This document shows, one piece after another, positions 1 through 45,804 of a DNA stretch of 45,804 nt. How positions within the stretch are numbered: the stretch's first letter is position 1; each line of letters begins with the position of its first letter. The notes beneath the pieces are model-generated. The model was not told the DNA's origin and searched no databases. It saw nothing but the letters and a program-made list of their open reading frames with translations. This DNA comes from a virus: the IMG/VR virus record IMGVR_UViG_3300041955_000279, positions 1 through 45,804 of that record; one strand, 5' to 3'. The position numbers and the translations under genes were made by a program.

Positions 1-1
1 C

Positions 2-217
2 TGCTGGGGCTGCTCGGGCTGCTCGGACTGCTCGGACTGCTCGGGCTGCTCGGGCTGCTCGGACTGCTCGGACTGCTCGTACTGCTCGGGCTGCTCGGGC
101 TGCTCGGGCTGCTCGGACTGCTCGGACTGCTCGCGCTGCTCGGGCTGCTCGGACTGCTCGCGCTGCTCGGACTGCTCGGGCTGCTCGCGCTGCTCGCGCT
201 GCTCGGGCTGCTCGGAC
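2..217 (+). repeat. 9-bp tandem array, 24 units (left end)
   Basis: Twenty-four consecutive 9-bp units of the form TGCTCGNNC run without a gap. Read in frame they encode Cys-Ser-x, where x is Asp (GAC), Gly (GGC), Arg (CGC) or Tyr (TAC); the first unit is Cys-Trp-Gly. Only the first two bases of the third codon vary. The array is in frame with the coding sequence that follows it and matches in kind, but not in unit order, the array at the right end of the window. Confidence 0.97.
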
Positions 218-553
218 TTAGAGAACGCAGCGCCGGTGCCCGCAAATCGCGTTATTACGCGTCCCGCAATCCCGGCGATCGCTGCTATTCACCAGAAGGT
301 GTTCGAAGCGGTGTCGCACCCAGACGCTCTCGACATGAGCACCTGGCACAAATGCTCGACCACGCACTGCCGCGCCGGATGGGTCGTGAGCCTAGCAGGC
401 GAAGAAGGCAAAAAGCTGGAGGCGTTTCACAACACGCTTCTGGCCGCGCAACTGATCTACCGCGAGAGCGGATACAAGATCAATCCGGGCCGTTTCTTCG
501 ATTCGAACGAAGATGCAATGGCCGACATGAAGCGGCTGGCGGAGGAGTCGTGA
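2..553 (+). CDS. Cys-Ser-x repeat protein, C-terminal part (5'-partial)
   Basis: An open frame enters from the window edge, reads 24 Cys-Ser-x tripeptides, then a short linker (LENAAPVPAN) and a C-terminal domain of about 105 residues with the motif STWHKC..THCRAGWVV and the tail NEDAMADMKRLAEES. I have the impression that similar small domains occur at the ends of phage repeat proteins, but I cannot assign a function. The periodic cysteines could form a solenoid, bind metal or cross-link. A GTG at 236 could start a separate 105-residue protein, but the frame is open back through the repeats, so I prefer the long reading. The N-terminal part is probably the gene beginning at 45338: joining the window ends preserves the frame. 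The stop overlaps the next start (GTGA). Confidence 0.75.
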   Translation, partial: CWGCSGCSDCSDCSGCSGCSDCSDCSYCSGCSGCSGCSDCSDCSRCSGCSDCSRCSDCSGCSRCSRCSGCSDLENAAPVPANRVITRPAIPAIAAIHQKVFEAVSHPDALDMSTWHKCSTTHCRAGWVVSLAGEEGKKLEAFHNTLLAAQLIYRESGYKINPGRFFDSNEDAMADMKRLAEES

Positions 554-936
554 TCCACAAGGGCACGCACGTTCTAGTCGTAGAGGGACCGCACGCAAGT
601 GCAAGCGGGACAGTCGTAGCAATCCGCCGGGAATGGCACGCGGGATCCGCGACGCAGATCAAGATGGCAGAGATCGAGAAGCCCAGCGGAGAGAGGTTTA
701 AGGCTCGCGTCTCGCATATTCGGCCGGAGACCGTTCTGGTGGAGGCGGAGGAGGCCAAGCGACCGGCAGAGACCAAGAGCAGCAGCAGGGAAGTAGCGAT
801 CGAGGACGCGCTGCACGCGATCGGCGAGATTGTCTTAAAGGGGACGCAGCCAGGCGCCGGATTCGTGTTCTACGCGCACGAAGTGCGAGACGTGCTAAAG
901 GGCCTGGCCTCGCGAAAGTGGAGTGATTCCCAATGA
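550..936 (+). CDS. Hypothetical protein with KOW/SH3-like N-terminus
   Basis: I chose the GTG at 550: it overlaps the upstream stop as GTGA and has GGAGGAG just before it. A longer frame from 352 lies inside the preceding gene and looks like shadow sequence. The 128-residue product begins with a segment (GTHVLVVEGPHASASGTVV) resembling KOW/SH3-like beta barrels that bind nucleic acid or ribosomes, then a helical C-terminal half rich in Glu and Lys. It is translationally coupled on both sides. No function is assigned; the fold suggestion is by eye only. Confidence 0.7.
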   Translation: MIHKGTHVLVVEGPHASASGTVVAIRREWHAGSATQIKMAEIEKPSGERFKARVSHIRPETVLVEAEEAKRPAETKSSSREVAIEDALHAIGEIVLKGTQPGAGFVFYAHEVRDVLKGLASRKWSDSQ

Positions 937-1559
937 GCGAACGATGCACTTGCAAGATGGTAGGAGATACGTGGGATGTTGATGCTCAATCCAAGGAAAC
1001 TTGTTCACTTCACGGCCCTAAATTCACCGCCGAGCAGTTAGCCGTGGCCTACGGGGAAGCGATTGAGATGTGCGCGAAGGCTGCTATCGGCGCTCCTGTG
1101 AGCGGATTCGTCAACGACTACCGCCAAGGAAGATTGGATGCTGCTTCGGATGTGCGCGATTTACTAAAAGCCCGCCCCGACATGGCCAAACTGATCGAGC
1201 AACACGACGCGAAACTGCTGGAGGATCATGCCGCGCAAGAGTTCTCGGCGGGCATTGACACTGCAATTATTGAACTGGAGTGCGCAGAAAATGGCGTACA
1301 TCCCCTGCAAGAGCATCCGCGACTGGACGTGTTCCGGGCGAAGCTGGCCAAACTGATCGAGGCGCGGGAGGCGGCTGTCCGACTCGAAGGCGCACTTGCT
1401 AACCATGAAGAGGAGTGTGGTCTGTGTCACTGTGTTAGCCAAGAAACTCATCAACGCATGGGGCCATGTAAGCGGGCTAGAAAGCTGCGTGCAGAGCTGG
1501 ATGCGATGGCCGAGGCCGCCCGCAAGTCTGTAGCGCATCCCACCGATTCCGAGAAGTAG
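933..1559 (+). CDS. Hypothetical protein with Cys-rich segment
   Basis: A 208-residue product starts at an ATG overlapping the previous stop (ATGA). It is mostly helical and acidic. Cys-Thr-Cys lies near the N-terminus (residues 4-6) and a CGLCHC cluster near residue 162 is followed by a further Cys, which could bind zinc. I do not recognise the family. It continues the coupled cluster that begins with the Cys-Ser-x repeat protein. Confidence 0.75.
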   Translation: MSERCTCKMVGDTWDVDAQSKETCSLHGPKFTAEQLAVAYGEAIEMCAKAAIGAPVSGFVNDYRQGRLDAASDVRDLLKARPDMAKLIEQHDAKLLEDHAAQEFSAGIDTAIIELECAENGVHPLQEHPRLDVFRAKLAKLIEAREAAVRLEGALANHEEECGLCHCVSQETHQRMGPCKRARKLRAELDAMAEAARKSVAHPTDSEK

Positions 1560-1570
1560 AGAGCGAGGTG

Positions 1571-1756
1571 ATGCCACTTGATAAAAAAGCACCTGAGCCG
1601 AGCGATAGCATTGGTATCTTCAACATTGATACTCCATATGAAGTGCCCGGTCACTACGAGTGCAAAAACAAGGCTGTTCTTACTACGCACCGTAGCGACG
1701 GCGGTACTGACTTTTCCTGTGTTGATGTTGCCAAACCTAGCATCGGCCCAGAATAA
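1571..1756 (+). CDS. Small hypothetical protein
   Basis: A 61-residue soluble-looking protein starts at ATG 1571 behind GAGCGAGG. It has two Cys residues and no recognisable domain. A competing overlapping frame (1578-1778, TTG start) reads like a hydrophobic signal sequence ending right after its cleavage site, which makes it a less likely gene. Weak call. Confidence 0.4.
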   Translation: MPLDKKAPEPSDSIGIFNIDTPYEVPGHYECKNKAVLTTHRSDGGTDFSCVDVAKPSIGPE

Positions 1757-1816
1757 CGAGGCTCGCAAACGCCCCTAGCGAGAGCCGTGTGATAAAATGG
1801 GGCGTGAGGAGAAGAT

Positions 1817-2131
1817 ATGCCAGGATGGGCGGCGTGGAAATTAAGGCACCCAGACCGCTATAAACAATCAAACAGAAAAGTAAATGCGCGGCTGTACACC
1901 AAAAAGCGTCGTTTTATTTGGGAATATCTTCTCCAACATCCTTGCATTGATTGTGGGGAAAAAGATCCAATCGTTTTAGAATTTGACCATGTGCGCGGGG
2001 CCAAAAGCACCATTGCCCTGTGCAGCAATGAGGAAACTGCGATCACCGCATCGCGAGGACTCAATGAGGGGGAAGAATGGAAGACGAGAAAGCAGTACGT
2101 GCCTTGCTCTATCGAGCGATCAGAGAGCTAG
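1817..2131 (+). pseudogene. Truncated HNH endonuclease-like protein
   Basis: The 104-residue product starts behind GAGGAGAAG. Its N-terminal two thirds match a common phage HNH family: a basic helix, then HPCIDCGEKDPIVLEFDHVRG, giving the first Cys pair and the catalytic Asp-His. The family normally continues to a second Cys-x-x-Cys-His block, which is missing. After GAKST the sequence departs into unrelated residues and ends at TAG. It therefore looks like a nuclease remnant whose 3' part was replaced. It is A+T-richer than its neighbours, as is common for mobile nucleases. A short functional variant is not excluded. Confidence 0.6.
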
Positions 2132-2250
2132 ATTATGTTCAATCCGCCGAAGATCATAGCCAATGTGCGAGCGCTGAAGGAAGGCAGATTGTGAAAGAGG
2201 GCATGGAGCTCCTGAACGTCAAAGACTTGGCGAAGGAGAAGATTGACTAA
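2077..2250 (+). CDS. Small hypothetical acidic helical protein
   Basis: A 57-residue frame starts at ATG 2077, preceded by the strong ribosome site GAGGGGGAAG, and ends at TAA 2248-2250. The product begins MEDEKAVRALLYRAIRELDY and looks like a helical, charged small phage protein. It overlaps the 3' end of the HNH remnant in another frame, and its own end overlaps the sigma-factor gene (opposite strand) by about 32 bp. No family recognised. Confidence 0.55.
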   Translation: MEDEKAVRALLYRAIRELDYVQSAEDHSQCASAEGRQIVKEGMELLNVKDLAKEKID

Positions 2251-2821
2251 TCCCCAAAGCTCTCTGCATTCGTTTGATCCCGCTGGCATGTTTGCGCTTC
2301 ACCCAGGATTGATGCCGGCCGAGTTTCTTGGAGATGTGAAACTCGCAGATGTCTTTGTTGCCCTCAAGCCCATAAACGAGCGAGATCACGGCGCGTTCCG
2401 AGGAAGTCAGGGAAGATATTTGCCGGGTCACAAGGCCAACTTCGACATGCGCCAGATCACAGGGACCAGAGATTGGTTCTGGAAACTCCGTGCATTCTGT
2501 TTTCTCCGCCCGCATTAAACCCACAGGCATTTCAGCTTCACAGCGGAGACTTTTGCGCAGAATGTCCCGCATCTTATGTTTGAGAATCAACGAAATCCCC
2601 TTGTAATTGCGATAACAGGCAGGCGCTTGAAACAGCTCCAGTAGCGTGGATTGCGAAAGGTCTTCGGTCTGTTCGTGGGTCAGGTGAAACTGGCGAGCCT
2701 TGCGCTGGACAACGTATTTCACTAAATACTGAAAATCCTGAAACATCTTCTCGTTGCTGGCCTTGAGCGCCGCGCCCTGCAACCGAGGAAGAATCCTATC
2801 GCTGCGTGGAACTTTCGGCAT
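2219..2821 (-). CDS. Phage-encoded RNA polymerase sigma factor (sigma-70 family)
   Basis: The 200-residue protein has the two-domain layout of small group 3/4 sigma factors. A region-2-like helical segment (residues about 28-95) holds the expected TEDLSQSTLLELF motif, the equivalent of the DLxQExFL pattern that contacts core polymerase. A region-4-like helix-turn-helix (about 133-190) contains LTSSERAVISLVYGLEG and LGRHQSWVKRKHASGIKRM. In sigma factors region 2 binds the -10 element and region 4 the -35 element. It should redirect host polymerase to phage promoters. It is divergent from the epimerase gene, and a copy of the recurrent 12-mer lies 8 bp outside its start codon, which makes that element the natural candidate target (inference). 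Confidence 0.82.
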   Translation of the reverse strand: MPKVPRSDRILPRLQGAALKASNEKMFQDFQYLVKYVVQRKARQFHLTHEQTEDLSQSTLLELFQAPACYRNYKGISLILKHKMRDILRKSLRCEAEMPVGLMRAEKTECTEFPEPISGPCDLAHVEVGLVTRQISSLTSSERAVISLVYGLEGNKDICEFHISKKLGRHQSWVKRKHASGIKRMQRALGISQSSPSPSL

Positions 2822-2828
2822 GTTCCTC

Positions 2829-2840
2829 CGTTCTATTCCA
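2829..2840 (+). promoter_or_regulatory. Recurrent 12-mer CGTTCTATTCCA (epimerase)
   Basis: Exact copy of the 12-mer in the 42-bp gap between the divergent sigma-factor and epimerase genes, oriented toward the epimerase. A GTG follows immediately and opens an 8-codon frame whose TGA overlaps the epimerase ATG (ATGA), so a leader peptide coupled to the epimerase is possible. Confidence 0.6.
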
Positions 2841-2863
2841 GTGGGAGAATACCAAAACCTGCG

Positions 2864-3733
2864 ATGAAAGTGCTAGTGACAGGTGGCGCCGGTTTCCTTG
2901 GGAGGCACGTAGTCGCCAGGTTGCGAGCCAATCCCAAGATCGAGCAAGTGATTGTGGCCGATAACTTGGATCCACTCTGCGGAGGAAATCCAGTTGGGCT
3001 AGAGATCGAACTTTGCGATGTGCGCAAGGAATCTGATGTTGAAGACCTGATGCGCAACGCCGACGCGGTAATCCATCTGGCCGCTTATGGTCGCAATCTG
3101 ACTTGTCAGGATCGCGCACAGCAAGCCTGGGCCGTGAATGTCGGCGGCACCATGAATATCTTGGAAGTGGCGGCGAGGCAGCGCAAGCGTGTGGTAGTCT
3201 GCTCGAGCAATATCGTGCTGTCGGATCAGTGGACCGTCTATAAAGTCACGAAGAAAGCGTGCGAAGGATTGGTCAAGAGTCACGCCGAAGTAGGCTTGTT
3301 GGTCATGGCGCTGCGACCCTCGAACATCTACGGCGCCGGCCAGTCCAAGACCGAATACCAGCTCTGTGCATTCGCTGGCCTCGACAAGAGCTACGCCGAA
3401 AAAGGAAAGTTCTTCATTAGCGGCGATGGTACGCAGTCTCGGGACTGGGTTCATGCCGCCGATGTCGCGCGCGCCTTCGAGCTTGCTCTGTTCTCTGACG
3501 TTCGCGGCCGCACGCTTGACGTTTGCACCGGCAAGCTGACTTCGATGAACGACATCGCCAAGATGCTAGGCGTCCCGGTGGAATATACCGCGGCGCGGCC
3601 TGGCGATGCCAAAGAGCTGGTGAGCGATCCATATCCCGCCGAGCAATTGCTGGGCTTCAAAGCTGAACTCGATCTCGAAGACCATATCCGCGATGCATTT
3701 CCGAGTCTTCCATGCCTAACCCAATCATCCTGA
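2864..3733 (+). CDS. NAD-dependent epimerase/dehydratase (extended SDR)
   Basis: The 289-residue protein is an extended short-chain dehydrogenase/reductase of the sugar-nucleotide epimerase type. The NAD-binding TGGAGFLG lies at residues 7-14, an acidic residue ends the second strand (ADNLD), the active-site Ser is in VVCSSNIVLS, and the catalytic Tyr-x-x-x-Lys is YKVTK. RPSNIYGAGQ is the usual substrate-binding segment. It is slightly shorter than the usual 310-340 residues. It overlaps the glycosyltransferase gene by 22 bp, so the pair probably makes and transfers a modified sugar onto the virion, the phage DNA or the host surface. The substrate cannot be read from sequence. Confidence 0.88.
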   Translation: MKVLVTGGAGFLGRHVVARLRANPKIEQVIVADNLDPLCGGNPVGLEIELCDVRKESDVEDLMRNADAVIHLAAYGRNLTCQDRAQQAWAVNVGGTMNILEVAARQRKRVVVCSSNIVLSDQWTVYKVTKKACEGLVKSHAEVGLLVMALRPSNIYGAGQSKTEYQLCAFAGLDKSYAEKGKFFISGDGTQSRDWVHAADVARAFELALFSDVRGRTLDVCTGKLTSMNDIAKMLGVPVEYTAARPGDAKELVSDPYPAEQLLGFKAELDLEDHIRDAFPSLPCLTQSS

Positions 3734-5124
3734 TCGGAACGTGCAATCGCGAACGCCTAGCTCCTGCGGTCAAGAACATCCGCGAGACGTGGCTCAAAGA
3801 TTGTGCAATCCCGCACAAGTTCTTCTATGGCCGACTTCCGCAGGGCATGATCGCAATTCCTATGGGTTTCGATGATGAGCTTTACGTCGATGCGCCAGAT
3901 GGTCTTTGGGATGAACTAACCCAAAAGACCCGCGCTGCATTCCAATGGGTTCGAGACAAGGGCTATTCGCACATCTTCAAATGTGACGTCGATACCCTGA
4001 TCCACATGGCGCGGCTGCTCAACAGCGGCTATGAGAAACATGATTACTTTGGCTCAACGCTTGATGTGCCCACAGGATTCCCATTTTGTCACGGCGGCCC
4101 AGGCTACTGGCTCAGCGCAAAAGCTGTGGAGATTCTGGCGGACGCTCCGTTTCCAGCATGGCCGAACATCGAAGACACACTTCAGGATCAGTGGGTCGGC
4201 CGCACGCTGTTCAACGCCGGCATCAAGCCGGTCCACGATGCACGCTTCTCGATGGGCTGGAGCTATGGCCGCAGAGAACCGCAGATCCTCACGACCAATG
4301 ACGTGATATCGTGTCACTTGTCCAAGGGTACGGGAGTCTATGATCCACAGTGGATGCTCGACGCCTACGCCAAAATGCGCGAGGTTCCGCGAGTGACCAC
4401 TTCGAGTTTCAAGCTGCAGTATCCGTGGATCAAGGAGCAAGGTCAGCGCGTGGAAATCGTGCCGAACGATCATCCGACTTCCAAGGTGTTGATCGCGTGC
4501 AATTCATGCTGGAAAGATGTAGCCAACGGCAGCAACGCCGCGATCCGCGATACCTGGGGCGCATCGATGCCCAAGGATTGGGACTTGCGATTCTTTGTTG
4601 GCGATCGCAACTTCTCTGCGGAAGAACAGAAGCGATTGTTTACGCCTGAGTTTATCGGTTCGCCCGGCAGTCTTGGCTCAATGAATATCGAGACGGCCAA
4701 GGAGCCAAAAATTGGCGATCCGTGGTCACTCTGCGATGATGAAGTGATGCTGCATGATTGCCCTGACGGATATTTGGGACTGCCGTGGAAAACAGTCAAG
4801 AGTTTGGAATGGGCGCTGGAGCTTGGCTATGACTACATTTTTCGAATCTTCACGGACACGTACGTTTTCGTGGATCGTTTGTATCGCTCTGGCTTTGAGG
4901 CTTATGATGCCCTCGGCGTGGTTCTTTTCGATTGCCCGCCCTGTCCGGCTCATCCTGATAGCCATCATTTTTGTCCTCTTGGTGGAGATGGGTATTGGAC
5001 TTCTCGTAAGGCGGCTGAAGCAGTGATTTATTACACTGACGAAGAGCTGGCAAATATGACTAAGGAGGAAAACACAGTGCCGAAAAAGCGCGTGCTAATA
5101 CCACGCCCTATTCGGCACTGGTGA
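3712..5124 (+). CDS. Tandem GT31-like glycosyltransferase, part before in-frame UGA
   Basis: This frame encodes two repeats of a GT31-type (beta-1,3-glycosyltransferase/Fringe-like) domain. Repeat 1 (residues about 1-240) has NIRETWL, the metal-binding acidic motif CDVDTL, GGPGYWLS and EDTLQDQWVG. Repeat 2 (from about 258) has AAIRDTWG, the corresponding acidic motif FTDTYVF, and GGDGYWTS. The frame stops at UGA 5122-5124 before the second domain's EDxxVG block, yet that block follows at once in the same frame (next entry). Full length would be 573 residues. These enzymes transfer sugars from nucleotide sugars, matching the upstream epimerase. Either the second domain is truncated or the stop is read through. 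GT31 domains are mainly known from eukaryotes. Confidence 0.82.
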   Translation: MPNPIILIGTCNRERLAPAVKNIRETWLKDCAIPHKFFYGRLPQGMIAIPMGFDDELYVDAPDGLWDELTQKTRAAFQWVRDKGYSHIFKCDVDTLIHMARLLNSGYEKHDYFGSTLDVPTGFPFCHGGPGYWLSAKAVEILADAPFPAWPNIEDTLQDQWVGRTLFNAGIKPVHDARFSMGWSYGRREPQILTTNDVISCHLSKGTGVYDPQWMLDAYAKMREVPRVTTSSFKLQYPWIKEQGQRVEIVPNDHPTSKVLIACNSCWKDVANGSNAAIRDTWGASMPKDWDLRFFVGDRNFSAEEQKRLFTPEFIGSPGSLGSMNIETAKEPKIGDPWSLCDDEVMLHDCPDGYLGLPWKTVKSLEWALELGYDYIFRIFTDTYVFVDRLYRSGFEAYDALGVVLFDCPPCPAHPDSHHFCPLGGDGYWTSRKAAEAVIYYTDEELANMTKEENTVPKKRVLIPRPIRHW

Positions 5125-5433
5125 CAATGCGGGGAAGATACTCATGTCGGATTTGCTTTATCTGAGGCTGGAATCGTTTGCCCGCGAGACACCAAGTTTC
5201 GCTATGTGCAAGCCACCGACGCAATCCGCAATCGCCAGGCACTCACGATTCATCTCAACAGCCGATATTCCAAGTGGGATCCACAGATCATGCGGCAGAC
5301 GCACGCGGAGCAAATTGCAGCACGCGACAGATTTCCCAAGTTCGATGGCACTTGCAAGAAATGTCATGGGCGCAAAATGCGGGTTCATCCGATGGGGCCG
5401 CGCTGCGCTACTTGCGGAACGCTGGTGGGTTAG
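5125..5433 (+). pseudogene. In-frame continuation of the GT31-like gene after UGA, with zinc ribbon
   Basis: The frame stays open for 102 codons after the stop. It starts with QCGEDTHVGFALSEAGI, the EDxxVG motif missing from the second domain. It then gives LTIHLNSRYSKWDPQIM, clearly parallel to SCHLSKGTGVYDPQWM in the first domain. It ends in a CKKC...CATC zinc ribbon. No ribosome site or start lies near the junction, although a short product from ATG 5206 is conceivable. So the gene is either recently broken by one point mutation, or UGA is decoded at some frequency. Confidence 0.7.
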
Positions 5434-5450
5434 CAGCGTAGGATAGCACC

Positions 5451-5840
5451 GTGGGAACGAATACTACTGGATTGATGCCTTCGTGGCAAAAGGGACAAAG
5501 CGGAAATCCCAAAGGCTCCAGCGAAGCAGCGCGCTTCCGTGCAGCTCTTAAGAAAACTTTGTTGTCGAAGAAACAGGCGACGGACAAAGACCCACAACTG
5601 AATCGCTTGATTCAACGCGCTTACGATGTCGCTATGAAGGGCCGAATCGACATGATCGAGTTCCTGAAGTTCGTCAGCGTCATCATGGATGGCGAGGCTT
5701 TGCCGGCAGCTCTGACCGCAACCAAGGAATCCCGCGTCTATCTCGTAGGCGGCGAAGTGACCAAGAACGAAGAAATCCAAAGCGTGTCGCAAACCGTGCG
5801 ACTGGAGACTGGCGATGGCGGAACTGATAACCAATCCTGA
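5451..5840 (+). CDS. DUF5681-like protein, possible small terminase subunit
   Basis: The 129-residue protein starts at GTG 5451. Near its N-terminus is WQKGQSGNPKGSS, the hallmark of the DUF5681 family (GQSGNPxGR), often found near phage terminase genes. A helical region follows (AARFRAALKKTLL, LNRLIQRAYDVAMKGRIDMIEFLKF). Its place just upstream of the large terminase supports a DNA-recognition role in packaging, but this is inference from position. Its 3' end overlaps the next gene by 26 bp. Confidence 0.65.
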   Translation: MGTNTTGLMPSWQKGQSGNPKGSSEAARFRAALKKTLLSKKQATDKDPQLNRLIQRAYDVAMKGRIDMIEFLKFVSVIMDGEALPAALTATKESRVYLVGGEVTKNEEIQSVSQTVRLETGDGGTDNQS

Positions 5841-6144
5841 GGAAGCCAAGGCCCTCGAGGTTGATCTGGATTCAACTTGCACCAAGCGCGAGATGGCCAC
5901 GTTCATTCAGAACTATTTTCAGCACAACGTTCGTCCGCTGATGCAAATGGCCAATCAGACGGCGTTCGTGGTCAACGAGCTCATGGATTTTCTCTCGCAG
6001 CGCGGCCTTGGCAATTCCAATCATGGGCGCTACTTCATGAGCACCGCCGAATGGAATGAGTTTCTGCTGATGCGTAAGAAGGCTCATGAATCTGCGGCGG
6101 AACTAAAAAAGAAAACGGAAGAGATCGAGAAGCGGATCAATTGA
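5815..6144 (+). CDS. Hypothetical helical protein
   Basis: A 109-residue protein overlapping the preceding gene. It is almost entirely helical and ends in a charged coiled-coil-like stretch (AHESAAELKKKTEEIEKRIN). No catalytic motif. Its place between the putative small terminase and the large terminase suggests a packaging or head accessory role, unproven. Confidence 0.65.
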   Translation: MAELITNPEEAKALEVDLDSTCTKREMATFIQNYFQHNVRPLMQMANQTAFVVNELMDFLSQRGLGNSNHGRYFMSTAEWNEFLLMRKKAHESAAELKKKTEEIEKRIN

Positions 6145-6166
6145 CACTATCTTAAAGGAGAAAATA

Positions 6167-6541
6167 ATGAACATAGAAAATATCGCCCGTATCGCCCATG
6201 AAACGAATCGAGTATATTGTCAGGCTATCGGAGATGATAGTCAGCCAGTCTGGGACTCAGCCCCCGAATGGCAAAAAGCCTCAGCAATAAAGGGAGTACA
6301 GTTTCACCTTGCAAATCATAGGAAGGGTATAACTCCATCTCCATCTGCATCTCATGATTCTTGGCTAGCCGAAAAGAAGGCAGATGGATGGAAATATGGA
6401 AAAGTCAAAGATCCCGCACAGAAAACCCACCCATGTTTTGTGCCATATGAGAAATTGCCGCTTGAACAGAGAATGAAAGATTATCTATTCGGATCAATCG
6501 TAGAGGCATTCTGGAAAGCTCAAAGCATAAAACGTGATTGA
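6167..6541 (+). CDS. RyR-domain protein
   Basis: The 124-residue protein has a strong ribosome site (AAAGGAG). It matches the RyR domain (named after ryanodine receptors, also common in phages and bacteria): an N-terminal IARIAHETNRVYCQAIGDDSQPVW, then WLAEKKADGWKYGKVKD and HPCFVPYEKLPLEQRMKDYLF, the characteristic core. The biochemical role in phages is unknown. It is visibly A+T-richer than the flanking terminase genes and sits between them like an inserted extra gene. Its stop overlaps the terminase start by 4 bp. Confidence 0.85.
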   Translation: MNIENIARIAHETNRVYCQAIGDDSQPVWDSAPEWQKASAIKGVQFHLANHRKGITPSPSASHDSWLAEKKADGWKYGKVKDPAQKTHPCFVPYEKLPLEQRMKDYLFGSIVEAFWKAQSIKRD

Positions 6542-8196
6542 TCGTGGAATACCTGATCGACTTCGTAGGCAAGCACGGCACGCGCTTTTCTGTCTACGAG
6601 ATCGCCAATAACGAAATCACTCGCTGCCTGTTTCAGCCGCTCCCCAAACAGCTTCTCTATTTCGATGCGGTCGAAGCCTACGTGCTATTCGGTGGAGGCC
6701 GCGGCCCCGGCAAGACGGAAGGAATCTGCTGGGATGCCCTGATCGCGGCATATCTTGTTCCCAAGTCCCGTCAGATCATCTTCCGCAGAACAATGGGCGA
6801 GCTCAAGAGCACAATCGTGGATCGCTTTCGCCAGATGCCCGAAGGTCTGCGCGGCAAGCTGATCGGTGAAATGTCCTACGAGCGCGTCGAGCTGCCCAAT
6901 GGCTCGATTATTCGCTTTGCCTCCGCACGCAGCGAGGAAGATACGCGCAAGATGCTGTCGGGCGAGTTTCTGCGCGTGCATTTCGACGAATGGTCCGAGT
7001 GGCCATATTCGCAATGGAAGTTCATCAGCGGATCGGTGCGGACCACGGCGCAGAAAGATATTCTCGGGCGCCCCGTAGTCGCCCAGGTCAAAGGCGCAAC
7101 CAATCCCGGAGGTATCTGCGGCGACGTGCTCAATCACTTGTTTGGCTGCGATATCGAGAAGTCCTGCCCGATCGGTGAAGATCCCGAAGCTTACGATTCA
7201 TCGCAATACCGATTCATCAAAACGCTGGTGGATGACAACCCTGCATATTCGGCAGATACGCCGGCCGGCGCAGCTTATCGCCGGATGCTGCTTTCGATGC
7301 CTCGCAAGATTCGGGACGCTTGGCTCTATGGCAAATGGTCGGGCTTTGAGGGTCAGTATTTCGATTGCTTCGAGCGCGAGCTGACCGAGATTCCCCATGA
7401 CGTGATCGTTCGCATGATGGCCAAGCAGTATTGGCAACCGATATGGATCGCGTACGATTGGGGCAAGACGCACCACAGCTATGTCACTTGGAACACGTTC
7501 ATCGAATTGCCGATGGAAGCAGGACTGGCCAAGAAGTTCGCAGTCACCTTCCGGGAGCTTCTAATCAAAGGTGTGAGCGAAATAGCGGTGGCCGGGGAAA
7601 TCTGCGCCATGACGCCAGAGAACGAACGCAAGCGCGTGGACATGATCTACGGCGCGCCCGATACCTTTGGCGGCGATCTGCTCAGCCGCGCGCGCCGCAT
7701 GGGCGATGTCTTCACGGTCAACAGCCTTCCGCGCCCGATGCCCGCGTTCAACAAGCGCGTGGATGGCTGGACGCTGATGTACACGCTCCTTGATTCCTAT
7801 GTTCACGGCGAGGCCGGCGAGAATGCGCCGAAGAACACGCTCAAGAACGGCTGGACGAAGTTTTGCTCCGACTGGCTCATCAGCGAGCAATGCCCGAGGC
7901 TCTTTGAGGCTCTTGGCTGGGCGATGGCCAGCAAGAAACCCGGCAAGGATGGCGACGTGGACGATGAAGGCGATTCGCCCAATCTCGATATTCTGGACGG
8001 CGCGCGCTACGGCATTGCCTCGCGAATTCAGCCGGAAGAAAAGCCGTTCAAGGAAATCTTGCGCGAACAGATTAGCGCGTTGCCGGTGGAAGGATCATCG
8101 CGCTATATCCGAGGCTTGCAACTGGCTGCTGAAGAGAAGAAAAGTAGTCCGCCATTTTACTCAACGACTCGAAGGTTCAAAGGGAGGCGACACTAA
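6538..8196 (+). CDS. terL: Terminase large subunit
   Basis: The 552-residue packaging motor has an ATPase domain with Walker A GGGRGPGKT (residues 52-60) and Walker B VHFDEW (about 146-151), then a nuclease domain with the first acidic residue in WIAYDWG and a late acidic motif in ILDGARYG. It pumps DNA into the prohead and cuts the concatemer. The start is taken as TTG 6538 (overlap TTGA with the upstream stop); GTG 6544 is a plausible alternative. Size and motif order are typical. The mode of packaging (headful or site-specific) cannot be read directly. Confidence 0.95.
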   Translation: MIVEYLIDFVGKHGTRFSVYEIANNEITRCLFQPLPKQLLYFDAVEAYVLFGGGRGPGKTEGICWDALIAAYLVPKSRQIIFRRTMGELKSTIVDRFRQMPEGLRGKLIGEMSYERVELPNGSIIRFASARSEEDTRKMLSGEFLRVHFDEWSEWPYSQWKFISGSVRTTAQKDILGRPVVAQVKGATNPGGICGDVLNHLFGCDIEKSCPIGEDPEAYDSSQYRFIKTLVDDNPAYSADTPAGAAYRRMLLSMPRKIRDAWLYGKWSGFEGQYFDCFERELTEIPHDVIVRMMAKQYWQPIWIAYDWGKTHHSYVTWNTFIELPMEAGLAKKFAVTFRELLIKGVSEIAVAGEICAMTPENERKRVDMIYGAPDTFGGDLLSRARRMGDVFTVNSLPRPMPAFNKRVDGWTLMYTLLDSYVHGEAGENAPKNTLKNGWTKFCSDWLISEQCPRLFEALGWAMASKKPGKDGDVDDEGDSPNLDILDGARYGIASRIQPEEKPFKEILREQISALPVEGSSRYIRGLQLAAEEKKSSPPFYSTTRRFKGRRH

Positions 8197-8570
8197 TGTT
8201 TCGTCACACAATCGACCCGCTATGTCAGGCCCAGTTTAATAATCAGAGCGCAGCGATCATGCGACTCGAAACTATAACGTCTGCTCAAGCGACGGTGATT
8301 GCTGATCTGTCAGACACGATTAAAGCCTTAGAAGACAAGCTCGATCAGCTTCTTTCCGAGGCTGAGAAGGCTCCAGAGCGTTCTATTCCAGAGAATGGCA
8401 AGGCCAAGCAACCGGAGATTCAGGCAGGATTGGGCAAGATTCCGTGGAGCGAACGCAAGCGCCAGCGCATCGCAGAACACAGCGACAAGGGCTTCATCGA
8501 CAAGGTGCGCCAAGGCGCCTCGCCAAAGCAGGAATCAACGCCAACACAGGAGCCGCAGCATGAAGATTGA
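8196..8570 (+). CDS. Hypothetical coiled-coil protein
   Basis: A 124-residue product coupled to the terminase by TAATG. It is helical at residues 18-55 (ETITSAQATVIADLSDTIKA), with a Lys/Glu/Pro-rich C-terminal half that looks disordered. A copy of the 12-mer CGTTCTATTCCA lies inside it (8379-8390), where it simply encodes ERSIPE; I do not call that copy a promoter. Function unknown; probably a structural accessory. Confidence 0.65.
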   Translation: MFRHTIDPLCQAQFNNQSAAIMRLETITSAQATVIADLSDTIKALEDKLDQLLSEAEKAPERSIPENGKAKQPEIQAGLGKIPWSERKRQRIAEHSDKGFIDKVRQGASPKQESTPTQEPQHED

Positions 8571-8985
8571 TGGCAAGGAAACCGGAAGTTCCAGCGTCAC
8601 GAAGAGTCTGGCGCGTCACAGGCTTGCAGGCAAGAAGCCGATGGACGAGCCTGCCGGCGAAGGTGGCGAGGATATGAAGCAGGGCGCGTCGGGCCACGAT
8701 CATGGCGGCCAGGAAGGCGGCCACGAAGTCATCCAGCAGACCGTTGCCGAACATGGCCCTGCCGAGAAAGCGACCGTCGAGCACGATGGCCGAAACCACA
8801 CGGTGACAACCCATCATGGCGGACACAAACACGTCAGCAAGGGACACCCTACTGTTTCCCACGTTGCAGAACACCTCTCTCATGCGGCTGGCGCTGCTGA
8901 ACCTGGAATGGAGGAGCACGCCGCTGAACCTATGCCCGCCGAGGATGGCGATTCGCTGGGCGATATGGGCATTGAAGCAGAGTGA
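8560..8985 (+). CDS. Histidine-rich hypothetical protein
   Basis: I chose the ATG at 8560, behind CAGGAGCCGC; the frame extends further upstream but that part reads as Arg/Ser-rich shadow of the previous gene. The 141-residue product is unusually rich in His (GHDHGGQEGGHE, THHGGHKHVSKGHP) and acidic at the end. Such composition suggests metal binding or a disordered linker, but I recognise no family. It overlaps genes on both sides. Confidence 0.6.
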   Translation: MKIDGKETGSSSVTKSLARHRLAGKKPMDEPAGEGGEDMKQGASGHDHGGQEGGHEVIQQTVAEHGPAEKATVEHDGRNHTVTTHHGGHKHVSKGHPTVSHVAEHLSHAAGAAEPGMEEHAAEPMPAEDGDSLGDMGIEAE

Positions 8986-9077
8986 TGCTGGGAACAGAAA
9001 TAGTCGCGAGTTTGGGATTGGTGATATTGATAATGGCGATATTCATCAATCTGGGTGTTCATTTTAAGAGGCACTAA
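8985..9077 (+). CDS. Very small membrane protein
   Basis: A 30-residue frame runs from ATG 8985 (overlapping the previous TGA) to TAA 9077. It is one hydrophobic helix (VASLGLVILIMAIFINLGV) followed by a basic tail (HFKRH). Exact coupling on both sides (TGATG before, TAATG after) argues it is translated. Single-span phage peptides like this can act in lysis or superinfection exclusion; nothing specific can be claimed. Confidence 0.55.
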   Translation: MLGTEIVASLGLVILIMAIFINLGVHFKRH

Positions 9078-9217
9078 TGCCGTTCAAGAGCAAAGCGCAG
9101 CAGGGCTACATGGAAGCCCATAAGGCCGAGCTGGAAAAGGCTGGGGTCAATATCGCTGAATGGGAAAAAGCAACCAAAGGCAAGAAGCTGCCTGAAAAGG
9201 TGAAGAAGGAAAAATGA
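9077..9217 (+). CDS. Small PFKSKAQ-type phage protein
   Basis: A 46-residue frame starts at ATG 9077 (TAATG coupling) and ends at TGA 9215-9217. The N-terminus MPFKSKAQQGYMEAH is a recurring signature of small basic proteins in phage structural regions. The rest is Lys/Glu-rich. The function of that group is not established to my knowledge. It overlaps the next start (ATGA). Confidence 0.65.
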   Translation: MPFKSKAQQGYMEAHKAELEKAGVNIAEWEKATKGKKLPEKVKKEK

Positions 9218-9612
9218 AATACAACGCGAAGATTCCCATCCATCACATCGGCGGTCCCGGCGACGATCACAATCTGATTTCTCCCAACGATGGCAACGGC
9301 ATTGGCACTGGAAACTTTAGCCAACCCGTTTGCGTGACCGACTACGAGCGCGGCTTCACGCGGCCGGTGGTGCTGAATTTCTTCTATGCCAGCGTGCCCG
9401 AATCGGTTGAGTACGATATCTACGTCGCCCAGTTCAATACCGATCCAAACGCCAGCCCTTCGCAATGGACCAAGATCGGCAGCACCACGAATACCGCGGG
9501 CGATCAGGTCACCTTGGTGCGCAGCGGCGCTGGCTCGCAGCAATTCGAATTTGTGTGCGTGAAGGAAGTGACCAGTCCAAGCGTAGCCACAACCGTCAGC
9601 GCGCACATGTAA
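9214..9612 (+). CDS. Hypothetical beta-rich virion protein
   Basis: The 132-residue protein is predicted to be mostly beta strand, with an Ig- or jelly-roll-like pattern (RPVVLNFFYASVPESVEYDIYV, QFEFVCVKEV). It lacks cysteine pairs and catalytic motifs. Its position just before the fibre gene suggests a decoration or fibre-base protein; that is inference. Confidence 0.6.
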   Translation: MKYNAKIPIHHIGGPGDDHNLISPNDGNGIGTGNFSQPVCVTDYERGFTRPVVLNFFYASVPESVEYDIYVAQFNTDPNASPSQWTKIGSTTNTAGDQVTLVRSGAGSQQFEFVCVKEVTSPSVATTVSAHM

Positions 9613-9624
9613 CACGGAGACATA

Positions 9625-12009
9625 ATGAAAAAGGCGCTGATCGGTTTCATAATTGCGTGGTTCTCTGTCGCGTTGGGATTCGCGCAGCAGGGTAATCAAG
9701 TCATTCCATCTGGCGGCAGTGGAGGTTTGGCTTTCGTCGCTTCATTGCCTGCGACTTGCACTCCCGGCGTCACCGCCTCTGTGCAGCTCTCCGTTTCGCC
9801 TTACACGATCAATTATTGCTCTGCCCTAAATACATGGACGGCAGTTGGCAGGGGCACAGTAACCTCCGTTACCGGCACGGCCAATCAGATCGCGTCTACG
9901 GGCGGGACGACTCCGGTATTGTCACTGCCGTCGCTAGTAAATTTTCCGGGGCAGTATTCAACCGTTCCAGGCATAGACCCTACAGGCACTAATGATTCAA
10001 CATCGGCAATTAACGCAGTGCTCGCTTCTACTGGCTATGTATTGCTACCGTGTGGCACTTTCAAGATCACTCCGGCAACCCTCTCAATCAATTCAGGAGC
10101 ATTGATTCAGGGATCCGGATCAGGAATGACTGATCCATGTACTCAACTGGTTTCTGCTGCTTCGGGTGTTGCGATTTCGGTTCCCGAAGGCGTCGGTAAT
10201 GTGACATTTAGAGACATTGCTTTGACTTGTTCCTCCACGGTTGGTAGCACAGGAATGGTACTAGGTGGCACCGAGAATTCCAACTGGGCTGTACAGATTT
10301 TACTCGACAATGTGGCCATTCAATATTGTGGAAGAAATCTAATGATTGAGAACGCCTGGGGGATCGAACTTCGCCATGTGTTTCTGACGCACTCTATCAC
10401 TGATTATAATCTTTATTTGCATCCTCCAGTTGGCGGATACACTACCACTATTTTGGTGGACGGCAATTCGGAATTAGACAATGCGGCAACGTCAGGACTT
10501 TATACGGATGGCCTAAACAACTCTATAACAATCGAGGATTCGATCATCGATAGCAGCGGGGCAACGGATGTGCTTTTCACTGGCACGGCCGGCGTGCTTC
10601 GTTTCGAGAGAAATTGGATTGAAAACAGCATCGTTCCCATAATTTTATCAATTCCTGCGAATTACATAACGCAGCCGACTAATCAGCCCGACAATGGTTC
10701 AAGTATCTCTGGAAACATTTTGTATGGTACGGAAGGGTACAGTATCGGCGCAAATCCAGGTATGAGGATAGTCGGAAATAACGGAATACCGGACTCATTA
10801 GGTTTTAACACCACAGCGCAACTTACTGACATATCCACGGTGGGAGTGTTAGGAGCCAATTTAGTTACCAATAGTACATTTGCTTCCAGTGGCACAGGAT
10901 GGACAGCGCAAACGGGATGGACTCTCTCCACTGGAGCCAGCACCGGACTTAACGTCACCGGAGGTTCATCTACTTATCAGACGATCTCTTGTTCTACGGG
11001 CCAACTTATTAAAATTGTGACCGTGATTGGCACGCAGTCAAAAGGCTTGTTTGCTATTACACTCGGCAGCAATGCGGGTTACAATCGAGCCGCTGCGGGA
11101 ACCTATACTGATTATATACCATGCATAGCCTCTGGAAGTCAGGATCTCTATCTTCAAGGCTTCAACGATTTTACTGGAACTGTAACGAACGTAACTGCCT
11201 ACGTGGAAACTCAGTCGCAAATAGGCACAGTAACCTCCGTTACCGGCACGGCCCCAGTGACGTCAACTGGCGGAACGACTCCAGCGATCGGTTGTGCTAC
11301 ATGCGAAACCAATGGCGGCACGCCGCTTACTTCTGGAACTATTCCAAGGGCAGGAACTACCCCGACACTGGTAAATGGAAGCCTAAGCGACAACGGCACT
11401 GGAACGCTTACAGGCCTTGGGGCTAATACAACAATCACTGCTGGTGCCGGTGGAGGAAATCTCTTTTTGTCTGGCGGTGCTGGTGATGTATATCTTGCGA
11501 CCAACACTGTACTAGAGACAGAATTGATTGATGGCACCGGGACTCAGATCAATATAAATCAGAATGGGAACCTCCTCGCAAGCGGTACGATCACGCTAAG
11601 TGGCGTAACAACTGGAACGAACGCCGATTTCCTATGCATGTCTTCCGGTAAAGTTGTGTTGCTGCAAACTTCGGCTTGTACGATTTCTTCGGTACGTTTC
11701 AAGCAGAACATCCACCCCCTATATTCCGCAATGGGGGAGATAATGAAGCTCAAGCCAGTTACCTTCAATAAGATTCGTGACGAAGAACATCCAGACGTAG
11801 ATGTAAACGCCTACGTGAAACAGATCGGATTGACCGCCGAGAACGTGGCGAGCGTAGACCCTAAGGCGGCTATTTATGAACAGGATGGAGTGACCCCAAA
11901 GAGTTACCGCCAGGAATCCATCATTGCGCTACTCGTGAAGGCAACCCAAGAGCAGCAAAAAGAGATTGCAGATTTGCGCGACCAAGTGAGGCAGCTTGCG
12001 GCGCGATGA
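9625..12009 (+). CDS. Tail fibre/spike with beta-helix and C-terminal S74 chaperone domain
   Basis: The 794-residue protein has a typical signal peptide at its N-terminus (MKKALIGFIIAWFSVALGFA), odd for a phage fibre. Then come a short GTVTSVTGTA repeat, a right-handed beta-helix-like region of the pectate-lyase type (about 110-400), a second GTVTSVTGTA repeat (about 534) and a Gly/Thr-rich shaft. It ends in an intramolecular chaperone domain of the peptidase S74 family (about 690-794), starting SSVRFKQNI with the Ser and Lys used for self-cleavage, and finishing in a coiled coil (EQQKEIADLRDQVRQL). S74 domains trimerise fibres and then cut themselves off. It is most likely the receptor-binding protein. 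Confidence 0.85.
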   Translation: MKKALIGFIIAWFSVALGFAQQGNQVIPSGGSGGLAFVASLPATCTPGVTASVQLSVSPYTINYCSALNTWTAVGRGTVTSVTGTANQIASTGGTTPVLSLPSLVNFPGQYSTVPGIDPTGTNDSTSAINAVLASTGYVLLPCGTFKITPATLSINSGALIQGSGSGMTDPCTQLVSAASGVAISVPEGVGNVTFRDIALTCSSTVGSTGMVLGGTENSNWAVQILLDNVAIQYCGRNLMIENAWGIELRHVFLTHSITDYNLYLHPPVGGYTTTILVDGNSELDNAATSGLYTDGLNNSITIEDSIIDSSGATDVLFTGTAGVLRFERNWIENSIVPIILSIPANYITQPTNQPDNGSSISGNILYGTEGYSIGANPGMRIVGNNGIPDSLGFNTTAQLTDISTVGVLGANLVTNSTFASSGTGWTAQTGWTLSTGASTGLNVTGGSSTYQTISCSTGQLIKIVTVIGTQSKGLFAITLGSNAGYNRAAAGTYTDYIPCIASGSQDLYLQGFNDFTGTVTNVTAYVETQSQIGTVTSVTGTAPVTSTGGTTPAIGCATCETNGGTPLTSGTIPRAGTTPTLVNGSLSDNGTGTLTGLGANTTITAGAGGGNLFLSGGAGDVYLATNTVLETELIDGTGTQININQNGNLLASGTITLSGVTTGTNADFLCMSSGKVVLLQTSACTISSVRFKQNIHPLYSAMGEIMKLKPVTFNKIRDEEHPDVDVNAYVKQIGLTAENVASVDPKAAIYEQDGVTPKSYRQESIIALLVKATQEQQKEIADLRDQVRQLAAR
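9853..9882 (+). repeat. 30-bp direct repeat inside fibre gene (copy 1; copy 2 at 11224-11253)
   Basis: An identical 30-bp stretch beginning GGCACAGTAACCTCCG occurs at 9853-9882 and 11224-11253, encoding GTVTSVTGTA both times. Fibre genes often reuse this linker motif. Exact DNA identity over 1.4 kb suggests recent duplication or a recombination point that could swap the receptor-binding segment between the copies. Confidence 0.85.
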
Positions 12010-12044
12010 AATGGCGATGGACACAAAAGGAAGATAACCTGTAA

Positions 12045-14519
12045 ATGGCCGAAGAGTCATTCCAGCCCGATACCACTACCAATCAGGACAATACCGCCCT
12101 GCCCGAAGTTCCGCAGATGTTCGCGCCCGGCGAACTGACGCAAGCCGATGGCGCTCCTCAGTACGGATTCCGCAACGAGCGATTGCCCCAGCATTATCAG
12201 GAAGTCGCCAAAGCCTTGGTGCAGAAGGTCGCGCAGATCGATATGTTCGCGCGAATTGATGAAGTCAAGCGCGCCGGTGAAGCAAGATTTTACTGGCGCT
12301 CCATGTTCGACGCCTATTTCGATGAGCGCAATGCCGTGTGGGACATGCCTTCCTCGAATCAGGATTACGGCGATACCGGCGACATCGCCCTGACTTACGG
12401 CTTCAATATCTATCAGGCATTCGGGCGCGGCTTCATCACGCAGGTTGGCGTCACGCCGTCGGTCAAGGTCATCGCCACCGACCTGAATAATCCCGATGCC
12501 ATGCGGATCGCCTCTTCCGCTGAAGCCCTGCGCAAGAAGATCGAGTATCAGAACCGCGTGGAAGTGTTTTCCGAACAGGTTGCGCGGCTCATGTGGACCG
12601 ATGGGCCGGTGTGCTTCTATTCCCGCTGGGTCTGCGACGGCGCACGATTTGGATATGAAGACGAAGCCCATGTAGACGAAGCGCCAGAAGGTTTGGGCGA
12701 AGCCGGTCCGCCGCCACCCAAGAAGCCACGCCAACCCCGCGGCGGCGAAGTCATCAGCGCGTACGGGATCCTGGAAACCAAGCGTCCCATCAACATGCGG
12801 GACATCTGCGACTTCCCTTTCATGCAGCTCAGCTATGAGATTGATCTGACGTCCGCCAAGGCGATGTACCCGTGGATCAGCGCCAATATCAGCGGCGGGA
12901 TGCCAGGGCCAGGGGAATACAACTTTGACCGCACTACGCGGATCGCCACGACGCAGGGCATTCGGCTGCTGACTCAGACCGGCGATACGGTCGCGCAACT
13001 GCCGACCTGGCAGCGCACATGGTTGCGCCCCAGCTTCTTTGCCGGAATCGATAGCCTCAATGATCGCAAGTTCTTCGAGGAAAACTTTCCCGATGGCATG
13101 TTCGTGGCGTTTATGGGCGACACTTATGCCGAATCGCGCAACGAATCGATGGACGATCACTGGACGATCTGCCACCCGATTCAAGGCGATGGGCAGACCA
13201 CTCCCGCGTGCGGCTACCTGATCATGGCGGTGCAGGACTGCTTCAACGACATGACCGACCTGCAGATGGAACGGTTCATGAAGGCCATTCCGAATGTCTA
13301 TGGCGACAAGGATATGTTCGACTTTGCAGCCATGAGCAAGCAGCACGCCGGACCTGGTGCGCAATGGCCAACGAAGCGCGCGCTGGCACCCGATGAAGAC
13401 ATCCGCACCAAGATGTTCACCACGCCGTTCCCGCCGGCCGATCCATCGGTGGGAGAGTTTTATCAAGCTCTGGGGGGCCCGATTCCACAATTTCTTGTGG
13501 GCATCTATCCTGCGGGCCTGGGCGATGCCGATCCGAACAATGAGACCAAAGGCGGGATTCTGGCGCTCAGGGACGCTTCTAGGGGCCAGCAAGGGGTGGC
13601 CTGGAAGGCATACCGGCGCTCCTACGCGCAATCGATGGAACAGCTGGTGCGGATTGGCGCATATTTCAGGGCATCACAGGCCGAGGACGGAAAGGTGGTA
13701 ATCTCATCTCCCGAGTCTGCGGAAACCGTGGTCGATCTTGAGGATTTGCACGATGGAAACTTCTACTGCATTCCCGACGGAGACGAAAGCTATCCCCGCA
13801 CCCACGAAGACCGCCAGCAAGCGTATAACGCGCTGGTGCAGGCTGCTACTGCGGGCAATGGCGGTGCGGCGGCGATCCTTGCCGAACCAAAGAACGCCGT
13901 TATCCTGAAGGACATCGTAGCGATCCCCGGCCTGGTGATTCCTGGCGCCGATGAAACCGAGAAACAACTTGGCGAGATCAAGCAACTGCTCAAGGAAGTG
14001 CCGATTCCTAATCAGGAGGCCAAAGTAGCCTTTGCGGTGGCGACCATCGCGGCCAAGATCAGCGGAAAGCCTGCGCCGCCTCCGATGACGCCGCAACAGG
14101 AGTTTCGGCCATCCATCGGAATCGATGAGGATTTCGATGTCCATGCCGTCGAGTTCAAGACCGGTCAGGATTGGCTCAATTCCGCAGTGGGAATCCAGCA
14201 GAAGAAAGAGAATCCCGAAGGCGTGCTGAATGTGCAGCTCCATTTGTTGCTTCACAAGGCCGCGATGGCCAAGCAGGCGCAGCAGACCATGATGCAGGCG
14301 GTTCAGGCTGAAGGCGCCAAGGCAATGGCCAAGAGTTCCGGCGAAGCAGCGTCCCAGAAGCCTAAGAGTCCAACCGAATCGATCAATTTCAAGGACGCTG
14401 GCCCGGCTTTGCGCGTGGCGATTGCCTCCCAATCCGATCCTGCGCTGGGGCGTGCTGCGCTGGCCGATGAGGCCTCGAACGTTACGCATGAATCGCTGAC
14501 AGGCCAACCAGTACAGTAA
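12045..14519 (+). CDS. Portal protein
   Basis: The 824-residue protein sits between the terminase region and the capsid gene, with a good ribosome site (AAGGAAGA). Its length and mix of segments (N-terminal helical region, central KRPINMRDICDFPFMQ, C-terminal helical and Gln/Ala-rich tail) fit a long podovirus-type portal, the dodecameric ring through which DNA enters and leaves. I see no single diagnostic motif, so the call rests on size, position and overall character. A Pro/Lys-rich insert (PPPPKKPRQPRGG) lies near residue 225. Confidence 0.82.
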   Translation: MAEESFQPDTTTNQDNTALPEVPQMFAPGELTQADGAPQYGFRNERLPQHYQEVAKALVQKVAQIDMFARIDEVKRAGEARFYWRSMFDAYFDERNAVWDMPSSNQDYGDTGDIALTYGFNIYQAFGRGFITQVGVTPSVKVIATDLNNPDAMRIASSAEALRKKIEYQNRVEVFSEQVARLMWTDGPVCFYSRWVCDGARFGYEDEAHVDEAPEGLGEAGPPPPKKPRQPRGGEVISAYGILETKRPINMRDICDFPFMQLSYEIDLTSAKAMYPWISANISGGMPGPGEYNFDRTTRIATTQGIRLLTQTGDTVAQLPTWQRTWLRPSFFAGIDSLNDRKFFEENFPDGMFVAFMGDTYAESRNESMDDHWTICHPIQGDGQTTPACGYLIMAVQDCFNDMTDLQMERFMKAIPNVYGDKDMFDFAAMSKQHAGPGAQWPTKRALAPDEDIRTKMFTTPFPPADPSVGEFYQALGGPIPQFLVGIYPAGLGDADPNNETKGGILALRDASRGQQGVAWKAYRRSYAQSMEQLVRIGAYFRASQAEDGKVVISSPESAETVVDLEDLHDGNFYCIPDGDESYPRTHEDRQQAYNALVQAATAGNGGAAAILAEPKNAVILKDIVAIPGLVIPGADETEKQLGEIKQLLKEVPIPNQEAKVAFAVATIAAKISGKPAPPPMTPQQEFRPSIGIDEDFDVHAVEFKTGQDWLNSAVGIQQKKENPEGVLNVQLHLLLHKAAMAKQAQQTMMQAVQAEGAKAMAKSSGEAASQKPKSPTESINFKDAGPALRVAIASQSDPALGRAALADEASNVTHESLTGQPVQ

Positions 14520-14533
14520 AACCAGAGCCAAAG

Positions 14534-14545
14534 CGTTCTATTCCT
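14534..14545 (+). promoter_or_regulatory. Recurrent 12-mer variant (capsid gene)
   Basis: CGTTCTATTCCT lies 14 bp after the portal stop and about 100 bp before the capsid ATG. The capsid gene has its own Shine-Dalgarno (GAGGTGA), so this copy fits a promoter with a leader rather than a translation signal. Confidence 0.6.
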
Positions 14546-14555
14546 ACAGTCGAGT

Positions 14556-14628
14556 GTTTGACCCGAGCGGGAACCGAGCCCGCGGCTGCTGAAGCCGAAC
14601 GGATATAGGTCAGCCAAGACAATCAAAC
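14556..14628 (+). promoter_or_regulatory. Structured 5' leader of the capsid mRNA
   Basis: Nested inverted repeats fill the leader: GTTTGA (14556-14561) pairs with TCAAAC (14623-14628), enclosing a hairpin GCGGG/CCCGC (14567-14571 with 14579-14583) and a small GGCT/AGCC hairpin. The shape is a multi-branched RNA just upstream of the capsid ribosome site. It could protect the mRNA or control translation. It does not fit a tRNA. Confidence 0.4.
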
Positions 14629-14643
14629 TGTCGAGGTGATTTT

Positions 14644-14711
14644 ATGTCCGATGCATTGTCAGGAAATCCACTAAACTCGGCCGCTGCCGTGGGCGTGGAA
14701 ATGGAGAAGTT
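14644..14711 (+). CDS. Major capsid protein, exon 1
   Basis: Exon 1 begins at ATG 14644 behind GAGGTGA and encodes MSDALSGNPLNSAAAVGVEMEK plus two bases of the next codon. Unspliced, it would stop after 23 residues at TAA. Splicing after 14711 joins it to 15462 and restores one 447-residue frame. The last exon bases (GAGAAGTT) pair with the intron's guide sequence at 14722-14729, ending in the U-G wobble that marks a group I 5' splice site. Confidence 0.8.
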
Positions 14712-15461
14712 TTAAGCCTTCGACTTCTCAAGGTGGACGTTAGTTATTGGAAGGATAACGTCTACGCTCAGTGGTCTGCGGATTCAGCTGAGTAAAAATC
14801 CCCTCTGATTGACTCGAACGCTGCGATGCCAACGAGGGCCAAGGATGGTAAAATTACCATTCAGGCTGAACGACTAAGCGAGGGGACGCAAATGTTGAGC
14901 GAGACCCAAAGGGCATATGAACGAGCGAGACATCAAAGACGAAAAGCGACCGATCCAGACTTTCTTAGAAAGATTTCTGAGAGGTCTCGGAGAAGCTACG
15001 AACGCCGCAAAAACGATCCTGCTTTCATCGAGAGATTGCGTCGTTACGAAGCACTCTATCTCGCCAAAAAGCGAGAGGAAGATCCCGAGTTTCGCCGAAA
15101 AGATTCTCGCCGTAATTGTGCCGTTCACGCTCGACGGAAGTTCGTTGCCTTATCTCACTACAGCAAAACAGAACATCCGAGTTGTTGCTGGCCGAATTGT
15201 ACGGTTGATGATCTCGACATGCTCACGTTGGATCACATTGCCAACGATGGATATAAGCGCAGAGGTTGTTCAGGTTCGACGCTCTACGCTTGGGTCATCG
15301 CCAACAAGTTTCCAGAAGGCTTGCAAACTCTTTGCTGGAATCACCAGTGGAAAAAGCGACAGCTTCACTTGCGATGCAATAGTCTGAGCACACAGGAAAA
15401 CAACTGTGTGAGGGCGGCAGAAATGACCGCTCCCGGCGATAAAGCCGAGTAACAACCCTGG
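14712..15461 (+). ncRNA. Group I self-splicing intron in the capsid gene
   Basis: The 750-nt insertion shows group I elements in the correct order. P1: exon GAGAAGTT with GACTTCTC at 14722-14729. P2: GTGGACGTT with AACGTCTAC. P3: TCCCCTC (14799-14805) with GAGGGGA (14880-14886). A P6-like hairpin lies near 14845-14860. P7: GACT (14872-14875) with AGTC (15381-15384) in the typical context AATAGTCTGA. P9: CACACAG with CTGTGTG (15389-15410). The terminal G at 15461 is followed by exon bases GAA that can pair with TTC at 14719-14721 (P10). The HNH gene sits in the P8 region. Removal restores the capsid frame. Confidence 0.92.
14892..15452 (+). CDS. Intron-encoded HNH homing endonuclease
   Basis: The 186-residue product starts at ATG 14892 behind GAGGGG; an in-frame ATG at 14826 lies in the intron core and is less likely. 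The N-terminal half is a very basic helical DNA-binding region (QRAYERARHQRRK, RSRRSYERRK). The HNH domain follows: two Cys in CCWPNC, the catalytic LDHI, then ANKFPEGLQTLCWNHQWKK with the second Cys and His. It should cut intron-less capsid genes and so spread the intron. Its C-terminal codons double as the P7-P9 RNA core, so protein and ribozyme share sequence. Confidence 0.88.
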   Translation: MLSETQRAYERARHQRRKATDPDFLRKISERSRRSYERRKNDPAFIERLRRYEALYLAKKREEDPEFRRKDSRRNCAVHARRKFVALSHYSKTEHPSCCWPNCTVDDLDMLTLDHIANDGYKRRGCSGSTLYAWVIANKFPEGLQTLCWNHQWKKRQLHLRCNSLSTQENNCVRAAEMTAPGDKAE

Positions 15462-16737
15462 GAATCAAGACGATTTACTCCTAACCCGAATTGCGGTCAG
15501 GAATGATCTGAAAGTCTCCGCACGTCTCTGCCGTATTCCTTTTCTGGTCCAGCCGGGCGCAACCTTCGGGCAATTTGTTCCCGATGGCACCGGCGACAGC
15601 ATGGGCACCGGCGGCGGCTCGATCTATGATGAGGGCGTCGCAACCCCCGTCTATTTCGTGCAGTCCTGTCAGGTCACCAAGGAAGCAGAATGGGCGACCG
15701 ACGCCGATGAAAAGGCGCTGGTCAATGTGTTCAAGGAAGAGTTCAAGACCAACCTGCGGGAGTTCCGCACCAACCTGGACGGTCTTGCGGCATCTTCGAG
15801 CGGTGCCGGCGATCTGGGATATGTGACGGTCAGCCCGCCAGCTTCGGTGGGCCAGAATTATCTCAACGTCTCCAACGCCAACAATTTTCGCGCGGGCTCG
15901 ACCTATCAGGTGCTTTCGAGCATCGGCGCGTCCCCTCGCGGGACCATCCTGATCCTTACCGCTGATCTGGCGAACAACATCATCTACCTGGTGGAAGTGC
16001 TCGGAGCTTATTACCCCTCTGGCACAACTGCCGGCGACATCCTGATCGTCTCGGGAGCCAGCGGCAGCGCGACGGCAACCTATTCGCCGGATCGCTATAC
16101 CACCGCCACCATCGCGGCATCGCTCAACGGCGTGCCCGCGCTCAATATCTCAAGCTCCACGGGTTCCTGGTTTGGCATCCCGCGATCCGCTTATCCGGGC
16201 GTGCTGAACTCGGAGTACGTCAATGGGGCGTCTCAGGCGCTCACGCCGCAATATATCCAACTCCTGCAATCTCTCGTGCAGCGCGCCAATGGTGCCGAGA
16301 ATGAGGAGATGGAAGAGTTCATCCTGACCACCAACGTGGATCAGGTGACCGCGTGGGAAAACCTGAGCCTTTATAGCACTTCCGGCGTGGCGACCGCCTT
16401 CGTCTCGCAAGAAGGTGCGGGCAAAGACGGCGATCGGCGCATGGACTATCTCAAGAAGGGCCGGATCAAGACCATCTCCGGCTATGAACTCATCACCAAC
16501 ATCAAGTCTCGGCCGGGACGGCTGGATTTCATGTCGCTGAAGTATTATTTCCGGATCGAGACCAAACCGGCCGCACTGTTCGATGTGGACGGCGTGACGG
16601 TGTTCCCGCTCTACGGCTCCGATGGCGGTGTGGCCCCGACGCAGGCATTTTACTTCGTCTGCGGCATGCAGCTCGCCATGAACAAGCCGCGTGGGACGGC
16701 CTATATCGATACGCTTAGTTTACCGGCAGGTTTTTGA
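15462..16737 (+). CDS. Major capsid protein, exon 2
   Basis: Exon 2 supplies residues 24-447. It begins NQDDLLLTRIAVRNDLKVSAR and continues with FLVQPGATFGQFVPDGTG, typical of a capsid N-arm and E-loop region, then beta-rich and helical parts (QYIQLLQSLVQRANGAENEE). Position after the portal and before a strong terminator, and the size of about 49 kDa, fit a HK97-fold coat protein. Without splicing, translation would need an internal start such as ATG 15601, losing the N-terminal 69 residues. The phage-encoded chaperonin may serve this protein. Confidence 0.85.
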
Positions 16738-16804
16738 AGTCTAAGAGTTAAAGTGACAAGCTCCGGACTGGATAGGATAGAAAGGGATCAACAGGAAGGC
16801 GCAA

Positions 16805-16834
16805 GGGCCTCGGAGCAATCCGGGGCCCTTTTTT
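16805..16834 (+). terminator. Rho-independent terminator after capsid gene
   Basis: GGGCCTCGG pairs with CCGGGGCCC around a 6-base loop, giving a 9-bp stem with one G-U pair, followed at once by six T. It lies 68 bp after the capsid stop and ends the high-level capsid transcript. Confidence 0.9.
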
Positions 16835-16858
16835 ATTGCTATATCGCTCCGGGAAATC

Positions 16859-16870
16859 CGTTCTATTCCA
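16859..16870 (+). promoter_or_regulatory. Recurrent 12-mer CGTTCTATTCCA (after capsid terminator)
   Basis: Exact copy 24 bp downstream of the capsid terminator and 2 bp before GTG 16873. A terminator followed by this element and then a gene start is the order expected for a new transcription unit. TTCTAT would occupy -12 to -7 if transcription began at the GTG. Confidence 0.6.
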
Positions 16871-16872
16871 AT

Positions 16873-17571
16873 GTGTTCGAGCGAAACGACATGTTCCCCG
16901 GCGCGCGCTTTGCGCCTCCGGAATACCAAGCGATCCTCATCAAATATGGCCGCAATCTTTTGGGCGAGAACATCTTTCGCCTCATCTGGCTCCCATCGCG
17001 CTGCTATTGGGCAGGCGGCTGGTGGGAGATCGAAGGCGAGTTCGGCTACAAGCGCCAGCCCAAGTATGGCGTCAAGAATCAGCGATGGGCGATTGAGAAG
17101 TGGTTGCCGCCTTCCACTTACGGCAGCCCGCAAATGTGGGATCAGAGCACGGCAAGCCGGGAAGGCTATCTTCAGGTCGGCCCATTTCCGGCGCGAGGGG
17201 AATACGAATGCGCTGCGGTCTTTTCAGTCGGTCAGGGGCCAGCAGGCTATGTTCCGTTGGAGCCTGGCACTGTGGATCTTCAGGCACGGCTCATTTATAA
17301 CGGACGCAGCCGCAGCCTTTGGGACATCCGCAACGCGCTTCGCTCCGATCAGGAGATGGAGTCACGCCGCAAGGACCGCGAATTTGATGAGATGTGGGAC
17401 AGTGTGCAACACAGCCGCAAGGGTATCACGCTTGGGCCTTCGGGCCATTATTCGGAAGAAAACGCCATCAACGAATACAAGCAGCGGTTGCTCGCGCGGC
17501 AGGATGCTTGGGTAGCGCAAGCCGATTTCCAAAAAGGTTTCGCACAGACGGAGGAAGAGAATGCCTCGTAA
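16873..17571 (+). CDS. Hypothetical virion protein
   Basis: The frame extends upstream to 16753, but that part contains the terminator, so I start it at GTG 16873; ATG 16891 is the alternative. The product of about 232 residues is rich in aromatic residues (WLPSRCYWAGGWWEIEGEFGYKR) and ends in a charged helical tail. No family recognised. Conserved placement after the capsid suggests a head or neck component. It overlaps the next gene by 11 bp. Confidence 0.7.
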   Translation: MFERNDMFPGARFAPPEYQAILIKYGRNLLGENIFRLIWLPSRCYWAGGWWEIEGEFGYKRQPKYGVKNQRWAIEKWLPPSTYGSPQMWDQSTASREGYLQVGPFPARGEYECAAVFSVGQGPAGYVPLEPGTVDLQARLIYNGRSRSLWDIRNALRSDQEMESRRKDREFDEMWDSVQHSRKGITLGPSGHYSEENAINEYKQRLLARQDAWVAQADFQKGFAQTEEENAS

Positions 17572-18346
17572 TGTCGCAAGTCCGGAACAGGCCGCATCGG
17601 CCCGTGAGCAAGTCAGGAATATTCCCAGCCAGAACAAATTCTCACGCACGCGACCAATGACGCGATCCGAACGCGAATTGATGCGTGTTCCGGTGGATGC
17701 GGTCTATATCTACAATTTGAGCCCGATCTGGAAATGGCAGAAGGATTTTCCCGGTCTTGGCAGCATCTCGATTTTCGCAACGCCGTGGCGCACGGCAAGC
17801 CAATTCAGCAGCGTGCCCAAGGTCTATAGTGACGCAATCGCACTGGAGCGCCGCATGGTGCGCACCTACGACGGCGGTAATCGCATCCTGAAGCAGATGA
17901 CTGAAAATCCCATAGAAATTGCCGAGGATGTCTTGTGCTGCTCGACGGAGTTCCCCGGACGCCCCGAAAACAATCTGACGCTCTATGGCTGCTTCTACAC
18001 CATCGGCAAGCCCATCGAAGAATTTTCGCCCAAGGAACGGCAGGAAATCCTCGATGATGCCGAGTTCAAGCACATTAATAAGTGCCATGAGTTCGTAGCG
18101 CAGGGAGATGCCCTCGCGGATGGGATATTCAAGCCTGTCGAGGTCCACAAGCGATGCGCGTTGTTCCTCGGAGAAGAGCGGGATTGGGTCGCGCGTCGCG
18201 GCAAGCTCACGGCCACCGATGAATGCCCCTTCTGCGGTTATGACAACAAGCGCGGCGTCTCCAAATGCCGCAATTGCCATGAAGTCATCGATCCGGTCAA
18301 GTATGCCGAGCAGCAGGCGGCTTTGAAGGGGAAGAAGGCTTCCTAA
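17561..18346 (+). CDS. Hypothetical protein with C-terminal zinc ribbon
   Basis: The 261-residue protein has a mixed alpha/beta body with the hydrophobic segment AVYIYNLSPIWKW and ends in a clear four-Cys zinc ribbon (CPFCGYDNKRGVSKCRNC, about residues 223-240). I do not recognise the body. Its place between capsid and adaptor genes suggests a neck or head role; the ribbon is unusual in such proteins and may have been acquired for DNA or protein contact. Confidence 0.7.
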   Translation: MPRNVASPEQAASAREQVRNIPSQNKFSRTRPMTRSERELMRVPVDAVYIYNLSPIWKWQKDFPGLGSISIFATPWRTASQFSSVPKVYSDAIALERRMVRTYDGGNRILKQMTENPIEIAEDVLCCSTEFPGRPENNLTLYGCFYTIGKPIEEFSPKERQEILDDAEFKHINKCHEFVAQGDALADGIFKPVEVHKRCALFLGEERDWVARRGKLTATDECPFCGYDNKRGVSKCRNCHEVIDPVKYAEQQAALKGKKAS

Positions 18347-18347
18347 G

Positions 18348-18359
18348 CGTTCTATTTCA
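18348..18359 (+). promoter_or_regulatory. Recurrent 12-mer variant (adaptor gene)
   Basis: CGTTCTATTTCA fills the 15-bp gap between the zinc-ribbon gene and the adaptor gene, 2 bp before the GTG start. No Shine-Dalgarno sequence lies in the usual window. Spacing is identical to the copy at 16859. Confidence 0.6.
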
Positions 18360-18361
18360 GT

Positions 18362-19132
18362 GTGGCGATCGCTCCTTCAATTCCCTACGATACTGCCGAA
18401 TCGATCCTGAACGAAGCGCGGGCGATTTCTGCTGATGCCGCGACGGCTAATGGACTCGCAGGCGATATCCTCAACGACGGCCAACCATATGTCTTTCCGA
18501 TCCTGCAAAAGTGTTACCGGCGCTTGCAGGATGAGCTGATCTCCAAGGGCGTCGAGACTTACTCCAAGTACGGCGAAATCTACAACATCACGCCGACGCA
18601 GACCGGTAATCCCCGCATCAATGTGACGATTTCCTACTTGGGATATTGGGATGGTTACCGCGTTTGGCCCAATATCACGCTCCCTGCCGACATGATCAAG
18701 CCGCTGGAACTTTGGGAATGCTATCCGGGAGAAAGTGCTTGGAAGCCGATGCGGCCAGTCTCGGATTCGATCTCTTCGCGGCCCACCACAAACCGCTTCA
18801 ATGTCTGGGACTTCGAGCAAGACATTTTGTCGATGCCGGGATCCTCGCAGACTTCCAACCTAAAAATGAAGTACCTGCTCTATGCGCCCGATCTGACCGG
18901 CCCTAATTCCCAGGCTCTTGTCGTTCATTGCCAAAGCGCGCTTGCCAACAAAATGGTCGCGCAGGTCAGCAAGATGCTCGGCGGCTTGGAGATGGCTCAG
19001 GCATTCGAGGCAGATGCGCAGAAAGACATCGACATGATCGTGAACCGCACCGCCCGTAAGGAAGCATATCAGGCGTTCCAGCGGAGACCGTTTCGCAGCC
19101 GGGGCCGCGGGCGCGGGAGAGGTGCGTATTGA
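18362..19132 (+). CDS. Head-to-tail adaptor-like protein
   Basis: The 256-residue protein starts with a helical bundle pattern (ESILNEARAISADAATANG, ILQKCYRRLQDELISKGVE) and has a central beta domain, similar in layout to podovirus adaptor or connector proteins that bind below the portal. The C-terminus is extremely Arg/Gly-rich (RRPFRSRGRGRGRGAY), suggesting nucleic acid contact inside the DNA channel. The start is GTG 18362, directly after the 12-mer. The family call is by layout and position, not by a motif. Confidence 0.6.
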   Translation: MAIAPSIPYDTAESILNEARAISADAATANGLAGDILNDGQPYVFPILQKCYRRLQDELISKGVETYSKYGEIYNITPTQTGNPRINVTISYLGYWDGYRVWPNITLPADMIKPLELWECYPGESAWKPMRPVSDSISSRPTTNRFNVWDFEQDILSMPGSSQTSNLKMKYLLYAPDLTGPNSQALVVHCQSALANKMVAQVSKMLGGLEMAQAFEADAQKDIDMIVNRTARKEAYQAFQRRPFRSRGRGRGRGAY

Positions 19133-19794
19133 GCGGCCCATCTCTTTTCAGTTGGATTGATGTAATTCAGAACTCCATCGGGCAGGTTCTTCCCAATGTC
19201 ACTGTGACTGTGCTGGCGGGGACCGTCGGCGGATCAAGCGGCGTAAACACCACAAACCAGCCCGGCACGCCGCTGGCGACGATTTACTCCGATCCTTATG
19301 GCGCCGATCCGATCAACCAATCGACAAGTCCGCTCAATACTTCTGCGGGGAATGGGCAGTTTCAGTTCTGGGCACCGGCAGGCTATTACGTCATTCAGGC
19401 CTACGGCCCTGGAATCCAAGGCCAGTTGGTATTTGGAATTTGCCTCGGAGGATCAGGCGGCGGCGGGGGCGGCGGAAGCACGGCACTACTATTCAATCTC
19501 CCGGCAGAAAACGCGAACTTCACTGCGGCGATCGCAACGGGAAACAATCCGACCAATTACTACCAGGTCACCACCGGAAGCAGCAAGATCGTTGCGCAGC
19601 TTCCTTCTGCAATAGGAATCGCCGGGCAATCTGTTTTGTTCCAGAAAATAGATTCGGGATCAGGACGTGTTTCCGTTACGCCAGTAGGGGGGCAAACTAC
19701 CGGCGGTCTGACGAGTTTCAGTTTGACAGCACAATATCAGTTCGTGGGATTGGTGAGCGATGGGACGAATTGGCAAATATTTAGCCGCAATTAG
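19129..19794 (+). CDS. Fibre-like protein with poly-Gly hinge
   Basis: The 221-residue protein starts at TTG 19129, overlapping the adaptor stop. The N-terminal domain is a small beta sandwich of the carboxypeptidase-regulatory type (LPNVTVTVLAG, FQFWAPAGYYVIQAYGPG). A hinge of consecutive glycines (GGSGGGGGGGS, about 104-114) leads to a second beta domain with VGLVSDGTNWQIFSRN, a common ending of phage fibre and capsid-decoration domains. Probably part of the tail fibre network. Confidence 0.65.
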   Translation: MSGPSLFSWIDVIQNSIGQVLPNVTVTVLAGTVGGSSGVNTTNQPGTPLATIYSDPYGADPINQSTSPLNTSAGNGQFQFWAPAGYYVIQAYGPGIQGQLVFGICLGGSGGGGGGGSTALLFNLPAENANFTAAIATGNNPTNYYQVTTGSSKIVAQLPSAIGIAGQSVLFQKIDSGSGRVSVTPVGGQTTGGLTSFSLTAQYQFVGLVSDGTNWQIFSRN

Positions 19795-21955
19795 CCTGCT
19801 TCTGATCGGGACTTCTCTGCACGCCCAGGTCTCGCAGCAGCCTGCTGCGGTAGGCACAAGCAATACGGCTTATAACGCGCAAAACGATGGGACGACTGAT
19901 GATGCTGCGGCAAATACGGCTTGTATCAATGGGTTAGTAGCTTCTGGGGGAACTTGCATCCTCGGAAGCAATACGCTATGGACCCCTCCTGCATCATGGA
20001 CCTCTTCTGGTTTTTGGACAAATATTAGCCTACAAGGGCTGATGACGGTAAAGACAAATCCATTTAGCATCACTCAGACCGGGATGGAGATTAATTGCGA
20101 ACTACCCAGATTGCGCAGTCCAATCTTTGCATTTAGTACCGGATCGTCATGCTTAATCGAGCCAGCGACACCTACTTCGCCCAGTCCCGTGCTGAACATC
20201 ACTACTTCAAGCGAAGCCACTGCGATAAACGATATATCTATCGGCGGTTTCAACAATGCAGGAATCTACGATGCCGGAATCGACTCACACTTCAACAATG
20301 TGTTCGTCCAAGCGAACGCTTCGGGGGCTCTGCTTTATGAATCCGAGCGTGGTTCGGGAGCGGGTTCGACGGGAGATTTCGGGAAATACTTCCACGGCGG
20401 AGTCTTTGTTCAAAGCGGAATTACGACAAACCAGCCCTGCATGTTATTCCATACCACCGGAACAGGCGATTTTTTTGAAACCTTTTGCGATGGCGGAGGG
20501 ATTTTTGACGAAACCGCTTTAGCGCCATCGGCGGGATCATACTGCGGGGTAAGAACGTATTTCCAAACCTTGCAGGAGAACGTCCCGGCATGGACAACGC
20601 CCAATGCGGCATACCACACCTACGATGTAACTGGCTGCACATTCACATCAGAGCTATATATAAATGCCCAGCAAGCCGATTCAGCTGACAGCAATGCCCC
20701 CTTAATCAATGTGACTAACACCGGCGCCGGTTCAGGTCAGGTGCAAAATACCGTGATTATGGGCGGCTTTCCTAGTGGCCCGCTATTCCACGTAGACCCA
20801 GCGGCGAGCGTGGCCGGAACGACGTTGATAAACCCAGCCACAGGCCCGGTAGGTCTTTTTGCAAAGAATACTGCCGGCTTAAATTCCATGCTTCTGAGTG
20901 GCACCATGTTCAATAACGGAGGATACAACGGGTTTGCCACGGGTGTTCCGGTGGGTGCCAGTGCCGTAGCATTAGCCGAACCGTATCTGTTTAATTGCAC
21001 GGCTTCCAATTCTGGGGGATCGCTTGCGGCTGGAACTTATTTCGTGTTAGCCGCTTATTACGACATGAGCGGACCGCCAACGGTATTCCAGGGCCAGGAC
21101 AGCAGCGAAATCGGCCCACTGACTACTACAGGGTCAAGCGGTTCGATTTCCTGCACTTGGACCCCTTCCACAAACACAATCATCGGCGGTATCTACATTT
21201 TCACCGGATCAAGTCCTTCGCGCGAGAACGTCAAGTATGACACCACCAACAGCGGCTCCTACACCATCACCAGTGCGGGTGTGACTGGATACCCCACGCA
21301 ACTTGCACCAGACCCCAAGACAGCCGCGTTCACTACGATGTTCGGAAAATTGGGCGGCGGTGGTTTTAGGCCAACGGTTGATTACACTGGAACTGATGAT
21401 TGTGTTGCTTTCGGAAAAGAAGGATGCACGACAGACACCACGCCGGGAGACGTGCAGATATCTAACAAGCTCACAGCTGGATCAGAAGATTTGTCCGCGG
21501 CCACGGCCTTCTTGCCGCCATCGGGAACTTCTCTTCCGGCAACCTGCACGGTCGGGCAAGTGTTTTTAAAAACGAATGCCACTGCTGGACAGAACTGGTA
21601 TTTCTGCACATCAACAAACACCTGGACGCAGCAACTCAATAACGGCGGCGGGACGCAAAACGTCTACACGGGCACGCTCAGTCTTGGAACCTCAAAGATT
21701 ACTGCAGGAACCTGCGCGACCACTGCGACGGCGACAGCGACTGGAGCAAATGAATCCACAGACAACGTGATCATGAACACGTCGGCGGCAATCAAGGGCG
21801 TAACCGGATACTTTCCTGCCACGTCAGGTGCCGGAACTTTGACGCTCTATCCTCCTTACATTACATCGAACACGGTGAACGTCGATGAGTGCAACTGGAC
21901 CTTGAACGACATCACTCCGGGAGGCGTGACGCTCACCTTCCACGTGATCCGATGA
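19760..21955 (+). CDS. Secreted-type fibre/spike protein with signal peptide
   Basis: The 731-residue protein starts at ATG 19760 inside the end of the previous gene. It opens with a textbook signal peptide (KYLAAISLLLIGTSLHA, cleavage before Gln). A pectate-lyase-like start follows (NDGTTDDAAANTACINGLVASGG) with beta-helix repeats, and the C-terminal part has Gly/Thr-rich Ig-like segments. The layout is that of a tail spike, but the signal peptide would send it to the periplasm. It may be a phage adhesin that is really exported, or one captured from a host surface protein. Confidence 0.7.
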   Translation: MGRIGKYLAAISLLLIGTSLHAQVSQQPAAVGTSNTAYNAQNDGTTDDAAANTACINGLVASGGTCILGSNTLWTPPASWTSSGFWTNISLQGLMTVKTNPFSITQTGMEINCELPRLRSPIFAFSTGSSCLIEPATPTSPSPVLNITTSSEATAINDISIGGFNNAGIYDAGIDSHFNNVFVQANASGALLYESERGSGAGSTGDFGKYFHGGVFVQSGITTNQPCMLFHTTGTGDFFETFCDGGGIFDETALAPSAGSYCGVRTYFQTLQENVPAWTTPNAAYHTYDVTGCTFTSELYINAQQADSADSNAPLINVTNTGAGSGQVQNTVIMGGFPSGPLFHVDPAASVAGTTLINPATGPVGLFAKNTAGLNSMLLSGTMFNNGGYNGFATGVPVGASAVALAEPYLFNCTASNSGGSLAAGTYFVLAAYYDMSGPPTVFQGQDSSEIGPLTTTGSSGSISCTWTPSTNTIIGGIYIFTGSSPSRENVKYDTTNSGSYTITSAGVTGYPTQLAPDPKTAAFTTMFGKLGGGGFRPTVDYTGTDDCVAFGKEGCTTDTTPGDVQISNKLTAGSEDLSAATAFLPPSGTSLPATCTVGQVFLKTNATAGQNWYFCTSTNTWTQQLNNGGGTQNVYTGTLSLGTSKITAGTCATTATATATGANESTDNVIMNTSAAIKGVTGYFPATSGAGTLTLYPPYITSNTVNVDECNWTLNDITPGGVTLTFHVIR

Positions 21956-24813
21956 GGAAACTCCTAAACTACGCGGTCTCTTCTGCGGCTGTCTTGATGC
22001 TGTTCGCTGTTCTCCGTCTTCTCGCGGCCACGAATGCGGTCTACATTTCGCAGTCAGGAGGCGGCGCCGGGACAAGCTGCGGATCAGCGCAAGCAGCCTC
22101 TTATTTCAACAATTCAGGAAACTGGAGCGCGTCACCAACGGGAATTCAGATTGGACCTGGCACCACAGTCCATATTTGCGGGACAATCACGACCACACTC
22201 ACATTTCAGGGCAGCGGAGTCTCGGGAAATGTGATCACGCTTTTGGCTGAATCTGGTGCAGCTCTGTCACAACCTGCAGGGAACCTCGTCAACCTGAATG
22301 GCCAAGGCTACCTACTGCTCGACGGTGGCACAAATGGCGTGATGCAGAACACCGCTAACGGCGAGAATCTGTCCTACCACACGCCCACACAGGCAATCCA
22401 AGCCAGTGGCGCAAGCAACATCGAAGTCCGCAACTGGACGATGAGCAATATGTACGTGGCCGTGGCGCCCAATACCAACACGGTCAACTCAGGCTTTGAT
22501 GAAGGCCTGTCAAGTTGCTACTCCGCCAACGGCTACGGCGGAACGATCTCCATTCACGACAATGTAATGCACGATAACGGCTGGTGCGTCACGATGGGCG
22601 ACCCTTCATTTGGGGCGGTCGTGAACGTGTACAACAACAACGTCTACAACACAAATCACTGCTTCACGGTGAATTCAGCCGAAGCTGCGGCGACCATTTC
22701 AATTCACGATAATCAGTGCCACGACACGGCGAATTGGGACAGCTACAACGACTCCTACCACCACGACGGGGTTCACATCTTCTCCGGTTCACAACCCGGC
22801 TCGTCCTGGGCGATCTACAATAATTATTTCTACGGTAACTGGGGCGCGAACAATACGGCGCATATTTTCACCGAGGACACTCCGTACAATGTGACCATCT
22901 TCAACAACGTGTTCGTCCAATACCCCGGCGACGTGCTGAACGACGGCTTCATCGCAATGGAGAACGGATCATCGTATAACGCCCACCTCTTCAACAATGT
23001 ATTCGTTGGCGACGGCACGACCGCGGGCCTACCGTTTGGGATACGTATTACCAGCAGCGGCGGGGCGATCATCGAGAACAACGCCTTCAACAGTCTTAAC
23101 AATTTCATAAGCCTTCCATCTGGATTTTTGGGGGTAGTGGATTACAACCAATACGGAATACAAACCGCACTCGGTGGAAATGGTGCATTCAATTGGGAAG
23201 CCTCCGGAGGAACGAACAGTTTCTCCACGTGGCAATCGGAATGCGGTTGCGACTCGGACAGTGCATGGAATATGAGCGGTATCGGCATCGGGTCCACCGG
23301 CCAGCCCCTGAGCGGATCGCCACTGATCGGCGCCGGTCTCAACCTGACCTCCTTGATGATCACGGCTCTGGATGCGGGAACCACGGCCGGAAGGACAGTC
23401 ACACCTACCGCGCAACCTTCTATGGGCTCCTGGACCGTCGGCGCCTACGGCTCGACGGCTTCCGCAGTGCCGATCGTGTCGCTCTCACCCACGCCCACGC
23501 TTGCCTTTGGCAGCATCAATACGATGGCCACGGCTTCTCTGACGGAGACGCTGAGCAATATCGGGAGCGCGACACTCACGGGAAGCATTGCGATCACCAC
23601 GGGCACCTATTTCAGCATCACGGGCGGGACGTGCAGTACAACCATGCTTTCCGTCGCGGCTTCCGGTTCCTGCACCGTAATTGTCCAATTCGCGCCGACT
23701 GTCGCCGCGGCAGAGACAGATCATCTCATCTTCACCACGAATGCAGCGACATCTCCCGATTCGATTACGCTGACCGGAACAGGTGTCGCCACGGCGCCAG
23801 TCGTAAGTTTGAATCACGCAACACTGGCATTTGGAAACGTGACCGACGGAAGCAGCGGAAGCCTTACCGAAACTCTGACAAACAACGGCAATGCGACCAT
23901 GACGGGCTCCGTCGCCGTTACAACAGGAACGTACTACTCGATCACCGGAGGAACTTGCAATACGTCGAGCCTTTCGGTATCGGCAAGCGGAAGCTGTACG
24001 GTCATCGTCCAATATGCGCCCACGGTTGCGCGATCAGTGGCGATAGATGCTGTCGGCCCCTCTTCGGCAGGCCAAGGCTGTATCTTCGCCGGGGGATGGA
24101 CCGGACCTGTTACCTGCACCTGGGCACATACGATTGGCTCTGGGGCCAATCCGTTGATTGTCGGGGTAAACATGGGCATTCTCCCAGATAGCTGCTGCGC
24201 TGCATCCGTGACCTATGACGGCATGAACATGCTGGCTGTCCCCAGTAGTATCGTCCATGCCAATGCCACGAACGCGGGATACCTGCAAGAATTTGAAATG
24301 ATTAATCCGCCCAGCGGGACGCATAACGTGGTGGTGACGATCGCTGGGAGTTCGGCTTCACAGCTTACCGTGGTTGGCGGTTCGATCTCGTTCAAAGGCT
24401 CGTATGGACCGACCATTCTTTCTTCTGCTACCGGCCAGAACAATTTAGCCACCATCACCGCGACAGGCGGTACAGCCTCGGGACTATTCGAAGCGATGGC
24501 CGCGGCCGGCAGTGCGCTTTCCGCACCGACACAGACCGGCCAGTGGCTGAACAATTACAGCGGGTCAAGCGGAGCAGGGAACGCGGGAATGCAGACGGCC
24601 ACTGCCGGTGTCAATTCGATATTCAGCTATTCGATCCTGCCTTCTGCCGACTATTGGGGAATCCTGAGCGTTCTAATTGCCCCAGGGGATGGGGATACGC
24701 TTGTCTTCACAACGAACGCGGCGAGCAGCCCGGACACGGTGGTTCTGACAGGGACAGGAACGGCCGCGAGCATCGCATCACCGACGAATTTGCAGATTTT
24801 CGAGTTGCAATGA
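21952..24813 (+). CDS. Secreted beta-helix protein with Ig-like choice-of-anchor-D repeats
   Basis: Start ATG 21952 overlaps the previous stop (ATGA); an earlier in-frame start lies inside the previous gene. The 953-residue product has a signal peptide or anchor (MRKLLNYAVSSAAVLMLFAV) and a right-handed parallel beta helix (about 40-480) with repeated ISIHDNxxHD and IxNNYFYG steps. Two Ig-like choice-of-anchor-D domains follow, each with LAFG..., TGTYxSITGGTC and SGSCTVIVQ. The second is interrupted by a domain of about 210 residues (RSVAIDAVG to LSVLIAPG) before its last strands (DTLVFTTNAASSPD) resume. Such domains are typical of surface proteins of Acidobacteriota-like hosts. Likely role: binding or degrading glycans. 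Confidence 0.75.
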   Translation: MRKLLNYAVSSAAVLMLFAVLRLLAATNAVYISQSGGGAGTSCGSAQAASYFNNSGNWSASPTGIQIGPGTTVHICGTITTTLTFQGSGVSGNVITLLAESGAALSQPAGNLVNLNGQGYLLLDGGTNGVMQNTANGENLSYHTPTQAIQASGASNIEVRNWTMSNMYVAVAPNTNTVNSGFDEGLSSCYSANGYGGTISIHDNVMHDNGWCVTMGDPSFGAVVNVYNNNVYNTNHCFTVNSAEAAATISIHDNQCHDTANWDSYNDSYHHDGVHIFSGSQPGSSWAIYNNYFYGNWGANNTAHIFTEDTPYNVTIFNNVFVQYPGDVLNDGFIAMENGSSYNAHLFNNVFVGDGTTAGLPFGIRITSSGGAIIENNAFNSLNNFISLPSGFLGVVDYNQYGIQTALGGNGAFNWEASGGTNSFSTWQSECGCDSDSAWNMSGIGIGSTGQPLSGSPLIGAGLNLTSLMITALDAGTTAGRTVTPTAQPSMGSWTVGAYGSTASAVPIVSLSPTPTLAFGSINTMATASLTETLSNIGSATLTGSIAITTGTYFSITGGTCSTTMLSVAASGSCTVIVQFAPTVAAAETDHLIFTTNAATSPDSITLTGTGVATAPVVSLNHATLAFGNVTDGSSGSLTETLTNNGNATMTGSVAVTTGTYYSITGGTCNTSSLSVSASGSCTVIVQYAPTVARSVAIDAVGPSSAGQGCIFAGGWTGPVTCTWAHTIGSGANPLIVGVNMGILPDSCCAASVTYDGMNMLAVPSSIVHANATNAGYLQEFEMINPPSGTHNVVVTIAGSSASQLTVVGGSISFKGSYGPTILSSATGQNNLATITATGGTASGLFEAMAAAGSALSAPTQTGQWLNNYSGSSGAGNAGMQTATAGVNSIFSYSILPSADYWGILSVLIAPGDGDTLVFTTNAASSPDTVVLTGTGTAASIASPTNLQIFELQ

Positions 24814-25028
24814 AGTGCCACTTTTGCCAAGGAGAGGCCAAACATGAGATACGCAAAATCCGCCTATGCTGCATTCACTATAAAGAGGCTCTGGCGCATT
24901 CCGCTGATGTTGCTGCCGATTTTCCTGCTGCTATTCTGGCCTTCTTCCGGCTTGCGGGCTCAATCTGGGCACAACATCAGCCTCACGTGGACTGCCGGGA
25001 CCACCGGAACCGCACCCACCGGATATAA
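24810..25028 (+). CDS. Possible small Cys/His protein overlapping the FN3 gene
   Basis: ATG 24810 overlaps the preceding stop exactly (ATGA) and opens a 72-codon frame beginning MKCHFCQGEAKHEIRKIRLC, a zinc-finger-like start (CxxC...CCxxH). The second half overlaps the FN3 gene's signal-peptide region in another frame and looks less natural. It may be a short coupled gene, or the remnant of one overprinted by the FN3 gene. Confidence 0.3.
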   Translation: MKCHFCQGEAKHEIRKIRLCCIHYKEALAHSADVAADFPAAILAFFRLAGSIWAQHQPHVDCRDHRNRTHRI

Positions 25029-25263
25029 CGTAAAGCGCGGCACCGCGCCCGGCGCTGAAGTCACGATAGCGACCACAACCGCGCCCACGACAACTTACGT
25101 CGACACGACGGGCACGGCTGGAACGCTGTACTACTACGTCGTGACGGCCACGAATCCGGCTGTTACGCCTCCCGAGTCGGCTCCGAGCAATGAGGTCTCG
25201 GCCACTTTTTTACCTCTGGCGGCTCTGGCAGCTCCAACGGGGCTAGCGGCTGCAAGTAACTAG
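24844..25263 (+). CDS. Secreted fibronectin type III protein
   Basis: The 139-residue protein has a ribosome site AAGGAGAGG and a long signal peptide (RIPLMLLPIFLLLFWPSSG, cleaved about residue 39). One fibronectin type III domain follows (about 44-120: ISLTWTAGTTGTAPTGYNV...YYYVVTATN...SAPSNEVSATF). FN3 domains bind glycans or proteins on surfaces. This is the last of three consecutive genes with export signals. Confidence 0.72.
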   Translation: MRYAKSAYAAFTIKRLWRIPLMLLPIFLLLFWPSSGLRAQSGHNISLTWTAGTTGTAPTGYNVKRGTAPGAEVTIATTTAPTTTYVDTTGTAGTLYYYVVTATNPAVTPPESAPSNEVSATFLPLAALAAPTGLAAASN

Positions 25264-25272
25264 GAGAATCCC

Positions 25273-28200
25273 ATCGCTCTCAACGCGCGCGGTGATTTCA
25301 CCTTAGACCTTTCGCTTTTTGGGTCTTTGGTGCAGGACATCAACGCCACAGACCTTCCTCCCGGCGGGTCGCCGGATAACTCCGACTGTTTTTATCTTCC
25401 CGGCGGGGTGTATACCCGTCCCGCCCTGAAACGTGCGTTTTCGCCTGGAACGCTGTCTGGAAACCCGACAATTCAATCGGTCAAAGAGTTTCCATCTGCT
25501 AGCGGCGAATATTTGACGATGTTTCTGGACTCCAACGGTCTGCTTTACTCGAACGACCCGATGCAAGGTTCGCTGGTCAACGTAATTGACACCGTAACTC
25601 CAGGAGTGCAATTCAAGGCCGAGAATTACGGAGGGAAGCAATGGTATGCCTTTTTCAGCGCGCAGGAATCGGGGATTTTTTCCAGTAATCCGTATGTGGG
25701 GGTGGACGTACCGCGATATTTCGATGGCTCTAACGTCTATCGTGTGACCTCGGATGCTCCCGGAATATCGCCTGAGTTCTTCAACCTGAATACAAGTGCG
25801 TTGGATCTGGTAGCGTCTCCGATTTCGGGAACGATCGGCATTTCTGGCGTGATTTCCGAGGGCGAGCAAACCGGAAATATCCCCAATCCATCGGGCGAAG
25901 CATCAATCCTGCAGTCCGGCGTTGCCAGCAACAACGTGCAGCCGGTGGCCTCTGTCAGTTTCCCATTTCCACTCGCGGTGACATCTGGAAATACGGTCCT
26001 GGTGGCAATTGAGGCGATTGACGAAGACATTTACTCAGTTACAGATTCACAGGGCAACACATACGGCCAAGTCGCCTACGTCAAGACGAACAACGTCACA
26101 AATGCGATATGGATTTCATCGGGTGTGACTGGCGGCCCGGTAACGGTCACAGTAACTCTCACGAATGGTCTGCTTAATCAGGTGACCGCAATCGCCTGCC
26201 ACGAAATAGCCGGCCTGGTTACGGCGACCTCTCCGGTAAATGGAAATGGGGCAAATCCGCTTGTTGACCGAGGTCAAGGGGTAACCACATTCCAGAGCGG
26301 CCAGGTAAACACATCTTATGCGAATGACTGGATCTTCTCATTCGTTTTTACCGATATAGACCCGTTACAAGGTGAGCAGCTATACGGTCCCGGCGGATAC
26401 ACGGTCGGAGTTGATCAAACCTATTACGATCCGATCGGAAATGTACTTCGCATTTCTACGGCTTATGAAAGCGTCGTATCGACGGGCAGCTACAATCCGG
26501 CATGGAGCTCGAATGTACCGGGCGGTAATGGCTGGCAAGGACTCACGATCGGATTGGCCCTCAATCCTGGCGGGGGCGGTGGCGGGATTGTCACGTACTG
26601 GACCGAGCTGGTTTATACCTGCACTGAAGACGTACCAGCCGACTGGCTGGGGTCTTCCATAACAGTAACCGGATTTTCCGGAACCAATTCCAGCATAGCC
26701 AATCGGACAGGAATCATCACAGAGATCAATGGCGAGCAATTTACGCTCGCCGTAGTCACAACTTCTTACGTTTCCCTGTCTGCCGGGAGCGCATTGGCCA
26801 CAGGAACAATCGCTTCCAGTTCCGGCAATTATATGGTGCGCCAAAGCAATATCATGACGGCGTATCTTGGGAGTTCCTTGCCTTCTTCGGCTTTCCTTCA
26901 ATCTGGATTCTGGGTGCAGATCATCAATGCCGATTCCAGCCTGATAAATGGCCCCAACTGGACGATCTCGCAACTTATCCGGGATACGACGGGTCTCGTC
27001 ACGGTAACCGTGCAGGCCCAACTCACTAATCTGCCGGTTGGAACTAGCCTATACGTGAATCCAGCATCAGCGACATTTACGGGCACAGCTACGGCCACTG
27101 TGGGCCTTCCCACGCTCACATGGTCTTCTGGGCAAAACTTTGACCCTAGCTGGAGCGGTCAGCCGATCACCTACGCTGGAAATAGCTACGTGGTGCAGTC
27201 GGTGCAGAGTGGCACGATTCTGACGCTAACTACCAATGTGGTTTCAGGGATCGGTTCAGGCTTCTCTATAACGGTGGATTATTTCTCGGCTGGATACCAG
27301 ACCGTCACGAAAGTTCTATCGGTCTCTGGCGGATATTCCACATTTACATTCCAATCACTGGACACCATTCCGTTCAATAACACAAGCCTGGGAGGCGTCG
27401 TATATCAAACATGGTCTCCGAGCTTTGGAACCTATGGGAATGCCGCTCAAATAACGAATGTCGGATATGACCCATTCAATGGATGGTATTTCCAGTTCTT
27501 TCAGCTTGGCCCGGATGCAGTACTCAATTCTTCGTCGGATATGGGCATCCCGCAAGCTTCGATTCAAGCCCAAGCTGCACCTGGAACCCGCAGCGGGGTT
27601 TGCATGTTTCTGTCTTCTGATGGGGCGATTACGGCACCGTCTGTCCCTGTATCTCTGGCGATTTCAGGTGGTTCGAGTTTGATTCAGGCTCAAAACATCC
27701 CGATTGGCCCTCCAGGCACGGCACAGAGAATCATTGCCCTTACTCCAGCAGAAGGCGCGAATTTCTATTACATCACTCCGACAATCGTACCGGAAACGGG
27801 CATTTCGTCTTCCGCGGTAGCTGCTACAGGCACGATCATCGAGGATAATGTAACAACCTCTCAAGTCCTCGATTTTTCGGACGCTCAACTGACCGCCAGC
27901 ACGGCCAACCAAATTGACGTGATGGGGAATAACCTTTTCAATCAGGTAGTTTTGGCCCCCTGCCTCGGAGTCATCGAATATCAGGGCCGTTTGGGATGGT
28001 GGGGGGAGATCAACAACGTCAAGAACTTCGGAAACATGGGCTTTGATGGAGGATTTGTAGCCCCTACAGGGACACTGGCGGTAATTAATGGCAGCTCCGT
28101 GGCGACTTATGAATCTGGGGCTGCTTTCGTGGCCAGTTGGGTAGGTTCACAAATTATCATCAATGGAATTTCCTATACCGTCTCTTCGGTGGGATCTGGG

Positions 28201-29919
28201 ACGCTCACCCTCGCCGCTAACTTCCAAGGGACTTCGGGAACTTATTCGTTTACCTCGCTGAGCCCTTCGGGTGTCTTGCCTCCGTTTTGGACGAGTGCTG
28301 GGGATGGATTCGGAAGCCTCGCGCCAGCATCTTCCCCTGATTTTGGCTTTGTCTATGTGATGCAGGGTGGACATAACAATCTGATTCAGCAGAGCTGCGC
28401 CAGAGATGCTTACGGCGCCCAGATTCTGCTTCCAAGTACGCAGTATACGATGCGGTTCAAGTTGGGCTACGCCGGGCCATTTGCTCCAACGGGAGCTTGC
28501 ATAATTGACATCTACTCTCCCAGTTTGTCGCAAGTTTTCGCGCAGGCTTCTTTCACGATTGCAAACGTGAAACAAAATGGGGCAACCTGGGTATCCAAAG
28601 GATTCAACGCAAAAACGCCCAGCGCGATTCCTGCCGACTGCGTTCTGAGGCTTTACCTCTCGAATGTGCCTTCCGGCACTACAGTCATCGCGGATGAACT
28701 CGAAATAATCTATAGCGACTATCCGGTCTCGTTCGATCAGATGAGGCTCAGTTATTACCAAAACCCATTCGGATACGATTCGATCACCGGCGTGCTTTCT
28801 GTCGATCCAGCCGAGTCGCTGACCGGAGTGTTTCGCCAGCGCGGGTATCTCTACATCCTGTCAGAGTCGAGCCTGTTCCAGTCGCAGAACAATGGTTCCG
28901 GAGAACCTTCCACCTGGTCTGTGATTCAGTATGCAGCTTCTTGCGGATGTTCTGGCCCCAACGCCGTGGACTTCGCGGAAGACGTTGCATATTGGGCCGG
29001 TCGATATGGCGGCCGAGCATTCGTCGGTGACCCGACGTGCAAAAAGATCACGCAGGAACTTGCTCCCACGTGGGAATCGATCTCCTGGAATTATCAGACG
29101 ATGATCTGGGTCAAGAATGACCCTGTAAATCGCATCCTGTATTTCGGCGTTCCGATCAATCAGGCATCTTCGCCCAATGTCGTTCTGAGCATGAGCTACC
29201 GGCTTTCGGACGCGGCAGTCAACGTTCCCGATCCGATTCACGTGAGTCAGTATTCGGGGAGATTGATCTGCACAGACCTAGGGCGGCGATGGTCGCCCTG
29301 GCATCTCACGATGAACTGTGCGGACATGTGCACGCGCATGGGCTTCACGTTCAACACCTCTGGGAATCCGGGCCTCGCTCGCACGCTGGTGATGGGGGCA
29401 GGGAATGGGCAAGTTCCCAATGAAGGAACAGGATTTGGCAACCTGTACACGCTGGACACATTCAATTACCCGCCGACCAATCCCAACTCGACGGTCTGGA
29501 ACTGCACCGACGATGATTTCGGGCAGATCAACAGCTTCTACACCACCTACTTTTTCTTTTCGCCCGATGTGGAACAAAACCCACTGCTTTCCCTGCACCG
29601 GAAGCTATTCAATTATTTGGCGGTCCATGCAACTGGAGTCGGCCTGCTGAAAGTGACGCCGCTGATCGATTCTCTTGTGCAGCCTGCGCCTTCAAAGAAG
29701 GGCGGGCAACTTCCTCTCAGCATGACGCCACTTTCGCTGGTCGATCCCAACTTCGACCTAGAATGGCACCCGCTCGTGCGCGGGAATCGCGTGGCCTGGA
29801 AAGTTCAGCCGGTTGCGCTGCCAAACACGACGGCGCAGGCTATGGCGGTGACGCATTTGATTGTGAGCGGTAGAAGGGAACTGATCTTCCCGACTCGCGG
29901 CACTGTATTCGGATACTAG
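25273..29919 (+). CDS. Large tail-hub-like structural protein, probable AUC start
   Basis: The N-terminus reads ALNARGDFTLDLSLFGS... DINATDLPPGGSPDNSDCFY, like tail-hub or stabilisation proteins that begin with a DLPPGASPDxxN motif. The frame is open to 25273, where ATC lies 6 bp after AGGAG; the first conventional start, GTG 25327, would drop these residues and has no ribosome site. So an AUC start is likely. The protein of about 1548 residues contains Ig-like domains (about 200-400), small beta repeats, and a C-terminal part rich in Cys and aromatics (ASCGCSGPNAVDFAEDVAYW, RRWSPWHLTMNCADMC). Probably the central tail or hub protein of the short tail. Confidence 0.7.
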   Translation: MALNARGDFTLDLSLFGSLVQDINATDLPPGGSPDNSDCFYLPGGVYTRPALKRAFSPGTLSGNPTIQSVKEFPSASGEYLTMFLDSNGLLYSNDPMQGSLVNVIDTVTPGVQFKAENYGGKQWYAFFSAQESGIFSSNPYVGVDVPRYFDGSNVYRVTSDAPGISPEFFNLNTSALDLVASPISGTIGISGVISEGEQTGNIPNPSGEASILQSGVASNNVQPVASVSFPFPLAVTSGNTVLVAIEAIDEDIYSVTDSQGNTYGQVAYVKTNNVTNAIWISSGVTGGPVTVTVTLTNGLLNQVTAIACHEIAGLVTATSPVNGNGANPLVDRGQGVTTFQSGQVNTSYANDWIFSFVFTDIDPLQGEQLYGPGGYTVGVDQTYYDPIGNVLRISTAYESVVSTGSYNPAWSSNVPGGNGWQGLTIGLALNPGGGGGGIVTYWTELVYTCTEDVPADWLGSSITVTGFSGTNSSIANRTGIITEINGEQFTLAVVTTSYVSLSAGSALATGTIASSSGNYMVRQSNIMTAYLGSSLPSSAFLQSGFWVQIINADSSLINGPNWTISQLIRDTTGLVTVTVQAQLTNLPVGTSLYVNPASATFTGTATATVGLPTLTWSSGQNFDPSWSGQPITYAGNSYVVQSVQSGTILTLTTNVVSGIGSGFSITVDYFSAGYQTVTKVLSVSGGYSTFTFQSLDTIPFNNTSLGGVVYQTWSPSFGTYGNAAQITNVGYDPFNGWYFQFFQLGPDAVLNSSSDMGIPQASIQAQAAPGTRSGVCMFLSSDGAITAPSVPVSLAISGGSSLIQAQNIPIGPPGTAQRIIALTPAEGANFYYITPTIVPETGISSSAVAATGTIIEDNVTTSQVLDFSDAQLTASTANQIDVMGNNLFNQVVLAPCLGVIEYQGRLGWWGEINNVKNFGNMGFDGGFVAPTGTLAVINGSSVATYESGAAFVASWVGSQIIINGISYTVSSVGSGTLTLAANFQGTSGTYSFTSLSPSGVLPPFWTSAGDGFGSLAPASSPDFGFVYVMQGGHNNLIQQSCARDAYGAQILLPSTQYTMRFKLGYAGPFAPTGACIIDIYSPSLSQVFAQASFTIANVKQNGATWVSKGFNAKTPSAIPADCVLRLYLSNVPSGTTVIADELEIIYSDYPVSFDQMRLSYYQNPFGYDSITGVLSVDPAESLTGVFRQRGYLYILSESSLFQSQNNGSGEPSTWSVIQYAASCGCSGPNAVDFAEDVAYWAGRYGGRAFVGDPTCKKITQELAPTWESISWNYQTMIWVKNDPVNRILYFGVPINQASSPNVVLSMSYRLSDAAVNVPDPIHVSQYSGRLICTDLGRRWSPWHLTMNCADMCTRMGFTFNTSGNPGLARTLVMGAGNGQVPNEGTGFGNLYTLDTFNYPPTNPNSTVWNCTDDDFGQINSFYTTYFFFSPDVEQNPLLSLHRKLFNYLAVHATGVGLLKVTPLIDSLVQPAPSKKGGQLPLSMTPLSLVDPNFDLEWHPLVRGNRVAWKVQPVALPNTTAQAMAVTHLIVSGRRELIFPTRGTVFGY

Positions 29920-29926
29920 GAGCCTT

Positions 29927-30109
29927 ATGAACGGAGCAATTAGCTACAAGAACCAGAATTACCTACGCAGCACCAAGGAACCGATCAAGCCGCATCTGAT
30001 TGCGGAAGATTTTGACGCGGTGCAGATCACGGTCACATCGCAGGCGAGCCGGATCGCCGCTCTTGAGGCGCAAGTTGCGGCGCTAACCAACGCCAAAGCC
30101 GCGAAGTAG
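29927..30109 (+). CDS. Small coiled-coil protein
   Basis: A 60-residue protein directly follows the hub gene. Residues 30-58 form a short heptad-like helix (SRIAALEAQVAALTNAKAA). It is probably a small structural linker or trimerisation peptide; function unknown. Confidence 0.65.
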   Translation: MNGAISYKNQNYLRSTKEPIKPHLIAEDFDAVQITVTSQASRIAALEAQVAALTNAKAAK

Positions 30110-30121
30110 CGTTCTATTCAT
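30110..30121 (+). promoter_or_regulatory. Recurrent 12-mer variant (acetyltransferase gene)
   Basis: CGTTCTATTCAT begins at the base after the upstream stop codon and its last two bases are the first two of the next ATG (30120). No Shine-Dalgarno is present. The spacing is tighter than at other copies, which is awkward for a simple leaderless promoter. Confidence 0.5.
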
Positions 30122-30527
30122 GCAATGGCGACGAACAACCAAGCGGGACTTTTTGCAGATCGTGGACCTATGGGAACGGGCCGATTACGGGTTCGACATG
30201 CCCGATCTGGCAAGCAAGGAAATGTTTTCGTCATGGGTCGCCGTCGAAGACGGGAAGATCGTGGCATGGGCGGGCGCACAGCGCGTCCCCGAGATCATCG
30301 CCATCATGGACCCGACGTGGGGAAGTCCGCACTGGCGGCGCAAGCTCTTTCTCGCGCTGCATAGGCCGATCGCGCAGGACTGCCGGGACAATGGGTATGA
30401 AAAGGCTTTCTGCAATCCGGACCCGAAATACTGCACCTTCAGCCGCCATTTGCAAAAGATGGGTTGGTGGCGGGGATGGGAAAGCCTGTGGATAACGGCG
30501 GGGCGCATTTTAGGGGCGAAAAAGTGA
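30120..30527 (+). CDS. GNAT-fold acetyltransferase-like protein
   Basis: The 135-residue protein starts MQWRRTTKRDFLQIVDLW, the usual first strand and helix of a GNAT domain, followed by SWVAVEDGKIVAWAGAQ, the typical strand 2-3 hairpin. The acetyl-CoA loop is degenerate (PTWGSPHWRRKLFLALHRPI). GNAT-like proteins occur near the internal-protein genes of many podoviruses. Activity is uncertain because the Gln/Arg-x-x-Gly-x-Gly/Ala signature is not intact. Confidence 0.65.
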   Translation: MQWRRTTKRDFLQIVDLWERADYGFDMPDLASKEMFSSWVAVEDGKIVAWAGAQRVPEIIAIMDPTWGSPHWRRKLFLALHRPIAQDCRDNGYEKAFCNPDPKYCTFSRHLQKMGWWRGWESLWITAGRILGAKK

Positions 30528-31156
30528 CGTATCTCGATTTCGACAGGTGGCTCGTCGAGCAAGCGCGCGCGCTGCCAATCGCCATGAACAAGGGCGGCAC
30601 AACGCAGGCCCAGCAGAACATCAACACGGCCAATACCGAGAATGCCGGGCTTTACGGCCAGGGCGAAGCCGCCCAAAACGAGATCCTGCCCTTTTTGACC
30701 TCTGAAGTCACCAATCCGCAGGGCTTCGGACAGACCGGCGTGAATGAGCTCCAGACCGCCGGCGGGGAGGCGACCTCGGGCGCGGTTGGGGCTGGTAACG
30801 AAGCCGCGCTGCTGAAAGCCTCGCGGAGCGGCAATCCGTCCGACACAGGCTCCATAATCGATGCCTTGGCGCGCACAGGAGCCCAGCAGCAATCGAAGAA
30901 CACTTTGGGCATCAATACGTCCAACTTGCAGGAAAAGCTCTCCCAGCAGCAAGCTGGGGCCCAAGGAATCGAATCTATGGGCAACAGCGACATCAAAGCG
31001 GCCTTGGATGCCCTTGGACTCAGCAATGAGGCAGTTTCGGACTACACCAAGGCCTACCAGACCACGAATCCGCTGACGCTCATCTCAGGCATCACTGGCG
31101 CAGCGGGCGGGATTGGTCAAGGCATCGGGGCGGGACTCAAGGCGGCGGGGGTCTAG
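30524..31156 (+). CDS. Putative internal virion protein, Gly/Ala/Gln-rich
   Basis: I start it at GTG 30524, overlapping the upstream stop as GTGA; a longer frame lies within the acetyltransferase gene. The 210-residue protein is rich in Gln, Ala and Gly and mostly helical. It ends in a glycine-zipper hydrophobic segment (LISGITGAAGGIGQGIGAGL), typical of ejection proteins that enter the host membrane with the DNA. It adjoins two further proteins of the same style. Confidence 0.6.
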   Translation: MTYLDFDRWLVEQARALPIAMNKGGTTQAQQNINTANTENAGLYGQGEAAQNEILPFLTSEVTNPQGFGQTGVNELQTAGGEATSGAVGAGNEAALLKASRSGNPSDTGSIIDALARTGAQQQSKNTLGINTSNLQEKLSQQQAGAQGIESMGNSDIKAALDALGLSNEAVSDYTKAYQTTNPLTLISGITGAAGGIGQGIGAGLKAAGV

Positions 31157-32905
31157 GTGGCCGACGAAGACACACAGGCGATAACCGCCCCTGACGATGA
31201 GGAGGAGAAGCAGTACGGTCCTCCGGAGGACAAGGCATATGAGGCGTCCATCACGCCCATGCCTGCCCCTTCCATCGTCCAGACCGCCAAACAAGCTCCC
31301 GCGGCTGCTCCCCCAACGATTACCGCGCCATTGCCTGCCCCTCAACAGGAAACGGGCGGTATTGTAGCCGCGGGACCGCCTTCCCCTGGCATGGCGGCTG
31401 TGCAGCGATTGTCCGCGGTGCAGCGCCAGAATCCGTTCGCTGTGCTCATGGCGCGCTCAGAGAACATCCAAAACCCATTCTTGAGGGTGTTGGCCAAGGC
31501 TGGGGGCATCGCTGGCGCCGGGGCCGAGGGTCTATCGAAGGAATATCCGCAGATCGAACAGGAGCGGATCGCGGAGGCCAATCAGCCTGCCAAGGCAGCG
31601 GGTGCGGAGTCCGAAAACCGATTACGCACCGCCCAGGCTGGGGAAGCAACCGCTGGAGCTGCCGAGAAGGAAGCAGAGACGGCGCGACTCAAGAATCCGA
31701 TCCCCAAGCTGACCGGCGAGCCTATCTCGAATGGGCAGGGTGGATACCTTCAACTCGACGAAAACAAGGGGGCGTATGTTCCGGTCCCAAGCCTCTCTCC
31801 GCAGACCGGAGTGCAGCCGACTGGAGGGGGAACGGGTGGCACTGCGCCTCCTCCTGTGGCTGGTCCTGCTGGGCCGCAAACGCCCGCGGCTGGGCCACAA
31901 CCACAACCTTTTGGGCAAAAGATCGGGGAGAAGCCTCTTCCGCAAGCCGAACAGCCGGCAACTGCGGAAGACGTCGCGGGATTCGGCCAGCAACTTCCCA
32001 GCTTGACTCCGGGGCTTACGGCCGGACAGAGGCAAGCATTCGCCTTTCCGTCTGGCTACACGCCAACGAACAAAGAACTTCAGGATCAGAAAGCAGCGGC
32101 AGAAAAAGCCAATGAACTCGCTGAACAAGCCAAGCGCGATCAATCTCGGGATGCTCAGGACAAACTCCGCGACGCCGTGGCCGAACAGAACTTCGAGATT
32201 AACCGGCAAGTGCGCGAACAGACGCTTAAGGATAAACAGGCGGCTGACGCGAACAAGGCCACCGTCCAATACTCGAATCTCTATTCGCAGCAGAATTATG
32301 CCGACAAGATGAAGCAGTGGTATGACTCGGGTCACTTCGCCAAAGATTCCGGTTTAGTGACGGGCATCATAAACGACGCCAAAGCCGGCGGCTTGAATTT
32401 GGGTGGGGCGGGCGATACTGCCGTCGGTGCTCTCATCGGAGGGCCGGAAGGAGCTTTGGCGGGCGGTGCGATCGGTGTCTTGGGAAGTCTGATTGGAGGC
32501 CCAACCGCCGGGTATCTCGATACACTCAAAAAGCAGGGAATTTCCCAGCAGGGCTACGATGCGATGCAAGCATATTTCAATGCTCTGCCGGGGCGAATGT
32601 CCTATGAGCTTGGCACAGCAGGCGTCGGAGCTTCAGCCATGCGTTCGAGTCAACTGATCAATAAAGTCATGAACACAGTTCCTCCGCCAAATACGCCGAA
32701 AGAATCTTTCGATTCGGCCTTTCAGCAGTATTTCAAACCGATGGAGACAAACGTCAAGAGCACAGTCAAGACGATTGCGCCGCCCGATTTCCAGCCGCCC
32801 AAGTATGAGGATTACTATCCGAAGGCGGCATCCGCCGGGCAAGGCCAAGGTGGCGAGACTCCGCGAATCATCAGATACGACGCTGCGGGAAACAGGTTGA
32901 AATAA
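31157..32905 (+). CDS. Putative internal (ejection) protein with coiled coil and glycine zipper
   Basis: The 582-residue protein starts at GTG 31157 right after the previous stop. The N-terminal half is low-complexity Pro/Ala/Gln. Then come a long charged coiled coil (about 295-375, KAAAEKANELAEQAKRDQSR) and a strongly glycine-rich hydrophobic zone (about 400-455, LIGGPEGALAGGAIGVLGSL). This is the composition expected of a podovirus ejection protein that forms a trans-envelope conduit. No lytic transglycosylase motif was seen. Confidence 0.6.
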   Translation: MADEDTQAITAPDDEEEKQYGPPEDKAYEASITPMPAPSIVQTAKQAPAAAPPTITAPLPAPQQETGGIVAAGPPSPGMAAVQRLSAVQRQNPFAVLMARSENIQNPFLRVLAKAGGIAGAGAEGLSKEYPQIEQERIAEANQPAKAAGAESENRLRTAQAGEATAGAAEKEAETARLKNPIPKLTGEPISNGQGGYLQLDENKGAYVPVPSLSPQTGVQPTGGGTGGTAPPPVAGPAGPQTPAAGPQPQPFGQKIGEKPLPQAEQPATAEDVAGFGQQLPSLTPGLTAGQRQAFAFPSGYTPTNKELQDQKAAAEKANELAEQAKRDQSRDAQDKLRDAVAEQNFEINRQVREQTLKDKQAADANKATVQYSNLYSQQNYADKMKQWYDSGHFAKDSGLVTGIINDAKAGGLNLGGAGDTAVGALIGGPEGALAGGAIGVLGSLIGGPTAGYLDTLKKQGISQQGYDAMQAYFNALPGRMSYELGTAGVGASAMRSSQLINKVMNTVPPPNTPKESFDSAFQQYFKPMETNVKSTVKTIAPPDFQPPKYEDYYPKAASAGQGQGGETPRIIRYDAAGNRLK

Positions 32906-33949
32906 ATGCCTGATATTCAGGCACAAACTCCGGATGGAGTAATCCATAGCTTCCCTGATGGGACGCCCGATGAAGTTATCGATAAGGCCATCAAGGCATA
33001 TTCCACCGATGCCACGATAACGGGAATCAAAGCCCCAGCCCAACCCGATACTTCAAAGCCGGAACAGGGGATCGCCGCAGCCGAGCATCCCTCCAATCCG
33101 TTCTCGCGCTACATGACCGAAGCCGAAAACCTGACCGAAGAGGGCAAGAAGGAACATCCCATCGAGAACGTGATAGGCACAGCGTCACGTGGATTAAAAC
33201 AGTTCGGGAATATTGTCGGCACGATGGCACCTCTGCTTATGGGGCCCGGCGGTGGTGTTGCTGGCGCGGGGATGGGGCGAAATCCGGCACCGCCGCAACA
33301 AGCCCAACTTCCTGCAGGGGAGACAATCATCACTCCTCCGCCAGAAATCAAACAGCTTCCTGCAGGGCCAAATCGCATTATCGAAGCGCCAGCGGCACCG
33401 GATGAATCATTCGTGCGCGGCGTGCCTGCTGAAATTGGTGGACCCGGCAAAGCGGCTGGTCCTACAATCGAAACTCCGAAAGAAGCCTACCCTGCACCCG
33501 GACCTAAACCCACTACCGGAAGGATGATTAGCGATCTCGTGAACCAAGCCTATGGAATTGAACCGCTGAAACCAGATGTTCCGATCAAGGAACAAATTCC
33601 GCAAGAACAAGCCGCTCCAGCTGCCGGACCTGCGCCGGATAGCTTACAGGCACGCTATCCAGATAGGGCAGTACGCAGCATGGTCCATGCTAATGGTGAA
33701 AACATCGTCAACGCGGTGGGCAACGATCCGGAAACCATGCGAGCGATCCACGATCTGACGCGCGTGGAATTGAGGCAGGCCCTTGTGAATAGCGGCGAGG
33801 ATATGGGCCAGCAGACGATCTCTAGTTCAAAGTTCGCCGGCGAAGGCTCGATTACTCGGCAGCAGGCGTTTGATCGGCTGCTTCAGAAGGGTTTGTCTCC
33901 GAAGAAGATTGTGGAGTTTGCGAAGAAGATACCCGCCGCAGGGCCATGA
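32906..33949 (+). CDS. Putative internal virion protein with N-terminal DGxxHxFPxGTPxxVID motif
   Basis: The 347-residue protein begins VIHSFPDGTPDEVIDKAIKAY, a short domain often found at the start of phage internal or peptidoglycan-acting proteins. The middle is Pro/Gly/Ala-rich with a hydrophobic glycine stretch (MAPLLMGPGGGVAGAGMG), and a helical C-terminal domain follows. Its last 98 bp overlap the 3' end of the GroES-like gene on the other strand. It is the last plus-strand gene of the structural block. Confidence 0.6.
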   Translation: MPDIQAQTPDGVIHSFPDGTPDEVIDKAIKAYSTDATITGIKAPAQPDTSKPEQGIAAAEHPSNPFSRYMTEAENLTEEGKKEHPIENVIGTASRGLKQFGNIVGTMAPLLMGPGGGVAGAGMGRNPAPPQQAQLPAGETIITPPPEIKQLPAGPNRIIEAPAAPDESFVRGVPAEIGGPGKAAGPTIETPKEAYPAPGPKPTTGRMISDLVNQAYGIEPLKPDVPIKEQIPQEQAAPAAGPAPDSLQARYPDRAVRSMVHANGENIVNAVGNDPETMRAIHDLTRVELRQALVNSGEDMGQQTISSSKFAGEGSITRQQAFDRLLQKGLSPKKIVEFAKKIPAAGP

Positions 33950-34409
33950 GCACATCGTAATCTTTCAAAAGCAAATAGTGCCGCTCGACTCCGTCGCCAT
34001 CAATCAGTGAAATATCAGCGCCATGTGATGCGAATTTGTCGAATAGGATCAGCTTTCCTTTTTCGGTACGCTTGACTTCACTGCCGACGGCGACAACGTA
34101 ACCCAAATCGCTCTTGGCCTTAAGCGAATCCGGCAGCACCAAATTGCTGGAATGTTCGCGCTCAACGCGCTCCACGAGGATGGAATCTCCTACGGGCTCG
34201 CCTTCATAGCCGACTGAAGGTTTGTTAACTGAGCCGGAAGCGAGTAAGTCAGCCTGCTCGCCCATCGCCTGCTTCGAGTCCTCTTTGGGAGGCTCCGGCT
34301 CAGACGTCACGAATGTATCATGATCCCAAATATCGGTTCCTTCCATCTCCTGCGCTGGAGCATTGAAACTGGCGCTTCGGCCTCCACTTGCGAGCTTATC
34401 TCCGCCCAT
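33852..34409 (-). CDS. GroES-like co-chaperonin
   Basis: The 185-residue protein has an N-terminal extension of about 65 residues, a GroES-fold domain (about 70-155) and a disordered Ser/Pro tail. The domain starts VGDSILVERVE, aligns its mobile-loop region with SSNLVLPDS (the Leu-Val-Leu stretch matching the Ile-Val-Leu that docks onto GroEL), then YVVAVGSEV, KLILFDKFASHGADI and a final YDVLMAL, matching the GroES order. It caps the folding chamber. GroES is normally about 97 residues, so the extensions are unusual. It belongs to the minus-strand operon with GroEL; the homing endonuclease gene separates the two. Confidence 0.8.
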   Translation of the reverse strand: MGGDKLASGGRSASFNAPAQEMEGTDIWDHDTFVTSEPEPPKEDSKQAMGEQADLLASGSVNKPSVGYEGEPVGDSILVERVEREHSSNLVLPDSLKAKSDLGYVVAVGSEVKRTEKGKLILFDKFASHGADISLIDGDGVERHYLLLKDYDVLMALRRVSSSQTPQSSSETNPSEAADQTPAAE

Positions 34410-35730
34410 TTGGAAACCTCTTTCCCATACTGATTCGGGCGCACCATTCCAACGATCTTGGTGGCCGTTTTCTACCCTTCAATTTTGATGGACCCAATAT
34501 TCTTCCTTTTAGAGAAGCACTTATCTTCGATTTGATGTCTTCAGTATGCGGGATGCCGAGGCGATATTTATGGGAATTATATAGTTGAGTCCCCACACTT
34601 CCCTTGTATTGGTTCAAAACGTACTCACTGTACGCAGGCGGGATACACTCGGACAGTTCTCGAATGTTCATCCAGTCAATCTGCATCGCATCAAATCCAT
34701 ACTTCTGCGGAAGCACGACACCGACAGGCTTGCCCCGTGTTTCTTTTGGTTTGGAATAGTGTCGTTTTTCCAAAGCTATATCTCGGACTTTGCCCCCGTA
34801 AACACCTTGAGTTTTCGCCGCGTGTCTACAGCCTCCCGGCGAAGCTATCGGAAAGCTGGCCTCAAAGTATCTATGTCGTCGCAATTGGTACCCGTAAGCT
34901 GTTAAATCAAAATGACTTCCGCACAGCATTGTCGCGTTCTTTAACGGAGCACCAAAAACATTCTCTATCACCCAAGGCTTGCCCGACTTTCGCAGCCATC
35001 TACGAACAGGGGCCACCAAATCGGGGTGTGGACGACGATTGGGCATCGTCTTGAGAGCACAGTAATGCTGGCAGGGTGGACTCGCCCAAATGAAATCAAA
35101 ACCCTCTGGCAACACACTCTCCCAATCTCCCAATACAAACGTAAAGGGATAGTGCGGCTGCGGATTTACATCCACACCAAAAATTTCAGCTTTCGGAAAC
35201 GCGCGGTGGATACCTGCTGACGCCCCACCCGCGCAACAAAATAAATCCAGTATTTTCATTCTCTTACATCCTTCCTTTGGGGAGTTAACTATATAATTCC
35301 CATATTTATTGCCTTTGAGGGATTGGCTTATTTTAGCTATTTCCTCCAGCGTGTGCGGCCGTCTTTTCTTGCCTTTTCCGCCTCGCGGTTTGCCATTCTT
35401 TGCAGCTATGCTCAATTTTGCGCGTGTTTCTTCTGAAACTTGGTGACTATTTCCGCCTGTATGGAGATTGTATCCATTTGGTGAAAGTGTTCCTCGTGTC
35501 TCAATCTCTTGAGCTTCCAATCGATTAAGTTCTTGCCGATCTTCAGTCTCATGAAGGATGATACATTCAAAATTGGCGACCCCATATTTCTGAATTGCTT
35601 GTGAAAGAAGATAGCCCTTTCGGGCCATAGAAGATTTGCAATGGTCTTTCCATCGTTGAGCTAGAGTCCTTACTGTCAGCCCGACGTATCCTTTTCCCGT
35701 AATCTTATTGCGTACAAAATAGATCAGCAT
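34396..35730 (-). CDS. GIY-YIG homing endonuclease with inserted DNA cytosine methyltransferase
   Basis: A 444-residue mosaic. Residues 1-95 are a GIY-YIG nuclease (IYFVRNKITGKGYVGLT, then RWKDHC, a catalytic Glu in LEAQEIETRG, and GYNLHTGG). About 98-140 is a NUMOD3-like DNA-binding motif. Residues 158-385 are a full-length short C5-cytosine methyltransferase: LDLFCCAGGASAG (SAM binding), PPCQ (218-221, catalytic Cys), ENV (256-258) and RRHRYF. About 395-444 is another NUMOD3-like motif. The methyltransferase has its own ATG (35259) behind AAGGAAGG and could also be made alone. It starts at the base after the GroEL stop and overlaps the GroES start by 14 bp. The region is A+T-richer than the flanks. 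Confidence 0.85.
   Translation of the reverse strand: MLIYFVRNKITGKGYVGLTVRTLAQRWKDHCKSSMARKGYLLSQAIQKYGVANFECIILHETEDRQELNRLEAQEIETRGTLSPNGYNLHTGGNSHQVSEETRAKLSIAAKNGKPRGGKGKKRRPHTLEEIAKISQSLKGNKYGNYIVNSPKEGCKRMKILDLFCCAGGASAGIHRAFPKAEIFGVDVNPQPHYPFTFVLGDWESVLPEGFDFIWASPPCQHYCALKTMPNRRPHPDLVAPVRRWLRKSGKPWVIENVFGAPLKNATMLCGSHFDLTAYGYQLRRHRYFEASFPIASPGGCRHAAKTQGVYGGKVRDIALEKRHYSKPKETRGKPVGVVLPQKYGFDAMQIDWMNIRELSECIPPAYSEYVLNQYKGSVGTQLYNSHKYRLGIPHTEDIKSKISASLKGRILGPSKLKGRKRPPRSLEWCARISMGKRFPNGRR
34569..34595. repeat. 27-bp inverted repeat, left arm (right arm 35278-35304)
   Basis: The arm starts TATGGGAATTATATAGTT and ends in TCCCCA. Its reverse complement occurs at 35278-35304 with two mismatches in 27 bp. 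The arms bracket the methyltransferase segment almost exactly: the outer one lies between the NUMOD3 motif and the methyltransferase ATG, the other just after the last methyltransferase motif. Confidence 0.9.
35278..35304. repeat. 27-bp inverted repeat, right arm (left arm 34569-34595)
   Basis: Partner of the left arm; 25 of 27 positions pair. On the coding (minus) strand it lies at codons 143-151, just upstream of the methyltransferase ribosome site. In mRNA the arms could form a long stem closing the methyltransferase region. In DNA they could mark a mobile or invertible segment. Confidence 0.9.
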
Positions 35731-37338
35731 CTATCGTCGTCCAGGAAGGCGTGGCTTTGGAGGCGCTTCTAGGCTTTCAATAATGAGCGATTCCGTTAAT
35801 AAGAGGATCCCCGCCACGCTCGCGGCATTCTGCAAGGCGGTGCGGACAACCTTCGTCGGATCGAGTACGCCCGCTTTGACCAAGTCTTCATATGTATCGG
35901 TCAGGGCATTGTAGCCACAATCGAAATTCGGGCAACTGAGGACTGTATCTAGAACTTGTTGATCGTCTTGGCCAGCATTGCTGGCGATGACCCGGAGTGG
36001 CTCTTGCATGGCAGCCATGAGGATATTCATCCCTTCCGATTCAACGCCACTGCCATAGAAGAATTGGATCAATCGTGCCAGCGTCACACCGCCGCCGGGC
36101 ACAACACCCTCTTCCACGGCGCATCGCGTGGCAAACAGGGCATCTTCGATTCGCGCTTTCTTCTCGCTCATCTCGACTTCGGAGGCCGCACCCACTTTGA
36201 TGATGGACACGCCCCCGGTCAGTTTGGCAAGCCGCTCCTGCAAGCGATCCTTTTCGTATTCGCCCTGTTCAAGACTCAATTGTGTGCGAATCCCCTTGAT
36301 CCGCGAGGCCACGGCCATCTTGTTATTCTCGCCCGCAATGATGGTGGTGCCCGATTTGCTGACGATGACTTTCTTGGCGCGGCCAAGGTCACTGATCTTG
36401 ATGTTTTCGGGCTTATCGCCCAGATCTTGCAGGATCGCCCTTCCGCCCGTGAGAGCGGCGATATCGTTCAGCAGTTCCTTGCGAAATGATCCAATCCCCG
36501 GCGCTTTCACCGCGCAGGATTGTAGACGTCCTTGCACGTTATTCACCACGAGCAAAGGAAGGACTTCGCCCTCGACATCTTCCGCGATCACAAACAGCGA
36601 TTTGCCCGACTTGGCGAGCTGGCCGAATAGATCGAGCACGGTTCCCATGCTTCCTAGGCGTTGCTCGCAGCACAGAACATAGCAATCTTCGAGAACCGCT
36701 TCCTGCCGGTCCTGATTGGTGATGAAGTACGGGGAAATGAAGCCGGTGTTCAACTTCATACCCTCGACGGTTTCGAGTGTCGTTTCGAGCGTCTTGGACT
36801 CTTCAACCGTGATAACGCCATCTTTTCCGGCTAGCCGGATCGCGCGAGCAATCAATTCGCCCATGAAAGCATCGTTGTTCGCGGAAATGGTTGCGACCTG
36901 CACGATTGCATCGCCCACGACTGGCTTGGAAACCTTGTCGAGTTCGCCTCCCTTGCGGCAGATGAAATCCACGGCGCGATCAATCCCACGCTTGATGGCC
37001 ACGGAGTTTGATTTGGCGGTGATGGCTTTCAGGCCCTCGCGATAGATGGCCCGCGCCAAAATCGTGCTGGTGGTCGTTCCGTCGCCTGCCTGGTCTGCGG
37101 TTTCCGATGCCGCCTGCTTCACAAGCTGGGCGCCCGCGTCCATTGCCAGATCATCGAAAGAGATATTCTTGGCGACAGTCACGCCGTCGCGCGTCGAGAG
37201 CGGCGTATCGAATTTGTTGAAGATGATGGCATTGCGGCCAGCGGGGCCAAGCGTAGCGGCGACCGCGTTTGTCAAGGCATCGACGCCTTTAAGGATTGCT
37301 TGGCGGGCGTCATCGCCATAGAGAATTGTTTTGGACAT
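35731..37338 (-). CDS. groL: Phage-encoded GroEL chaperonin
   Basis: The 535-residue protein aligns by eye along the whole of GroEL. Key ATPase residues are present: Asp51 in STRDGV, Asp86 in GDGTTT, and the Asp in IEDALFATR. The family signature CAVEEGVVPGGG is intact, and the apical substrate-binding region keeps GFISPYFI and LPLLVVNN. It lacks the Gly-Gly-Met tail of host GroEL and ends APPKPRLPGRR. It should form the folding ring, here with the GroES-like protein from the same operon. It starts 3 bp after the upstream scaffold-like gene, with no obvious ribosome site, implying coupling. A natural client is the capsid protein (inference). Chaperonin genes are rare in phages of this size. 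Confidence 0.95.
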   Translation of the reverse strand: MSKTILYGDDARQAILKGVDALTNAVAATLGPAGRNAIIFNKFDTPLSTRDGVTVAKNISFDDLAMDAGAQLVKQAASETADQAGDGTTTSTILARAIYREGLKAITAKSNSVAIKRGIDRAVDFICRKGGELDKVSKPVVGDAIVQVATISANNDAFMGELIARAIRLAGKDGVITVEESKTLETTLETVEGMKLNTGFISPYFITNQDRQEAVLEDCYVLCCEQRLGSMGTVLDLFGQLAKSGKSLFVIAEDVEGEVLPLLVVNNVQGRLQSCAVKAPGIGSFRKELLNDIAALTGGRAILQDLGDKPENIKISDLGRAKKVIVSKSGTTIIAGENNKMAVASRIKGIRTQLSLEQGEYEKDRLQERLAKLTGGVSIIKVGAASEVEMSEKKARIEDALFATRCAVEEGVVPGGGVTLARLIQFFYGSGVESEGMNILMAAMQEPLRVIASNAGQDDQQVLDTVLSCPNFDCGYNALTDTYEDLVKAGVLDPTKVVRTALQNAASVAGILLLTESLIIESLEAPPKPRLPGRR

Positions 37339-37341
37339 AGG

Positions 37342-38730
37342 TTACCAGAAGTGAATCGTCTTGCCGTCTCCGCCCTTCTTGAGAAATTCCCGCCGTCCCA
37401 GCATTTCCTCGGTTCCCTTGCGCCCAAACTGCGAACGCATTCCAGCGTAATCTATCTGTGAAGGATCCGGACCCCCTTGGATCATCGGCCCCGAATACCG
37501 TACTCGTTGCGGCGTGGCTGCCGCTCCTCCCGCTGATTCGGTGCGCGATTGTCCCTCGGCCCGGCGGGTTGCCATATCGCCGGAAAGGCCACGATACTTG
37601 CGAGCCTCACGCTTTGCAGCCATCGGCATATTCCGAGCGATCGCTGATTTGAGCACGCGCAGGAATCGCTCGGTATCCTGAGAACGCAGCAAATCATTCG
37701 CATTTTGCTGAAAGGTTTTGTCTTGCTTTTGGAGATTGTTGAAGGCGGTTTTCACGTCCTTGAGAATCTCCATCTGGACTTCCTGAGAGATTCGCAGGCC
37801 CTTGAACGCGATCTTGATAGCCTGACGCGCGGCGCTATCCACAATCGGCCCGGCGCTATTGTTTACCTTTTGCAGATAGACCGTGTGGCGCTCGATATCC
37901 AATCGGCTGCGCTCTTCATCGGTGCCGCGCTTGGAATCCTGGCCCTCCACGTTTGCGTGGGATGCCTCGTCCACGGCATTGATCGTCTCGGCAATCTGAT
38001 CGAGCAAGGCTCTGGCAGCGGGCTCCTTCACGTGATCGTAGAGTTGATTGAAGGCAGCGAGCGGCGATAGGCCCTTGGCATTCGGAGATTTGAGCGTCTG
38101 CATGAAGACTTTGCCCATCTCCTTGGACCAGACGGCAGGAGCGGCTTTATGCAGGCGGGAGAGATAAGCTGAGGAGAGCTTAATCATCCCCGTCGAATTG
38201 TCCTTCATCCAGGTATCGAGGACCGATTCATCGCCTTGGCTGAACTTGTTCCAGACATCGGACCATTCTTTCGATTCGGCCTCGATCTTTTCGGGACCGC
38301 CCAATTTCTCGATGCGCTCCCGGTAAGCCTTTAGCTCGGCGGGCGTCTTGAAGCCATTTCCCTTCCATTGCCGCAATTCGTAATGACCCTGCTTCAAGGC
38401 TTTCAGGGCATCGGGGTGATCTTTCAGCACGGCTTCGATGGCGGGATCGAACGGCTTGCTGGCGTCGTATCCGGCGTCCGCTTCAGCCGTTTTCTCGGCG
38501 GCTTCGTGGATGTATTTTTCAGAGTCGCCCTCAAAGGTAAACTCGAAGCTGTCCTCTGCTCCAGTTTCCGGAGGAGGCGCTGCGGGAGCCTCTGTGGCTG
38601 GTTTGGCTGGAGGCTCAAAGTGTGATGGGGTGATCGACGGGGGCGCCGGCGGTGCGACGGTGCCAGTTCCAGCTCCCGCGCCTCCGCCAGTTCCCGCACC
38701 AGCACCCGCTCCTGCTGGAATATCCGGCAT
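37342..38730 (-). CDS. Scaffold-like acidic helical protein
   Basis: The 462-residue protein has a Gly/Ala/Pro-rich low-complexity N-terminus (about 1-60), an acidic stretch (EDSFEFTFEGDSEKYIHEAAE) and a long, highly helical, charged body; the C-terminus is basic (RKYRGLSGDMATRRAEG, KKGGDGKTIHFW). No gene between portal and capsid could serve as scaffold, and this layout (helical, acidic, basic end) matches scaffolding proteins, which use a basic C-terminal helix-turn-helix to bind coat protein. Transcription with GroEL and GroES would make a head-assembly operon. The call is by composition and context only. Confidence 0.5.
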   Translation of the reverse strand: MPDIPAGAGAGAGTGGGAGAGTGTVAPPAPPSITPSHFEPPAKPATEAPAAPPPETGAEDSFEFTFEGDSEKYIHEAAEKTAEADAGYDASKPFDPAIEAVLKDHPDALKALKQGHYELRQWKGNGFKTPAELKAYRERIEKLGGPEKIEAESKEWSDVWNKFSQGDESVLDTWMKDNSTGMIKLSSAYLSRLHKAAPAVWSKEMGKVFMQTLKSPNAKGLSPLAAFNQLYDHVKEPAARALLDQIAETINAVDEASHANVEGQDSKRGTDEERSRLDIERHTVYLQKVNNSAGPIVDSAARQAIKIAFKGLRISQEVQMEILKDVKTAFNNLQKQDKTFQQNANDLLRSQDTERFLRVLKSAIARNMPMAAKREARKYRGLSGDMATRRAEGQSRTESAGGAAATPQRVRYSGPMIQGGPDPSQIDYAGMRSQFGRKGTEEMLGRREFLKKGGDGKTIHFW

Positions 38731-38786
38731 TTTCCGCTCCCGCCGCGTTGCGCGGCTTTTGGTCGCCCGTTCGGGCCATTCGACAT

Positions 38787-38798
38787 TGGAATAGAACG
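38787..38798 (-). promoter_or_regulatory. Recurrent 12-mer CGTTCTATTCCA (scaffold-chaperonin operon)
   Basis: Exact copy on the minus strand, 56 bp before the scaffold-like ATG, which has its own ribosome site (GGGAGCGG). It is back to back with the plus-strand copy at 38819, so the 105-bp gap between the divergent genes carries one element for each direction. Confidence 0.65.
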
Positions 38799-38818
38799 GG
38801 GAGAAAGGGTAGATATTG

Positions 38819-38830
38819 CGTTCTATTTAA
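38819..38830 (+). promoter_or_regulatory. Recurrent 12-mer variant (lysis cassette)
   Basis: CGTTCTATTTAA lies 5 bp before the GTG start of the first lysis-cassette gene and faces it. No Shine-Dalgarno lies in the usual window; a GGGGAGAAAGGG stretch is too far upstream. Confidence 0.6.
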
Positions 38831-38835
38831 GTATC

Positions 38836-39237
38836 GTGGATGCAAGCATCGTCACAACCCAGTTTACCTGCGCGGCCATCTTCGTATATGGCATGCAAAA
38901 GCTCAAGACCGCCCCCTGGTTCCCGCTATTGCAGCACAATGGCCAAGTGTGGATCAAGCGCGGTGCGAGCATCATCGCGGCAGGCTTCGTCCACCTGGGG
39001 ATCGGGAAGGTTTGGAATCCGGGCGTGATTGCGGGCGCGGGTGTTCTCACGATCACTTTTCCCGGCTGGTTACCCATGTTAATTGGTTTCTGGCATTGGC
39101 TGGGTCAATATGCGATGCAAGAAGTCATGTACCAGACGGTCAGCAATCGCGTGAGTATCACGACGGATGGAGCTGGATCGATACCAGCCCGTATAGCGCC
39201 TGGCGGAGCAGTAGTGATACCGGAGGCAATAAAATGA
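38836..39237 (+). CDS. Membrane protein, possible holin
   Basis: The 133-residue protein starts at GTG 38836. Two to three hydrophobic segments are visible (FTCAAIFVYGM, ASIIAAGFVHLGIG, VIAGAGVLTITFPGWLPMLI), followed by a polar tail. First place in a cluster that ends with a transglycosylase fits a holin, which times lysis by making holes in the inner membrane. Holins share little sequence, so the call rests on context. Confidence 0.5.
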   Translation: MDASIVTTQFTCAAIFVYGMQKLKTAPWFPLLQHNGQVWIKRGASIIAAGFVHLGIGKVWNPGVIAGAGVLTITFPGWLPMLIGFWHWLGQYAMQEVMYQTVSNRVSITTDGAGSIPARIAPGGAVVIPEAIK

Positions 39238-39644
39238 TCCGAATGAATAAGCTCATTGCAGTGCTGGCGGCGGTAATGCTTTCCGGTTGCGCCGCTGCCA
39301 CCTACAAAGTCCACCCAGGGGCGGGAGGCTATGTCTCCGGAGTCGCATCCACCGCGCAGATATTCGACTCACAGGAATATGATGCGCTCGTGGGTGCTAA
39401 TGCGGTGATTCAACAGGTCCAAGCTGATTATCTGGCGAATAAATTCCCTACCTCATCCATGCCAGCTATCCGCACCGCTGCGAATGCGGCTACGACGGCC
39501 TACAACACGGCGCAGGCACAATGGCTTGCTTTTGACGGCGCACTAAAATCCGGTGGGACACCATCCCAAGCTGCCCTTATATCGGCGGTGTCTGCCATGA
39601 CCGCTGCGGTAGCTCAACTCACGACAGCAAAAGGAGGAGCGTAA
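39234..39644 (+). CDS. Lipoprotein, possible outer-membrane spanin
   Basis: Start ATG 39234 overlaps the previous stop (ATGA). The 136-residue product has a lipoprotein signal peptide with lipobox LSGC (IAVLAAVMLSGC), then an Ala/Gln-rich helical region. Lipoproteins in lysis clusters often act as outer-membrane spanins, though those are usually shorter. It implies a Gram-negative host envelope. Confidence 0.65.
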   Translation: MIRMNKLIAVLAAVMLSGCAAATYKVHPGAGGYVSGVASTAQIFDSQEYDALVGANAVIQQVQADYLANKFPTSSMPAIRTAANAATTAYNTAQAQWLAFDGALKSGGTPSQAALISAVSAMTAAVAQLTTAKGGA

Positions 39645-39892
39645 TGTCTACGACACCTGCACCTGTTACCCCACCTGTTGCGGTCTCCTTAACGGGTGGA
39701 ACGCTCAACGATATATTGCTGATTCTCAGCTCCGCCTTGAGCGTTCTATCCGCCATCCCTGTTACGGCCGCAGGAGCCGGAATCGCCACGGTAGTCATGG
39801 GGATCATTACCGCAGCGGTGACACGCATCGAATCGCAGACGGGCAAGCCGATTGATTTGACGCAAATCCCTATTGAAACACCGCTCCCTTGA
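39644..39892 (+). CDS. Small membrane protein of the lysis cluster
   Basis: The 82-residue protein is coupled by TAATG. It has two hydrophobic segments close together (LNDILLILSSALSVLSAIPV, GAGIATVVMGIITAAV) and a short polar tail, a class II holin-like layout. With the 38836 product it may form a holin/antiholin pair. A copy of the 12-mer core (39742) lies inside its coding sequence. Confidence 0.6.
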   Translation: MSTTPAPVTPPVAVSLTGGTLNDILLILSSALSVLSAIPVTAAGAGIATVVMGIITAAVTRIESQTGKPIDLTQIPIETPLP

Positions 39893-40353
39893 TTTTGGTG
39901 CGCTTCTTGGCGGATCGTTCTTGGATTTCGCGGGCGATCCAATGGAGAACTGACGGAGTACCGTCGCATGTCGAGTATCTGGACACCGATACGATGCAAA
40001 CATTCGGTGCCCGGCTCGACGGTGTGAAGCATCGCCCCGCCAATTATTGCAAGCCCACATGGGAAGAGTGGTATACGTTCTATGGCATCGAAGCATCTTA
40101 CGAACAGGCTTTGCAATTCGGCGGCCGCAAATATGACAAGTGGGACATCTTCGCTCTAGCCACAGGCACGCATCCCGATAGCTACGATCCCGAGAAAGCA
40201 ATTTGTTCCGTATGTGTCGGATATTCCAATAGGAGAGCTTACGCATGTGGAAAGATCGCAAAACCTCTGCTCAACATGAATCTCCCGACGTGGGAGATTA
40301 CACCCCAATTGTTATATGGGGCCTGCGTGACGCAGATTCAAAGGGAATCATAG
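39889..40353 (+). CDS. Permuted NlpC/P60-like (papain-fold) hydrolase
   Basis: The 154-residue protein starts at TTG 39889 (TTGA overlap). It has the order typical of the permuted NlpC/P60 group: an early His in VPSHVEYL, a following FGARLDGV strand, and a late Cys in AICSVCVGYS. That family hydrolyses peptide or lipid-linked amide bonds. Between holin-like and transglycosylase genes it probably helps degrade the cell wall. Which of the two nearby Cys is catalytic is unclear. Confidence 0.65.
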   Translation: MILVRFLADRSWISRAIQWRTDGVPSHVEYLDTDTMQTFGARLDGVKHRPANYCKPTWEEWYTFYGIEASYEQALQFGGRKYDKWDIFALATGTHPDSYDPEKAICSVCVGYSNRRAYACGKIAKPLLNMNLPTWEITPQLLYGACVTQIQRES

Positions 40354-40803
40354 ATGATCTATCCCTATCAGCAAGTTTTGAATGATTGGCGCGCCCTGGC
40401 GACTTTATGGGCTACTGCACGCGGCAATCTTGAGCCCGCCGAAATTCTGGCAATCATCACCGAAGAATCTTCGGGCAATCCCAAGGCGATGAATCCCGGT
40501 GACCCGTCTTGGGGCCTCATGGGAGTGAGTCTATTTATCGGCAAGGAATATGCCGGTGTTGCGAATGGCACACAGCTTTACGATCCAACCCAGAACATCA
40601 AAGCCGGAAGTGGCTTCTTGTCCTACCTGAAAGCGCGATACGCCAATACCTACCCACTGAAAGACGATCCCCCGGCCGGTTGGATACAGGCTTATAACCT
40701 CGGAGAACCGGCATTCCTAAAAGGCGAGCGCGTGCCGGGATATGAACAGGCGTTTCTCGGGCACCTTGCGGCCTTCCGCAAACTTATTTCCAGTACACCG
40801 TAA
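40354..40803 (+). CDS. Endolysin: lytic transglycosylase (SLT-like)
   Basis: The 149-residue protein has the SLT signature: the catalytic Glu in IITEESSGNPKAMN, followed by WGLMGVS (the GLMQ-type motif) and a downstream helix with FLSYLKARYANTY and WIQAYNLGEP (AYNxG motif). It cleaves the glycan backbone of peptidoglycan. There is no signal peptide, so release through a holin is expected. It is the last gene of the lysis cassette. Confidence 0.85.
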   Translation: MIYPYQQVLNDWRALATLWATARGNLEPAEILAIITEESSGNPKAMNPGDPSWGLMGVSLFIGKEYAGVANGTQLYDPTQNIKAGSGFLSYLKARYANTYPLKDDPPAGWIQAYNLGEPAFLKGERVPGYEQAFLGHLAAFRKLISSTP

Positions 40804-40810
40804 AATACTC

Positions 40811-40839
40811 TTGACAACTCCGGTGGCGTTCGGTAGGTT
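40811..40839 (+). promoter_or_regulatory. Sigma-70-like promoter (early gene cluster)
   Basis: A perfect TTGACA (40811-40816), a 17-bp spacer, and TAGGTT as a weaker -10. It begins the early block, whose first gene starts at 40860. Unlike the late genes it has no copy of the recurrent 12-mer, consistent with use by host polymerase. Confidence 0.6.
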
Positions 40840-40859
40840 CTTCCGTGAAGGGGGAATCG

Positions 40860-41018
40860 ATGCGCCATCTAGTAAATGCCGAAAGCGTAAAGATCGAAAA
40901 GCGGATTCTGGATAAGATCCGCAAGATCGCCTTGGCCGAGGGGCGAATGCTGTCTACGCAATTGCGGATAGCTTTGGAAGAATGGCTTGAGCGAGAGGAG
41001 AGCACTAATGGACGCTGA
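40860..41018 (+). CDS. Ribbon-helix-helix DNA-binding protein
   Basis: A 52-residue frame starts at ATG 40860 behind AAGGGGGAA. The pattern of one short strand then two helices (RILDKIRKIALAEGRMLSTQLRIALEEWLERE) is that of Arc/MetJ-type ribbon-helix-helix repressors, which dimerise through the strand and bind DNA. As first gene of the early block it may repress its own promoter 20 bp upstream. It overlaps the next gene by 11 bp. Confidence 0.7.
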   Translation: MRHLVNAESVKIEKRILDKIRKIALAEGRMLSTQLRIALEEWLEREESTNGR

Positions 41019-41265
41019 TTGGGGTTATGAAATCGAAGAAGCGCCGGAACGCGATCACGATGAATTGCAGGACGCCAACCTGATTCTGGCGAATAGGATT
41101 TCCTGTGAAGATTCCGGTTGGAACTGGCATGAAACCGCCAAGGCCATTCAATCCGATCTTGAAAGGCGGCGACGAAACGCATTACTTCTCAGTTGGGCTA
41201 TTGTTCTCGGCTCAGCAGGACTCGGCATTCTAGTCGGCATGGCGCTCATGCGGGTGCTGGGATGA
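41008..41265 (+). CDS. Hypothetical protein with C-terminal membrane anchor
   Basis: I chose ATG 41008, which has GAGGAG 8 bases upstream. The 85-residue product has an acidic cytoplasmic part and one C-terminal membrane helix (ALLLSWAIVLGSAGLGILVG). Single-anchor early phage proteins can act in host take-over or exclusion; nothing specific is visible. Confidence 0.65.
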   Translation: MDADWGYEIEEAPERDHDELQDANLILANRISCEDSGWNWHETAKAIQSDLERRRRNALLLSWAIVLGSAGLGILVGMALMRVLG

Positions 41266-41444
41266 ATCACGTTTCCCTGCGTGCCGCCGTGCTTTGTGCC
41301 GATTGTGAGGCGATCAGCGCCCCGAAGCACGGCGAGTGCCCAGCGTGCGGGAGTCACGCTATCTATCCCTTGTTCCGGTTGCTGGCTCCCATAAACTCGA
41401 CTGCCGAGATTCAGATGCTCGAAAGGATGATGCGGCAGAAATGA
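41262..41444 (+). CDS. Small zinc-ribbon protein
   Basis: Start ATG 41262 overlaps the previous stop (ATGA). The 60-residue product holds CADC...CPACG, a four-Cys zinc ribbon, and a C-terminal helix. It is coupled to the nuclease gene downstream (ATGA again), so it may assist recombination or replication. Confidence 0.7.
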   Translation: MNHVSLRAAVLCADCEAISAPKHGECPACGSHAIYPLFRLLAPINSTAEIQMLERMMRQK

Positions 41445-41983
41445 GCAAACCTTCCATGCTGGGCGTGACTTCGATCCTAGCCTTGGCGGGCTGCGTCGAT
41501 TTTTCCTTTGTCGATGAAGAGGCCAAGTTTCGCGGCTCCGAGGTCCACCGCGTGATTCAATTGTCGATGATCGGAACATTGGACAGGAAGACGCTGCCGC
41601 CGGAATACAAAGGTTACCGCAAGGCATTCATCAAATTCATGCGGGAAACTGGCTTTATTCCCCAGCAGATCGAGAAGCAAGTCGAAAATGTGGATTACGG
41701 CATACGCGGAAGGCTTGATGCAACTGGGCTGATGCGGGGCATTCCGACGATCGTGGATTTCAAAACAGGGACACCGGGACCGGCAGTCGGATTGCAGCTC
41801 GCGCTCTATGGTTACATGATGGATCCAACGGTTTGGTGGGCGCGCTACGCTGTGATGCTGAAAAGTGGCGGAACATACGCGGTCAAGCAATTCAAGCGCG
41901 ATGCGTGGCACTCGGATTTGAATACGGCACTGGCGGCGGCTAGGCTGGCGCGCTGGCGACTCGCAAACAATCTAGTAAAATAA
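41441..41983 (+). CDS. PD-(D/E)XK nuclease (RecB-like exonuclease)
   Basis: The 180-residue protein from ATG 41441 has the PD-(D/E)XK layout: GIRGRLDATG with the first Asp, IVDFKTG giving the Asp...x-Lys core, and the QLALYGYM helix typical of RecB/Cas4-like phage exonucleases. It probably resects DNA ends for the RecT annealing protein encoded two genes downstream. It is shorter than lambda-type exonucleases (about 226 residues) but all motifs are present. Confidence 0.82.
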   Translation: MSKPSMLGVTSILALAGCVDFSFVDEEAKFRGSEVHRVIQLSMIGTLDRKTLPPEYKGYRKAFIKFMRETGFIPQQIEKQVENVDYGIRGRLDATGLMRGIPTIVDFKTGTPGPAVGLQLALYGYMMDPTVWWARYAVMLKSGGTYAVKQFKRDAWHSDLNTALAAARLARWRLANNLVK

Positions 41984-41986
41984 AAA

Positions 41987-42010
41987 GGGCGGCGTGGTCA
42001 TACGCCGCCC
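41987..42010. promoter_or_regulatory. GC-rich hairpin just upstream of a ribosome site
   Basis: GGGCGGCGT pairs with ACGCCGCCC (9 bp, 6-base loop) and AAAGGAG follows at once. On the minus strand the stem is followed by CTTTTTATTTT, so it has the form of a minus-strand terminator; no minus gene is nearby. On the plus strand it may stabilise or gate the next gene's mRNA. Confidence 0.6.
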
Positions 42011-42023
42011 AAAGGAGAACTAC

Positions 42024-42830
42024 ATGGCTACGAAGACTGTACAGGAAAAGCAATCCGCAGACAACCTGACCGTTTTGATTCATTACAACCCGGCGAATGC
42101 GCTCCAGCTTTTGACCAAGGACGCCGAAGAAACATTGGCAGTGCTGAATAGCGTCAAGGTTACAAGCGCAAGTTCTCTCAAGGCATCCATCACAATCGCA
42201 GAAGAGGGCGAGTTGATGGCCAATCGCCTTGAAACCTTTCGCACATCACTCATTGCCAGTGTGCAGAAAGCGGCCGAACGGTTCCGAGAAATCCCTGGTT
42301 TCGAGGATTTTGAAATAAGCCTCACAATCCGCAAATGGGGCCTCCGCACGATGCTGCAAGACGGCATCCAACGGCTTCGCACTTCGCGGTCTAATTATCT
42401 GGCCGAGGAGGATCGCAAACTGCGGCTGGAACAAGCCCGCAAGGACGAGGAACAGCGCCGGATCAACGCCGAGAATGCCCGCAAGGCAGCGGAACAGGCC
42501 AAGAAAGCGGGCGCCGACAAGGAAACGGTGGCGCAGATCAAAAGCGAAGTGCTTTCGACTCCCGCGCCGATGGTTGAGTCCAAGACGATGCAAGCGGCCA
42601 AGGAAGCGAATGTCGGCGTGCGATACGACTGGTACGCCGACGCCACTGATGCGGCAAAGTTCCTGGTGTATGCCACATCGAATGAGGTTATGCTCAAAAC
42701 CATCGCGCTTGACACGAAAGTCGTCAAGGCACTCGAAGATGCCATGCGTCCAATGGCTCGTGCTCAGAAGGAAGCATTTTCCTATCCTGGCATGACGTAC
42801 CGCAAGGTTGCGGTGGATGTGCAACGATAA
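42024..42830 (+). CDS. Coiled-coil protein associated with RecT
   Basis: I start it at ATG 42024 (AAAGGAG, 7 bp upstream). The 268-residue product has a helical N-terminal domain, a long charged coiled coil (about 130-180, RLEQARKDEEQRRINAENAR) and a C-terminal mixed domain (VRYDWYADATDAAKFLVYAT). Proteins of this layout often lie just before recT in phages. It may be a recombination accessory, but the role is unproven. The stop overlaps the recT start (TAATG). Confidence 0.65.
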   Translation: MATKTVQEKQSADNLTVLIHYNPANALQLLTKDAEETLAVLNSVKVTSASSLKASITIAEEGELMANRLETFRTSLIASVQKAAERFREIPGFEDFEISLTIRKWGLRTMLQDGIQRLRTSRSNYLAEEDRKLRLEQARKDEEQRRINAENARKAAEQAKKAGADKETVAQIKSEVLSTPAPMVESKTMQAAKEANVGVRYDWYADATDAAKFLVYATSNEVMLKTIALDTKVVKALEDAMRPMARAQKEAFSYPGMTYRKVAVDVQR

Positions 42831-43858
42831 TGGCCAACCTTGCCGTCGTTGACAAAATCGAAGCCATCGCGGGCCAGCCTAAGTCTCGTTTCATGCTGGC
42901 CCTCGCCCAGTCCATGCCGCAAGGCGTGGGCATTCTTCCGGCGGCGCTCGTGCGCGGGGCGCTATCGGCTATCAAGGCATCGGAATCGCTCCAGCGGTGC
43001 TCCGAATACAGTCTGTTCACTTCCATCGCAGAAGTGGCGCAGACGGGTCTATCGCTGGACACACATCTTGGGCAGGCTTTCCTTGTGCCGTTCAGCAACC
43101 AGGCCACGGTGATGTATGGATACCGCGGTCTCTGCGAACTCGCCCGTCGCTCCGGGGAAGTTGACGACATCGTGGGCGAGATCGTTTACTCGAAGGACGA
43201 ATTCCACCTCGCGCTAGGCAGTCACCGGGATCTGATCCATGTTCCATTTTCCGGTCCACCGTCCGAGCGCGGTGTGATGCTCGGTGCTTACGCCATTGCC
43301 GAGATGCGCCACGGTCGCCCCGCGTTCGAGTACATGACGATGGAGGAAATTGACCGCATCAAGAACGCCGTCATCAAGCGCAAAAAGAGCGACAAGCCCT
43401 CGCCTTGGGAAATGGAAGGCGCGGTCGGTGAGATGATCCGCAAGACTCCGGTGCGGCGCTTGGGTAAACGGTTGCCGCAGTCGCCCAGCCTAATCCCGTT
43501 CGTACAGGCATCGATCCGAGATGAATACCGCCAGGCTGGAATCGTTAAAACGGTGGAGATGACGCCGGCAGTCGAGATTGCACTGGAAGCAGCGGAGATC
43601 GAACCGGAACCAGAAAACCCTCCAGCTAAGCGCGAGAGTCAGATCAAGGAGAAGCCCCAGGTCGAGAAGCCTGATACAACACCAATCACCGGGGATCAAT
43701 TCGATCAAATCTACAAGCTGATCGCGGACTTGCGGCTCACGGTGGCCGATGACCTGATCCCGACCATGCGGGCGATGGGGCATAAGGGTAGCCCTAGGCA
43801 GTTCCCGGCGGCAAAGTTTCAGGAACTTGTCGGAAAGGTGATGGGGAAGAAGAAATGA
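42830..43858 (+). CDS. recT: RecT-family single-strand annealing protein
   Basis: The 342-residue protein carries the RecT core (about 15-220): LVRGALSAIKASESLQRCSE, the family's SLFTSIAEVAQTGLSLDTHLGQAFLVPF, MYGYRGLCELARRSGEV, and AYAIAEMRHGRPAFEYMTMEEID. The C-terminal third is a Pro/Glu/Lys-rich linker and a small helical domain (ITGDQFDQIYKLI). RecT pairs complementary single strands, normally together with an exonuclease, here the product of 41441. Confidence 0.92.
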   Translation: MANLAVVDKIEAIAGQPKSRFMLALAQSMPQGVGILPAALVRGALSAIKASESLQRCSEYSLFTSIAEVAQTGLSLDTHLGQAFLVPFSNQATVMYGYRGLCELARRSGEVDDIVGEIVYSKDEFHLALGSHRDLIHVPFSGPPSERGVMLGAYAIAEMRHGRPAFEYMTMEEIDRIKNAVIKRKKSDKPSPWEMEGAVGEMIRKTPVRRLGKRLPQSPSLIPFVQASIRDEYRQAGIVKTVEMTPAVEIALEAAEIEPEPENPPAKRESQIKEKPQVEKPDTTPITGDQFDQIYKLIADLRLTVADDLIPTMRAMGHKGSPRQFPAAKFQELVGKVMGKKK

Positions 43859-44043
43859 CTCCCGACGAGATGCGCCGCCAGATTTGCGCCTGTGGGCACC
43901 CGAGGTCGATCCATGCGGGGCGGGATCACAACCTGGACTGTACTCGCGTGATAGACAACCAAGGCCACTTCTGTCGGTGCCTGAAATTCATGTTGCCGGA
44001 AAAGAAGAAGAAATCTACTTGTGGAAATCCTGTGCAAAAGTAG
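43855..44043 (+). CDS. Small Cys/His zinc-binding protein
   Basis: Start ATG 43855 overlaps the recT stop (ATGA). The 62-residue product has CACGHPRSIH and later GHFCRCLKFM, a pattern seen in small phage zinc proteins with a CxCGHxxxxH motif. Function unknown; the basic tail (EKKKKS) suggests nucleic acid contact. Confidence 0.7.
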   Translation: MTPDEMRRQICACGHPRSIHAGRDHNLDCTRVIDNQGHFCRCLKFMLPEKKKKSTCGNPVQK

Positions 44044-44053
44044 CTTTGGGCTC

Positions 44054-44081
44054 TTGACGCTTACGCGATTTGTTGTATTGT
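44054..44081 (+). promoter_or_regulatory. Sigma-70-like promoter (replication genes)
   Basis: TTGACG (44054-44059), a 16-bp spacer, and TATTGT (44076-44081) in the 126-bp gap before the replication genes. It is the second host-type promoter of the early block. Confidence 0.65.
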
Positions 44082-44123
44082 TCTCGGGAGCTTTCCGCAG
44101 CGCCGGGACAGCTTCTCGATGGA

Positions 44124-44154
44124 GGGGCTGGGCTGCCTACACAGCTCCAGCCCC
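44124..44154 (+). promoter_or_regulatory. Strong hairpin in the replication-gene leader
   Basis: GGGGCTGG pairs with CCAGCCCC, and inner CTG/CAG extends the stem after a small bulge. It lies between the promoter and the ribosome site (TAGGAGG) of the initiator gene. No T-run follows, so it is not a terminator; it may act in translation control or as a protein-binding site near a replication origin. Confidence 0.55.
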
Positions 44155-44169
44155 GACACCTTGTAGGAG

Positions 44170-44964
44170 GTGTTTACGCCGAAACGTCTAATTGATTTTG
44201 ACGCGATTTGGGTCTCAGACAAACTCGCGGCCTGCCCAGAAAATATCATTCCGGAATACACTTGGCTTTACGGGATTGCTGATTCACAAGGCAGTTTTGA
44301 GCTGACAAACCTGCGTGCCGTGTGGGCGAAGGCATACGCTGGAGTACGTCCACACTATACCTTGAGTGATCTTGGATATTGCCTTCAAGTCTTCCATAAT
44401 GTAGGACTTCTATTCATATGGGAGGTTGACGGCAAAAGGTACGGTCACTGGACCGGATCGACCAAGAAGGGCCGGTTGCCCGCCCCGACCCACAAAAACC
44501 GCTTTCAACGCTTCGCGCCAGAAGTTCCTCAAAACAAACTATTTGATTACAAGATCAAGGCAATGGCTGGAGGTACTCAAGGTACTATCCAGAACGGGTT
44601 TGCCTTTGGTTTGCCTTTGCCTTTGGTTAAAGACTCTCTCTCTCTTACTAAGAGCCAAGATACAGAGAGCGAGCCGCCGTCACCCTCGGAAGGAGAGAGA
44701 GACCGCCATGAAGAAAAAACCACAGCAAGACCGAGAAACCAAAAACTTGCTCTTAGCGGAACTGAAGAATCTGCTGTTCACGCTGCGGCCAAATATGCAG
44801 CCGCCGAGAGAACTGCTCGACAGGTACGCAATGGCCTTGGACGACCTGACGTCACCGGAAATTCAGGGAATGGTGTATCGAGCCATTCGAAAGAAATGGG
44901 ACTTCGTGCCACCGACGCCAGGCGAGCTGCGGGACATCGTGGAGACGATGAGGGAGGAGATTGA
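44170..44964 (+). CDS. Replication-initiator-like protein (winged-helix N-terminus)
   Basis: It starts at GTG 44170 behind TAGGAGG. The N-terminal domain (about 1-115) is like the DNA-binding domain of many phage replication proteins: IDFDAIWVSDKLAACP, TWLYGIADSQGSFELTNLR, a winged-helix middle, and the ending GHWTGSTKKGRLPAPTHKNRF. The last 85 or so codons overlap the next gene in a different frame and look like its shadow, so the true protein probably ends near residue 175, or a frameshift links the two. It should bind the origin and recruit the helicase loader. Confidence 0.7.
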   Translation: MFTPKRLIDFDAIWVSDKLAACPENIIPEYTWLYGIADSQGSFELTNLRAVWAKAYAGVRPHYTLSDLGYCLQVFHNVGLLFIWEVDGKRYGHWTGSTKKGRLPAPTHKNRFQRFAPEVPQNKLFDYKIKAMAGGTQGTIQNGFAFGLPLPLVKDSLSLTKSQDTESEPPSPSEGERDRHEEKTTARPRNQKLALSGTEESAVHAAAKYAAAERTARQVRNGLGRPDVTGNSGNGVSSHSKEMGLRATDARRAAGHRGDDEGGD

Positions 44965-45331
44965 GTCCGAACAGGAAGGCCCAGTCATGGCAGAAATGAA
45001 AACATGGGAGAAGTCAGATCTAAACTGGCCCGAAGTGAAAGAGTTTTACGCGAAACTTGCCGAGGTCGTGAAAGAATCTCGCGATCAAAAAGAAAAATCT
45101 GTCATCTTTCATCGGCCAGTGCCGACGCCAGCAACGTACACGATGGACGAGCAAAAGAAAGCTCTCATCGCGTGGTATTTAAAACAAGACCTGCGGGATG
45201 ACCTGCCACGGTCCCAGCAGGAGATTGACGCGATCCGCGCCACAATTCCCGGCGCTAGGCTATTTGTCAGGACAAGCGCTCACAGAAAAGCGGGCAATCT
45301 TAATCGACCAAATCAGAAAGGCAATGGGTGA
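44708..45331 (+). CDS. Helicase-loader-like replication protein
   Basis: I start it at ATG 44708, behind GGAGAGAGAG. The 207-residue product is helical, with the pattern ELLDRYAMALDDLTSPEIQGMVYRAIRKKWDFVPPTPGELRDI seen in shorter pieces across phage helicase loaders of the G40P-loader type. It follows the initiator, giving the usual initiator-loader order. The 257-bp overlap with the upstream frame is unusually long. Confidence 0.65.
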   Translation: MKKKPQQDRETKNLLLAELKNLLFTLRPNMQPPRELLDRYAMALDDLTSPEIQGMVYRAIRKKWDFVPPTPGELRDIVETMREEIESEQEGPVMAEMKTWEKSDLNWPEVKEFYAKLAEVVKESRDQKEKSVIFHRPVPTPATYTMDEQKKALIAWYLKQDLRDDLPRSQQEIDAIRATIPGARLFVRTSAHRKAGNLNRPNQKGNG

Positions 45332-45337
45332 ACACAG

Positions 45338-45607
45338 ATGAGCAAAACTGAACCAGAAATTTCGCTAAGTTATTTACGGGCACTCGCCGACCAGCCGGAA
45401 CCGAGCGGCGAGAAGCTTCGGGAGGCCGAGGCGACAATCATCGAGGAGACACAACCAATGACGAAAACATGGATCAATGATTCGAAAGGAAATAAGTGCT
45501 CGGTCGAGCGCTGGGGAAGTAAAGAAGCTGCACAAAAGGCACTCGATAGCTTAAGGTACTGCTCGGACTGCTCGGACTGCTCGGACTGCTCGCGCTGCTC
45601 GGACTGA
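45338..45607 (+). CDS. Cys-Ser-x repeat protein, N-terminal part (stops at UGA inside the repeats)
   Basis: The frame starts at ATG 45338; a second in-frame start at 45458 has a better ribosome site (GAGGAGA) and begins MTKTWINDSKGNKCSVERWG. After residue 74 (LRY) come five Cys-Ser-x units, then UGA (45605-45607), where one repeat has TGA instead of TGC. The frame is otherwise open to the window end and, if the ends are joined, through 24 more units into the C-terminal domain ending at 553. So either a truncated 89-residue protein is made, or this Cys-to-stop change is a recent mutation, a sequencing error or a recoded codon. Confidence 0.65.
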   Translation: MSKTEPEISLSYLRALADQPEPSGEKLREAEATIIEETQPMTKTWINDSKGNKCSVERWGSKEAAQKALDSLRYCSDCSDCSDCSRCSD

Positions 45608-45775
45608 TCGGACTGCTCGGGCTGCTCGGGCTGCTCGGGCTGCTCGGGCTGCTCGGGCTGCTCGGACTGCTCGCGCTGCTCGGACTGCTCGGACTGCTCG
45701 TACTGCTCGGACTGCTCGCGCTGCTCGGACTGCTCGGACTGCTCGCGCTGCTCGGGCTGCTCGGGCTGCTCGGGC
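45560..45775 (+). repeat. 9-bp tandem array, 24 units (right end)
   Basis: Again exactly 24 units of TGCTCGNNC in one frame; the sixth unit has TGATCGGAC. Third residues are D, G, R or Y in an order different from the left array. After the array the last 29 bases (45776-45804) leave the repeat and, in frame, read CVDGAPVSA, resembling the LENAAPVPAN linker after the left array. Confidence 0.95.
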
Positions 45776-45804
45776 TGCGTGGACGGCGCGCCGGTGTCCG
45801 CCGG

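Follow-up and report, generated by a model that had tools for sequence, protein, structure and literature searches.

A 730-bp IS1595-type insertion cassette very probably underlies a nuclease-methyltransferase fusion frame at a phage chaperonin locus

How does a complete C5-cytosine DNA methyltransferase come to lie inside a homing endonuclease? The question is raised by the IMG/VR virus record IMGVR_UViG_3300041955_000279, which was analyzed at its full length of 45,804 nt and is referred to here as the window. It contains a single 444-aa ORF (34396-35730, minus strand) set between phage groEL and groES, with the domain order GIY-YIG, NUMOD3, complete C5-methyltransferase and NUMOD3-like tail. 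The nuclease ATG (35730) is the base right after the groEL stop (35731), and the 3' end of the nuclease gene, stop codon included, shares 14 nt with the beginning of groES (Table 1). An initial annotation, made from the sequence alone, had read these four units in one frame and had placed the nuclease start directly at the groEL stop; the ORF with its profile matches and the coordinates bear out both statements. Within the region 33852-37338, groEL is followed by groES, which is the opposite of the usual bacterial order, and groES is N-terminally extended; the order is the same in the related phage L049.

The methyltransferase is exactly bracketed by 37-nt inverted repeats that are 86% complementary (34559-34595 and 35278-35314) and were found in a repeat search after being overlooked in the initial annotation. 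None of 100 shuffles of the window yielded such a repeat end. On the coding strand, the layout is ...AAAGGCA[ATAAATAT]GGGAATTATATAGTTAACTCCCC...methyltransferase...GGGGACTCAACTATATAATTCCC[ATAAATAT]CGCCTCGGC..., in which the bracketed 8 bp form a direct repeat. No transposase match was found in six frames of the window, and the element is thus a non-autonomous derivative rather than a full insertion sequence (IS). All features of a mobile insertion cassette (MIC), namely IS ends, a target duplication, a passenger gene and the lack of a transposase, are present, and the assignment of the methyltransferase to a 730-bp non-autonomous IS1595-type cassette of this kind is strongly supported. The cassette and one copy of the duplication together measure 738 bp, or 246 codons, and both ends are open in the frame used, so that nuclease, methyltransferase and nuclease tail are read as one 444-aa ORF; the earlier claim that the insertion had kept the nuclease frame therefore holds. 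No empty target site was present among the fetched loci and no near-identical phage with an empty site was found, and we therefore infer the insertion from its anatomy. A search against Rfam gave no RNA family in the window, so the insert is not accounted for by a known intron class.

Table 1. Positions of the cassette, the interrupted nuclease gene and the chaperonin neighbors in the window.
Feature	Positions	Strand	Evidence
groEL (chaperonin, 535 aa), upstream neighbor	35731..37338	-	PF00118 E 5e-60, phrog_5725 E 2e-146
5' part of GIY-YIG homing endonuclease gene (GIY-YIG and first NUMOD3, including duplication copy 1)	35302..35730	-	PF01541 E 1e-10, PF07460 E 2e-8, TIGR01453 E 1e-20
8-bp target-site duplication, copy 1 (ATAAATAT, coding strand)	35302..35309	.	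Identical to 34564-34571
Whole 730-bp non-autonomous IS1595-type cassette	34572..35301	-	End repeats and target duplication
Terminal inverted repeat, coding-strand left end, GGGAATTATATAGTTAACTCCC	35280..35301	-	Repeat search, shuffles, family consensus from 152 ends
Ribosome-binding-site-like AAAGGAAGG upstream of methyltransferase ATG	35270..35278	-	Sequence
C5-cytosine DNA methyltransferase passenger (residues 158-385 of fused ORF)	34576..35259	-	phrog_363 E 1.7e-33; M.HaeIII 1dct profile match E 5.5e-8; Foldseek to DNMT1 catalytic domain E 2.5e-7
Terminal inverted repeat, coding-strand right end, GGGAATTATATAGTTGAGTCCC	34572..34593	+	Repeat search, shuffles, family consensus
8-bp target-site duplication, copy 2	34564..34571	.	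Identical to copy 1
3' part of homing endonuclease gene (second NUMOD3-like unit and tail)	34396..34571	-	ORF, weak NUMOD3 match
groES (co-chaperonin, N-terminal extension), downstream neighbor	33852..34409	-	PF00166 E 5e-9

The outer layer is a GIY-YIG homing endonuclease, whose catalytic domain occupies residues 2-88 and whose first NUMOD3 unit occupies residues 124-142 of the ORF; the second, C-terminal NUMOD3-like unit is a weak match (15.5 bits against a Pfam cut-off of 20.4). The GIY-YIG catalytic residues Y4, Y15, G17, R26, E72 and N88 are invariant across the window copy and its relatives. When the nuclease flanks are joined without the insert, they give SLKGNKYRLGIPHTEDIKSKISASLKG, which contains two tandem NUMOD3-like units and aligns with insert-free GIY-YIG/NUMOD3 relatives from L128, L130 and the Enterococcus phages BC611, Entf1 and SE. 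Such insert-free proteins had been proposed in the initial annotation as a check. These free-standing, SegB-like enzymes (such as efb9 of Enterococcus phage BC611) have the same domain and NUMOD3 repeats and are 29-42% identical to the joined flanks but, unlike the window ORF, carry no methyltransferase. The nucleases of L128 and BC611 contain a C-terminal I-HmuI-like NUMOD domain, which is absent from the window copy. In L049, whose groEL is 85% identical, the space between groEL and groES holds an unrelated 68-aa ORF and no nuclease, which agrees with the nuclease, too, having come to this junction as a mobile element. The insert splits the DNA-binding repeats but leaves the catalytic domain in place; the probable consequence is a nuclease that is defective in DNA binding at the least, with homing probably impaired. 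The nuclease part of the predicted model, which was built without homologues, is not of high confidence.

The inner layer is a complete methyltransferase by several measures. Its phrog_363 match covers residues 131-382 of the whole ORF (E 1e-34), and the C5-methyltransferase motifs I, IV (PCQ), VI (ENV), VIII (RxR) and X are present. The landmarks DLFCCAGG, SPPCQ, IENV, RRHRYFE and IPPAYSEYV are all found in the window copy and are mostly conserved in 27 relatives, in agreement with the earlier statement that all main motifs are there. That statement had also given the gene its own start and ribosome site, and an ATG does lie at 35259 with AAGGAAGG upstream. In the predicted structure, most pLDDT values of the core blocks within residues 161-380 lie at 90-98. 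Relatives exist as free-standing genes in the phage collection, which answers the second check proposed in the initial annotation. These orphan phage methyltransferases of phrog_363 resemble the passenger in motifs and size (39-47% identity), but are ordinary free genes rather than cassette-borne ones; no cassette of the window's repeat family was found around the free relatives L004-L048. The terminal repeats, the 8-bp target duplication, the insert-free nucleases and the free methyltransferases all uphold the initial description of an element within an element.

The ends of the cassette recur in many other contigs. IMG/VR and the genomes of bacteria and archaea were scanned for the repeat, convergent ends were paired in all fetched loci, and elements were chosen by their ends and a perfect 8-bp duplication, not by content. 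Of 136 candidate end pairs, 82 had a perfect 8-bp duplication, corresponding to at least 76 distinct elements, mostly in uncultured viral contigs. Among the matches listed, 152 ends gave a 22-bp consensus close to GGGAATTATATASWTRACTCCC, and the duplications of the listed elements are 83% A+T in loci of 56% G+C. The window's 22-bp ends are common to L066, L078, L116 and others; L116, a 101-kb viral contig, holds one autonomous element and two small ones. One strict pattern matched 55 viral loci and 11 genome contigs, which are raw counts with a base total (257 billion) given for the genome collection alone, and the pattern read backwards had no match in nine records that all hold the true pattern. 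One passenger is shared by two elements, L057 and L072 (79% amino-acid identity), whose sites and duplications differ, and L110 is a 697-bp cassette at another site with a C5-methyltransferase of the same phrog as that of the window (37% identical). The passenger ATG lies 42 nt from the end of the window element, and a similarly short leader is found in most sister cassettes. By crude gene calls, the upstream neighbor is codirectional for 15 of 21 passengers, which is suggestive. A test of whether insertions generally interrupt genes was negative, in that junction-spanning ORFs were no commoner after removal of 8 bp than after removal of 6, 7, 9 or 10 bp.

Further observations concern the ends themselves. 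The stop codon of a passenger ORF is often supplied by the terminal repeat, into which the ORF extends (with protein endings like ELTI*, ESTI* and ELCI*), for example in L110:3172-3822, L057:4923-5384, L122:10772-11047 and others, and a TATAAT reads outward inside the repeat. The near-identical contigs L054-L056 and L058-L060 have one good repeat end at the same site, with a weak, duplication-free partner 1191 bp away, and possibly hold a decayed element.

The transposase of the family belongs to IS1595 (NF033547 E 4e-61; PF12762, DDE_Tnp_IS1595, E 4e-47). Among the 76 elements listed, 30 encode a full transposase (~305 aa), 3 a partial one and 43 none, the latter being mostly one-gene cassettes among these matches. 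Transposase remnants lie inside the elements of L112, L178 and L213, the pattern predicted for cassettes that form by deletion. In 50,697 phage records the transposase lineage is close to absent, with three hits that are all below 40% identity, and it is less than 60% identical to any plasmid copy, with 47.5% for the best among the matches listed. Two autonomous IS1595 elements (L066:4082-5992 and L136:867-2766) also contain a PAPS-reductase-like passenger.

About a quarter of the elements among the matches listed carry a recognized DNA-modification gene (20 of 76, or 19 of 75 excluding the window). C5 methyltransferases are found in the window, L110, L170 and L205; N6/N4 methyltransferases in L061, L100, L145, L160, L173, L179, L201, L207, L208 and L213; a Dam-type enzyme in L154; phrog_757 methyltransferases in L063 and L197; and Mom-like proteins in L061, L149 and L201. 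L061 and L201 have two modification-gene elements each. In L061, a Deltaproteobacteria MAG contig, the two cassettes (4551-5248 and 6572-7094) share the variant repeat GGGAATTATTGATTTGAGT, with the N6/N4 methyltransferase in one and the Mom-like gene in the other. Only 7 of 852 flanking ORFs of the same loci (0.8%) match profiles built from the modification passengers, an enrichment of passengers over flanks (Fisher p ~1e-16) whose baseline is imperfect in that the profiles derive from those very passengers and genes were called crudely, with leave-one-out detection of 17 of 19. The methyltransferases of the window and L110 each have closer kin among free phage genes than in the other cassette, and both are distant from those of L170 and L205; this suggests that the C5-methyltransferases were captured separately.

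The remaining passengers are mostly small proteins without assigned function. In one cassette (L146:9791-10945), a QueD-like gene (TIGR03367 E 9e-12) is accompanied by an ORF of phrog_15826; this could be a 7-deazaguanine-type DNA modification cassette. The cassettes of L057, L072, L075 and L083 encode proteins of 127-186 aa, with no Pfam or PHROG match for L057 and L075 and no PHROG match for L083; these passengers are candidates for new phage accessory functions.

For the window, we regard it as very probable that a 730-bp IS1595 mobile insertion cassette inserted between the NUMOD3 repeats of a homing-endonuclease gene. A free-standing GIY-YIG homing-endonuclease gene would first have stood between phage groEL and groES, and a cassette with one C5-methyltransferase gene and its own ribosome site would then have entered between the two NUMOD3 repeats, duplicating 8 bp. 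Since none is encoded in the window, the transposase would have acted in trans, from another phage or from the host. The passenger would be transcribed from outside, here by the groEL-groES operon, because its ATG is so close to the element end that there is no room for a full promoter. The methyltransferase may be made from its own ATG with a nuclease-derived NUMOD3 tail of ~59 residues, or as the long fusion. By analogy with orphan phage methyltransferases, it would modify phage DNA against host restriction, and such protection is the likeliest benefit of the gene.

The open frame also admits the compact restriction-modification or self-protecting homing system suggested in the initial annotation, which would be a nuclease-methyltransferase chain retained by selection. 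The frame does run through both ends, with the GIY-YIG residues and the methyltransferase motifs intact, but the fused order appears in no relative in IMG/VR scans and 50,697 phage records, and none of the records in the phage collection matches the fused protein over 80% of its length. The nuclease relatives lack the methyltransferase, and the linker regions have low confidence in the structure model. Among the matches listed, the window alone of 76 cassettes is stop-free through both ends, a frequency compatible with chance. With only this one open case, selection is not needed to explain the fusion; its reading frame looks like luck, and we consider a selected chain very unlikely and the original suggestion unsupported. 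Less probable still, and in our view hardly credible, is that the inverted repeats are a hairpin or recombination site, such as that of an invertible methyltransferase switch, instead of transposon ends. Invertible modules, too, have inverted repeats around a methyltransferase gene, but inversion requires no 8-bp direct duplication outside the repeats. It also leaves out of account at least 76 elements with differing contents, common ends and their own duplications, at least 30 of which contain a DDE transposase.

A different question, which concerns function only and is compatible with the cassette model, is whether the modification genes serve the transposon, with methylation regulating or stabilizing the element itself rather than the phage. 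Their recurrence across the family would fit such a role, but a single end sequence common to the family is an improbable target for different chemistries (C5, N6/N4 and Mom), and many cassettes hold unrelated small phage genes; we judge such a role unlikely.

Neither mobile insertion cassettes nor passenger-bearing IS1595 elements are new as a kind. MICs have been described for qnrD and qnrS2 plasmids and for Bacillus cereus. Like the window element, they have IS ends around passenger genes in place of a transposase; the window cassette differs in its phage replicon, its methyltransferase passenger and its IS1595-family ends. Integron gene cassettes work in a similar way, as small mobile units that are exchanged and that each bring one apparently promoterless gene with its ribosome site, but they use other recombination machinery, and the window element is not a member. 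IS1595-family elements with passengers have 25-bp repeats and 8-bp duplications (PMC5704250). The IS1595-family ISs and transporter ISs (tIS), such as MTnSag1/tISSag10 and tISCpe8, have an IS1595 DDE transposase, 22-25-bp repeats, 8-bp duplications and passengers in common with the window lineage. The window element differs in having no transposase. The named examples move on conjugative elements in Firmicutes (PMC5704250), whereas most members of the window lineage come from uncultured viral contigs, and DNA-modification genes are abundant in it. The literature searched, which was mainly open-access, contained no report of IS1595 cassettes or MICs in phages. It also gave no earlier account of a mainly viral, modification-rich IS1595 lineage, with the proviso that specialist IS reviews outside it may record passenger methyltransferases. 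A mainly viral IS1595 lineage with one-gene cassettes enriched in DNA-modification genes thus appears to be new.

More broadly, we tentatively propose, at somewhat less than even odds, that an IS1595 lineage living mainly in phages shuttles single, apparently promoterless genes, among which DNA-modification genes of unrelated chemistry are overrepresented; phages would then gain restriction protection by transposition and not by recombination alone. The cassette model accounts for the odd nuclease-methyltransferase fusion, and the 22-bp repeat with its 8-bp duplication is a searchable tag for single-gene cassettes, many without assigned function. The patchy scatter of DNA-modification genes among phages is usually ascribed to recombination; a transposon family would be a concrete vehicle for it, and through these cassettes phages may exchange their defenses against bacterial restriction.
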